A model generated the notes under the pieces. It was not told the origin of the DNA, did no database searches, and saw only the letters and a list, made by a program, of their open reading frames with translations. DNA of 44,776 bases from Paracoccaceae bacterium (lineage in GTDB: Bacteria > Pseudomonadota > Alphaproteobacteria > Rhodobacterales > Rhodobacteraceae). The stretch spans positions 1 through 44,776 of the forward strand of contig JAFIEF010000025.1 of NCBI GenBank assembly GCA_020832655.1. The letters run 5' to 3'. Shown here piece after piece: positions 1 to 44,776 of this stretch (positions are counted from its first letter, which is position 1; every line of letters starts with the position of its first letter). Both the position numbers and the translations under genes were made by a program.

Positions 1-1780
1 GATCATGCCCGTCCTGGCCCATCTTGACCACCAGCATACGCGGGCGGCGGCCCTCTGCCTCGGCGAAGCGGTCAATCTCTGCCTGAATCGCGGCAAAGCC
101 GTCATCGCCTTCATAGGCGGCGCCATAGACCCCGGCCAGCGTCTTGACCTCGGCGCGGTGGCGCCCAAAGATTTTTTCCATAGCCATGCTGATCTCTCCG
201 ACAGAGGCCCGCGCGCGGGCGGCTTCGACCGCTGCTTCCAGCAGATTGCCGCCCTCGCGGGCGCGGCGGGTCAGTTCGTCCAGCGCGGCATCACAAGCCG
301 CCTGGTCGCGGCTGGCGCGGATGCGTTCCAGTCGTGCGATCTGGGCATCACGCACCTTGACATTGTCGATATCGAGAATGTCGATCGGGTCTTCCTTTTC
401 CTTGCGATACTTGTTGACCCCGACAATCACTTCCTCGCCGCGGTCGATCATCGCCTGACGGCGGGCGGCGGTTTCCTCGATGCGCAGCTTGGGCATGCCC
501 GAGGCCACGGCCTTGGTCATTCCGCCCATCTCCTCGACCTCTTGCATCAGCACCCAGGCCGCTTCGGCCAGATCATGGGTCAGCTTTTCAATGTAGTAGC
601 TGCCCGCCAGCGGATCGACGACTTTGGTCACGCCGGTTTCTTCCTGCAACACAAGCTGGGTGTTGCGCGCGATGCGCGCGCTGAATTCAGTGGGCAGCGC
701 GATGGCTTCATCCAGCGCATTGGTGTGCAGTGACTGGGTGCCGCCCAGAACCGCGCTCATTGCTTCATAGGCCGTGCGGATGACGTTGTTGTAGGGATCC
801 TGTTCCTGCAAGCTGACGCCTGATGTCTGGCAATGGGTACGCAGCATGCTGGATTTCGGATCTTTCGGATTGAACTCTTCCATCACCCGCGACCACAACA
901 GCCTTGCAGCGCGCAGTTTCGCGATTTCCATGAAGAAATTCATCCCTATGGCGAAGAAGAAGCTCAGCCGCCCGGCAAAGCGGTCGACATCCATGCCGCG
1001 CGCAATCGCCGCGCGCACATATTCGCGCCCATCGGCCAGGGTGAAGGCCAGTTCCTGCACCAGATTGGCCCCGGCTTCCTGCATGTGATAGCCGGAAATC
1101 GAGATCGAGTTGAATTTCGGCATCTTTTCCGAGGTGTATTCGATGATATCGGCAATGATCCGCATCGAAGGTTCAGGCGGATAGATATAGGTGTTGCGGA
1201 CCATGAATTCCTTCAGGATGTCATTCTGAATGGTGCCCGACAACAGCTTGCGATCCACGCCCTGTTCTTCGCCGGTGACGATGAAACTGGCCAGAATCGG
1301 GATTACCGCGCCATTCATCGTCATCGACACGCTGACCTTTTCCAGCGGGATGCCGTCAAAGAGGATCTTCATATCCTCGACCGAATCAATCGCCACCCCG
1401 GCCTTGCCGACATCGCCCAGAACGCGCGGATGGTCGCTGTCATAGCCGCGATGCGTGGCCAGATCGAACGCCACGGAAACCCCCTGCTGCCCTGCGGCCA
1501 GAGCCTTGCGGTAGAAGGCGTTGCTCTCCTCGGCCGTAGAAAAGCCCGCATATTGCCGGATCGTCCAGGGGCGACCGGTATACATGGTGGCGCGCACCCC
1601 GCGCGTGAACGGGGTCTGGCCCGGCAGGCTTCCAAGATGGTCCAGCCCGTCAAGATCTTCGGCCGTATAGAGCGGCTGAACCGCGATCCCTTCAAGGGTG
1701 TTCCAGCTCAGGCTGTCAACCGGGCGCGATTTCAGTTCCTTCGCGGCAAGTTCGGCCCATTCTTGCTTGGCTGTGCTCAT
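1..1780 (-). CDS. scpA: Methylmalonyl-CoA mutase, 3' end cut off by the window
   Basis: B12-dependent mutase that converts (R)-methylmalonyl-CoA to succinyl-CoA, the last step of propionyl-CoA assimilation, in the cytoplasm. The visible 593 codons start at the ATG at 1780 ([11 protein letters not shown]). They carry the TIM-barrel substrate domain, including [19 protein letters not shown] and the [11 protein letters not shown] block. The frame runs off the left edge at ...[10 protein letters not shown], which is the start of the C-terminal cobalamin domain with its D-x-H axial ligand motif. About 115 residues are therefore missing, an effect of the window and not a defect. It is divergent from the DUF4174 gene at 1877. 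Its pathway partners, the two propionyl-CoA carboxylase subunits, lie a few kb away on the same strand. The unrelated mutase at 18318-20297 is the ethylmalonyl-CoA enzyme. Confidence 0.96.
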
Positions 1781-1876
1781 GGCTGGTCCTTTCTGTGCTC
1801 ACAGGGCCGGAAAAATCCGTCACCTATGGTGTTTTCCGCAATTTTGCGCCTATATGCTGTCCATGCAGGAGGCATC

Positions 1877-2395
1877 ATGAAACCGATCTTCGCGTTTGTT
1901 TTCGCATTGCTTTTTCCGCTGTCGCTGTTGGCCAGCGATGGGCAGGATACCGCCATCGACACCGCAGAGGCCCAGGGGCTGGCAGAGGATGCCCCCGCGA
2001 CCGAGCCAATGCCCGACCCCGATGAGGAATTGCTGTTTCTGGATGCGCGCGAGATCGATGTGCGCGATTTCATCTGGGAACGGCGGCTGATCGTGGTCAT
2101 GGCGGACACGCCCGATGATCCGCAATTCACCCGCCAACTGGCGGCCTTGCGCGACCGCGCTGACGAATTTGTCGAACGTGACGCCGTGGTGATTTTCGAC
2201 GCCCATCCAGAAGATCGCAGCCCGTTGCGCCAGGTCATGCGCCCGCGCGGCTTCATGACCGCGATCATCGACAAGGATGGCGAGGTCAAGGCGCGCAGAC
2301 CCGCTGTGCGCTCGGGGCGCGAATTGATGGCGGTGATCGACCGCTTCCCGACCCGCCGGCAGGAAGTGCTGGAGCGTCTGCCCGCCGGTCGGTGA
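1877..2395 (+). CDS. Secreted DUF4174-like protein
   Basis: 172-aa protein starting at the ATG at 1877, five bases after a strong AGGAGG at 1868-1873. Residues 1-19 form a signal peptide (MKPIFAFVFALLFPLSLLA), so the product is probably periplasmic. An acidic, proline-containing linker follows, then a ~110-residue domain (LLFLDAREIDVRDFIWERR...RGFMTAIIDKDGEVKARRP) with the thioredoxin-like alternation of strands seen in DUF4174. I see no CXXC motif, so a redox role cannot be claimed. In this family the domain is thought to sense or handle a small ligand, but its function is not established. It is divergent from the mutase gene and convergent with the membrane protein at 2511-2891, with a double hairpin between them. 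The family call is from recall of the domain pattern. Confidence 0.8.
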   Translation: MKPIFAFVFALLFPLSLLASDGQDTAIDTAEAQGLAEDAPATEPMPDPDEELLFLDAREIDVRDFIWERRLIVVMADTPDDPQFTRQLAALRDRADEFVERDAVVIFDAHPEDRSPLRQVMRPRGFMTAIIDKDGEVKARRPAVRSGRELMAVIDRFPTRRQEVLERLPAGR

Positions 2396-2438
2396 ACTGG
2401 CGTGACCTTGCGGTGGCTTGCGCCAAGCCTTTTCGTCA

Positions 2439-2477
2439 GGGGGCTGCCGCCCCCGTCAGCCCCTTGGCGGGGCTGAC
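2439..2477. terminator. Double GC hairpin between convergent genes
   Basis: Two adjacent perfect stems: GGGGGC (2439-2444) with GCCCCC (2449-2454), and GTCAGCCCC (2455-2463) with GGGGCTGAC (2469-2477). They lie between the 3' ends of the DUF4174 gene (+) and the membrane protein gene (-), where a bidirectional terminator is expected. No U-tract follows. The tail just after it, GATATTTGG...AAGGATGAA, matches the tails of three other hairpins in this window. Confidence 0.65.
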
Positions 2478-2510
2478 CCCCCCGCGGATATTTGGACAAG
2501 GATGAAAGGA

Positions 2511-2891
2511 TCATTGGAAATAGCCGATCCTTTCCGCCCATCGCGATATCAGCCACCAGCCAGGGCCGAAGGTGCCCACCAGCCAGAACACAAGCGCGGT
2601 GCCAGGGTCGAGCAGCCCGAGCAGGACCGCAGCTGTCATGACCGCGCCGACACCATAGACAAGACCCCCGCCGACCGCCACGAATTCCAGCCCCAGCCGG
2701 ATACGGCTAAGCAGCGGGAACAGCCCGTGAAATAGTGCCATTCCCCCCAGCGGCGGCATCAGCAGCAATACCCAATAGCCGTCGCGCACGCCGTCGATAA
2801 GCTGTGACAGGATGATCCAGGCCAGCACCAGCCCGGCAAAGAAACACAGCAGATAGACCACAAACAGCCGCAGGGGGGTGCGTTTCATCAT
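2511..2891 (-). CDS. Small integral membrane protein, unknown function
   Basis: 126-aa very hydrophobic protein (MMKRTPLRLFVVYLLCFFAG...) with about four predicted transmembrane segments: roughly residues 8-27, 39-60, 68-92 and 100-117. Its ATG at 2891 overlaps the TGA of pccA as ATGA (2888-2891), so translation is probably coupled to that of the carboxylase alpha subunit. The second codon is also ATG, so the start may be one residue later. I do not recognise the family. The coupling suggests a role tied to propionyl-CoA metabolism or simple co-expression, which is inference only. The gene is followed by the double hairpin at 2439-2477. Confidence 0.8.
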   Translation of the reverse strand: MMKRTPLRLFVVYLLCFFAGLVLAWIILSQLIDGVRDGYWVLLLMPPLGGMALFHGLFPLLSRIRLGLEFVAVGGGLVYGVGAVMTAAVLLGLLDPGTALVFWLVGTFGPGWWLISRWAERIGYFQ

Positions 2892-4885
2892 TCAAACTCC
2901 ATGATCACGTCATCGACCGCCAGCGAGGCTCCGGCCTGAACCTTGATGCTGGCCACCACCCCCTTGCGTTCGGCGCGCAGGATGTTTTCCATCTTCATGG
3001 CTTCAACCGTGGCGAGCGCCTGACCTTCAAAGACTTCCTGACCTTCTTCCACGGTGATCGAAACCACCATGCCCGGCATCGGGCAGAGCAGGAATTTCGA
3101 AGTGTCGGGGGGCAGTTTTTCGGGCATCAGCTGCGCCAGCTCGGCCTGACGCGGCGCGAAGATCTGTGTTTTCAGATCCGCCCCGCGCAGGCGCAGCCGA
3201 TAACCGCCGGGAAGCTTTCCGACCTTCATCACCAGCGGCGAGTCGTTGACCATCAGCCGCGCCAGCGGTTGGCCCGGCAGCCAGTCCGAGGTGACGCGGA
3301 ACTGCTGGCCGGCCAGCGTGACAGTCGCGCCCTCGCGGTCGGCGGCGATGGATGCCTTCAGGCTTTCGCCTTGCAGATTGATCACCCAATCCGTGCCTAC
3401 GACGCGTTCATGATTGTCCATCCGCCCCGATATGCGCGCGCGCCGGATCTCGGCCACGCGATTCATCGCGCAAGCCGCAGCCGCGACGCGGTGCAGCAGG
3501 TCGCGCGGCAGTTCCGCGCCCGCGAATCCTTCGGGGTATTCCTCGGCGATGAAGGCGGTGGTGATATCGCCCGAGACAAAACGCGGATGATCCATCACGG
3601 CCGACAGGAAGGGCAGGTTGTGGCCGATACCCTCTACCTCGAACTCATCAAGCGCAAGGCGCATCTCATCGATGGCCTGACGGCGGGTCGGTGCCCAGCT
3701 GCACAGCTTGGCGATCATCGGGTCGTAATACATGCTGATCTCGCCGCCCTCATAGACGCCGGTATCATTGCGCACCGCGCGCGCCGCTTCGGCGATTTCG
3801 GCAGGCGGGCGATAGCGGGTCAAACGCCCGATCGAGGGCAGGAAGTTGCGATAGGGGTCTTCAGCATAAAGCCGCGATTCAATCGCCCAGCCATTGATCT
3901 TCAGATCAGCCTGCGCGAAGGGCAGCTTTTCGCCTGCGGCCACGCGGATCATCTGTTCTACCAGATCAACCCCGGTGATCAGTTCGGTGACGGGGTGTTC
4001 CACCTGCAACCGCGTGTTCATTTCCAGAAAGTAGAAATTCTTGTCGCCATCGACGATGAATTCCACCGTGCCCGCCGATGTGTAGCCCACCGCCTGAGAC
4101 AGCGCGACGGCCTGTTCGCCCATCGCCTTGCGCGTGGCTTCGTCAAGGAAGGGTGAGGGCGCTTCCTCGATCACCTTCTGGTTGCGGCGCTGGATCGAGC
4201 ATTCCCGCTCATGGAGATAGACGCAATTGCCGTGCTGGTCAGCCAGAACCTGAATCTCGATATGGCGCGGTTGGGTGACGAATTTCTCGATGAAGATGCG
4301 GTCATCGCCGAAGCTCGACGCGGCCTCGTTCTTCGAGGACTGAAAGCCTTCGCGCGCCTCGTCATCATTCCAGGCAATGCGCATGCCCTTGCCGCCGCCC
4401 CCGGCGCTGGCCTTGATCATCACCGGATAGCCGATTTCGCGGCTGATCTTCACCGCCTCATCGGCATCGGAAATCAGGCCCATATAGCCCGGAACCGTGC
4501 TGACGCCTGCTTCGGCGGCGAGTTTCTTCGAGGTGATCTTGTCGCCCATCGCCTCTATCGCACCGGCAGGCGGCCCGACGAAAGCGACACCCTCGGCGGC
4601 CAGCGCCTTGGCGAATTTCATGTTTTCCGACAGGAAGCCATAGCCGGGATGCACGGCTTCAGCCCCGGTCTGGCGGATCGCGTCCATGATCTTGTCGATC
4701 ACGATATAGGATTGGTTGGCGGGCGGTGGCCCGATATGGACGGCTTCATCGGCCATCTGCACATGCAGCGCATTGCGATCCGCGTCGGAATAGACGGCGA
4801 CAGTCTTGATACCCATCTTGCGGGCCGTCTTGATGACGCGGCAGGCGATTTCACCGCGATTGGCGATCAGAATCTTGGAAAACAT
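2888..4885 (-). CDS. pccA: Propionyl-CoA carboxylase alpha subunit (biotin carboxylase + biotin carrier)
   Basis: 665-aa ATP- and biotin-dependent subunit that carboxylates biotin for transfer to propionyl-CoA by PccB, giving (S)-methylmalonyl-CoA. The N-terminus MFSKILIANRGEIACRVIK is the biotin carboxylase start. The ATP-grasp region has SAGGGGKGMRI, the catalytic region has FLEMNTRLQVEHPVTE, and the C-terminus has the biotinylation site EAMKMEN (Lys about 631). I chose the ATG at 4885 because AAGGAG sits five bases upstream; the GTG at 4891 would overlap that ribosome binding site. A gene of unknown function ends 46 bases upstream and the membrane protein at 2511 overlaps its stop, so the three probably form one operon. 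Between pccA and pccB lie about 1.6 kb of small genes, a common Rhodobacterales arrangement. Confidence 0.97.
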   Translation of the reverse strand: MFSKILIANRGEIACRVIKTARKMGIKTVAVYSDADRNALHVQMADEAVHIGPPPANQSYIVIDKIMDAIRQTGAEAVHPGYGFLSENMKFAKALAAEGVAFVGPPAGAIEAMGDKITSKKLAAEAGVSTVPGYMGLISDADEAVKISREIGYPVMIKASAGGGGKGMRIAWNDDEAREGFQSSKNEAASSFGDDRIFIEKFVTQPRHIEIQVLADQHGNCVYLHERECSIQRRNQKVIEEAPSPFLDEATRKAMGEQAVALSQAVGYTSAGTVEFIVDGDKNFYFLEMNTRLQVEHPVTELITGVDLVEQMIRVAAGEKLPFAQADLKINGWAIESRLYAEDPYRNFLPSIGRLTRYRPPAEIAEAARAVRNDTGVYEGGEISMYYDPMIAKLCSWAPTRRQAIDEMRLALDEFEVEGIGHNLPFLSAVMDHPRFVSGDITTAFIAEEYPEGFAGAELPRDLLHRVAAAACAMNRVAEIRRARISGRMDNHERVVGTDWVINLQGESLKASIAADREGATVTLAGQQFRVTSDWLPGQPLARLMVNDSPLVMKVGKLPGGYRLRLRGADLKTQIFAPRQAELAQLMPEKLPPDTSKFLLCPMPGMVVSITVEEGQEVFEGQALATVEAMKMENILRAERKGVVASIKVQAGASLAVDDVIMEFE

Positions 4886-4931
4886 GCGCACTCCTTGAGG
4901 CTACAGATGGGGGTGAGGGACGAATGAGCGA

Positions 4932-5315
4932 TCATTCGCCCCCCGATATGTCGAAGGCGAATTCGGATGACCCGTCGAAAAGCTGGGGGAAGCCGACCTG
5001 CGCCGCGCGCATATCAATGCGCAGCAGGGCGTCATAGCTGGCCGGGTCGAACGGGTCTTCGGCGGCAACAATCTCGCGGCCGAACAACCAAGACAGTCGC
5101 CCGGCATCCAGATTGCCGCGCTCGAAAGGCGCATCGCCGAAATGTGCAATCAGCGCGCCCAGAAAAGCTTCATCCGCGCGCCGGTCAATCGCGCGCCGGT
5201 CGGCATAGCGTTTGCGCGCCTGCAAGGGCGTGACGCCCTTGGGGTTGGCGCGGCGGATGGTGAACTGGAAATCCGTGCCCGGCAGTCGACCGGGAAAGCC
5301 GCGATGCTTCAACAT
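4932..5315 (-). CDS. Conserved small protein upstream of pccA, unknown function
   Basis: 127-aa soluble protein starting MLKHRGFPGRLPGTDFQF and ending FAFDISGGE, with no signal peptide or membrane segment. It is rich in charged residues (RKRYADRRAIDRRADEAFLGALIAHFG). I chose the ATG at 5315 because the sequence reads as folded protein from there; an ATG at 5351 would add 12 residues that look non-coding and has no ribosome binding site. It ends 46 bases before pccA, so the two are probably co-transcribed. I do not recognise a family. Confidence 0.7.
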   Translation of the reverse strand: MLKHRGFPGRLPGTDFQFTIRRANPKGVTPLQARKRYADRRAIDRRADEAFLGALIAHFGDAPFERGNLDAGRLSWLFGREIVAAEDPFDPASYDALLRIDMRAAQVGFPQLFDGSSEFAFDISGGE

Positions 5316-5396
5316 GGCTGCACCTGTGTCGACAGGGTTGCCAGGGCGCATCGTGGCTGTCGGGCAGGCGCGAAACGCCCCTGCCCGATGATAGGC

Positions 5397-5528
5397 TTAT
5401 TTGCCCTTGACCGAAACCGGCTCGACAATGACCGGTTCGGGAACCGGCTCTGGCGCGGGCCTGTGCTTTGCGCAGGCACCCAGAGCGGAAACCGCGACGA
5501 CAGCAGCGATAAGCGAGAGTTTGGACAT
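5397..5528 (-). CDS. Tiny lipoprotein A (43 aa)
   Basis: A 43-codon gene with ATG at 5528 behind a strong AGGAGG and stop TAA at 5397. The peptide begins MSKLSLIAAVVAVSALGAC. Residues 16-19 (L-G-A-C) form a lipobox, so Cys19 should be lipidated, leaving a 25-residue mature peptide. That tail is basic at first (AKHRPAP), then a proline/glutamate/valine run (EPVPEPVIVEPV), ending SVKGK. It resembles entericidin-sized lipoproteins only in size. It is a paralogue of the gene at 5763-5903 in the same orientation: same MSK start, same lipobox position, same KH-RPAP and VEPVS-KGK blocks. Function unknown. Confidence 0.82.
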   Translation of the reverse strand: MSKLSLIAAVVAVSALGACAKHRPAPEPVPEPVIVEPVSVKGK

Positions 5529-5674
5529 ACGTCCCTCCTGTCCGTTTTGTTGGCACTGATTGCGGCAACAGCATCCCCGCCTTGCCGATCAGACACGCAG
5601 AACCACCTGCGCTTGAACAGAACGCTATCGCAAAAGGACGGGCTTGACCACAGGTTTTGCAGCCAAGAAAACAG

Positions 5675-5701
5675 GCTGCAGTACGAATTCCGCACTGCAG
5701 C
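5675..5701. repeat. Inverted repeat GCTGCAGT / ACTGCAGC
   Basis: Perfect 8-bp arms at 5675-5682 and 5694-5701 separated by 11 bases. The repeat lies between the two tiny lipoprotein genes, downstream of the second. It could be part of a terminator or mRNA-stabilising structure together with the hairpin at 5724-5747. Confidence 0.5.
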
Positions 5702-5723
5702 GCTGGTCTGGAATTGCCGTATC

Positions 5724-5747
5724 GATACCAGCGCATTGGCTGGTATC
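5724..5747 (-). terminator. Candidate hairpin after lipoprotein B
   Basis: Perfect 9-bp arms GATACCAGC (5724-5732) and GCTGGTATC (5739-5747) around a six-base loop, 15 bases past the stop of the lipoprotein gene at 5763. There is no U-tract on the minus strand, so it may be a stabilising or partial terminator that separates expression of the two tandem lipoproteins. Confidence 0.5.
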
Positions 5748-5762
5748 AGACGGCGGGAAATG

Positions 5763-5903
5763 TCAGTATTTGCCCTTGGTCGAGACCGGCTCGACATAGA
5801 TCGGGGCTGCCACCGGCTCCATCGGTGCGGGGCGCTTGTGCTTTTCGCACGCACCCAGAACGAAAACCGCCGACGCTGCGGCGACCAAAGCGATCTTGGA
5901 CAT
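5763..5903 (-). CDS. Tiny lipoprotein B (46 aa)
   Basis: A 46-codon gene with ATG at 5903 preceded by AGGAG. The N-terminus is MSKIALVAAASAVFVLGAC: a signal peptide with lipobox L-G-A-C, so Cys19 is the predicted lipidation site, as in its paralogue at 5397-5528. The 28-residue mature part (EKHKRPAPMEP...VEPVSTKGKY) shares the KH-RPAP and VEPVS-KGK blocks with the paralogue. A promoter candidate lies just upstream (5932-5960). The pair looks like a tandem duplication that stayed in frame and kept its functional residues. Function unknown; localisation to the inner or outer membrane is inferred from the lipobox only. Confidence 0.82.
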   Translation of the reverse strand: MSKIALVAAASAVFVLGACEKHKRPAPMEPVAAPIYVEPVSTKGKY

Positions 5904-5931
5904 GATCTTCTCCTGCTCGTATGAGGCAGCG

Positions 5932-5960
5932 GCGTTATTTTTTTCTGGCGCGGCTGCCAA
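5932..5960 (-). promoter_or_regulatory. Candidate promoter of lipoprotein B
   Basis: On the minus strand, TTGGCA (5960-5955) and TAACGC (5937-5932) are separated by 17 bases, a plausible housekeeping-sigma promoter. A start site near 5925 would give a leader of about 22 bases. A run of seven A/T bases precedes the -10. Confidence 0.4.
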
Positions 5961-6086
5961 GTCGTTAAGGCATGCAACAGCGCATGCGTGCCGAAGATAC
6001 CGCGTTGCAGGGCAGCTGGCCACTGAAAAGCAGCGACAACGCATGAATGTGGCGCTTGTGCATCATCAGGCGTGGAAAGCGGTGTT

Positions 6087-6542
6087 TCAGTCATGATACT
6101 CTTCATCATCAAGGGCGCAGCCATCATCGGCAAACAGGAAGCTTTCGAAGAACTGGATCACGTCCGGGTCTCGTGTGCCGAATTCGAGCGGGGCACTCAT
6201 CATGGTGATGATGGCCCCCTCCCAGCCCTGCGATTGCGGCAATTCCTCTGGTGCGAACAGGCTGCGGATCTGGGTGTTGCACAGCCACAGCATGTCATCG
6301 AACACCTCGAACACGTTATTGGCATAGGCGCTGCCGGGATAGGACAGCTCTTGAACGATATAGCGCGGGCGGATCATGGACTGATCCTCGTCCCAGACAT
6401 GGTCAAAAAGCTCGGCCGTATGCCCAGAGGGCATCTGGATGATGCTGACGGGGAGCTGCCCCTCTGACTGTGCAAATGCCTGACCGCAGGAAAGCCCCGC
6501 GGTTATTGCAACTGCAAACATGCCTGCCCGATAGCCCAACAC
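6087..6542 (-). CDS. Exported protein downstream of pccB (possible DUF6497 family)
   Basis: 151-aa protein. I chose the GTG at 6542 because an AAGGGGG-type ribosome binding site precedes it; the internal ATG at 6521 has no usable site and would shorten the signal peptide. Residues 1-26 (VLGYRAGMFAVAITAGLSCGQAFA) form a signal peptide, so the mature protein is probably periplasmic. The mature part has MPSGHTAELFDHVWDEDQ, a D-D-M-L-W-L-C segment and an acidic C-terminus (DDGCALDDEEYHD). The two Cys residues of the mature part could form a disulfide. It begins seven bases after the pccB stop, so it is in the pccB operon. I recall homologues next to pccB in Rhodobacterales, sometimes mislabelled acetolactate synthase; nothing here supports that activity. 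Confidence 0.75.
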   Translation of the reverse strand: MLGYRAGMFAVAITAGLSCGQAFAQSEGQLPVSIIQMPSGHTAELFDHVWDEDQSMIRPRYIVQELSYPGSAYANNVFEVFDDMLWLCNTQIRSLFAPEELPQSQGWEGAIITMMSAPLEFGTRDPDVIQFFESFLFADDGCALDDEEYHD

Positions 6543-6549
6543 GCCCCCC

Positions 6550-8082
6550 TTACAGTGGAATATTGTCGTGTTTCTTCCACGGCATCCTGGCCTTCTTGTT
6601 GCGCAGCGATGCAAAGGCGCGCGCCACGCGCTTGCGCGTTGAGTGCGGCATGATCACCTCGTCGATGAAGCCTTTCTCGGCGGCAACAAAGGGGTTGGCG
6701 AAGCGGTCCTCGTAATCCTTGGTGCGCGCGGCAATCTTTTCCTGCTCGCCAAGTTCCGAGCGATACAGGATTTCAACCGCGCCCTTCGCCCCCATCACCG
6801 CGACTTCGGATGTCGGCCAGGCATAGTTGAAGTCACCTTGCAAATGCTTCGAGGCCATCACCACATACGCGCCGCCATAGGCCTTGCGGGTGATCACGGT
6901 CACTTTCGGCACGGTCGCTTCGCCATAAGCAAACAGCAGCTTCGCGCCATGCTTGATCACCCCGCCATATTCCTGCCCGGTTCCCGGCAGGAAGCCCGGC
7001 ACATCGACAAAGGTCAGGATCGGGATTTCAAAGGCGTCACAAAAGCGCACGAAACGCGCGGCCTTGCGCGAGCTGTCAATGTCCAGACACCCCGCCAGCA
7101 CCATTGGCTGATTGGCAACGACGCCCACAGTCTGGCCTTCCAGCCGAATGAAGCCGGTAATGATATTCTTGGCGAAGTCGGCCTGAATTTCATAGAAATC
7201 CGCCTCATCCGCGACCTTGTGGATCAACTCCTTCATGTCATAGGGGGTGTTGGGGTTGTCCGGGATCAGTGTGTCAAGGCTGGCCTCCAGGCGCTGCGGA
7301 TCATCGAAGAACGGGCGCACAGGCGGTTTTTCACGGTTGTTCTTGGGCAGCAAATCCACCAGTCGGCGCACCTCGATCAGCGCCTCGACATCATTTTCGA
7401 AGGCCGCATCCGCGACCGAGGATTTGCGCGTATGGGTGGTGGCGCCGCCCAGTTCTTCGGCGGTGACGATCTCATTGGTGACGGTCTTGACCACATCGGG
7501 GCCGGTGACGAACATGTAGCTGCTGTCCTTCACCATGAAGATGAAGTCGGTCATTGCCGGGGAATAAACCGCGCCGCCCGCGCATGGCCCCATGATCACG
7601 CTGATCTGCGGCACCACGCCCGAAGCCATGATGTTGCGCTGGAACACCTCGCCATAGGCGGCAAGGCTGGACACACCTTCCTGAATACGTGCACCACCCG
7701 AATCGTTCAGCCCGATGATCGGCGCGCCATTCTGGATTGCCATATCCATGATCTTGCAGATCTTCTGGCCGTGGGTTTCCGACACCGACCCGCCCATAAC
7801 AGTGAAATCCTGGCTGAACACATAGACCTGACGGCCATTGATGGTGCCCCAGCCCGTGATCACCCCGTCGCCATAGGGGCGGGTATCCTGCATGCCGAAA
7901 TCGGTGCAGCGATGCGCGACGAACATGTCGAACTCTTCAAAGCTGCCTTCATCGAGCAGCAATTCGAGCCTTTCACGCGCAGTAAGTTTGCCTTTCGAAT
8001 GCTGTGCGTCGATGCGATTCTGCCCGCCCCCGAGCCGCGCCTGATCGCGCTGGTTCTCAAGCTGCTGCAAGATATCCTTCAT
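6550..8082 (-). CDS. pccB: Propionyl-CoA carboxylase beta subunit (carboxyltransferase)
   Basis: 510-aa carboxyltransferase subunit that moves the carboxyl group from biotin on PccA to propionyl-CoA. The ATG at 8082 ([19 protein letters not shown]) follows a GGGGGA ribosome binding site. It shows the acyl-CoA carboxylase N-domain ([43 protein letters not shown]) and C-domain ([27 protein letters not shown]-like block), and its length matches the family. It is the first gene of an operon continuing with the exported protein at 6087. The upstream region (8083-8316) contains two TTTGCAAA sites, the motif linked to PccR/ScfR regulators, and a pccR-like gene lies at 9599, so propionyl-CoA-responsive control is likely. 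Confidence 0.97.
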
Positions 8083-8173
8083 GCTGTCCCCCTTCGGCTG
8101 CGGCTGTTGCGTCGCATTGCGTTTGGGCGACATTATTGTGTCATGGATGGCGTGAAAAGCAGAATCCAGCCAA

Positions 8174-8213
8174 TTTGCAAAGCCTATCAATGCTGGGGCG
8201 GCAAATTTGCAAA
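8174..8213. promoter_or_regulatory. Candidate PccR (ScfR) operator in the pccB / MFS intergenic region
   Basis: Two exact TTTGCAAA palindromes at 8174-8181 and 8206-8213, 32 bp apart centre to centre (about three helical turns). The second overlaps another palindrome, GCAAATTTGC (8201-8210). They lie 92-131 bp upstream of the pccB start and 103-143 bp upstream of the MFS start. From recall, Rhodobacter sphaeroides PccR binds TTTGCAAA pairs at pccB and at its own promoter, though with closer spacing. The rest of this 234-base gap holds a TTGACA (8226-8231) that could serve the MFS gene; I see nothing else in it. Confidence 0.72.
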
Positions 8214-8316
8214 ATATGCCGTTGCTTGACATTCCGGCGCGGCTCATGTTTTTGCACATGTGAACAATCTGACCGGGCATCGCCGCCTTCCCCGGTCTTT
8301 TCCAAGGCGTATTTCT

Positions 8317-9540
8317 GTGCCACTTCCGACCCCGCCCGCAGCGCCGCGCTTTCCTGACCGGCACACACCGCCTCATGTCGCGACGCTGGTCGCGCAGGCA
8401 TCGCTGGCAGCAATGGCGATGAACATCTTTCTGCCATCGTTGCCATCGATGACCACTTACTTCGGCACGGACTACGCGGTGATGCAGCTTTCAGTGTCGC
8501 TGTATCTGGCGGTCAATGCGGTGTTGCAGCTTTTCATCGGCGCGATTTCCGACCGCTTCGGGCGCAGGCCAGTGATGCTGGCGGCATTGCTGGGCTTCAT
8601 TCTGGCAACCATCGGCACCTTGCTGGCCACATCGGCGGGAATGTTTCTGGTGTTTCGAATGATGCAGGCTGTGGTGGTGACCGCGATCGTGCTGAGTCGC
8701 GCCGCGATCCGCGATGTGCTGGATGACGCCGCAGCGGCGGCGCGGATTGGCTATGTCACAATGGGCATGGCCATTGTCCCAATGGTTGCCCCCGCGCTTG
8801 GCGGGCTGCTGGACGAGGCGTTCGGCTGGCGCGGCAGCTTCGTGGTGATGTTGCTGGTCGGGTTGGCGGTGTTATGGCTAAGCTGGGCCGATATGGGTGA
8901 AACCCGCCGCGAGACCGGCATGACCATGCGCGCAACCTTCGCCGAATTGCCCGAACTGATCCGCGCACGCCGCTTCTGGGGCTACTGCGCCACGGCGACA
9001 TTGGCTTCGGGCGCATTCTTTGCCTATCTGGGCGGGGTTCCCTATGTCGGGACACAGGTTTTCGGGCTGTCCCCTGCGCTGTTGGGGCTGTATTTCGGCG
9101 CGCCCGCCATCGGATATGCTGCGGGCAATTTCCTGTCGGGCCGCTACACAGTGCGCATCGGGATCAACCGGATGATCCTATGGGGCTGTCTGCTGGGTTG
9201 TGGGGCCATGCTGCTATTGGCCGGGCTGCATTTGCTGGATTGGCTTAGCGTGTCAGTCTTCTTCGGCTGCTTCATCTTCATGGGGCTGGGCAACGGAATT
9301 CTGCTGCCATCGGCGACAGCGGGCATGATGTCGGTGCGTCCGCATCTGGCAGGATCTGCCAGTGGGATCGGCGGGGCGATCATGATCGGCGGCGGTGCTG
9401 CATTGTCGGCACTCGCCGGGGCGTTGCTAACACCCGAAAGCGGTGCCGGCCCGTTGATCTGGCTGATGGTTGCGACAACGGCTTTGTCTATCGCGCCGAT
9501 CCTGTATGTTGTTCGACGCGAAAAGCAGATTGGCCCTTGA
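8317..9540 (+). CDS. MFS transporter, Bcr/CflA drug-efflux type
   Basis: 407-aa inner-membrane major facilitator with about 12 transmembrane helices. Helix 1 ([18 protein letters not shown]) is typical of the Bcr/CflA group, and the loop 2-3 motif A is present as [12 protein letters not shown] chose the GTG at 8317, with AAGG 8-13 bases upstream; a GTG at 8260 would add 19 polar residues and sits on top of the regulatory region. Bcr/CflA proteins are proton-driven exporters of drugs or small metabolites; the substrate here is not readable. It lies between pccB and pccR and 58 bases before pccR. The position could mean it exports a short-chain acid or thioester-derived product, but that is inference. 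Confidence 0.9.
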
Positions 9541-9554
9541 CGCTGCAGGGCAGC

Positions 9555-9584
9555 TTTGCAAATCCTTGATGCAGGGTTAGCAAA
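9555..9584. promoter_or_regulatory. Candidate autoregulatory PccR site
   Basis: TTTGCAAA at 9555-9562 and a one-mismatch copy, TTAGCAAA, at 9577-9584, centres 22 bp apart (two helical turns). The pair lies directly upstream of the pccR start at 9599, where autoregulation would act. The position also implies that pccR can be transcribed separately from the MFS gene. Confidence 0.65.
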
Positions 9585-9598
9585 CTGTTTTCGGTCCA

Positions 9599-10999
9599 AT
9601 GCCTCCACAGAAACTTTATGCCGGGGCCAAACTACGCGAGACCCGGCTGCAACTGAACCTGACGCAAAAGGATTTTGCCGCGCGGCTGGGCGTGTCGCTG
9701 CCCTATCTGAACCAGATGGAAAATAACAACCGCCCGTTATCGACCTCGGTCGTGCTGGCGCTGGCGCGCGAATTCGGCATGGATGTAACCGAGCTTTCGG
9801 CAGGCGACAGCGAGCGGCTGGTCTCTGACCTGCGCGAGGCGCTGGCCGACCCGCTTTTTGCCGCCGCCCCGCCTGCCCTGCCGGATCTGCGGCTGGTGGC
9901 GGCCAATGCGCCGGGCGTGGCGCGCGCCTTCCTGCATCTGCATCGCGCCTATCGGCAGGGGCAGGAACAGCTTGCCTCGCTGGACGAGGCGCTGGGACGC
10001 GATGACAGCAGCCTGCGCCTGTCCCCCTGGGAAGAGGTGCGCGACTTCTTCCACTATTGCGACAACTATATCGATGCGGTGGACCGGGCGGCCGAACATT
10101 TCGCGTCCCGTGCCGCCCCCGGCACCGATCTGCACGCCCATGCGGCCCAGCTTCTGGCAAGTCACAAGGTGACGCTGCGCCTGGTGCCGGGCAATGATCT
10201 GCGCCGCTACGATCCCGACAACCGTATTCTGGAACTCTCGGCCAAGGCCAACCCTGCGACGCAAAGCTTCCAGTTGATGCATCAATTGGCGCTTGTCACG
10301 CAGGCCGAATTGCTGGAGGCCACGTTGGATCTGGCGCGCTTTCAGTCGCCAGAGGCGCGCGCCATCGCCAAGATCGGGTTGGCGAATTACTTTGCGGGCG
10401 CAACCATGCTGCCCTATCGCCGCTTCCTGTCGGCCGCGCAGGCCTGCCGGCATGATCTGGAAACGCTGGCCGAACAATTTGGTGCCTCGATCGAGCAGGT
10501 GGCGCACCGGCTATCTACCCTGCAACGGCCCGGTGCCAAGGGGGTGCCCTTCTTCTTCGTCCGGGTCGATCAGGCCGGGACCATCACCAAGCGCCATTCG
10601 GCCACGCGGCTGCAATTCGCCCGCTATGGCGGGGCATGCCCGTTATGGAATGTGCACCGCGCCTTTGAAACGCCGGGACGGTTCCTGCGCCAGCTGGCCG
10701 AGACACCGGACGGGGTGCGCTATTTCTGTCTGGCGCTGGCCGTGTCCAAGGGCGGGGGCGCGTATCATGCGCCGGTGCGCCGCTATGCTATCGGGCTGGG
10801 TTGCGAAATCGACCACGCGCAAGCGCTGGTCTATGCCGATGGCATGGATTCGGGGCGCGATGCGGCATTTGACCCGATCGGCATTTCCTGCCGCATCTGC
10901 GAGCGCGACGCCTGCCACCAGCGTTCTGTGCCGCCGCTGGAACGCCATTTGCGCGTTGATCATGACCATCGCGGGCTGTTGCCCTACAGCATCGAATAA
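9599..10999 (+). CDS. pccR: Short-chain fatty acyl-CoA regulator, PccR/ScfR family
   Basis: 466-aa transcription factor. Residues about 8-62 form an XRE helix-turn-helix (LRETRLQLNLTQKDFAARLG...LPYLNQMENNNRP). The middle (about 150-260) resembles an IrrE/ImmA-type domain, but the HExxH metal site is replaced (LMHQLALVT), as expected in ligand-sensing rather than protease members. The C-terminal part carries a conserved Cys cluster (ISCRICERDACHQRSVPP). This architecture and length match the ScfR family, which senses short-chain acyl-CoAs; PccR activates propionyl-CoA carboxylase genes. The ATG at 9599 has no clear ribosome binding site, so the transcript may be leaderless or nearly so. The neighbouring pccB operon and the TTTGCAAA sites support the PccR assignment. 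Confidence 0.9.
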   Translation: MPPQKLYAGAKLRETRLQLNLTQKDFAARLGVSLPYLNQMENNNRPLSTSVVLALAREFGMDVTELSAGDSERLVSDLREALADPLFAAAPPALPDLRLVAANAPGVARAFLHLHRAYRQGQEQLASLDEALGRDDSSLRLSPWEEVRDFFHYCDNYIDAVDRAAEHFASRAAPGTDLHAHAAQLLASHKVTLRLVPGNDLRRYDPDNRILELSAKANPATQSFQLMHQLALVTQAELLEATLDLARFQSPEARAIAKIGLANYFAGATMLPYRRFLSAAQACRHDLETLAEQFGASIEQVAHRLSTLQRPGAKGVPFFFVRVDQAGTITKRHSATRLQFARYGGACPLWNVHRAFETPGRFLRQLAETPDGVRYFCLALAVSKGGGAYHAPVRRYAIGLGCEIDHAQALVYADGMDSGRDAAFDPIGISCRICERDACHQRSVPPLERHLRVDHDHRGLLPYSIE

Positions 11000-11032
11000 C
11001 TGCCCCGCTGCGCAGGCGGCAGACGGCGCGGC

Positions 11033-11530
11033 TCAGAATTCTTCGTCCGGGGTGGTGCCCCAGATATCGGTTTTTCTGACCCAGCCGCGATTGCCCTCGA
11101 CTTCCAGGCGGCACCAGTCGATTTGACAACTGCGTATGCGCGCAATGACACCATGTTCAAGCTTTGCCACTAGCGCCGAATTCGCATCCGGGCGCAGATG
11201 CATCGGCGCCATCGCGGCCTGCACAAGGGCCGAACGCACCCCCGAAAGCAGCGCGTAATGCATCCAGCCACCCTGCCCTTCGGCGTCCTCGACGCGGCGC
11301 CAATGCTCGTATTCGGCAGTTACCCGCAACGGCAGATCGCGCCGGGTGAACACCCAATCGATACGGTGCATCATATCCGGTCCGCGCCGGACATTGCCTT
11401 CGCTGGCCTTCAGCGACACATAGCGCGGCAGCGGCAGATTGGTGACCGGCCCACGTTCCAGCGCCAGCGCGATATGTGGAACACAGACAAGAAGCGCTGC
11501 AATTGCAGCGACAAGGGATCCTCGCATCAT
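11033..11530 (-). CDS. Exported SH3-domain protein
   Basis: 165-aa protein with a signal peptide at residues 1-24 (MMRGSLVAAIAALLVCVPHIALA). The mature part contains two bacterial SH3-like repeats: YVSLKASEGNVRRGPDMMHRIDW...GWMHYALLSG and MHLRPDANSALVAKLEHGVIARIRSC...GWVRKTDIWG. Such domains usually bind cell-wall peptides in the periplasm. It is convergent with pccR (33-base gap) and divergent from the dehydrogenase at 11690. Confidence 0.87.
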   Translation of the reverse strand: MMRGSLVAAIAALLVCVPHIALALERGPVTNLPLPRYVSLKASEGNVRRGPDMMHRIDWVFTRRDLPLRVTAEYEHWRRVEDAEGQGGWMHYALLSGVRSALVQAAMAPMHLRPDANSALVAKLEHGVIARIRSCQIDWCRLEVEGNRGWVRKTDIWGTTPDEEF

Positions 11531-11664
11531 GTCTTACCTGCTCTGCCCTTATCGGGCCGTCTTTGCCTGCTTGTTGCCGGTCCCTTTCCGGGCCGGGAAA
11601 CGCTGCGGCTGCAAAGTCGCTTGCAGCCCGTCACGTTCCGTTGCACTTTGCCACAAGACCCATG

Positions 11665-11674
11665 CTTTGCAAAG
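11665..11674. promoter_or_regulatory. CTTTGCAAAG palindrome before the 2-hydroxyacid dehydrogenase
   Basis: A 10-bp perfect palindrome containing TTTGCAAA, ending just before the ribosome binding site of the gene at 11690. Upstream, GGCTGCAA/TTGCAGCC arms form a further inverted repeat. It could be an extra PccR-type half-site, but a single copy this close to the start codon may be chance. Confidence 0.3.
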
Positions 11675-11689
11675 AGGTGAGAGCCAGAC

Positions 11690-12676
11690 ATGCCCACACA
11701 ACGCCTGAGTGTTGTCGTCACGCGACGCCTGCCGGAAGTGGTTGAAACCCGGCTGAAGGAACTGTTCGATGTCGAATTGCGCGAAGATGACACGCCCCTG
11801 TCGCGCGAAGAGCTTGGGCAGGCCATACGCCGCGCCGATGTTCTGGTGCCCACCATCACCGACGATATCGATGCCAGCCTTCTCAGCACTGCGGGCGACA
11901 GGTTGAAGCTGATTGCCAATTACGGGGCGGGGGTCGATCATATCGATGTGCATTCCGCCCGCCAGCGCGGGATACTGGTGTCCAACACGCCCGGCGTCGT
12001 CACCGAGGACACGGCCGATATGGCCATCGCGCTGATGCTGGCGGTCACGCGCAAGATCCCGCAAGGGCTGGCGGAAATGCAGGCGGGTAACTGGAAAGGC
12101 TGGTCGCCGATGGCCCATCTGGGCACGCGCATCGGCGGCAAGCGGCTGGGCATTCTGGGCATGGGCCGGATCGGGCAGGCCGTGGCGCGGCGCGCGCGCG
12201 CCTTCGGCATGCAGATCCACTATCACAACCGCCGCCGCCTGCGCCCCGAAATCGAAGAGGCGCTGGAAGCCAGCTACTGGGAAAGCCTTGATCAGATGGT
12301 GGCGCGGATGGATGTGATCTCGGTCAATTGCCCGCATACGCCCTCGACCTTTCATCTGCTCAATGCGCGGCGGCTGAAACTGCTCAAACCCACGGCGGTG
12401 CTCGTGAATACCTCGCGCGGGGAAGTGATCGACGAAAACGCGCTGACACGCGGGTTGCGCGCGGGCGAGATCGCGGGCGCGGGGCTGGATGTGTTCGAGA
12501 AGGGCCACAACATCAACCCGCGGCTGCGCGAATTACCCAATGTGGTGCTGTTGCCGCATATGGGGTCGGCCACGCTGGAAGGCCGGATCGAGATGGGCGA
12601 GAAGGTGATCATCAATATCAAGACCTTCGCCGATGGCCACCGCCCGCCCGATCAGGTCGTGCCAGCAATGCTGTAG
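11690..12676 (+). CDS. D-2-hydroxyacid dehydrogenase (glyoxylate/hydroxypyruvate reductase type)
   Basis: 328-aa NAD(P)H-dependent oxidoreductase. The Rossmann motif LGILGMGRIGQAVA lies at about 153-166. The catalytic blocks are present: the Arg in VNTSRGEVIDENAL, the Glu following AGLDVFEKG, and the His in LLPHMGSAT. The closest named activities are D-glycerate dehydrogenase and glyoxylate reductase, which interconvert glyoxylate/glycolate and hydroxypyruvate/D-glycerate. The start at 11690 follows GAGGTGAGAG. The glcDEF glycolate oxidase operon 1 kb away fits a glyoxylate-handling role. Its stop lies 15 bases from that of the convergent protease gene. Confidence 0.92.
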   Translation: MPTQRLSVVVTRRLPEVVETRLKELFDVELREDDTPLSREELGQAIRRADVLVPTITDDIDASLLSTAGDRLKLIANYGAGVDHIDVHSARQRGILVSNTPGVVTEDTADMAIALMLAVTRKIPQGLAEMQAGNWKGWSPMAHLGTRIGGKRLGILGMGRIGQAVARRARAFGMQIHYHNRRRLRPEIEEALEASYWESLDQMVARMDVISVNCPHTPSTFHLLNARRLKLLKPTAVLVNTSRGEVIDENALTRGLRAGEIAGAGLDVFEKGHNINPRLRELPNVVLLPHMGSATLEGRIEMGEKVIINIKTFADGHRPPDQVVPAML

Positions 12677-12691
12677 ACCGGCGTCCCCCGC

Positions 12692-13531
12692 TCAGGGCCG
12701 CAGAAAGCGCGCGCCGCCGCCTGCGCTCATCTGGCGGGGGGTGTCCGCTTCGCCCTCGCTGTGGCGGATGAAGCGTTGATCATTGCGCGCCAGCGCCATG
12801 CGCAGCACCGACAGTTTCTGATCCAGCACCACCCCGAAAGATACATTGGCAGGCTGCCCGTCAATGCGTGCCTCTCCCTTGGCCGAGACGACCGAAACGA
12901 TCTGCGCCCGCCCGCCAATGACCGAAAACACCGGCGCGCCCGAAGATCCGAAATCGACCGAGCAGGACATGATCAGCACATCATCGGCCTTCTTGCCCAG
13001 AAGATTGCAGGCTTCCTGCAGCGCCGGGGCTTCGGACCGGCCCCGCGCATAGGACACCACGCCAACACGTTCACCCGCGCGGGGGCGGTCATGCACGGCC
13101 AGCGGCTGCACATTCTGGCTGCTGATCGGCTGGGCCAGTTCCAGCAGCGCCAGATCATGCGCAATGTTTTCAGTGGAAATGCCGGTGCCGGGCCGATAGC
13201 CGGGATGGATGGCCGAGCGCTGTACCCGCCCCTGCGCGGCGGCCTGCCCGTTCCGCAACCCGGCGCGAAAGTTGATGTCCTCATCGCGGAAACGCGCGCC
13301 GGTGTTGCGATCATACAGGCAATGCGCGGCTGTCAGCACCAGATTTTCGGCAATCAGCGTGCCCGTGCAAAACCCGTTCCGACCCAGATCAACCCGCCCC
13401 ACGGCCTCCCAGCCGCGGATTTGCGCGCCATCTTCCAGCATCCGGAAAGGATCTGCTGCCGGGCTATTGGCAAGCGCGATGCCCGCCTGCGACAGACACA
13501 AAAGAAGCACAATCCTGACCATCCAGCGCAT
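12692..13531 (-). CDS. Exported trypsin-like (S1) serine protease
   Basis: 279-aa protein with signal peptide MRWMVRIVLLLCLSQAGIALA and a chymotrypsin-fold domain. The triad is visible: His in LVLTAAHC (about 70), Asp in AHDLALLEL (about 126), and Ser in FGSSGAPVF (about 197). The usual GDSGGP is altered to GSSGAP, but the nucleophile and oxyanion Gly are kept, so it is probably active. Cys pairs near the His and Ser suggest disulfides in the periplasm. I chose the ATG at 13531, nine bases after AGAAGGG; a TTG at 13537 is an alternative. Role unknown; periplasmic protein processing is a guess from family. Confidence 0.9.
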   Translation of the reverse strand: MRWMVRIVLLLCLSQAGIALANSPAADPFRMLEDGAQIRGWEAVGRVDLGRNGFCTGTLIAENLVLTAAHCLYDRNTGARFRDEDINFRAGLRNGQAAAQGRVQRSAIHPGYRPGTGISTENIAHDLALLELAQPISSQNVQPLAVHDRPRAGERVGVVSYARGRSEAPALQEACNLLGKKADDVLIMSCSVDFGSSGAPVFSVIGGRAQIVSVVSAKGEARIDGQPANVSFGVVLDQKLSVLRMALARNDQRFIRHSEGEADTPRQMSAGGGARFLRP

Positions 13532-13626
13532 GGGCAAACACCCTTCTAGTCATCACCAACCCCCAAGCTGATCACATGACAAGATGGCACCATGATGGCG
13601 AAAAATGACAGCGGTCGGGGCGCGAC

Positions 13627-14925
13627 TCAGGCGGTTTCGGCGATATCCAGCGCGCGCGGGCGCGGCCCGCCTGTGGCCCAATCCAGCAACTCGACCGTAT
13701 GCACCACCGGAATGCCGGTGCCGGATCCGATCTGGATCATACAGCCGATATTGCCTGCCGCGATGATATCGGGCGATTTGGCTTCCAGTGTCTGGACCTT
13801 GCGATCCTTCAACTGTTTCGAAATCTCTGGCTGCATCAGGTTATAGGTGCCGGCCGAGCCGCAGCACAGATGGCTGTCGCGCGGTTCCACCACCTCGAAT
13901 CCCGCGCGTTTGAGCAGGTCTTTCGGATAGGTCTTGATCTGCTGGCCATGCTGCAGCGAACATGCGGCATGATAGGCCACCTTCAGCTTCTGTTCGGCCC
14001 CTTGCGGCAGATCAAGTTTCATCAGCACTTCACTGACATCCATTGCAATTTCGGCAACCGCGCCCGCCTCTTGCGCCAGTGCTTCATTGCGGAACATATG
14101 CCCGTAATCCTTCACCGTGGTGCCGCAGCCGCTGGTGTTGATGACAATCGCATCCAGCCCCGGCCCCTGCATCTCGGCCCACCAGGCGCGAATATTGCGC
14201 GCCGCCGTGGCATGGCTCTCGGCGGTCTTGCCCATGTGATGGGTCAGTGCGCCGCAACAGCCCTGCCCTTGGGCAATCACCACCTCGCAGCCCAGACGGC
14301 GCAGCAGCCGGATGGTCGCGTCATTGATATCGGTGTTCAGCGCGCGCTGCGCGCAGCCCGTCATCAGCGCCACACGCATCTTCTTTTCGCCAATGGTCGC
14401 GAAAACCTGCGGGTCGTCATTGCGGCTGACCGGAGGGATCTGTTTGGGTGCCATCTCCAGCATGGCGCGCAGCCGCGCATCGGGCATCAGCCGCGCAAAG
14501 GGCCGCCCCAGCCTGGCGCCCATCAGCGCCAGCCGGAACCGGGTGGGATAGGGCAGGATTTTCGCCAATGTCCAGCGCAGCATCCGCTCGAAGAACGGGC
14601 GCTTATAGGTCGCCTCGATATACTCGCGCGCATGATCGACCAGATGCATGTAATGCACACCTGATGGGCAGGTGGTCATGCAGGCCAGACAGGACAGGCA
14701 GCGGTCGATATGCTTGACCGTCTTTTCATCCGCCGGGCGGCCTTTTTCCAGCATATCCTTGATCAGATAGATGCGCCCGCGCGGGCTGTCCAGCTCATCG
14801 CCCAGCACCTGATAGGTGGGGCATGTGGCGGTGCAGAACCCGCAATGCACACAACTGCGCAACACTTCGTTCGAGCGCGCGATGGCTGGATCTGTCAATT
14901 GTTCCACTGTGAATCTGGTTTGCAT
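13627..14925 (-). CDS. glcF: Glycolate oxidase iron-sulfur subunit
   Basis: 432-aa subunit that passes electrons from the flavin subunits GlcD/GlcE to the membrane quinone pool during glycolate to glyoxylate oxidation. It has two 4Fe-4S motifs, C25-x2-C-x2-C-x3-C (CVHCGFCTATCP) and C76-x2-C-x2-C-x3-C (CLSCLACMTTCP), and two CCG domains (GQGCCGAL; HLCCGSAGTYN). The ATG at 14925 lies four bases after the glcE stop, so the genes are tightly linked. It is the last gene of glcDEF. Confidence 0.96.
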   Translation of the reverse strand: MQTRFTVEQLTDPAIARSNEVLRSCVHCGFCTATCPTYQVLGDELDSPRGRIYLIKDMLEKGRPADEKTVKHIDRCLSCLACMTTCPSGVHYMHLVDHAREYIEATYKRPFFERMLRWTLAKILPYPTRFRLALMGARLGRPFARLMPDARLRAMLEMAPKQIPPVSRNDDPQVFATIGEKKMRVALMTGCAQRALNTDINDATIRLLRRLGCEVVIAQGQGCCGALTHHMGKTAESHATAARNIRAWWAEMQGPGLDAIVINTSGCGTTVKDYGHMFRNEALAQEAGAVAEIAMDVSEVLMKLDLPQGAEQKLKVAYHAACSLQHGQQIKTYPKDLLKRAGFEVVEPRDSHLCCGSAGTYNLMQPEISKQLKDRKVQTLEAKSPDIIAAGNIGCMIQIGSGTGIPVVHTVELLDWATGGPRPRALDIAETA

Positions 14926-14929
14926 GGTC

Positions 14930-16033
14930 TTATCCCATCAGGCCGGGGTTCAGGATCCCGCGCGGGTCGAATCTGGCCCGCAAGCCCTGCGCCAGTGCGG
15001 CGACAGCGGCGGGTTCGGGCTGGAACACGGGCAGGCGCGCGCGCGTGGCCTCGGATGCCCGGATCAGCGTCGCATGGCCGCTGAAACTGCCCATATCAGC
15101 ACGCAAATCGCGCCCTTCATCGCACAGCGCCCAGATCAGCCCGCCGCCCCAATCCATCACCACCGGACAATAGGCGCGCGCCACCAGTTCGGGCGCGTCA
15201 GAGGGCTTGACCGAGATGCGCCACACATCCCCCCCCTGCCCTGCAAAGGCGCGCAGATCGCGGATATCGCGCCAGAACCCGGCGCTGTCCGCGCCCTCCA
15301 GCACCTCCCATGCGCCGCCCAGCGCCTCGCGCAGCTTGTCGCGCCGGTAACCCACCTGCTGCGCAAATCCCTCGATCCGCAAGCCCACGCGCCCGTCAGC
15401 GCGCCGCGCCGCGCCCGAAACCTCATAAGGCGTGCCAAGCGCTCGCGACATCAGCGCAACCGCCTCGGCTGCGGGCATCGCGTCGCTCAGCAGCGTCGCC
15501 TGCGCCTCGGGCACCGGCAGCAGCTTGAAGGAACATTCGCTCAGCACCCCCAGCGTGCCCCAGCTTCCCGCCATCAGCTTGACCAGATCATAGCCGGTGA
15601 CATTCTTCATCACCCGGCCCCCATTTTTGACAATCGTTCCCGACCCATCGACGAAGCGCACCCCGATCAGGCTGTCACGGCAGGCACCTGCCTGCACACG
15701 CCGCGGACCGGATGCATTGGCCGCCACCATCCCGCCAATACTCGGCGTGCCGGATAAGCCCAGAAGCGCGCGCATATCGGCAGGTTCAAAGGGCAGGCGC
15801 TGTCCTTCACTTGCCAACACCTCCTCAACCTCGGCCAGAGGCGTTCCGGCCCGCGCCACCAGAGTCAGCGCACCGGGTTCATAAAGCGAAATCCCCGACA
15901 TCGCCCCGGTTTCCAGCACCTCGCCCGCCACCGGCCGGCCCACACCGCGCGTGCCGCCCCCGATGATACGCAACGCGCCATCCGCCCCGCGGATGATCTC
16001 GGACAGGTCTTGCTCATTTTCCGGGCGCAGCAC
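14930..16033 (-). CDS. glcE: Glycolate oxidase FAD-binding subunit
   Basis: 367-aa FAD-linked subunit of glycolate oxidase. It carries the PP-loop FAD-binding half of the family (LRIIGGGTRGVG; GTPSIGGMVAANASGPRR; GGRVMKNVTGYDLVKLM) without the full C-terminal oxidase cap of GlcD, as is usual. Translation probably starts at GTG 16033 after AGAGAGG. It is the middle gene of glcD-glcE-glcF; the 94-base gap to glcD contains a GC hairpin that may tune expression between the two. Confidence 0.94.
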   Translation of the reverse strand: MLRPENEQDLSEIIRGADGALRIIGGGTRGVGRPVAGEVLETGAMSGISLYEPGALTLVARAGTPLAEVEEVLASEGQRLPFEPADMRALLGLSGTPSIGGMVAANASGPRRVQAGACRDSLIGVRFVDGSGTIVKNGGRVMKNVTGYDLVKLMAGSWGTLGVLSECSFKLLPVPEAQATLLSDAMPAAEAVALMSRALGTPYEVSGAARRADGRVGLRIEGFAQQVGYRRDKLREALGGAWEVLEGADSAGFWRDIRDLRAFAGQGGDVWRISVKPSDAPELVARAYCPVVMDWGGGLIWALCDEGRDLRADMGSFSGHATLIRASEATRARLPVFQPEPAAVAALAQGLRARFDPRGILNPGLMG

Positions 16034-16111
16034 GCGAACCTCTCTATCTGCCCGTCATGGGCTTCATCTTGCCAAAAATACTCTGGGGGTGAATGGGGTC
16101 GCAGGCCCCGG

Positions 16112-16128
16112 AGGGGGCAACGCCCCCT
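16112..16128 (-). terminator. GC hairpin overlapping the glcD stop codon
   Basis: Arms AGGGGGC (16112-16118) and GCCCCCT (16122-16128) around a three-base loop, with a second GGGG...CCCC pair just beyond. The outer arm ends on the last base of the glcD stop (16128-16130). The minus-strand tail AGTATTTTTGGCAAGATGAA matches the tails at 2480-2505, 20530-20550 and 44530-44550. Within the glc operon it may act as an attenuator or an mRNA-stabilising element. Confidence 0.6.
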
Positions 16129-17564
16129 TATGCCGCCGCGCGGCGCGCGGCACTGACATCAAGCGGAAATACCTTGGCGGGGTTCAGAAGCCAGCGCGGG
16201 TCGAACACATCCTTGATGCGCATCTGCGCCTCCATATCCTCGGGCGTGAACTGCACGCTCATCAGATCGCGCTTCTCGATCCCCACACCATGCTCGCCGG
16301 TCAGGCAGCCGCCTGCCTCGACACAGAGCTTAAGGATATCCGCGCCAAACGCCTCGCACAGTTCCAGATCGCCGGGCTTGTTGGCATCAAACAGGATCAG
16401 CGGATGCATGTTGCCATCACCGGCATGAAACACATTGGCCACATCCAGCCCGTATTCGCGCGACATCTCGCCGATGCGACGCAGCACGAAAGGCAGGCTG
16501 GAGACCGGGATGGTGCCGTCAAGGCAAATATAATCATTGATCTGCCCCATCGCGCCGAAGGCCGATTTGCGGCCCAGCCAGATCTTCTGCGATTCCTTCT
16601 CGGACTGGCTTTCGCGCAGCTCTACCGGGTCATGCTTGCGCGCGATCTGCTTGATCAGCCCCAATTGTTCGTCAATCTCGGCGTCGGACCCTTCCACCTC
16701 GACGATCAGCAGCGCCTCGCAATCTGGATAGCCCGCATGCGCGAAATCCTCGCAGGCACGGATGCAGGGGCGGTCCATGAATTCGATCGCCACAGGCAGC
16801 ACCCCCGCCTTGATGATGTCGGACACGCAGGCGCCCGCCACCTCATTGCTGTCAAAGCCAATCAGCACCGGGCGCGCGCCTTCGGGCTTGGGCAGGATAC
16901 GCAGCGTGGCCTCGGTCACAATGCCAAGCTGCCCTTCAGAGCCGCAGACCACGCCCAGCAGATCATAGCCCGCCGCATCCAGATGCGCACCGCCCAGTTC
17001 GACCACCGTGCCATCCATCTGCACCAGCGTCACGCCCAGCAGGTTGTTGGTTGTCACCCCGTATTTCAGGCAATGCGCGCCGCCCGAATTCATGCCGATA
17101 TTGCCTGCAATCGCACAGGCCAGCTGGCTGGAGGGATCGGGCGCATAGAAGAACCCGTCGCTTTCAACCTCGCCGGTCACGGACAGGTTGGTGATGCCGG
17201 TCTGGACGCGAATGATGCGGTCGGGGTAGTTCACTTCCAGCACCTCGCGCAGCCGCGCCACACCGATGATGATCGAATCCTCGGTCGGCAATGCCCCGCC
17301 CGCCAGCGAGGTGCCGGACCCGCGCGGCACCACGCGCACGCCTTCCTCGTGACAGATACGCAGGATCGCCGCGACCTCTGCGGTCGAGGACGGCAGCGTC
17401 ACCGCCATCGGGATGCAGCGATAGACCGTCAAGGCATCGCATTCATAGGCGCGGCATTCGGCTTCATCGGTGATCAGCGCCTCTGGCGGCACCACAGCGG
17501 CAAGACGCGTCACTATGCGGTCACGCTTGGCCAGCACTGTGGCATCCGGTTGCGGCATTTCCAT
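16128..17564 (-). CDS. glcD: Glycolate oxidase FAD-linked catalytic subunit
   Basis: 478-aa flavoprotein that oxidises glycolate (possibly also D-lactate) with GlcE and GlcF. It has the FAD-binding PP-loop domain (VVPRGSGTSLAGGALP; GNIGMNSGGAHCLKYGVT) and the FAD-oxidase C domain ending NVFHAGDGNMHPLILFD...GGCLTGEHGVGIEKR. Length is normal. The ATG at 17564 follows GGGAGG. A GntR-type palindrome lies 19 bases upstream, but no GlcC-like regulator is in this window. The gene shows no defect. Confidence 0.96.
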   Translation of the reverse strand: MEMPQPDATVLAKRDRIVTRLAAVVPPEALITDEAECRAYECDALTVYRCIPMAVTLPSSTAEVAAILRICHEEGVRVVPRGSGTSLAGGALPTEDSIIIGVARLREVLEVNYPDRIIRVQTGITNLSVTGEVESDGFFYAPDPSSQLACAIAGNIGMNSGGAHCLKYGVTTNNLLGVTLVQMDGTVVELGGAHLDAAGYDLLGVVCGSEGQLGIVTEATLRILPKPEGARPVLIGFDSNEVAGACVSDIIKAGVLPVAIEFMDRPCIRACEDFAHAGYPDCEALLIVEVEGSDAEIDEQLGLIKQIARKHDPVELRESQSEKESQKIWLGRKSAFGAMGQINDYICLDGTIPVSSLPFVLRRIGEMSREYGLDVANVFHAGDGNMHPLILFDANKPGDLELCEAFGADILKLCVEAGGCLTGEHGVGIEKRDLMSVQFTPEDMEAQMRIKDVFDPRWLLNPAKVFPLDVSAARRAAA

Positions 17565-17582
17565 GAGTGACCTCCCTCTTGT

Positions 17583-17605
17583 ATTGGTAAAATAATATTA
17601 CCAAT
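17583..17605. promoter_or_regulatory. GntR/FadR-type operator upstream of glcDEF
   Basis: Perfect inverted repeat ATTGGTAA (17583-17590), seven A/T bases, TTACCAAT (17598-17605). The TGGT...ACCA arms match operators of FadR-subfamily GntR regulators such as GlcC and LldR. Its place, 19 bases upstream of the glcD start, suits repression near the promoter. No GntR gene lies in the window. Confidence 0.7.
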
Positions 17606-17624
17606 TCTGAAAAAAGCAAGGGGT

Positions 17625-18242
17625 TTATGCAGACGTAATTGCACGCAGCGCCAGCATCGCCGCAATCGCCCACATGATCAGACCGATAGCAAGTTCAACC
17701 ACCAGCCAGGCGCGCGGGCGCGAGAGCATGGGCGCAAGCCATCTTGCGCCATAGCCAAGCGTCGCAAAGAATGCGAAAGAAGCCAGGATCGCACCGCTGC
17801 CAAACCCCCACTGCCAAGGGGCATAGTGCATCGACAGCGCACCCAGAAGTGCCACAGTGTCCAGATAGACATGCGGATTAAGCCAGGTGAATGCCAGACA
17901 TAGTGTCACCACCCGCGACAGCGGCATTGCCGCCATTTGCGCAGGCATCAGCGCCGCCCCGCCCTGCCATGCCGCCCTGAACCGCAAGGTTCCGTAACCC
18001 AGCAGAAACGCCACCCCGCCCCACAGCATCACGGTCTCAAACCCCGGAAAGCCGCGCGCCAGCCATTCGGCACCCGCCACACCGGCGCCAACCAGCAATG
18101 CGTCCGAAATGGCGCAGATCAGAACCACAATGCCCACATGCTCGCGCCGCAAGCCCTGCCGCAACACAAAGGCGTTCTGCGCGCCAATCGCCGCGATCAG
18201 GCCCAGACCCGCGACAAAGCCTGCCACCACACTGCCCAGCAT
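17625..18242 (-). CDS. LysE/ArgO-family amino acid exporter
   Basis: 205-aa inner-membrane protein with about six transmembrane segments. The N-terminal motif GLIAAIGAQNAFVLRQGLRREHV is the hallmark of the LysE/ArgO exporters of basic amino acids, and the mid-protein FTWLNPHVYLDTVALLG block agrees. I chose the ATG at 18242; a GTG at 18248 is also possible. It ends 60 bases before glcD on the same strand, so read-through toward the glc operon is possible. Substrate not readable beyond family. Confidence 0.92.
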   Translation of the reverse strand: MLGSVVAGFVAGLGLIAAIGAQNAFVLRQGLRREHVGIVVLICAISDALLVGAGVAGAEWLARGFPGFETVMLWGGVAFLLGYGTLRFRAAWQGGAALMPAQMAAMPLSRVVTLCLAFTWLNPHVYLDTVALLGALSMHYAPWQWGFGSGAILASFAFFATLGYGARWLAPMLSRPRAWLVVELAIGLIMWAIAAMLALRAITSA

Positions 18243-18317
18243 ATCCACCCCAACATCATCAACGAAAGATCAATGATGCAGCGGCCCGACGCTGTCAATC
18301 AGCCCCTCGAGCCGCGT

Positions 18318-20297
18318 CTATTGCGCCGCGACAGGGGCCGGATCGACCATCGCCACGATATCCATCATGATCTGGTTGAGCTGGAAATCCTTGGGGGTAT
18401 AGACCTGCGCCACGCCCATCGCGCGCAGGCGTCTGGCATCCTCTTCAGGGATGATCCCGCCCACGATCACCGGTATATCGCCCAGACCTTCGGCGCGCAT
18501 CAGGCGCATCAGCTCTTCCATCAGCGGCATATGGCTGCCCGACAGAATCGACAGCCCGACCACATGCGCGCCCTGGTCGCGCACTGCGGCGACAATCTCG
18601 CCCGGTGTCAGGCGGATGCCTTCGTAATGGATATCCATGCCGCAATCGCGCGCGCGCGCGGCAATTTGTTCGGCGCCGTTGGAATGCCCGTCCAGCCCTG
18701 GCTTGCCGACCACAAATTTCAGCCGTCGCCCCAGCTTGCTGCTGACCGCATCGACCGCCTCGCGCACCGGGTCCAGCCCCTCGGTGCGGTTCGAAGGCGC
18801 GCGGCTGACGCCAGTGGGGGCGCGATACTGCCCGAAAGCCGCGCGCACGGTTTCACCCCATTCGCCGGTCGTGGCCCCGACCTTCGCTGCGGCAATCGAG
18901 GCGGGCATGACATTGACACCCGAGCGCGCGGCCGCGCGCAGATCGGCCAGCGCCTGCTTCACTGCCGCTTCATCGCGCGCAGCGCGCCATGCTTGCAGCC
19001 GTGCGACCTGATCGGCCTCGGCCTCGGGGTCGCACACCATGATCGCGTCTTCCCCGGTGGTCAGGGGCGAGGGTTCGGTGGTGGTGAATTTGTTCACCCC
19101 CACAACCACCGTATCGCCCGACTCGATGCCCGAAATGCGCTCGGCATTGGCCTCGACAAGTCGCGATTTCATGTATTCGATGGCTTTGACCGCGCCCCCC
19201 ATATCATCGATACGCGCCAGTTCCTCGCGCGCGCCAGCCATCAGTTCGGCAACCTTGCGGTCCACGGCGGGGTTGTTGTCGAACAGATCATCGAATTCCA
19301 GAAGGTCGGTTTCGAACGCCAGCACCTGTTGCAGCCGCAGCGACCATTGCTGATCCCACGGGCGCGGCAGTCCAAGGGCTTCATTCCACGCCGGAAGCTG
19401 CAAGGCGCGGCAGCGGGCTTTCTTCGACAGCGTCACCGCCAGCGCCTCGATCAGGATACGGTAGACGTTGTTTTCCGGCTGCTGCTCGGTCAGGCCAAGA
19501 CTGTTGACCTGCACCCCATAGCGGAAGCGGCGGTATTTCGCATCCTCGATCCCGTAGCGTTCACGGCAGATCTCGTCCCACAGATCGACGAAAGCGCGCA
19601 TCTTGCACAGTTCGGTGACAAAACGGATGCCCGCATTCACAAAGAATGAAATCCGCCCGACCATCTGCGGGAAATGTTCGGTCGGCACCTTGGTCTTCAG
19701 ATCATCCAGCACCGCGCAGGCCGTAGCCAGCGCGAAGGCCAGTTCCTGCTGTGGCGTCGCGCCCGCTTCCTGCAAATGATAGGAACACACATTCATCGGG
19801 TTCCATTTCGGCAGATGCTCGCGTGTATAGGCCGCAACATCGGTGATCATGCGCAGGCTGGGTTCGGGCGGGCAGATATATGTCCCGCGCGACAGATATT
19901 CCTTGATCAGATCATTCTGCACCGTGCCGTTGAGCTTGCTGACATCCGCGCCCTGCTCCTCGGCCGCGGCAATATACAGTGCCAGCAACCACGGTGCGGT
20001 GGCGTTAATGGTCATAGAGGTGTTCATCTGCTCCAGCGGGATCTGGTCGAACAGCATCCGCATATCGCCCAGATGGCAGATCGGCACACCGACCTTGCCG
20101 ACCTCGCCCTTGGCAAGTTCATGGTCGCTGTCATAGCCGGTCTGGGTGGGCAGGTCGAAAGCCACCGACAAGCCGGTCTGCCCCTTGGACAGGTTGGTGC
20201 GGTAAAGCGCGTTAGAGGCGCGGGCCGTCGAATGGCCCGCATAGGTGCGAAACAGCCAGGGCTTGTCTTTGGCGGGGCGGGATGCAGTATCGCTCAT
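18318..20297 (-). CDS. ecm: Ethylmalonyl-CoA mutase (ethylmalonyl-CoA pathway)
   Basis: 659-aa B12-dependent mutase of the methylmalonyl-CoA mutase superfamily. It converts ethylmalonyl-CoA to methylsuccinyl-CoA, the defining step of the ethylmalonyl-CoA pathway used in place of isocitrate lyase for growth on C2 substrates. The N-terminal half has GLSVAFDLPTQTGYDSDHE and KLNGTVQNDLIKEY. The C-terminal cobalamin domain has GKPGLDGHSNGAEQ with the D-x-H-x-x-G ligand motif. The N-terminus lacks the long extension of the true methylmalonyl-CoA mutase at 1-1780, as in Ecm/MeaA proteins. The ATG at 20297 follows GAAAGG. Assignment as Ecm rather than another clade rests on similarity to MeaA-type sequences. 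Confidence 0.92.
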   Translation of the reverse strand: MSDTASRPAKDKPWLFRTYAGHSTARASNALYRTNLSKGQTGLSVAFDLPTQTGYDSDHELAKGEVGKVGVPICHLGDMRMLFDQIPLEQMNTSMTINATAPWLLALYIAAAEEQGADVSKLNGTVQNDLIKEYLSRGTYICPPEPSLRMITDVAAYTREHLPKWNPMNVCSYHLQEAGATPQQELAFALATACAVLDDLKTKVPTEHFPQMVGRISFFVNAGIRFVTELCKMRAFVDLWDEICRERYGIEDAKYRRFRYGVQVNSLGLTEQQPENNVYRILIEALAVTLSKKARCRALQLPAWNEALGLPRPWDQQWSLRLQQVLAFETDLLEFDDLFDNNPAVDRKVAELMAGAREELARIDDMGGAVKAIEYMKSRLVEANAERISGIESGDTVVVGVNKFTTTEPSPLTTGEDAIMVCDPEAEADQVARLQAWRAARDEAAVKQALADLRAAARSGVNVMPASIAAAKVGATTGEWGETVRAAFGQYRAPTGVSRAPSNRTEGLDPVREAVDAVSSKLGRRLKFVVGKPGLDGHSNGAEQIAARARDCGMDIHYEGIRLTPGEIVAAVRDQGAHVVGLSILSGSHMPLMEELMRLMRAEGLGDIPVIVGGIIPEEDARRLRAMGVAQVYTPKDFQLNQIMMDIVAMVDPAPVAAQ

Positions 20298-20391
20298 CTT
20301 GGGCCTTTCGCTCGCTCGGCAATCCATAGCGGCGCGCAGAAACGACGCGCAACTTTCTTACCGAAACAAGTGATTCAGGCGCAAGAAAATG

Positions 20392-20523
20392 TCAAGCCAA
20401 AATCGCTGCGATGCGGCGAAACCCCGCGTCCTGCCCCTTGGGCAATGTTGCCAGAAGGATCATCAAGTTGTGGCTGGCATCTTCCCCGATCAGCTTGCGC
20501 CAGACGAAACCTTCATCCGCGCC
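20392..20523 (-). pseudogene. 43-codon open frame without a start codon, partly inside the repeat
   Basis: The minus strand from 20523 to the TGA at 20392 reads GADEGFVWRKLIGEDASHNL then MILLATLPKGQDAGFRRIAA and ILA. The composition is protein-like, but a TGA lies immediately upstream and no ATG/GTG/TTG opens the frame near its start. The first part falls in the shared repeat. The copy at 44412-44602 encodes the matching MGFIWRKLIGD, there with an ATGATG start, and then diverges. It may be a gene remnant or a small gene with an unrecognised start. Function unknown. Confidence 0.4.
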
Positions 20524-20672
20524 TCACTTTCATCTTGCCCCAAATACTCTCGCCGAAGGCAACGGGCCGGAAGGCCCGCTTCCCTGGGCAGACAGGACCA
20601 AGGCGCTGCAGCCAGCGCCCTGCCCAAGCCGCAATGCAGCCAACTGCTTAGCTTGGTCGAGTGTCACTATGG
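20483..20672 (-). repeat. Dispersed ~190-bp repeat, copy B
   Basis: Read on the minus strand it aligns along nearly its whole length, by eye about four of five bases or better, with 44412-44602 on the plus strand. Shared landmarks in order: ATAGTGAC-CTCGACCA, AGCAGTTGGCTGCATTGCGG then CTTGGGCAGGG, the hairpin GCGGGCCTTCCGGCCCG, TGCCTTCGG-GAGAGTATTTGG, AAGATGAA, GGCGCGGATGA, CTGGCGCAAGCTGATCGGGG. It starts inside the last codons of the lytic transglycosylase gene and provides its TAA at 20648. Confidence 0.88.
20563..20578 (-). terminator. GC hairpin within repeat copy B
   Basis: Arms CGGGCC (20563-20568) and GGCCCG (20573-20578) around a GGAA loop, about 70 bases past the transglycosylase stop and followed on the minus strand by GAGAGTATTTGG. 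It is probably the transcription terminator of the tfoX-slt transcript. Confidence 0.55.
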
Positions 20673-21187
20673 CTTTGCTGTGCGCCGCGCTGCGGGCAAT
20701 CACGGCGCACCTCACGGTTGCGCAACCCGGTCGCAACCAGCATGCAGCGATCACGCGCTTCGTAGTAATAGCCGCGCGCATACCACATCACCGCGCGGTC
20801 AATATCGCCATCGGCGACCAGCCACGCGCCTTTCAGATAGCGCCCGGCATAGGTCAGGTTGATCTCTGGGTTCAGCAGGTCTTCAGGCGTGCCCTGAAAC
20901 CCCATCTGCCGGGCAGTCTGCGGCAAGATCTGCATCAGCCCCCAATAAGGACCATTGCGGGCATGGGCGCGGTAATCGCTCTCGCGCTGGATGACGCGGT
21001 GCAAAAGCGCCTCGGGCAGATCATGCTTGGCTGCATAGCGCTGGATCAGCGCGCGCATTTGCGGGGTTTCACCGGGGTAAAGCTGCGCATTGCTGGCTGC
21101 GGTGCGCGATGTCTCTACCGAGGCGGGCGCGCCACATGCCCCAAGCAGAGCCAGGAGCAGAAATGAAAACAACAGGCGGGGTGTCAT
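20648..21187 (-). CDS. Lipoprotein lytic transglycosylase (SLT domain)
   Basis: 179-aa protein with a lipoprotein signal (MTPRLLFSFLLLALLGAC, lipobox L-G-A-C, Cys18). An SLT-type catalytic domain follows: Glu in HRVIQRESDYR, then GPYWGLMQILPQTARQMGF and LLNPEINLTYAGRYL. It should cleave peptidoglycan from the membrane face. The C-terminus (REVRRDCPQRGAQQSHSDTRPS) is not part of the domain, and its last residues come from the repeat that begins at 20672. It starts three bases after the TfoX-C gene stop, so the two are an operon. Confidence 0.92.
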   Translation of the reverse strand: MTPRLLFSFLLLALLGACGAPASVETSRTAASNAQLYPGETPQMRALIQRYAAKHDLPEALLHRVIQRESDYRAHARNGPYWGLMQILPQTARQMGFQGTPEDLLNPEINLTYAGRYLKGAWLVADGDIDRAVMWYARGYYYEARDRCMLVATGLRNREVRRDCPQRGAQQSHSDTRPS

Positions 21188-21190
21188 GGG

Positions 21191-21535
21191 TCAGGCTTGT
21201 CCGGTTCTGGCGGGAATGACGCCCAGCGCATCAAGTGCGGCGTCAAATTCCGATCTGGGGGTCATATGGGTGGCTTTCAGCGCGTCAAAGCGTTCGCGCA
21301 GGCGCGCTTTTTCGGCGCCCTTGCAATCATTCCAGGGGCGGCCTTGCAGCCCCATCTCGATCACATAATAGGCAATGAAATGCGGCCTGTGGCCGTTTTG
21401 CAAAAGCCGCGCATAGGCGGCATCGGTGCCTAAGCTGCGCAAATCTTCGGCGCTGGCGATTCCGACCTTGGCGAAAGCCGCTTCCATTGCGGGGCCAAGA
21501 TTGCGGATGGTGGAAATCGGTGTCGGCATTGGCAT
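21191..21535 (-). CDS. TfoX C-terminal domain protein
   Basis: 114-aa protein (MPMPTPISTIRNLGPAMEAAF...) made almost wholly of a TfoX C-terminal helix-hairpin-helix-like domain: NLGPAMEAAFAKVGIASAEDLRSLG, then YYVIEMGLQGRPWNDC. The N-terminal half of full TfoX competence regulators is absent, as in many stand-alone members. I chose the ATG at 21535; GTG 21547 or TTG 21556 are possible. It sits directly upstream of the transglycosylase gene. A DNA- or protein-binding role is inferred from the fold only. Confidence 0.82.
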   Translation of the reverse strand: MPMPTPISTIRNLGPAMEAAFAKVGIASAEDLRSLGTDAAYARLLQNGHRPHFIAYYVIEMGLQGRPWNDCKGAEKARLRERFDALKATHMTPRSEFDAALDALGVIPARTGQA

Positions 21536-21613
21536 CAGTTCCGGCACGCGCCCCAACTGGCGCAGTGCGAACTATAGGTCAGCCGCGGGGGTTGCGCAAT
21601 CGCGCGGCCGGTC

Positions 21614-21769
21614 TTAGATCAGCGCCCAGTCGGTAAAGCGCACAGTTGGGCGGTTTGCCGCCGCATTTCGCGGATGGCCGGGGCGCGAATCCGCGCTAAG
21701 TTGCGGCGCGGTGCCGGGGCGCTTGAAGGTCACGCGGGGCTTGGCGGCGCTGGGGCGGTCCGGGGACAT
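21614..21769 (-). CDS. Small basic protein of 51 aa, unknown function
   Basis: ATG at 21769 with GGAG seven bases upstream, stop TAA at 21614. The peptide starts MSPDRPSAAKPRVTFKRPG and ends NRPTVRFTDWALI. It is rich in Pro, Arg and Ala with no membrane segment, and looks intrinsically disordered except for the hydrophobic last residues. It fills most of the 371-base gap between the tfoX-C start and serS, which otherwise holds only the hairpin at 21853-21873. It is probably a genuine small gene, judged from the ribosome binding site and coding-like codon choice. I do not recognise a family. Confidence 0.6.
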   Translation of the reverse strand: MSPDRPSAAKPRVTFKRPGTAPQLSADSRPGHPRNAAANRPTVRFTDWALI

Positions 21770-21852
21770 GGGTTTACTCCGTCACAAAGATGTCATGCCA
21801 TCCACTGCGCCAGAGGAATATGGCCCAATTCGGGCAATTTACGGGCTGTTAA

Positions 21853-21873
21853 CGCAAACCCGGATGGTTTGCG
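21853..21873 (-). terminator. Candidate serS terminator hairpin
   Basis: Perfect 8-bp arms CGCAAACC (21853-21860) and GGTTTGCG (21866-21873) with a five-base loop, 34 bases past the serS stop. The minus-strand tail is TTAACAG, not a real U-tract. Confidence 0.5.
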
Positions 21874-21906
21874 CCCGAAATGCCACAGATTGCGCGCAAC
21901 CTGCCC

Positions 21907-23199
21907 TCAGACCAGCGCGCCATGCCGGTCAATCGCAGTCCTGCCGCCCAGATAGGGATGCAGCGCTTCTGGCAGATCGACCCCGCCATCTTCGCGCTGG
22001 CCGTTTTCCATCACTGCGATCAGGCAGCGCCCGACTGCGACGCCAGAGCCGTTGAGGGTATGCAGAAACTCCGGCTTGGCCCCGTCTTCGGGGCGGAAGC
22101 GCGCATTCATCCGCCGCGCCTGAAAATCGCCACAGACCGACACGCTGGAAATCTCGCGATACGCCCCCTGCCCCGGCAGCCAGACTTCGATGTCATGGGT
22201 CTTTTGCGCGCCAAAGCCGATATCACCGGTGCAAAGCACAATGGTCCGGTAGGGCAGGCCCAGCCGCTCCAGCACGGTTTCGGCGCAGCGCGTCATGCGT
22301 TCATGTTCGGCCAGACTGTCCTCGGGCCGGGTCAGCGAGACCATCTCGACCTTTTCGAACTGGTGCTGGCGCAGCATGCCCGTGGTGTCCTTGCCTGCGC
22401 TGCCCGCCTCGGAGCGAAAACACAGCGTATGCGCACAAAAGCGCAGCGGCAGGGTCGCGCCATCGAGGATTTCGCCCGCCGCGAAATTGGTCAGCGTGAC
22501 CTCTGATGTCGGGATCAGCCACCAGCCATTGGTGGTCTGATAGCTGTCTTCGCCAAATTTCGGCAACTGGCCGGTGCCATACATCGCCTCATCACGCACC
22601 AGAACCGGGCTGTTGACTTCGCTCAGGCCATGCTCATCAACATGCAGATCGGTCATGAATTGCGCCAACGCACGATGAACCCGCGCTACGGCGCCGCGCA
22701 GCACCACAAAGCGCGAGCCGGACAGCTTGGCCGCAGTCGCAAAATCCATATTCGGGGCCACGCCCTTGATCTGGTAATGCTCGACCGGCGTGAAATCGAA
22801 ATCGCGCGGGCTGCCCCAGCGCTTCAGTTCGACATTGTCGTTTTCATCGGCCCCATCGGGTACATCGGCCAACGGCTGATTGGGCAGGGTTTCCAGAATT
22901 TCCCGTACCCGCGCATCGCCCTTGCGCGCCTCTTCTTCCAGCGCTGCGATTTCGGATTTCTTTTCGGCCACCAGAGCGCGCAGACGTTCGAACTCTGCCT
23001 CATCCCCCCTGGCCCTGGCCGCCCCCACCTGTTTTGACGCGGCATTCTGGGCGGCCTTGGCGGTCTCTGATTGCGAAATCGCGCCTCTGCGCGCCTGATC
23101 CAGAGCCAGAATCTCCTCTGCCCGAGGCTCCAGCCCCCTTCGGGCAAGGGCGGCATCGAAAGCAGCAGGGTTGTCACGGATGGCGCGGATATCGTGCAT
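21907..23199 (-). CDS. serS: Seryl-tRNA synthetase
   Basis: 430-aa class II aminoacyl-tRNA synthetase that charges tRNA-Ser with serine. The N-terminal coiled-coil arm (about 30-100: [32 protein letters not shown]) binds the tRNA. Motif 2 is [22 protein letters not shown] and motif 3 is [16 protein letters not shown]. The ATG at 23199 ([22 protein letters not shown]) follows GAGAGG. Full length, no anomalies. Divergent from ppx/gppA across 167 bases in which I see no distinct motif. Confidence 0.97.
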
Positions 23200-23366
23200 G
23201 GAACCTCTCAGCGGGTGCAGTCGAACACAGAATCGAGCCATCTTATGCCGCATCCACGCGCCAAGTGGTAGGGGGTGCCCCAGCGTCAGCCCCACGCTTG
23301 CGCGATTGACCTTCGGACACCGGCTGAATACCTTGGTGACAGTCGATGCCGATCAGGAGCCTGCGC

Positions 23367-24983
23367 ATGGATGGCAACTCGATCGCCCAAGCTGCGGGCG
23401 ACAAGGCCTCCGACGACCCCGCACCGCAAGGGGGGCTGTTTGACGCCCCGGTGTTCACCGACCCTTCGGCGCGCGCATTGTCGCAAGTTGGCGTGATTGA
23501 TGTCGGGTCGAACTCTGTCCGGCTTGTGGTGTTTGACGGTGCGGCGCGCAGCCCGGCCTATTTCTTCAATGAAAAGGTGCTGTGCGGGCTGGGGCGCGGG
23601 CTGGTCAATACCGGGCGGCTGAACCCCGAAGGCTGCGAACGCGCGCTGGCAACGCTGCGCCGTTTTGCGCTGCTGGCACAGGGCATGGCGCTGAGCAATC
23701 TGACAATGGTCGGTACTGCGGCAATGCGCGAGGCGGCGGACGGCCCGGAATTCGTAGCCAGAATAGAGTCCGAAACCGGGCTGCGCATGCGCGTGATCGA
23801 TGGCGCCGAGGAAGCGCGTCTTTCAGCGCAAGGCGTGCTGACCGGCTGGCCAGAGGCCGACGGGTTGGTGTGCGATATAGGCGGGTCTTCAATGGAACTC
23901 GCGGTAATTGGCGAGCGCAAGGTACATCAGACCGTCACATCGCCATTGGGGCCATTCCGGCTGCAACAGATCGCGGGCGGCAAGAAGGGCTTGCGCAAGC
24001 ATATCGGCGACACGCTGAAAGCCCTGCGCGACAAGGTCGGGGATCATCATGATTCGCTGTATCTGGTTGGGGGATCATGGCGCGCCATTGCACGGCTGGA
24101 CATGGAGCGGCGCGGCTACCCGCTGAAGGTTCTGCATGAATATGCCATGACCCCGAAATCCATCCGCAAGACAATCGACTGGGTCGAAACTCAGGATCTG
24201 GCGGAATTGCGCCGCCGCACGGGCATTTCAACAGAACGCATGTCGCTGGTGCCGCTGGCGGCGCAGGTGCTGCGCCAGCTTGTGCATGTGTTCAGCCCAG
24301 GGACGATCTATGTTTCCAGCTACGGCATCCGCGAGGGCATTTTGTATGAACAGATGCCCGATGATCTGCGCGCACGCGATCCGCTGATCGAAGCATGCCA
24401 CTTCATGGAGCATTCCGGCGCCCGCCTGCCCGGTTTCGGCAAGCAGCTTTACGGCTTCGTGTTGCCGCTCTATCGCAGCCAACCCGAAAGCCGCCTGCGG
24501 CTGATCCGCGCGGCCTGCCTGCTGCATGATGTCAACTGGCGCGCGCACCCTGATTACCGTGCGGATGCGTGTTTCGATACCACCACCCGCGCCAATCTGG
24601 GCGGGCTGGACCATCAGGGAAGGGTATTTCTGGGCATTGCGCTGATGTATCGCTACAAGACCAATGGCATGCGCCCTCGGATCAAGGAAATCGCCGGGTT
24701 GCTGTCGGAGAAGGATTTTGCCGAGGCGAAGATACTGGGCCGTGCCCTGCGCTTCGGGTCGATGTTCTCTATGGATCGTCCCGGCCATGCGGGCGAGTTG
24801 CGCCACTACCCCAAGAAGCATGTTCTTGAACTGATCCTGAAGCGTGAGTTGAAGGATCTGTTCACCGAAGTGGCCGAGCAACGCTTCAATGCGCTGGCCG
24901 AGCAGTTGGGGGCCACCACCAAGGTCCGGGTGGGGCGCGATTACAACTCGAAAGGGGCCGCTTCCAAGTCCGGCTCTGGCTGA
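23367..24983 (+). CDS. ppx: Ppx/GppA family exopolyphosphatase / pppGpp phosphatase
   Basis: 538-aa enzyme of the sugar kinase/actin-like Ppx/GppA family, which hydrolyses polyphosphate and/or pppGpp. The signature motifs are GVIDVGSNSVRLVVFD (about 42-57), GTAAMREAADG and VCDIGGSSMELAVIG. A C-terminal helical extension with HD-like features (HDVNWRAHPDYRA) matches longer alphaproteobacterial members. I chose the ATG at 23367 with AGGAG seven bases upstream; the ATG at 23346 lacks a site. Which of the two substrates dominates cannot be read from sequence. Its last 43 bases overlap the convergent gene at 24941. Confidence 0.93.
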   Translation: MDGNSIAQAAGDKASDDPAPQGGLFDAPVFTDPSARALSQVGVIDVGSNSVRLVVFDGAARSPAYFFNEKVLCGLGRGLVNTGRLNPEGCERALATLRRFALLAQGMALSNLTMVGTAAMREAADGPEFVARIESETGLRMRVIDGAEEARLSAQGVLTGWPEADGLVCDIGGSSMELAVIGERKVHQTVTSPLGPFRLQQIAGGKKGLRKHIGDTLKALRDKVGDHHDSLYLVGGSWRAIARLDMERRGYPLKVLHEYAMTPKSIRKTIDWVETQDLAELRRRTGISTERMSLVPLAAQVLRQLVHVFSPGTIYVSSYGIREGILYEQMPDDLRARDPLIEACHFMEHSGARLPGFGKQLYGFVLPLYRSQPESRLRLIRAACLLHDVNWRAHPDYRADACFDTTTRANLGGLDHQGRVFLGIALMYRYKTNGMRPRIKEIAGLLSEKDFAEAKILGRALRFGSMFSMDRPGHAGELRHYPKKHVLELILKRELKDLFTEVAEQRFNALAEQLGATTKVRVGRDYNSKGAASKSGSG

Positions 24984-25315
24984 TCCTCTGGCGGTTGCGG
25001 GGGCAATTCGACGGGCTGCCTGCGCCGGATCAGGATATCGCCATTGGGCAGGATTTCGGGCGGGTGATACTGCGCCATCCCGCGCAAGCTGTCCCAGAAG
25101 CGTTCGATCTCTGGTTCCAGCTGCTCCAACTGGCGTTCCAGATTGCGCAGATGCGGGGCAGTTTCGTCGGCAAAGCCACGCAGCAGGCGTTCAAACAGAT
25201 CGGCCAGCGGTTCGGGGGGGACGATCTGCTGTTCCTCGGAAGGCGGTGCGGGCTGTTGCGCCGCGACCGGCAAGGACAGCATCGCGGCCAAGGCTGTCAC
25301 GGTAATCACATGCAT
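24941..25315 (-). CDS. Exported acidic protein, Rhodobacterales family often mislabelled AAA+ ATPase
   Basis: 124-aa protein with signal peptide MHVITVTALAAMLSLPVAAQ, a helical middle likely to form a coiled coil (LFERLLRGFADETAPHLRNL then ERQLEQLEPEIERFWDSL), and the conserved tail PPEILPNGDILIRRR followed by a Pro/Glu-rich end. No Walker motif is present, so the ATPase label sometimes given to relatives is unsupported. ATG at 25315; no better start. It overlaps the 3' end of ppx by 43 bases, tail to tail. Probably periplasmic; function unknown. Confidence 0.82.
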   Translation of the reverse strand: MHVITVTALAAMLSLPVAAQQPAPPSEEQQIVPPEPLADLFERLLRGFADETAPHLRNLERQLEQLEPEIERFWDSLRGMAQYHPPEILPNGDILIRRRQPVELPPQPPEDQPEPDLEAAPFEL

Positions 25316-25536
25316 GGCCGGACTGTAGCAGCAGCTTCCGGCCGCGCCAAGCAACCACGCCCCCTTGTCACCTGAAAATGAAGACCGCGCCACGACATGG
25401 TCATCCCCTGATCCGGGACAATGGCCATTGGCACTGTGCCGGGGCGTTGCGGCCCGGACACGCGATCTTCAGGCTTGCATTCCGGGGGCGGGAATGCGAT
25501 CTCGCGCCAGATTTTATCTTTCGCAGGTGTCCGCCC

Positions 25537-27000
25537 TTGTCCATCCGGCTTGCTGTCGTCTCGACCACCAAGGATACCGATGCTGTGTTGCGGGCCATGA
25601 CCCGGCAAAGCGGCGACAGCGTGAAGGTCGTGCTGCATTTCGGAGAGAAGACAGCCCAGTTTCGTGCCTCAAGCATGTCGCGCATGAAAGCCAGCATGGG
25701 CGCCGAAGGGCATATCATGCGCGACAGCCCCTATGATGGCGGGGCCGAGATCGCCTTTCGTTCGGATGATTACTGGCGCCAGCGCGACGAGTTCGTGGAC
25801 CACATGACGCGCAACAGCGCGATGTTCAAGCACAAGTCGCACCCGCTGGAAGCGCTGGATGAGTATCACAGCTATTTCCATGTTCTGTACGACACTATCG
25901 CGCGCCAGATGCGCGAACGGCGCGTAACCCATGTGCTGCTGTTTTCCGTGCCGCATCTGGGCTATGATACGGCGCTTTATCATCTGGCAAAGGCGATGGG
26001 CTTGCCGGTGCTCATGGTGTCGCAGAGCTTGTTTTCGAACCTGTTCTTTTCGGCAAGCGATGTGGGCGCAATGGGGCTTTTCCCGCCTGAAACCGATGCG
26101 CGCCCTTGGCCCATCGCCAGGGGAGAACAGCCGCAGCTGTTCTACATGAAAGGGGTCAAGCAAGAACGCGAGGAAGGGGGCACGCTTAGTGCTGCCGCGA
26201 TTGGCGAGTTGGTGACGTTCCTGGCGCTGAAGGCGCGATGGCGCGCGCTCAATCCGGTCTATGTCTGGCGGTTGGTGGCCCATATGCGCCGCGTTTATGG
26301 CCGCTTCCCGCGGTGGCGTGATCCGTTCGCGTCGTTTTTTCATGAAAGCGCACTGGCCTATTTTGATCAGCTTGCGCGCTTCGAGGATCAGGAAATCGAC
26401 CTGTCCACCCCCTATGTCTATGTGCCGCTCCAGATGCAGCCCGAGATGACCACCTCGTCGCTTGGCGGGCGCTTCCGCGATCAGGCCTACATGATCGAGC
26501 GTCTGGCCGACATGCTGCCCGCCGGCATCCGCATCCTGGTCAAGGAAAACCCCAAGCAAGGCGGATATATGCGCGGGCCGATGTTCTTTCACCGGCTCAA
26601 GCGCATTGCGTCGGTGCAGTTCCTGCCGTCCTGGGCCAATACGCATGCCCTGACCGCAAAAGCCGAATTCGTGGCGACGATCACCGGCACTGTGGGCTGG
26701 GAGGCGCTTTGCATGGGCAAGCCCGTGCTGGTTTTTGGCGGGGCGTGGTATCGCGCCTTTCCCGGCGCGGTCGAATGGCACGAGGATTTGCAGTTTGCTG
26801 ATATTGCCCGCGTTCAGGTCGATCACGCCAAGCTTGAACAGGTCGTGGGCGCGCTGGTTGCGCGCTGCCATCCGGGCGTGGTTGATCGCGATTATGTCGA
26901 GATCGTTCAGGGTTATTCCGCAGCCGAAAACACGTCTGTTGTCGCCACGCAGCTGCTGGGCTTGCTGCGCGGCGAAATCGCCCTGACCTTTCGCGAATGA
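25537..27000 (+). CDS. KpsS-like capsule glycosyltransferase, paralogue 1 (candidate pseudaminyl transferase)
   Basis: 487-aa cytoplasmic protein of the capsule synthesis (KpsS/KpsC) type. The C-terminal half has LVKENPKQGGYMRGPMFFHR, NTHALTAKAEFVATITGTVG then WEAL, and GKPVLVFGGAWYRAFPG. The sugar-nucleotide-binding signature Q/N-P...TGTVGWEA is shared with Kdo-type transferases. I set the start at TTG 25537 because it aligns exactly with the ATG of its paralogue at 33362-34825, gives the same 487-aa length, and has AGGTG upstream; the 53 extra in-frame codons upstream look non-coding. From recall, a KpsS-type enzyme transfers pseudaminic acid in Acinetobacter (GT118), and this gene heads the Pse operon. 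Acceptor unknown. Confidence 0.85.
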   Translation: MSIRLAVVSTTKDTDAVLRAMTRQSGDSVKVVLHFGEKTAQFRASSMSRMKASMGAEGHIMRDSPYDGGAEIAFRSDDYWRQRDEFVDHMTRNSAMFKHKSHPLEALDEYHSYFHVLYDTIARQMRERRVTHVLLFSVPHLGYDTALYHLAKAMGLPVLMVSQSLFSNLFFSASDVGAMGLFPPETDARPWPIARGEQPQLFYMKGVKQEREEGGTLSAAAIGELVTFLALKARWRALNPVYVWRLVAHMRRVYGRFPRWRDPFASFFHESALAYFDQLARFEDQEIDLSTPYVYVPLQMQPEMTTSSLGGRFRDQAYMIERLADMLPAGIRILVKENPKQGGYMRGPMFFHRLKRIASVQFLPSWANTHALTAKAEFVATITGTVGWEALCMGKPVLVFGGAWYRAFPGAVEWHEDLQFADIARVQVDHAKLEQVVGALVARCHPGVVDRDYVEIVQGYSAAENTSVVATQLLGLLRGEIALTFRE

Positions 27001-27204
27001 TTGCCTTCGCGCCAGGGGCCGGGAACTGGGCAATCTCTGCCGACCCTGCATGCCTTTGGCGGGGCAGGCCTGCAACGCCTTGACGTAGAGGGCATTTCGG
27101 CGCATAGGCGTCCTTGTCTTCAGCGGTCTGATCCGCCTCAGGGAATACTGCATCATGCTTCATTTCGCACAGTGCTGTCCCATGCCGTTGGGCGGTATCG
27201 AAAC

Positions 27205-27906
27205 ATGATCGTGGCAATCATTCCCGCGCGCGGCGGCAGCAAGCGCATTCCGCGCAAGAATATCCGCCCTTTTGCCGGGTGCCCGATGATCGCGCATAGT
27301 ATCAAGGCCGCGCAAAAGTCCGGGGTGTTCGATGCGGTAATCGTATCAACCGATGATCTGGAAATCGCCGAAGTCGCGCGCGCGCACGGGGCCGAGGTGC
27401 CCTTCATGCGCCCGCCGGAATTGTCGGATGACCATGCGACCTCTGTCGCGGTGATTGCTCACGCGGTGGACTGGCTGCACGCCGCAGGTCGGAACCCGGT
27501 CGAGGTCTGCTGTCTTTATGCCACGGCCCCCTTTGTGCGCCCGCAAGATTTGCGTGACGGGCTGGCAAGATTGCGCGATTGCGATGCCCCTTACTGCTTT
27601 CCGGTCACGACCTTCGCCTTTCCGATCCAGCGCGCGCTGGTCCGCGATGAACATGGCGGGGTAAGCATGCTGCACCCCGAGCATGAAATAACGCGCTCAC
27701 AGGATCTGGTGGAACATGTGCATGATGCCGGCCAGTTCTATTGGGGACAGGCACAGGCATGGCGGAGCGGGATGCCAATCTACACGCCCCGATCCCGTAC
27801 CATAGTAATGCCACGCTACCTTGTGCAGGATATCGACACGCAGGAAGACTGGCAGCGCGCCGAATTGATGCACCACGCCTTGTCACAGCTGCCAGCGAAG
27901 GACTGA
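27205..27906 (+). CDS. pseF: CMP-pseudaminic acid synthetase
   Basis: 233-aa cytidylyltransferase that activates pseudaminic acid with CTP, the last step before transfer. The N-terminal nucleotide-binding motif MIVAIIPARGGSKRIPRKNI is diagnostic of the NeuA/PseF family, and STDDLEIAEVARAHGAEVPF and YATAPFVRP continue the fold. PseF rather than NeuA is inferred from the complete Pse pathway around it. A 204-base gap to the transferase upstream may hold a promoter (TTGACG at 27080-27085). It ends three bases before the methylase gene. Confidence 0.94.
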   Translation: MIVAIIPARGGSKRIPRKNIRPFAGCPMIAHSIKAAQKSGVFDAVIVSTDDLEIAEVARAHGAEVPFMRPPELSDDHATSVAVIAHAVDWLHAAGRNPVEVCCLYATAPFVRPQDLRDGLARLRDCDAPYCFPVTTFAFPIQRALVRDEHGGVSMLHPEHEITRSQDLVEHVHDAGQFYWGQAQAWRSGMPIYTPRSRTIVMPRYLVQDIDTQEDWQRAELMHHALSQLPAKD

Positions 27907-27909
27907 CCG

Positions 27910-28530
27910 ATGACGCAATACAAGACCGAGCAGGAAGAATTCTGGGCTGGCCAGTTCGGAACCGACTACATCCAGCGCAATCAGGGCGCGCCGTTGCTGG
28001 CGTCCAACCTTGCTTTCTTTTCGAAGGCGCTGGCATCGGCGCAGGGGATCGGCAGTTGCGTCGAATTCGGCGCGAATATCGGCATGAACCTGCGCGCGCT
28101 GCGCCTGTTGCACCCGTCAATGGCCCTGCACGGGCTGGAAATCAATGCCACCGCTGCCGCCGAACTGGCGCAGTTTCTTGGCTCCGCGAATGTGCAGCAA
28201 GGCTCCATTCTGGAACTGGAACCGCCCGTCTGCGATCTGGCGCTGATCAAGGGGGTATTGATCCACATGAACCCAGATGTACTGCCACAGGTTTATGACA
28301 AGCTGGTGGCGGCAACCCGGCGCTGGCTGCTGGTGGCGGAATACTACAACCCCGCCCCGGTCGCGATTCCGTACCGCAACCATGCCGAGCGACTGTTCAA
28401 GCGCGATTTCGCGGGCGAGATCATGGATCGCCATCCGTCGATGAAACTGGTCGATTATGGTTTCGCCTATCGGCGCGACCCGAACTTCCCGCAAGATGAC
28501 ATAACCTGGTTCCTGATGGAAAAGCGCTGA
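27910..28530 (+). CDS. Pseudaminic acid biosynthesis-associated methylase
   Basis: 206-aa SAM-dependent methyltransferase (MTQYKTEQEEFWAGQFGTDY). It has a class I SAM-binding segment around VEFGANIGMNLRALRLLHP and matches the family linked to Pse gene clusters (N-terminal EFWAGQFGTDY-RN motif). It is followed nine bases later by the amidotransferase gene. It probably methylates the acetamidino or another nitrogen/oxygen of the Pse derivative; the site of methylation cannot be read from sequence. Confidence 0.88.
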   Translation: MTQYKTEQEEFWAGQFGTDYIQRNQGAPLLASNLAFFSKALASAQGIGSCVEFGANIGMNLRALRLLHPSMALHGLEINATAAAELAQFLGSANVQQGSILELEPPVCDLALIKGVLIHMNPDVLPQVYDKLVAATRRWLLVAEYYNPAPVAIPYRNHAERLFKRDFAGEIMDRHPSMKLVDYGFAYRRDPNFPQDDITWFLMEKR

Positions 28531-28539
28531 GGATCTGCC

Positions 28540-29691
28540 ATGCTGACCTATTGCAAACGCTGCGTTATGCCCAGCACCAAGCCCGACCTGCATCTGGACG
28601 CAGAGGGTATCTGCAACGCCTGCCGCGCCTATGAGCACCGCAAGACCGTCGACTGGGACGCGCGTTATGTCGAGTTGCAGGACATTCTGGAACGCTACCG
28701 CAAACGCGACGGCAGCAACTGGGACTGCATCGTGCCGGTGAGTGGCGGCAAGGACAGCACCTATCAGGTGGTGCGCATGCTGCAGATGGGGCTGAACCCG
28801 CTTTGCGTGACCTCGACCACCTGCGAGCTATCCGATATCGGTCGCGCGAATATAGAGAATTTGAAGCGGCTCGGGGTGGATTACATCGAAGTCTCTCCCA
28901 ACCCGCTGATCCGCGCGAAGCTGAACCGTGTGGGGCTGAAGCAGGTGGGTGACATTTCCTGGCCCGAGCATGTCGGGATTTTCACAATCCCGGTGCGCGC
29001 CGCAGTGCAGTTCAATGTGCCGCTGATCATCTGGGGCGAAAACTCGCAGAACGAATATGGCGGCCCGGCCGCTGCGGCTGGCAACAATGTTCTGAACCGC
29101 CGCTGGCTGGAAGAATTCGGCGGCCTTCTGGGCATGCGCGTGACCGATCTGGTCGGCCAGGAAGGGATCGAGCAGAAGCATCTGCTGAACTACACCTACC
29201 CTACCGACGAAGAGCTTGCCCGCGTTGGCGTGACCGGGCTTTTCCTTGGGCACTATATTCCGTGGGACGGGCTGTCGAACGCGCTGATCGCAGGGGCGAA
29301 CGGGTTCCGCAGCTATGAAGGCACTGTGGAAGGGTCGATGGTGAATTACGAAAACCTCGACAATTACCAGACCGGCATCCACGACTATTTCAAGTTCCTG
29401 AAATTCGGCTTTGGCCGCGCAACCGATATTGCCTGCCTGCATATCCGGCGCGGCCGACTGACCCGCCAGGACGGTCTGGATGCGGTGCGCAAGCTTGATG
29501 GACGGTTCCCCTGGACTTATCTGGGCAAGCCGCTGGCGGACATCCTTGCGCCGCTAGACATGTCAGTTGAAGAGTTCGTGGCCATTTGCGACCGCTTCAC
29601 CAACAAGAAGCTGTTCAAGCGCCACGCCGATGGCAGCCTGCTCAAGGATCGCGACGGCAACCTGACCAAGCTCAACTATGACAACCGTTGA
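28540..29691 (+). CDS. pseA: N-acetyl sugar amidotransferase, PseA/WbpG type
   Basis: 383-aa ATP-pyrophosphatase-fold enzyme that converts an acetamido group on a nonulosonic or hexose sugar to acetamidino, using ammonia. The N-terminal zinc-type motif CKRCVMPSTKPD...CNACRAY and the PP-loop VPVSGGKDSTYQV are clear, with WGENSQNEYGGPAAAA further on. It lies next to hisH2 and hisF2, which supply ammonia in the analogous P. aeruginosa WbpG-HisH2-HisF2 set. In Campylobacter, PseA gives Pse5Ac7Am. The product here is therefore probably an acetamidino-Pse (inference). Start at 28540 after GAGGA. Confidence 0.92.
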   Translation: MLTYCKRCVMPSTKPDLHLDAEGICNACRAYEHRKTVDWDARYVELQDILERYRKRDGSNWDCIVPVSGGKDSTYQVVRMLQMGLNPLCVTSTTCELSDIGRANIENLKRLGVDYIEVSPNPLIRAKLNRVGLKQVGDISWPEHVGIFTIPVRAAVQFNVPLIIWGENSQNEYGGPAAAAGNNVLNRRWLEEFGGLLGMRVTDLVGQEGIEQKHLLNYTYPTDEELARVGVTGLFLGHYIPWDGLSNALIAGANGFRSYEGTVEGSMVNYENLDNYQTGIHDYFKFLKFGFGRATDIACLHIRRGRLTRQDGLDAVRKLDGRFPWTYLGKPLADILAPLDMSVEEFVAICDRFTNKKLFKRHADGSLLKDRDGNLTKLNYDNR

Positions 29692-29697
29692 CCCCTG

Positions 29698-30333
29698 ATG
29701 CGCGTCGCGGTCATTGATTACGGCACCGGCAATCTGGGTTCGATGCTGCGCGCATTGGAAGAACTGGGCGCGCAGCCAAGCCTTGCAACCGCCCCCGACC
29801 AACTGGCGCGGGCTGATCGGCTGATCCTGCCTGGCGTCGGCAATTTCAGCGATTGCATGAACGCATTGACCGTAGGCGGCTGGACCGACGCGCTGCGCGA
29901 TGCCGTCGCCGAACGCGGCCTGCCGTTGCTTGGGGTCTGTGTCGGGATGCAGCTTCTGGCCAGTCACGGCACCGAAGGCGCCGCCTCAGGCGCGATGACA
30001 CAGGGGCTGGGTTTCATTCGCGGTGCGGTCAGCCATCTGCGCATGCAGGGCTGCACCGAACGTCTGCCGCATGTGGGCTGGAATGCGCTGCACCCCACCG
30101 GGGACGACCCCTTGCTGGCCGGCATCCCGGCTGGGACGCATTTCTATTTCGTGCACAGCTTCGCCTTCATGGCCGAAGACCCGGCATCGGTCATTGCCAC
30201 GGCCAGCCACGGCGTGTCCTTTGCTGCCGCTATCCGGCGCGGGCATGTCTGGGGTACGCAGTTCCACCCAGAGAAATCCTCGCGCGCGGGCTTCAGGCTG
30301 CTGCGCAATTTTCTGGGGGACTTGCCATGCTGA
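29698..30333 (+). CDS. hisH2: Glutaminase subunit HisH2 for sugar amidination
   Basis: 211-aa class I glutamine amidotransferase (VIDYGTGNLGSMLRALEELG). The nucleophile Cys is in LLGVCVGMQLLAS (usual family form GICLGM), and the His is in TQFHPEKSSRAGF. It releases ammonia from glutamine for the partner HisF2 and the amidotransferase PseA. It overlaps hisF2 by seven bases, implying a coupled complex. It is a second, pathway-specific copy by context, not the histidine-biosynthesis gene, which would sit with hisA/hisF/hisI. Confidence 0.93.
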   Translation: MRVAVIDYGTGNLGSMLRALEELGAQPSLATAPDQLARADRLILPGVGNFSDCMNALTVGGWTDALRDAVAERGLPLLGVCVGMQLLASHGTEGAASGAMTQGLGFIRGAVSHLRMQGCTERLPHVGWNALHPTGDDPLLAGIPAGTHFYFVHSFAFMAEDPASVIATASHGVSFAAAIRRGHVWGTQFHPEKSSRAGFRLLRNFLGDLPC

Positions 30334-31109
30334 GCACGCGTGTCATCCCCACACTTCTGTGGAAGCAGGTCGGGCTGGTCAAGGGCGCGGGTTTCGACAG
30401 CTGGCGGCGCGTCGGGCCGGTGCTGCCCGCGATCCGCGTCTATAACCAGCGCGAGGTCGATGAACTGATCCTGCTTGATATCACCGCGCAGGAAACCGGC
30501 GATGACCCTGATTACGATTCCATCGTCGATTATGGGCAGGATTGCTTTGTGCCGCTCACCTATGGCGGAGGGGTGCGCAACATCACGCAGGTCGGGCCGC
30601 TGCTGCGGGCGGGCGCGGACAAGGTCAGCGTCAACACTGCCGCCTATGACACACCGGAACTGATTACCCAGATCGCACAGCGCCACGGCAGCCAATGCGT
30701 CGTTGTCAGCATCGATGTGCGAACAACTGCGTCCGGCCAGTGGACATGCTTCAGCCATGCCGGCAGTCGCGACACCGGACAGGATGCCGTCGCCTGGGCA
30801 CGCGAGGCCGAAGATCGCGGCGCGGGCGAGATCCTGATCACCTCGATCGAACGGGACGGCACCTATCAGGGCTATGATCTGGCGCTGATCGCCGCCATCG
30901 CCGAGGCGGTGACGATCCCGGTCATCGCCTCGGGCGGGGCGGGAAGTTACCAGCATATGGTCGATGCGATCCTTCAGGGCGGCGCATCGGCAGTGGCTGC
31001 GGCAAGCATCTTCCATTTCACCGAACTGACACCCAGAGGCGCGAAAGACGCATTGGCGGATGCAGGCATTCCAGTGCGCCCGCCCTTTGTCGAGACTTCT
31101 TCGGGATGA
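30327..31109 (+). CDS. hisF2: HisF-like ammonia-channel subunit with a lost catalytic Asp
   Basis: 260-aa TIM-barrel protein of the HisF family (start ATG 30327, overlapping hisH2). True HisF begins V-I-P-C-L-D, where the Asp (D11) is catalytic; here it reads RVIPTLLWKQVGLVKGAGF, so that Asp is Leu. The second Asp is kept (VVVSIDVRT). Loss of D11 means it should not make imidazole glycerol phosphate but can still carry ammonia from HisH2 through the barrel. This is the state seen in HisF2/WbpZ-type proteins of acetamidino-sugar clusters. Strongest evidence that this operon amidates a sugar rather than making histidine. Confidence 0.92.
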   Translation: MLSTRVIPTLLWKQVGLVKGAGFDSWRRVGPVLPAIRVYNQREVDELILLDITAQETGDDPDYDSIVDYGQDCFVPLTYGGGVRNITQVGPLLRAGADKVSVNTAAYDTPELITQIAQRHGSQCVVVSIDVRTTASGQWTCFSHAGSRDTGQDAVAWAREAEDRGAGEILITSIERDGTYQGYDLALIAAIAEAVTIPVIASGGAGSYQHMVDAILQGGASAVAAASIFHFTELTPRGAKDALADAGIPVRPPFVETSSG

Positions 31110-31213
31110 CGCTGCTTGTAAAGGCAGCAGTTCTGGACAGGGGCCAGCCTCTGGGCTAGAGCGTGCGGAACCGACAAAACGGCGGCCAGCCCGCCCCTGA
31201 AAAAGGCGCAGAG

Positions 31214-32212
31214 ATGCTTACAGGCGCAACCATCCTTCTGACCGGCGGCACCGGATCCTTCGGTTCGGCCTTTGTCCCGATGACATTGGAGCGCTACAAG
31301 CCGCGCCGGATCATCATCTATTCGCGTGACGAGATGAAGCAATGGGAAATGGCCAAGATCTATGGCCAGCACCCCGAAGTGCGTTTCTTCATCGGCGATG
31401 TGCGCGACCGCGAGCGCCTTTATCGGGCGATGGACGGGGTCGATTATGTGGTCCATGCAGCCGCCACCAAGATCGTGCCCACCGCCGAATACAACCCCTT
31501 CGAATGCGTCAAGACCAACATCAATGGCGCCATGAACGTGATTGATGCCTGTATCGACAAAGGCGTGAAGCGCTGCGTTGCGCTGTCCACGGACAAGGCC
31601 TCAAGTCCGGTCAATCTTTATGGTGCCACCAAGCTTGCCTCGGACAAGCTGTTCGTCGCGGGCAATTCCTATTCAGGTGCTGACAAGTGTCGCTTTTCGG
31701 TTGTCCGCTATGGCAATGTGATGGGCTCTCGCGGGTCGGTGATCCCGTTCTTCCTGCAACTGCGCGAAACCGGCGTGCTGCCCATCACCGACGCCCGCAT
31801 GACCCGTTTCATGATTACGCTGGAACAGGGGGTGGAACTGGTCTGGCACGCGCTTGAAGACATGGTCGGCGGCGAGATCTATGTGCGCAAGATCCCGTCG
31901 ATGAACATCCTTGATATTGCCCGCGCCGTGGCCCCCGAAGCGCGCCACGACATCATCGGCATTCGACCGGGTGAGAAACTGCATGAGCAGATGATCGGCG
32001 CAGAGGATGCCGGACACACCTATGAATATGACGCGTATTTCAAGATCATCCCGGCGATTCACAACTGGTCAAGCGACCCGGTGCGGATCAAGAATGGGCG
32101 CAAGGTCGCGTCGGATTATTCCTATGCCTCGGACAATAACCCCGAATGGATGTGTATCGAGACCCTGCAGCACTGGATCGCGCAGAATGCGCACAAGATC
32201 GGAAAATTCTGA
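31214..32212 (+). CDS. pseB: UDP-N-acetylglucosamine 4,6-dehydratase/5-epimerase (Pse step 1)
   Basis: 332-aa short-chain dehydrogenase/reductase. The N-terminal Rossmann motif is ILLTGGTGSFGSAFVP. The active-site triad region has CVALSTDKASSPVNLYGATK, giving Y-x3-K, and SVVRYGNVMGSRGSVIPFF and MTRFMITLEQGVELV are PseB signatures. It makes UDP-2-acetamido-2,6-dideoxy-L-arabino-hexos-4-ulose. I chose the ATG at 31214, with AAAAGG upstream; a GTG at 31163 would add 17 unlikely residues. The 104-base gap before it may carry a separate promoter. Stop and pseC start are adjacent (TGAATG). Confidence 0.96.
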   Translation: MLTGATILLTGGTGSFGSAFVPMTLERYKPRRIIIYSRDEMKQWEMAKIYGQHPEVRFFIGDVRDRERLYRAMDGVDYVVHAAATKIVPTAEYNPFECVKTNINGAMNVIDACIDKGVKRCVALSTDKASSPVNLYGATKLASDKLFVAGNSYSGADKCRFSVVRYGNVMGSRGSVIPFFLQLRETGVLPITDARMTRFMITLEQGVELVWHALEDMVGGEIYVRKIPSMNILDIARAVAPEARHDIIGIRPGEKLHEQMIGAEDAGHTYEYDAYFKIIPAIHNWSSDPVRIKNGRKVASDYSYASDNNPEWMCIETLQHWIAQNAHKIGKF

Positions 32213-33358
32213 ATGATCCCCTATGGCCGACAGGACATCTCTTTGGATGATATCCGCGCGGTCGAGGCGGTACTGCGCTCGGATTTCCTGACCCAGGGAC
32301 CGGCGGTTCCCGCTTTTGAAGCGGCCATCGCGAAACGGACCGGCGCGGCCCATGCAGTCGCCGTCAATTCGGCGACATCCGCCTTGCACATTGCCTGCAT
32401 GGCACTGGATCTGGGTCCGGGCGATTTGCTGTGGACAGTGCCGAATACCTTTGTCGCATCGGCCAATGTCGGGCTTTACTGCGATGCAGATGTCGATTTT
32501 GTCGATATCGACCCTGACACATATCTGATGTGCCCCGACGCGCTGGAAATGAAGTTGCGGCACGCAGGACGGGCCGGACGCCTGCCCAAGGTGATCATCC
32601 CGGTTCATTTTGCGGGCCAGACGGCGGATATGACCCGGATCGGCGCATTGGCGCGCACCCACGGCATCCGCGTGATCGAGGATGCGTCCCATTCGATCGG
32701 CGCAAGCTACAAGGGCGCGCCTGTCGGGGCATGCAGCGCAAGTGACATCACGGTGTTTTCCTTCCACCCGGTCAAGATCATCACCACGGCCGAAGGCGGT
32801 TGCGCTACCACCAATAACGCCGAACTTGCGCGGCGCATGGTGCTGGCACGTTCGCACGGGGTCACACGCGACGGCGACCAGATGGTCGATGGCGCAGGTC
32901 AGGGTGGCTGGTATTATGAACAGATCGCGCTTGGCTACAACTACCGCATGACCGACATTCAGGCCGCGCTGGGCCTGTCGCAAATGGCAAGACTGGATGA
33001 TTTCATCGCGCGGCGTCATGTTCTGGCGCGGCGCTATGACGCCTTGCTTGCCCAGCTTGATCTGGTGCGCCCGGTACAATCGCCCGACGGGCATTCGGCC
33101 TTGCATCTGTATCCCGTCCAGCTTGCCGCGCGCGCGCGCGTCTTTGCCGCGCTGCGCAAGGCCGGGATCGGCGTGAATGTGCATTACATTCCCGTCCATA
33201 CCCACCCGTTCTGGCGCGCGCGCGGCTTTGACTGGGGCGATTTCCCGGTGGCAGAGGCTTTCTATCACAGGGCCATCAGCCTGCCACTGCATACCCGCCT
33301 GACCGAGGCCGAGCAGGATCAGGTCGTGGCCGCGCTACGCCAGGCGCTTGCAGGCTGA
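32213..33358 (+). CDS. pseC: UDP-4-keto-sugar aminotransferase (Pse step 2)
   Basis: 381-aa PLP-dependent DegT/DnrJ/EryC1 aminotransferase that adds the C4 amino group. The PLP Lys lies in VFSFHPVKIITTAEGG, and the Asp of the Schiff-base network is in VIEDASHSIGASYKG. It directly follows pseB (TGAATG), so they are translated together. It is the last gene of the plus-strand operon and stops three bases from the end of the convergent transferase gene at 33362. Confidence 0.95.
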   Translation: MIPYGRQDISLDDIRAVEAVLRSDFLTQGPAVPAFEAAIAKRTGAAHAVAVNSATSALHIACMALDLGPGDLLWTVPNTFVASANVGLYCDADVDFVDIDPDTYLMCPDALEMKLRHAGRAGRLPKVIIPVHFAGQTADMTRIGALARTHGIRVIEDASHSIGASYKGAPVGACSASDITVFSFHPVKIITTAEGGCATTNNAELARRMVLARSHGVTRDGDQMVDGAGQGGWYYEQIALGYNYRMTDIQAALGLSQMARLDDFIARRHVLARRYDALLAQLDLVRPVQSPDGHSALHLYPVQLAARARVFAALRKAGIGVNVHYIPVHTHPFWRARGFDWGDFPVAEAFYHRAISLPLHTRLTEAEQDQVVAALRQALAG

Positions 33359-33361
33359 CAT

Positions 33362-34825
33362 TTACGCCTCGAAGGTCGGGGCGACACGGCCTTCAAGCAG
33401 GTCCAGCACGCCCTGGGCGACACTCGCCGCGTTTTCGACCGGGTCATGATCGTCGAGCATCTTGCGGTAATGGCGGTCGATGACGCCGTCATGGCAGCGC
33501 GCCAGCAGATCGCCCGCCGCGCGTTCAAGCGCCTCGTGATCCCAGCTTAGCTGCGCCACATCCTCGAAGGTCAGCCCTTCGCGATATGTGACCACACCGG
33601 GGAAACTGCGATACCACGCCTTGCCGAAGACAAGCGCGGGCTTGCCTATGCGCACGGCTTCCCATCCGACAGTGCCGGTGATGGTGGCAACAAAGGCGGC
33701 TTGGGAGGTCAGCGCATGGGTATTGGCATGCGAGGGCAGGAACTGCACCTGCGGGATGCGCTTGAGCCGGTGAAAGAACATCGGCCCACGCATATATGCA
33801 CCCTGCTTGGGGTTTTCCTTGACCAGTATGCGCACATGTCGGGGCAGCATGTCTGCCAGACGCTCGATGGCGAGTGCCTGATCGGCATAGATCCCCCCCA
33901 ACGAGGCAGTTGTCATTTCTGGCTGAAGTTGCAGCGGCATGTAGACATAGGGCGTGGACAGATCGATTGGCGCCGATTCCTGCGCCACCAGATGATCGAA
34001 ATAGTCAAGCTGGCTGTCATGGAAGAACCGCGCGAAGGGATCGCGCCAATCGGGCAGCCCGCCATAGACCGCCGCCATCCGTGCAAGCACGTTGCGCAAA
34101 TAGAAGGGGTTGAGCGCCAAGGCTGGTCGCCGCGTCAGCAGAAATGCCATCAGGTTCACCACTGCGCGCGCAGAGAGGCGACCCTTGGGCGAGGATTCCT
34201 GCTTGACCCCTTTCATGTAGAACAGATCAAGTTGCGCCTGCTTTTCGATGGGATAGGGTGTGGCATCGGCACGCTGTTGGAATGCGCCAAGCGCGGCAGG
34301 CGTGCGCATCGAAAAGAAGCGCGCCGGAAACAGCGATTGCGTCAGCACAAGCGTCTGCAACCCCATCGCCCGCGCCACCTGCCAGGCGATGGTGTCATAT
34401 CCCAGATGCGGTATGTTGAAGAACAGCGCATGCGTTGCCCCGCTGTCGCGCAGCCGGGTCGCCATGACATCGGCCAGAATGTGGTAGTAATCCACATATT
34501 CCTGCATCGCATGAATGCGATGGGGCCGCAGGTCATTGTTTTCAGAGCGCCGCTCGACATGGGCGATGAATTCTTCCATATCCTGCAAATAGCCGGGCTG
34601 CTGGAACAGCACCTGCGCCGCACCAGTGAAGCGGTCTGCGTCCAGCAAATGCCCAAGGCGTCCGCGCTTGCGGTTCATGCGCGACAGCGATGTGCCCTTG
34701 AAATCCGCGTCATGGCCGCCCAGATGAAGCGCCATCTGCAGCCGCGCACCAGCCTGCGCCTGCATCTGCGCGATGATGGGCGCATTGCTTTTCGATGTGG
34801 CGACGCAGAACAGCCGGATGGTCAT
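33362..34825 (-). CDS. KpsS-like capsule glycosyltransferase, paralogue 2
   Basis: 487-aa paralogue of the gene at 25537, same length, starting ATG 34825 as MTIRLFCVATSKSNAPI. The C-terminal half is highly conserved between the two (LVKENPKQGAYMRGPMFFHR, HANTHALTSQAAFVATITG, GKPALVFGKAWYRSFPG), while the N-terminal half differs more, suggesting different acceptors with a common donor. Its ATG overlaps the pseI stop as ATGA (34822-34825), so it is coupled to Pse synthesis. A pair of transferases could add Pse to two acceptors, or build a two-residue unit; that is inference. Confidence 0.87.
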   Translation of the reverse strand: MTIRLFCVATSKSNAPIIAQMQAQAGARLQMALHLGGHDADFKGTSLSRMNRKRGRLGHLLDADRFTGAAQVLFQQPGYLQDMEEFIAHVERRSENNDLRPHRIHAMQEYVDYYHILADVMATRLRDSGATHALFFNIPHLGYDTIAWQVARAMGLQTLVLTQSLFPARFFSMRTPAALGAFQQRADATPYPIEKQAQLDLFYMKGVKQESSPKGRLSARAVVNLMAFLLTRRPALALNPFYLRNVLARMAAVYGGLPDWRDPFARFFHDSQLDYFDHLVAQESAPIDLSTPYVYMPLQLQPEMTTASLGGIYADQALAIERLADMLPRHVRILVKENPKQGAYMRGPMFFHRLKRIPQVQFLPSHANTHALTSQAAFVATITGTVGWEAVRIGKPALVFGKAWYRSFPGVVTYREGLTFEDVAQLSWDHEALERAAGDLLARCHDGVIDRHYRKMLDDHDPVENAASVAQGVLDLLEGRVAPTFEA

Positions 34826-35877
34826 GCACTTGTTCCGACCATGCCCCACTCCAGCGGCTCGCCTCGACGCAGCGCGCGCGCGGCACGCCGACCCAGCACT
34901 TCGGGCAGGTAGCGCGGCAGCAACCCAAGACCGGGACGGATCGAGCGGATGTTCCGCGCGCTCAGCACCTCGCCTTCGGCAACATCAGCCACAACGTAAA
35001 GCGACCGACGGAACAGCGCATTGCCGCCCCCGATCCCGGCGCGGTCATGGCGCGGCTGCCCCAGCGCCTGATGCGCTGTGCGGCAGTCCTGCACAAGATC
35101 CGCGAATTCCGCCGGTTCCAGCGAAAACGCCGCATCCGGCCCGCCATCTGCCCGCGCAAGCGTCAGGTGCTTTTCAACCATGCACGCCCCCAGCGCCACG
35201 GCAGCAACGGCAACCGTCGATCCCGGCGAATGGTCCGAAAGGCCAATCGGAACCCCGAAGGCCGCAGCCAGTGACGCGATGGTGCTCAAGCGCATGTCTT
35301 CGACCGCTGCGGGATAGGCTGAAATGCAGTGCATAAGTGCCACCCCCCCCGCGCCCCCCTCTTGTGCGGCGCGCAATGCGTCCTCGATCTCGCCCAAGGA
35401 TGCGACGCCGGTTGACATGATCACCGGCTTGCCGGTGCCGCCCACCAGCCGGATCAGAGGCGTGTCAACGATCTCGAACGACGCAATCTTGTAGGCAGGG
35501 GCATTCAGCCTTTCAAGAAACGCAACAGCGGTCGGGTCGAAGGGCGAGGAAAAACAGTGAAGCCCGCGCGCATGCGCATGCTCGAACAGCGCGCCATGCC
35601 ATTCCCAGGGGGTCGATGCCTCGCGGTAAAGCTCGTGCAGCGACCGCCCGTCCCACAACCCTCCACGAATGCGAAACTCTGGCCGGTCCACATCAATCGT
35701 GATGGTATCAGCAGTATAGGTTTGCAGCTTGACGGCATCCGCGCCCGCATCGGCGGCAGCATCGATCAGCGCAAGGGCACGCTGCAACTCGCCGTTATGA
35801 TTACCGGAAAGTTCGGCGATGATATAGGGCGGATGCCCCTGCCCGATCAGGCGGCCTGCGATCTGGAACGGGGTCAT
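34822..35877 (-). CDS. pseI: Pseudaminic acid synthase (Pse step 5)
   Basis: 351-aa NeuB-type enzyme condensing 2,4-diacetamido-2,4,6-trideoxy-L-altrose with phosphoenolpyruvate to give pseudaminic acid. It begins MTPFQIAGRLIGQGHPPYII, has the barrel motif AELSGNHNGELQRALALIDA and KLQTYTADTITID, and ends with an SAF antifreeze-like domain (about 290-351: LSARNIRSIRPGLGLLPRYL). Length is normal. Its ATG at 35877 overlaps the stop of pseGH (35874-35876, ATGA). Confidence 0.95.
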   Translation of the reverse strand: MTPFQIAGRLIGQGHPPYIIAELSGNHNGELQRALALIDAAADAGADAVKLQTYTADTITIDVDRPEFRIRGGLWDGRSLHELYREASTPWEWHGALFEHAHARGLHCFSSPFDPTAVAFLERLNAPAYKIASFEIVDTPLIRLVGGTGKPVIMSTGVASLGEIEDALRAAQEGGAGGVALMHCISAYPAAVEDMRLSTIASLAAAFGVPIGLSDHSPGSTVAVAAVALGACMVEKHLTLARADGGPDAAFSLEPAEFADLVQDCRTAHQALGQPRHDRAGIGGGNALFRRSLYVVADVAEGEVLSARNIRSIRPGLGLLPRYLPEVLGRRAARALRRGEPLEWGMVGTSA

Positions 35878-37436
35878 TGCAGCGACTCCTTCGGAAACTG
35901 GAAGGCGAATTTACGTGCGATGTCGCATTCATGCAGCGAAAACACAAGAAGCTTGCCCCCCCCATCGCGGCTTTCGATCTGCCGAAAGCCCAGATCCCTG
36001 TGCAGCGCGATCGAGCGGGGGTTCTCGGCGCGCACATCGGCGCGCAGACCGGCGCAGTCAGATCGACGAAACAATTCGGCAAGGGCCAGGGCAAGCATTC
36101 GTCGCCCTGCGCCTTTCGGCGCGTCACCGGCCCCGATATAGAAACCCCAGCGCCACCACCCATCGGCTTCGCGCCTGGCATTGACATGGCCAAGCGGGTT
36201 TCCTGCTTCGGAATATATCCACCAAACTCCGTCATCACGTCCTGCAAGCCCGTTGATCCAGTCCAGATGCGCGGGCCAGTCCAATGGTTCAGTGTTCAGG
36301 CTAGCAGCCCGGATATCCGGGCGGTTGCGCCAGTCAAACAGAAGCCGCGCATCAGCCGGGATCACAGGACGCAGCCTGCCCAGCACCGCAGCACGCACCC
36401 GCGCGCTTCCCTGCCCGTCACACAGACGTGCTGCCTGCTGCCCCATCGGCTGTGCGCGCGTCATCGCTTGTGCAATGGCCTGCTGCAAAACCAAAGGGTT
36501 TCTGGCCCCTTCAAGCGGCAGGACCCGCGCCGCGCCCGCCTGTTCCAGTGCGCGCGCCACGCCCATCTGATTTTCGGCCACCGGCACAAGCAATGCCCCC
36601 AGCCCCAGCGCGCAGCGTTCCCAACTGGTCATGCCACCAGCACCTATGCACAAATCGGCCTCTGCCATCAGCCGCGCCATGTCCTGTGTGTCGACATGCA
36701 ACCGCAGTTGCGGTGCAGTGGCACAAAGCGTACGAACCTGCCCCAGAGTTTGTGCGCCGGACCCCATCACGATGTCGACCGCCTGCGCGCCGCTTCGCAA
36801 CAGAGCCTGCACGATCGGAGGGACCAGCCCCGCAGCATCGGCCAACCCCATCGTCACCAGCACGCGGCGCGGGGCGGGATTCTGATTGCGTCTGGCAAGG
36901 GCTTGTGCGCGCAACTGCGCGAATTCAGGGCGCAGGGTTGCGTAGTCCGGCCCGGAAAGCGCTGCAAGCGCCGGATACCGCCTGCCCGAGCAATCCAGCC
37001 GGGTCTGATCAAGCACAAGGTCGGACCCCAATGCGCGGTCATCAAGGTCATCAATCGCCATGACACGCAACCGCCCGACAGCGGCGCGCAAGGCACCAAC
37101 CCAGCGCGCATCCAATCCGTAATGATCCCAGATCAGCCAGTCCGCGCCGAAATCGCGCAGCGCGGCTGTCGTATCGCGCGCATCTGCTTGCCACGGGGCG
37201 GTCAGCCAATTGCTGTGGGCCGGACCTTCAGGGTCGGGGGTCAAGGGGCGGCCAGAGACCGGATAAAGACGGAAACCGGCGCTCTGGACCGGATCGGTCC
37301 AGAGCGAATCGCCGCGCGCCATCACAAAGGCTACCCGCGCACCTGCATCGCGCAGCGCTTGCGCAAGCGTGAGGCAGCGCATCATGTGGCCGCCACCGAT
37401 CTGTCCCGACGCATCTGTGCGGAAAACGACCTTCAC
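35874..37436 (-). CDS. pseG: Fused PseG hydrolase - PseH acetyltransferase (Pse steps 4 and 3)
   Basis: 520-aa bifunctional protein. Residues 1 to about 350 are PseG, which removes UDP from the sugar: the catalytic His17 is in GGGHMMRC, and IGAGGMTSWERCALGLG is the nucleotide-binding block. Residues about 359-520 form a GNAT acetyltransferase like PseH (LLFDWRNRPDIRAASLNTEP, GAGRRMLALALAELF, ENPRSIALHRDLGF), which acetylates the C4 amine. In many bacteria these are separate genes; here the hydrolase is fused upstream of the acetyltransferase, the reverse of the reaction order. GTG at 37436 after GAGGAT. It heads the minus-strand operon pseGH-pseI-transferase, with a 166-base gap to cysE. Confidence 0.93.
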   Translation of the reverse strand: MKVVFRTDASGQIGGGHMMRCLTLAQALRDAGARVAFVMARGDSLWTDPVQSAGFRLYPVSGRPLTPDPEGPAHSNWLTAPWQADARDTTAALRDFGADWLIWDHYGLDARWVGALRAAVGRLRVMAIDDLDDRALGSDLVLDQTRLDCSGRRYPALAALSGPDYATLRPEFAQLRAQALARRNQNPAPRRVLVTMGLADAAGLVPPIVQALLRSGAQAVDIVMGSGAQTLGQVRTLCATAPQLRLHVDTQDMARLMAEADLCIGAGGMTSWERCALGLGALLVPVAENQMGVARALEQAGAARVLPLEGARNPLVLQQAIAQAMTRAQPMGQQAARLCDGQGSARVRAAVLGRLRPVIPADARLLFDWRNRPDIRAASLNTEPLDWPAHLDWINGLAGRDDGVWWIYSEAGNPLGHVNARREADGWWRWGFYIGAGDAPKGAGRRMLALALAELFRRSDCAGLRADVRAENPRSIALHRDLGFRQIESRDGGGKLLVFSLHECDIARKFAFQFPKESLQ

Positions 37437-37519
37437 GCCGATCCTCGTGGTTATGGGTAGCGCAGGTTACTGGCCCCCAGAACGCAAGACAAGGCACAGC
37501 AAGGGCCGCGATCATGACG

Positions 37520-37544
37520 CGCGGAACCCGTTTCGGGTTCCGCG
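37520..37544. terminator. Hairpin between cysE and pseGH
   Basis: Perfect 10-bp arms CGCGGAACCC (37520-37529) and GGGTTCCGCG (37535-37544), loop GTTTC, 58 bases past the cysE stop and 84 bases upstream of the pseGH start. It probably terminates cysE transcription; no U-tract is present. Confidence 0.55.
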
Positions 37545-37602
37545 TCCGTCGATATCCGTTACCCGCAACAGAGCGCAGGCGCTACGGATCGGCAGTGATC
37601 GT

Positions 37603-38421
37603 TCAGATTTCGCCGCGCAGCAAGTGATCCATTGTCAGTGACGGCTGCGCGCAGCCTGCCTCGCCCACGACACGGGCGGGCACGCCTGCCATCGTCGTGC
37701 GTGGCGGCACATCATCAAGCACCACCGAACCTGCCGCGATGCGGGCACAATCGCCCACATGGATATTGCCCAGCACCTTTGCCCCTGCCCCGATCAGAAC
37801 ACCATTGCCGATCTTGGGGTGGCGGTCGCCATCTTCCTTGCCGGTGCCCCCAAGCGTGACCGAATGCAGCATCGAGACATTGTCGCCCACCACGGCAGTT
37901 TCGCCAATGACGATGGAATGGGCATGGTCGATCATGATGCCCTTGCCGATGCGCGCGCCCGGATGGATATCAACGCCAAACACTTCCGACACACGCATCT
38001 GCACCAGGCTGGCGAAATCCGTCCGCCCCCGCTGGCACAGCCAATGCGCGATGCGATAGGCCTGAACGGCCTGAAATCCCTTGAAATACAAAAGCGGCTT
38101 CATGAAGCGGTTGCAGGCCGGATCGCGTTCATAAGTGGCGACGATATCAGCGCGCGCGGCTTCGCCAAGGCCGGGATCATCGGCATGGGCGGTATCCATG
38201 ATCTCGCGCAGGATCTGTTCCGACATCTCGGCCGAGGCGAGTTTCTGCGACAGGCGGAAGGCCAGCGCGTGCTCCAGCGTGTCATGATGCAGGATCGAGC
38301 TGTGAAACACCCCGCCCATAAGCGGTTCTTGCTCGACCGCATCGCGCGCTTCCTGACGGATACGCGACCAGACCGGATCCAGTTCTGCCAATTGGCGCAT
38401 GGCTTTGCGGGTTTCCGGCAT
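37603..38421 (-). CDS. cysE: Serine O-acetyltransferase
   Basis: 272-aa enzyme that acetylates serine for cysteine synthesis. The N-terminal alpha-helical part carries HALAFRLSQKLASAEMSEQI. The C-terminal left-handed beta-helix has hexapeptide repeats: VDIHPGARIGKGIMIDHAHS, VIGETAVVGDNVSMLHSVTL and GGTG, and PKIGNGVLIGAGAKVLGNI. Catalytic His (DHAHSIVIGET) is present. ATG at 38421. It is alone on the minus strand with 105 bases upstream that show no clear motif. Confidence 0.96.
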   Translation of the reverse strand: MPETRKAMRQLAELDPVWSRIRQEARDAVEQEPLMGGVFHSSILHHDTLEHALAFRLSQKLASAEMSEQILREIMDTAHADDPGLGEAARADIVATYERDPACNRFMKPLLYFKGFQAVQAYRIAHWLCQRGRTDFASLVQMRVSEVFGVDIHPGARIGKGIMIDHAHSIVIGETAVVGDNVSMLHSVTLGGTGKEDGDRHPKIGNGVLIGAGAKVLGNIHVGDCARIAAGSVVLDDVPPRTTMAGVPARVVGEAGCAQPSLTMDHLLRGEI

Positions 38422-38526
38422 GGCTGTGTTCCTTCATGATGGCAGCGGTCGTGCGACAAGCGGGGTCGTTAACACGCCCGCTTCGATAACCTAGTCACTA
38501 TAGCGCAGAAAGCAATCAATGCCCCG

Positions 38527-39321
38527 TCAATTTGTATAAACTGCGTCAAGGGCGCGGCGACGTGTGGGCGGTACGGCATCGGTCGGCAGGGCTGTGAAGA
38601 CATGCAGCGTATTCAACTTGTGATCCCGCACCGCATGGTCGGACACCCACCCCCCCATCCCCAGATACATGCGCAACAGCGCAGGAATGCCTTGCTTGCC
38701 GTCGCGCGCATCGAACGAACCCGGCGGCAAGGGCACAGCATCGGGCGCGCGCGGCGCAGGGCGCAAGCCTTCTGGCCCCAGATGATTCGCCCGTAGCGAT
38801 GCCAGTGCCGCGTGATGCCGGGCCGGATCGGCCCCCGGAAAGGATGTGCAGCCAAACAGCAGCGCAGCGCGGCTTTGCTGCACCAGTTTGCTGATGGTCG
38901 CAAACAGCACGCGCAACGCATCAAGTGCTGGCGTCGGAGTGTCAAGCTGACACAGGCGCCCCAGTTCCAACGCCCTCTGATAGCGCGCGGAGAGTGCCGT
39001 CACATCATAGAACTGTGCGGTATAGGTCGCGGCAAAATCAGCCTTGCCGCACAATATGCGCAGCCGCGCGGTGGCCAGCAATTCCTGACCCTGCGGGTGA
39101 CACACCATAAGATGCGCCGAGACCGAATCAAAACCATCCCTGTCCGGCTGCGGTGTTGTGTTGGTCAGAAAGCGTGTGCCACGCAACGACTGGACCTGTA
39201 GAAGATCATCCACCGTCAGCGCGAATCTGACTTGCAGGCCACCGATCATCACACCTTGTCTTCGGGTCATCGCTGCGGGGAAACCCTCTAGCACGGACTG
39301 CGACAAGACTGGTGCCGACAT
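38527..39321 (-). CDS. olsB: OlsB-like N-acyltransferase (acyl-ornithine lipid synthesis type)
   Basis: 264-aa GNAT-fold protein resembling L-ornithine N-alpha-acyltransferase, which attaches a 3-hydroxy fatty acid from acyl-ACP to ornithine in the first step of ornithine lipid synthesis. Conserved features: LRGTRFLTNT, RALELGRLCQL, LLFGCTSFPGADPARH, and the C-terminal ALLRMYLGMGGWVSDHAV. OlsA, the second enzyme, is not adjacent. N-acyl amino acid synthases of the same fold are an alternative, so the substrate is tentative. ATG at 39321. Confidence 0.8.
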   Translation of the reverse strand: MSAPVLSQSVLEGFPAAMTRRQGVMIGGLQVRFALTVDDLLQVQSLRGTRFLTNTTPQPDRDGFDSVSAHLMVCHPQGQELLATARLRILCGKADFAATYTAQFYDVTALSARYQRALELGRLCQLDTPTPALDALRVLFATISKLVQQSRAALLFGCTSFPGADPARHHAALASLRANHLGPEGLRPAPRAPDAVPLPPGSFDARDGKQGIPALLRMYLGMGGWVSDHAVRDHKLNTLHVFTALPTDAVPPTRRRALDAVYTN

Positions 39322-39385
39322 GCCGGAGCACTCCGCTATGAGATGTCACCCAGACGCGCCGATCACCCGGCGCGCGGCAGTCGCT

Positions 39386-39844
39386 TCATCCACCCAACAT
39401 CTGGCGCGGGTTGAAGCGGCCGAAATTCGACATGATCTGGCGCAGCACACTGACACCGGCCGGGCCGGTATCGGTGACACGGCGCGACAGGGCGATGACC
39501 TCGCCGTCTTCCAGCCCGAAGCGCTCGACATTGCTGACCCGATCAGAGGTATCGAACGTTATGGCCACAACCTGCCGGTCAAGTTCAACCGGGGCGCGCC
39601 AGCCTTCATGCAGCCAGTCACTCTGGACATAATACCAGCCAGTGCCGTCGATCACGCCGGTGATGCCGGGCCGCCCGATCTTTTCGGCAACGGTTTCGCG
39701 CGTGTCGCGCCCGACCTCGATCTCGGCAAGTTGCACATCATCGGGCGCGTAGCCGTGGAAGCGCTGCACAGGGCTGCAAGCGGCAATCACCAGCACCAGC
39801 AAGGGTAGAGCCAACCAGGGCTTGAAGGTCTTCATCTGCGGCAT
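39386..39844 (-). CDS. bamE: Outer membrane assembly lipoprotein BamE
   Basis: 152-aa SmpA/BamE lipoprotein of the BAM complex that inserts beta-barrel proteins into the outer membrane. The signal peptide ends LVLVIAAC (lipobox), followed by the fold-defining EIEVGRDTRETVAEKIGRPG and WYYVQSDWLHEG strands and a C-terminal helix. I chose the ATG at 39844 behind AGGGG; the ATG at 39835 is nearly as good. It is divergent from yceD; the 178-base gap between them is presumably promoter, with nothing specific visible. Confidence 0.9.
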   Translation of the reverse strand: MPQMKTFKPWLALPLLVLVIAACSPVQRFHGYAPDDVQLAEIEVGRDTRETVAEKIGRPGITGVIDGTGWYYVQSDWLHEGWRAPVELDRQVVAITFDTSDRVSNVERFGLEDGEVIALSRRVTDTGPAGVSVLRQIMSNFGRFNPRQMLGG

Positions 39845-40022
39845 GTTCCCCTGCTTGCTGTCATCGTTTCCTGCACTGGTCCGGGCTGTGCGCGCGGCAC
39901 AAAAGGCCCGATCCGGCATGATCACCGTCCAAAGGGATACAGAAGGACGGGCTGCACTTCAAGAATGGAACGCGGCGCTCTATAGTCGCGCCAGATGTAA
40001 ATCAGCACGACAAGAGGATTTC

Positions 40023-40610
40023 GTGACAGAAAATCACCATGATGACAGCGCCATTGCCGGTTTTGGCGAGAAACTGGTTGTTGCCAGCCTGAACAAGCGC
40101 CGCAGCTATCCCTTCGATCTGCGCCCCGATGCGGCCATCCGGGCGCGCATTGCAGCGCAGCTTGACCTGCTGGAACTGCGCAAGTTGCGCTTTCATGGCA
40201 GCCTGCAGCCTATGGGGCGGCATGACTGGATGCTGGAGGCCAGCCTTGGCGCGACAGTGGTGCAGCCCTGCGCGATCACGCTTGACCCGGTTACCACCCG
40301 AATCGACGAGAAGGTCCAGCGCCGCTTCATCGCCGATCTGCCCGCGCCGGAAGGGCTGGAAGTCGAAATGCCCGAAGATGACAGCCAGGAACCGCTCGGC
40401 ACGGTCATCGATATTGGTGCCATCGCGCTGGAAGCGCTTGCGCTTGCGCTGCCCGCATTCGTGCGCAAACCCGATGCTGCATTGGGCATGGAGGGCCGGA
40501 TGGCAGCCGCCCCACAGGGCGCAGAGCCGCTCTCTGATGCGCGCCCCAAACCCTTTGCCGCGCTTGCGGCGCTGCGCGACAAGCTTGGCACAAAGGGAGA
40601 GGGGCAGTAG
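40023..40610 (+). CDS. yceD: YceD/DUF177 protein, 23S rRNA accumulation factor type
   Basis: 195-aa protein of the DUF177 family, usually immediately upstream of rpmF, as here. Its conserved Cys lies in [15 protein letters not shown], and the C-terminal half is acidic and alanine-rich. In other bacteria this family affects 23S rRNA levels; the molecular action is not settled. GTG at 40023 follows AAGAGGA by six bases. The 205-base gap to rpmF may hold a second promoter (TTGATC at 40649-40654, no good -10). Confidence 0.9.
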
Positions 40611-40815
40611 TTCCCCAACCAGACCAGGGCGGATCGGGTTTTCAGGCTTGATCATTGCAGAAAAAGCGGTATTTTCACTGCCTCATGAATTGAGGGCTTG
40701 GAAACGCGTCTTAACCCGTGTATGCCGCGCCACAAATCGCAACTCCGAAAGATGTCGCGCCTGCCTGCGCCCGCCACGGGCGATAGCGGCAGCCGCCCGC
40801 AACCCGAGGTTTGAA

Positions 40816-41022
40816 ATGGCTGTTCAACAGAACCGCGTCACCCGTTCCCGCCGTAACATGCGCCGTGCGCATGATGCCTTGGTGGCAGCGAACCCGAATG
40901 AATGCCCGAATTGTGGCGAGTTGAAACGCCCGCATCACGTCTGCCCCTCTTGCGGCTATTACAACGACCGCGAAGTCGTTGCCGCTGCAGATGCCGTGGA
41001 TCTTGACGACGACGCGGCCTGA
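40816..41022 (+). CDS. rpmF: 50S ribosomal protein L32
   Basis: 68-aa ribosomal protein, [20 protein letters not shown] at the start, with the C-x2-C pairs of zinc-type L32 ([20 protein letters not shown]). The ATG at 40816 follows GAGG. Its place between yceD and plsX is the standard bacterial order. Confidence 0.98.
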
Positions 41023-41051
41023 GCGCCGTGATCTCAGCCACGCAGTGATCC

Positions 41052-42248
41052 ATGAGTGACGCGCCGTCGCAGGGCCGCCCCGGAACGACTTCTGACCTGA
41101 TTACCATCTCGGTTGACGCGATGGGCGGGGATCAGGGTCCGGCGGCGGTTGTGGGCGGCTGCGCCCTTTCGGCGCGCACCAACCCCGAGATCGCTTTCCT
41201 GTTGCATGGCGACGAAGCCATTCTTGCACCGCTCGTTCAGCGCGAGGCGGATCTGAAGGGGCGCACCGAGATCTGCCACAGTCCGGGTGTTGTCCGTATG
41301 GATGACAAGCCTGCGCAAGTGATGCGTCAGGGGCGCGACACTTCGATGTGGTCGGCAATCTCGGCATTGCGCGATGGCCGGGCAAAGGCCACGGTGTCAT
41401 GCGGCAATACCGGGGCATTGATGGCCGTGGCCATGCTGCGGCTGCGCAAGCTGCCGGGGGTGCACCGTCCGGGCATTGCCTGTCTGTGGCCCTCGCGCTC
41501 GGGCACTGGCTACAACACCATGCTTGATGTGGGTGCAGATGTACGCGCAGACGAGGAATCGCTGCTGCATTACGCATTGCTGGGCACGGCCTATTATCGC
41601 AATGCCTTTGGCACTGAGCGCCCGCGTGTGGGGCTTTTGAATGTCGGCACCGAGGACCACAAGGGCCGCGCCGAGATCAAGGAAGCCGCCGGGCTGATTG
41701 CCTCCGCAGCGCATATCGGGCGCTATGAGTTCATCGGTTTTGTCGAAGGCACCGATATTCCGTCAGACAGGGTCGATGTCATCGTCACCGATGGCTTCAC
41801 CGGAAATGTCGCGCTGAAAACCGCCGAAGGGACCGCAAAGCTTTTTTCCGATACGCTGCGCACTGAACTGACCCGCTCGATATGGTCGAAACTGGCCGGT
41901 GCTCTGGCCAGCGCACCGTTGCTGCGCATGAAAAAGCGGCTCGATCCGCGGCTGGCCAATGGTGGGGTGTTTCTGGGGTTGAACGGCACTGTGGTCAAAT
42001 CCCACGGATCGGCAGATGCGACCGGGGTTTCAGCCGCGATCAAGCTGGCCTTCAAACTGGCACGTTCGGGCTTTCAGGACCGCATGTCCGAACGCATTTC
42101 GGATGTCTCGGATGCGCTGCATGAGCGCGTGCTGAGCAATGACATCAAGCATAATGGCAAAGATGCGGGGATCACAACCGCAGATGACGGGGCGTCCGGC
42201 ATGCCCGAAAACAAGCACGATTCTGGCAAGGGAACCCAGCGCAGATGA
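41052..42248 (+). CDS. plsX: Phosphate acyltransferase PlsX
   Basis: 398-aa enzyme that turns acyl-ACP into acyl-phosphate, the first step of phospholipid synthesis by the PlsX/PlsY route. The N-terminus after a short lead reads ITISVDAMGGDQGPAAVVGG, the family signature, and NTGALMAVAMLRL and GVFLGLNGTVVKSHGSADAT agree. Stop and fabH ATG overlap as ATGA (42245-42248). The last ~35 residues are charged and poorly conserved. Confidence 0.97.
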   Translation: MSDAPSQGRPGTTSDLITISVDAMGGDQGPAAVVGGCALSARTNPEIAFLLHGDEAILAPLVQREADLKGRTEICHSPGVVRMDDKPAQVMRQGRDTSMWSAISALRDGRAKATVSCGNTGALMAVAMLRLRKLPGVHRPGIACLWPSRSGTGYNTMLDVGADVRADEESLLHYALLGTAYYRNAFGTERPRVGLLNVGTEDHKGRAEIKEAAGLIASAAHIGRYEFIGFVEGTDIPSDRVDVIVTDGFTGNVALKTAEGTAKLFSDTLRTELTRSIWSKLAGALASAPLLRMKKRLDPRLANGGVFLGLNGTVVKSHGSADATGVSAAIKLAFKLARSGFQDRMSERISDVSDALHERVLSNDIKHNGKDAGITTADDGASGMPENKHDSGKGTQRR

Positions 42249-43231
42249 CACAGAGCAACGTAATCAGAGCCGTGATTCGGGGCACCGGGCATTACCTGCC
42301 GCAGCGCGTTTTTCCCAATTCCGAGTTCGATGCCTCGCTGAATACCTCTGATGAATGGATCGTGTCGCGCTCGGGGATCGAGCGGCGGCATTTCGCGGCA
42401 GAGGGTGAGTTTACCTCTGATATGGCGATCCATGCCGGTCGCGCGGCGCTGGAAAATGCCGGGCTTGCGCCAGAGGATATCGACGCGGTCATTGTCGCCA
42501 CATCGACCCCGGATTACACCTTTCCCGCAGTTGCAACGCAGGTGCAGGCCGCGCTGGGCATCCGCCGGGGCTTTGCCTTCGATATTCAGGCCGTCTGCGC
42601 AGGGTTCGTCTTTGCGCTGGCAAATGCCACCGGGCTGGTGATGGCCGGGCAGGCAAAGCGCGTGCTGGTAATCGGGGCCGAGACATTCTCGCGCATCATG
42701 GACTGGACCGACCGGGCCAGCTGCGTGCTGTTCGGCGATGGCGCAGGCGCGCTGGTGCTGGAAGCGCAAACCGGCACCGGAATGAACACTGATCGCGGGG
42801 TGCTGGCATCGGATCTGAACTCCGACGGCCAGTATTGCGATCTGCTCTATGTTGATGGTGGCGTATCGCGCACGGGCACTGCAGGACATCTGCGGATGCA
42901 GGGGCGCGAGTTGTTCCGTCATGCTGTCGAGAAACTGGCCGCAACCGCCAATGCTGCGCTGGACAAGGCCGGTTTGCAGGCCAGCGATATCGACTGGGTG
43001 GTCCCGCATCAGGCCAATCTGCGCATCATTCGGGGCACGGCGCAGAAGCTGGGTCTGGATATGGAAAAGGTCATCGTTACAGTGCAGGATCATGGCAATA
43101 CCTCGGCCGCCTCGATCCCGCTGGCGCTGTCGGTCGCCAATTCCGAAGGCCGCTTCAAACCGGGGGATCTGCTGGTGCTGGAAGCCATCGGCGGGGGGTT
43201 GAGCTGGGGCGCTGTCGTACTGCGCTGGTGA
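42245..43231 (+). CDS. fabH: 3-oxoacyl-ACP synthase III
   Basis: 328-aa condensing enzyme that starts fatty acid synthesis from acetyl-CoA and malonyl-ACP. The catalytic triad is visible: Cys in DIQAVCAGFVFAL, His in WVVPHQANLRI, Asn in VQDHGNTSAASIPLAL. ATG 42245, overlapping plsX. Length normal. Confidence 0.98.
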   Translation: MTQSNVIRAVIRGTGHYLPQRVFPNSEFDASLNTSDEWIVSRSGIERRHFAAEGEFTSDMAIHAGRAALENAGLAPEDIDAVIVATSTPDYTFPAVATQVQAALGIRRGFAFDIQAVCAGFVFALANATGLVMAGQAKRVLVIGAETFSRIMDWTDRASCVLFGDGAGALVLEAQTGTGMNTDRGVLASDLNSDGQYCDLLYVDGGVSRTGTAGHLRMQGRELFRHAVEKLAATANAALDKAGLQASDIDWVVPHQANLRIIRGTAQKLGLDMEKVIVTVQDHGNTSAASIPLALSVANSEGRFKPGDLLVLEAIGGGLSWGAVVLRW

Positions 43232-43348
43232 CGCAGTTGGCGGGGCAGATCAAGGCCTGCCTGCAAACCCCTGATATTGACTCGGAATTCGCTTTCAAGC
43301 ATGCTTCGGGTGATGCTGCCGCTCTGGCAGCGAGGAGCAGGGGAAAAC

Positions 43349-43651
43349 ATGTCCGACAAGACACTGACCAGAATGGACTTGGCCGAAGCGGTGTTTCGCG
43401 AAGTCGGCTTGTCGCGCAATGAATCCTCGGCGCTGGTGGATTCGGTCCTGCAACATATCTCTGACGCGCTGGTGCGCGGCGAGAATGTCAAGATTTCGTC
43501 CTTCGGGACATTTTCACTGCGGGACAAGAATGCGCGCATGGGACGCAACCCCAAAACTGGCGAAGAAGTGCCGATCTCGCCGCGACGGGTTTTGACCTTT
43601 CGTCCGTCACACATCATGAAAGAGCGGGTCGTTACAGGAAACCGCAACTAG
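43349..43651 (+). CDS. ihfA: Integration host factor alpha subunit
   Basis: 100-aa DNA-bending protein of the HU/IHF family. It begins [20 protein letters not shown], and the beta-arm and tip read [20 protein letters not shown]. The ATG at 43349 follows GAGGAGCAGGGG. It stands between fabH and a MerR regulator, the usual alphaproteobacterial setting. Confidence 0.96.
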
Positions 43652-43662
43652 GATGGTGCCCC

Positions 43663-44436
43663 ATGCGCAAGGCTCCCGACGCGTTTCGCACCATCAGCGA
43701 AGCCGCCGAGCTTCTTGACACGCCAGCACATGTGCTGCGCTTTTGGGAAAGCAAGTTCGCGCAGCTTAAACCCGTCAAGCGTGCTGGCGGGCGGCGCTAC
43801 TACCGCCGCAGCGATATCGACCTGCTGGCCGGTATCAAACTGCTGCTGCATGATCAGGGCATGACCATTCGCGGGGTCCAGAAGCTGTTGCAGGAAAAGG
43901 GCCGCCAGCATGTCGCCGGCCTTGCCCCGATCACGACCCCGGAACTGGTCGAGATCGAGGCAGGGACAGAAGCACATCTGTCTGACAGCGATGGCGCAAC
44001 GCCCGAACCAGCGACAAGCACCGACAAGGTCAGGCCGGAAATGCCCGCGCCGACGCCGGGCGCACAGCCGACCGGCATGTTGCAGGCGGCGGCTGTGGAT
44101 GACCCGCCGCCCGCCGCGCCGGTAGCGGCCAGCCATACACCCGAAGACGCGCCGCAAGGCACTGACGCAGACCCGCAGCCCGACCCTGCAACTGCATCCA
44201 TGTCAGGCGCAGAAGATGCGACAGCATCACCAGCACCACCAGCTGCCCGTGCCATCCCGGCATCGCCACGCGCGACGACAAGGTTGGCGCATCTGATCAG
44301 GACGCAACCGGTTGCGCAGCCTGACGTCCGCAAGATTGCCCCGCTGGCAGAGCGTCTGGCTGCCTTGCTGGCGCAGATGGCGCAGCGCGCCGCAGGTGAC
44401 GAGCTGCACGACTATAGTGACTCTCGACCAGGCTGA
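43663..44436 (+). CDS. MerR-family regulator with long disordered tail; 3' end supplied by a repeat
   Basis: 257-aa protein. Residues 5-85 form a MerR helix-turn-helix ([20 protein letters not shown], then [35 protein letters not shown]). Residues about 90-225 are Pro/Ala/Thr/Asp-rich and look disordered, unlike classical metal- or drug-sensing MerR proteins. A short helical stretch ([19 protein letters not shown]) follows. The last residues, YSDSRPG and the TGA, come from the repeat starting at 44412 and match the end of the lytic transglycosylase. It sits between ihfA and tRNA-Pro, a conserved place. Targets unknown. Confidence 0.9.
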
Positions 44437-44602
44437 GCAGTTGGCTGCATTGCGGCTTGGGCAGGGTGCAGTCTGCATCTCTTTGGCCCTATCTGCGCAG
44501 GGATGCGGGCCTTCCGGCCCGCTGCCTTCGGTGAGAGTATTTGGCGTAAGATGAAGTCAGGGCGCGGATGATGGGTTTCATCTGGCGCAAGCTGATCGGG
44601 GA
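44412..44602 (+). repeat. Dispersed ~190-bp repeat, copy A
   Basis: Plus-strand copy of the element at 20483-20672 (minus). It overlaps the last 25 bases of the MerR gene, then carries the GC hairpin at 44505-44522, the GAGAGTATTTGG...AAGATGAA tail and the CTGGCGCAAGCTGATCGGGG block. The frame [19 protein letters not shown] is readable in both copies in the same register, but there is no start codon for it. Nothing else was seen in the 263-base gap before the tRNA. Confidence 0.88.
44505..44522 (+). terminator. GC hairpin within repeat copy A
   Basis: Arms GCGGGCC (44505-44511) and GGCCCGC (44516-44522) around TTCC, about 70 bases past the MerR stop. It is probably the terminator of the yceD-to-merR transcript. 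Confidence 0.55.
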
Positions 44603-44699
44603 CAACTCCAGGCCGGAAAGCTGTTGCGGATTGGCCGCAAAATGCGCGAATTCGCTCTTGCCCTTGGGGCCAGATCGGTTAGAAAGCGCGCAATGGTTT

Positions 44700-44776
44700 C
44701 GGGCTATGGCGCAGTCTGGTAGCGCGTCCGTCTGGGGGACGGAAGGTCGCAGGTTCAAGTCCTGCTAGCCCGACCA
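44700..44776 (+). tRNA. tRNA-Pro (anticodon GGG)
   Basis: 77 bases. The acceptor arms CGGGCTA and TAGCCCG pair perfectly, the 3' CCA is encoded at the window's last bases, the anticodon stem is TCCGT/ACGGA with loop CTGGGGG giving anticodon GGG, and the T-arm reads GCAGGTTCAAGTCCTGC. Confidence 0.98.

Follow-up and report, generated by a model that had tools for sequence, protein, structure and literature searches.

Two unrelated genes with a common end

Why should two unrelated proteins of one Paracoccaceae bacterium share their last few residues? In the window, which was the whole stretch of DNA analysed (contig JAFIEF010000025.1, 44,776 nucleotides), the original prediction had attributed this to a repeat that started inside both genes and brought them a tail, a stop codon and a terminator hairpin, perhaps as a copied 3'-end cassette. 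The repeat in two inverted places was real: the copies at 44412-44602 (+) and 20483-20672 (-) were 88% identical over 190 bp, lay in opposite orientation and reached into the open reading frames of a MerR regulator and a lytic transglycosylase. The limits first given were corrected to 44413-44610 (+) and 20475-20671 (-), counting the terminal dinucleotides as part of the element. The main features were the following:

44413-44610 (+): copy A of the presumed MITE, from the alignment of 24 copies, terminus calls and the empty site in relatives
44413-44414 (+): terminal TA of copy A
44609-44610 (+): terminal CA of copy A, probably a decayed TA
20475-20671 (-): copy B of the presumed MITE, including its terminal dinucleotides CA and CA, from terminus calls, pairwise alignment and the empty site
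43663-44436 (+): MerR-family regulator (Pfam MerR_1), whose codons from 44413 on came from the element
44700-44776 (+): tRNA-Pro(GGG), the downstream neighbour of copy A, which anchored the empty-site comparison
20648-21187 (-): SLT-domain lytic transglycosylase (Pfam SLT), whose last 7 codons and stop came from copy B
18318-20327 (-): methylmalonyl-CoA mutase downstream of copy B, with the same neighbour in the relatives G001, G029 and G033

The element did begin inside two unrelated frames, one with a MerR_1 and the other with an SLT domain, and supplied the last residues and the stop of each. The MerR frame ended in HDYSDSRPG, in which Y-S-D-S-R-P-G and the stop belonged to the element, and the transglycosylase ended in QSHSDTRPS, with H-S-D-T-R-P-S as the element part. 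Among the 37 genomes of the genus (own genome included), the MerR protein had a match in 32 and the transglycosylase in 34 (a few of them weak), and 30 fetched loci were read per gene, again including the own one. The tail was found in 0/17 of the MerR relatives that were readable to the stop (17 of 29 loci, the other 12 running off the contig), and in 0/28 of the transglycosylase relatives, of which 28/29 could be read to a stop, located shortly downstream of EVRRDCP or a related form. Since no readable homologue without the repeat ended in the same tail, the cassette idea passed the refutation test that had been set for it. The tail as an ancestral protein sequence was ruled out, because homologues without the element had no tail.

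In the three nearest relatives (G033, G029 and G001) the MerR gene stopped exactly at the insertion point of the element, which was absent. Their proteins ended 11 residues after a shared Met, like the native part of the window protein, and the same tRNA-Pro followed. The stop at this empty site was TAG in G033 and G029 (CGC TAG in G029) and TAA in G001. By comparison, the original stop of the window gene was probably at 44413-44415. The transglycosylase site was also empty in these three genomes, with the same methylmalonyl-CoA mutase as the next gene. However, its sequence in G033 and G029 was ACA TAG and not CTAG, which counts against the CTAG target proposed below. In the relative G009, the transglycosylase ended on a TAG that was the left end of a diverged copy of the element. 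The transglycosylase insertion may be common to the own genome and G009 or independent in each: against L229, locus L011 ranked first of 24, narrowly (71.0 vs 69.5), and in L229 the mutase gene was not the neighbour.

As a whole, these loci were best explained by a non-autonomous MITE of ~198 bp, of the IS630/Tc1-mariner type and with a CTAG-like target, whose surviving copies lie between genes or in stop codons; we gave this reading a probability of about 0.78. Many copies, imperfect inverted ends, a C mostly preceding the end, empty sites and stops on the terminal TA were all read from the sequence.

Copies and ends of the element

A search of the own genome and its relatives confirmed that the repeat was multi-copy, far beyond the two copies of the window. 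The own genome (3.24 Mb, 121 contigs) gave at least 42 match rows at E<=10, a lower bound with 40 of 91 first-look candidates scored; some places had been split into two rows, and the weakest rows contained only the inner motif. Every one of the 40 fetched own loci held a match at E<=1e-4. In the multi-copy alignment 24 own loci reached from end to end of the element; two of them, L021 and L030, had lost inner parts, and L021 was also truncated by the end of its contig. The copies spanning both ends diverged by 8-28% from the window copy, which counts against the best explanation, and recent movement was therefore not read from them. Two loci, L014 and L017, had a common upstream flank and were not independent; duplication there may have involved a longer segment, element included. 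Within the genus, at least 18 of the 37 genomes (own included) matched the repeat at E<=0.001, mostly in its 3' half only, with 22 candidates scored per genome.

Beyond the genus, the phage and plasmid collections gave no match at E<=0.001, and Rfam gave none at the gathering score besides tRNA (best sub-threshold match E=0.41). A scan of genome contigs with the terminal pattern returned 4 matches, which lay in Ramlibacter, in Halomonas and in two MAGs from other groups, out of a collection that may omit records near the window's genome. In the accessible literature, which included few subscription journals, no paper that we came across dealt with this repeat or with its targeting of stop codons, and likewise there was nothing relevant to the element under the letters of its inner motif or under named alphaproteobacterial repeats.

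The two ends of copy A were placed by the copy alignment and the terminus calls:

44413-44430 (+): left end, TATAGTGACTCTCGACCA
44593-44610 (-): right end, read on the minus strand, TGGAGTTGTCCCCGATCA

The left end was sharp, with the own consensus C-TATAGTGACTCTCGACCA, and the right-end consensus on the other strand was TAGAGTTGTCCCCGATCAGC. Good copies from relatives in the genus had left ends like CTAGAGYGCNTTTCGAYCA, and one such copy had the right end CTAGCACTGTTCCTGATCAGC. The pattern TA-N11-GAYCA fitted left and right ends alike. In the 198-bp consensus the two ends agreed at 11 of their 18 outer positions, which made an imperfect inverted repeat; a single one of 20,000 shuffles was as similar, and none of 1,075 pairs of internal segments was. 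A repeat search of the two single window copies reported no terminal inverted repeats, because these copies were too diverged. Thus, what defines a MITE was present here: many dispersed short copies without a transposase gene, terminal inverted repeats (imperfect ones) and empty sites in relatives.

Dimensions were regular at a score of >=17/26. The left end lay 119-124 positions from the inner motif in 21 of 24 own termini, and the inner motif lay 52-57 positions from the right end in 34/34 own and 52-55 in 18/18 G009 termini. Some termini were weak (L175 and the left end of L185). The word GACTC was present in the own left-end consensus and, by eye, in none of the G009 or G036 left ends that were listed.

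Central hairpin, inner motif and gene context

Two further features were located inside copy A:

44504-44523 (+): central hairpin, with arms 44504-44511 and 44516-44523 and the loop TTCC
44535-44555 (+): motif GAGTATTTNNNGCAAGATGAA with one mismatch, from the genome motif search

At least 6 of the 8 hairpin pairs were kept at a fixed register in 70 of 79 copies, and among those 70 the fifth pair was G-C in 36, C-G in 29 and A-T in 3, which is covariation. Folding of the whole element was not unusual for copy A (z -0.39) and mildly so for copy B (z -1.97). The proposal that the repeat brings a terminator hairpin held in part. The hairpin was conserved, but no T run followed the stem, as an intrinsic terminator would have it, and the terminator pattern scan of copy A did not call the central stem, just another weak stem at 44461-44476.

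The motif GAGTATTTNNNGCAAGATGAA stood after the hairpin and also occurred outside the element. A slightly longer form had 70 sites in the genome at up to 3 mismatches, element copies included, and 0 in the reversed control; in the window, sites lay at 16063-16085 (-) and 44535-44555. In a set of 61 family genomes with one per genus, 11 contained exact GAGTATTTNNNNNAAGATGAA; the narrower GAGTATTTNNNGCAAGATGAA was present in 8 of 120 genomes. Both counts include the own genome, and the reversed control was 0 in both cases. Among the listed sites, the form was mostly uniform per genome (GCAAGATGAA, GAAAGATGAA or CAAAGATGAA), with G075 mixed. G061 had opposite-facing pairs of the motif ~40-70 nt apart. 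Lone copies with no MITE visible were seen in the own genome directly after a hairpin and T run (L068, L069) and directly after a CCTCCGGCGG stem (L063-L065). Across the family the distribution of forms was dialect-like, and the motif was possibly a 3'-end or uptake-type signal.

With both neighbouring genes called, 25 of 33 own rows comprised 17 convergent, 6 and 2 tandem and 0 divergent contexts. The 30 rows of G009, at least L234 and L235 being motif-only, comprised 21 convergent, 4 and 4 tandem and 1 divergent. The window background was 5 convergent pairs among 40 neighbouring gene pairs (by eye). Such a context suited a terminator role and equally suited plain avoidance of promoters. It was possible, if doubtful, that the element was a host-maintained terminator or REP-like repeat, spread once by transposition and kept at 3' ends for ending transcription, above all between convergent genes. 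The convergent neighbours and the covarying hairpin agreed with such a role, but the stem had no T run behind it and escaped the pattern scan, avoidance of promoters and genes accounted equally well for the context, and the exact coincidence with stop codons was not explained by termination alone.

Target site and stop codons

The ends and surroundings of the MITE suggested a possible target. At 67 of 104 good termini the base before the terminal dinucleotide was C. The terminal TA was kept at just 46 of the 104, and duplication of TA was therefore not directly visible at most sites; L240 had a clean CTAG at its left and right ends. CTAG was scarce in the window, with 9 occurrences observed vs 155 expected from base composition, or ~17-fold below. 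CA or TG stood at many decayed element ends, in keeping with a loss of CTAG by transition. In own and G009 DNA, with the surroundings of the element masked, 9 of 21 non-coding CTAG sites were stop codons (1/5, 4/10 and 4/6), vs 51 of 460 non-coding TA sites. The loci of congeners disagreed, with 3 stops among 42 non-coding CTAG sites, a set inflated by CTAG sites of tRNA-Pro. These small numbers fit CTAG targeting and the removal of insertions in genes, and the element seems to insert at CTAG/TA sites.

For the position of stops, termini were located from the inner sequence, with a robust run made without the first five terminal bases, and the nearest inward-pointing gene was recorded from codon-usage scores trained on long open reading frames of the window, not from annotation. 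The count covered the own genome, G009 and 8 loci of other relatives (L041, L054-L057, L060, L239 and L240), and some scored rows were motif-only sites with weak ends. G009 copies first retrieved as L042-L051 and L059 entered under new handles with different flanks, and L052 and L053 entered as L239 and L240. L058 and the non-G009 loci of one fetch were scored in neither the terminus nor the offset count, and L032, in which the motif was not located, was left out of the terminus count. Reported at 16, one of three thresholds, the count had 114 termini, 91 of them with a gene pointing in.

Twenty of these 91 genes stopped exactly on the terminal TA, and the remaining 24 offsets up to 12 nt away had 15 stops between them. 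At the loosest threshold, motif-only sites included, the figures were 20 vs 18 and the frame count given below was 26/38. In the terminus calls, the codon at offset 0 was TAG in 17 cases and TAA in 4. Of 70 copies that had a good terminus, 25 coincided with a stop (11/35 own, 12/27 in G009 and 2/8 in the others), to be compared with the masked shares of 9/21 for CTAG and 51/460 for TA. Counted by eye from the terminus calls, the coincidences were two-sided, with 15 on the left and 11 on the right. Where the element end read TAG or TAA, the protein was unchanged. A case of this kind was the NAD kinase beside the own copy L027, whose TAG stop was the right end of the element; the kinase was matched in 35 of 37 genomes, and 26 of the 29 fetched homologues aligned to the last residue, the other 3 differing only there. 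At own left ends no stop was found at 0 and four were found at +21 in the same frame, as predicted from an own left end that reads TATAG instead of TAGAG.

These four stops belonged to the four tail-bearing proteins of the own genome: MerR (YSDSRPG), the transglycosylase (HSDTRPS), an ABC-transporter-like protein (YGETRPS) and a thioesterase-like protein (NSDSQPS). The last two names were a reading of the sequences, and the thioesterase was compared with 3 homologues with different tails. It was very unlikely that gene ends had acquired tail, stop and terminator together, as one 3'-end cassette spread by copying or recombination whose peptide tail has a function. Four own genes did end in related element-derived tails, and all four copies carried a variant minus one T that gives the short tail; across all copies this variant was present in 11 of 24, which weakly hints at selection. 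Nevertheless, most copies added no residues: of 35 own copies with a good terminus, 4 gave a tail, while 7 others had a convergent gene whose stop was supplied by the right end of the element and which gained no tail. The orientation relative to the stop was two-sided and relatives managed without the tail. What stood of the cassette was that the repeat supplied tail and stop; its part as a transferred tail module fell. As for inversion by recombination, the two window copies were inverted relative to each other, but nothing else that was seen spoke for it. Random insertion into coding sequence with truncated genes, suggested by the start of elements within open frames, was rejected as highly improbable, because 23 of 27 genes running into the element did so in the frame of the terminal TA (threshold 16; a third expected) and homologues of MerR, the transglycosylase and the NAD kinase were not longer than the proteins compared.

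Candidate transposase and known systems

Insertion of IS630 at the TA in CTAG was reportedly the subject of Tenzen and Ohtsubo 1991, to judge by its title. In our set, 30 of the 37 genomes had IS630-family matches at E<=0.001, a loose threshold that also matched 8 of 14 control genomes, and 7 had matches above the curated cut-off. The own genome had 3 weak or broken matches, 0 over the cut-off, and no intact IS630 transposase with the element's ends was found. When IS630 elements of G004 and G005 were compared in 7 pairs, 6 aligned; 2 of them, both in G005, had CTAG at both ends, and the remaining aligned pairs had no CTAG on both sides.

Five degenerate IS630-type copies (L151, L153, L155, L158 in G009, and L159) had a common end beginning TAGAGCG. 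The L158 end was 16/19 identical (by eye) to the element end TAGAGCGCTTTTCGATCAA, and degenerate copies such as this one had the nearest ends; for the L158-type IS just one end could be placed. The search pattern was drawn from the ends that it then found, and we relied on the five ends being alike beyond the pattern. The control of 180,918 bases gave 188 loose matches at <=4 mismatches, including the element of G009 itself (L125) and one chance match (L086) with 1 mismatch. The assignment to IS630 was likely, and our confidence in it was held back because the ends were weak and the partner was missing.

The IS630/Tc1-mariner group thus resembled the element in its TA target with a preference for CTAG, in two G005 family members ending in CTAG and in one degenerate group with a similar end. 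In contrast to that group, the element had no transposase gene, and intact G005 IS630 had other terminal sequences. According to the available parts of the published accounts, ISY100 inserts almost only at TA, which is duplicated (PMC2170065), and MITEPsy1 duplicates CTAG or YTAA (PMC3189936). Precedents for such elements exist in the Coxiella QMITEs and RUP, again in the text available. QMITE1 and QMITE2 overlap the 3' ends of genes by 1-50 bp and in one case supplied a C-terminal extension (PMC5896051). They resembled our element as MITEs at gene 3' ends that can extend the C-terminus, but the host was unrelated and the coincidence with stop codons was not raised in the available text of the Coxiella account. 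RUP of pneumococcus, linked to IS630-Spn1, and CIR of Caulobacter/Brucella, which occur in alphaproteobacteria, are short, TA-ended, intergenic repeats by the available description (PMC2229807). The likeness to them was by this description and not by sequence, and CIR, unlike the element, have two arms with a GANTC motif.

Model of insertion at gene ends

A possible history of the element can be outlined. A transposase of the IS630/Tc1-mariner type would have excised it and reinserted it at a TA, for preference one inside CTAG, with duplication of the TA. CTAG is scarce in the genome, and a large share of the non-coding CTAG are amber stops, with C as the last base of the preceding codon. Selection would remove insertions inside genes, so that survivors would lie between genes or exactly in stop codons. 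A gene-facing end with TAG or TAA, as at right ends here and at left ends in relatives, would restore the stop and leave the protein unchanged. The left end of the own lineage, TATAG, would turn the stop into TAT, and read-through to a stop inside the element would give the S-D-S/T-R-P tail of 7 residues. The hairpin and the motif behind it would probably end or protect transcripts in a putative 3' UTR.

Since CTAG/TA is often a stop codon in this GC-rich genome, the element sometimes replaced the stop of a gene and added a tail without damage to the gene. Thus, the tail and stop were a by-product of the insertion site and of one altered end, and the element was an old multi-copy MITE that, given its target and its ends, can sit in stop codons without harm. 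More tentatively, this may be a transposon family adapted to stop codons, in which a CTAG target and outward TAG ends make insertion into an amber stop traceless for the protein. As a part of that reading, it is conceivable though doubtful that TAG, read outward at both ends in relatives, goes together with a hairpin and a lineage-specific 3'-end motif as a useful new 3' UTR.

For annotators, the case means that C-terminal tails common to unrelated proteins can be transposon ends. It also offers a countable reason for the gathering of small transposons at gene 3' ends in GC-rich bacteria, namely that their target word outside genes is often a stop. The reason for the 3' preference, seen at the 3' end in all affected functional genes by the QMITE authors, was called unknown in the available text of PMC5896051, and the stop-offset test is repeatable on other genomes. 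If the adaptation to stop codons were true, gene ends would be a low-harm niche for such elements, and the bias of other bacterial MITEs towards 3' ends, so far without a reason, would be accounted for.
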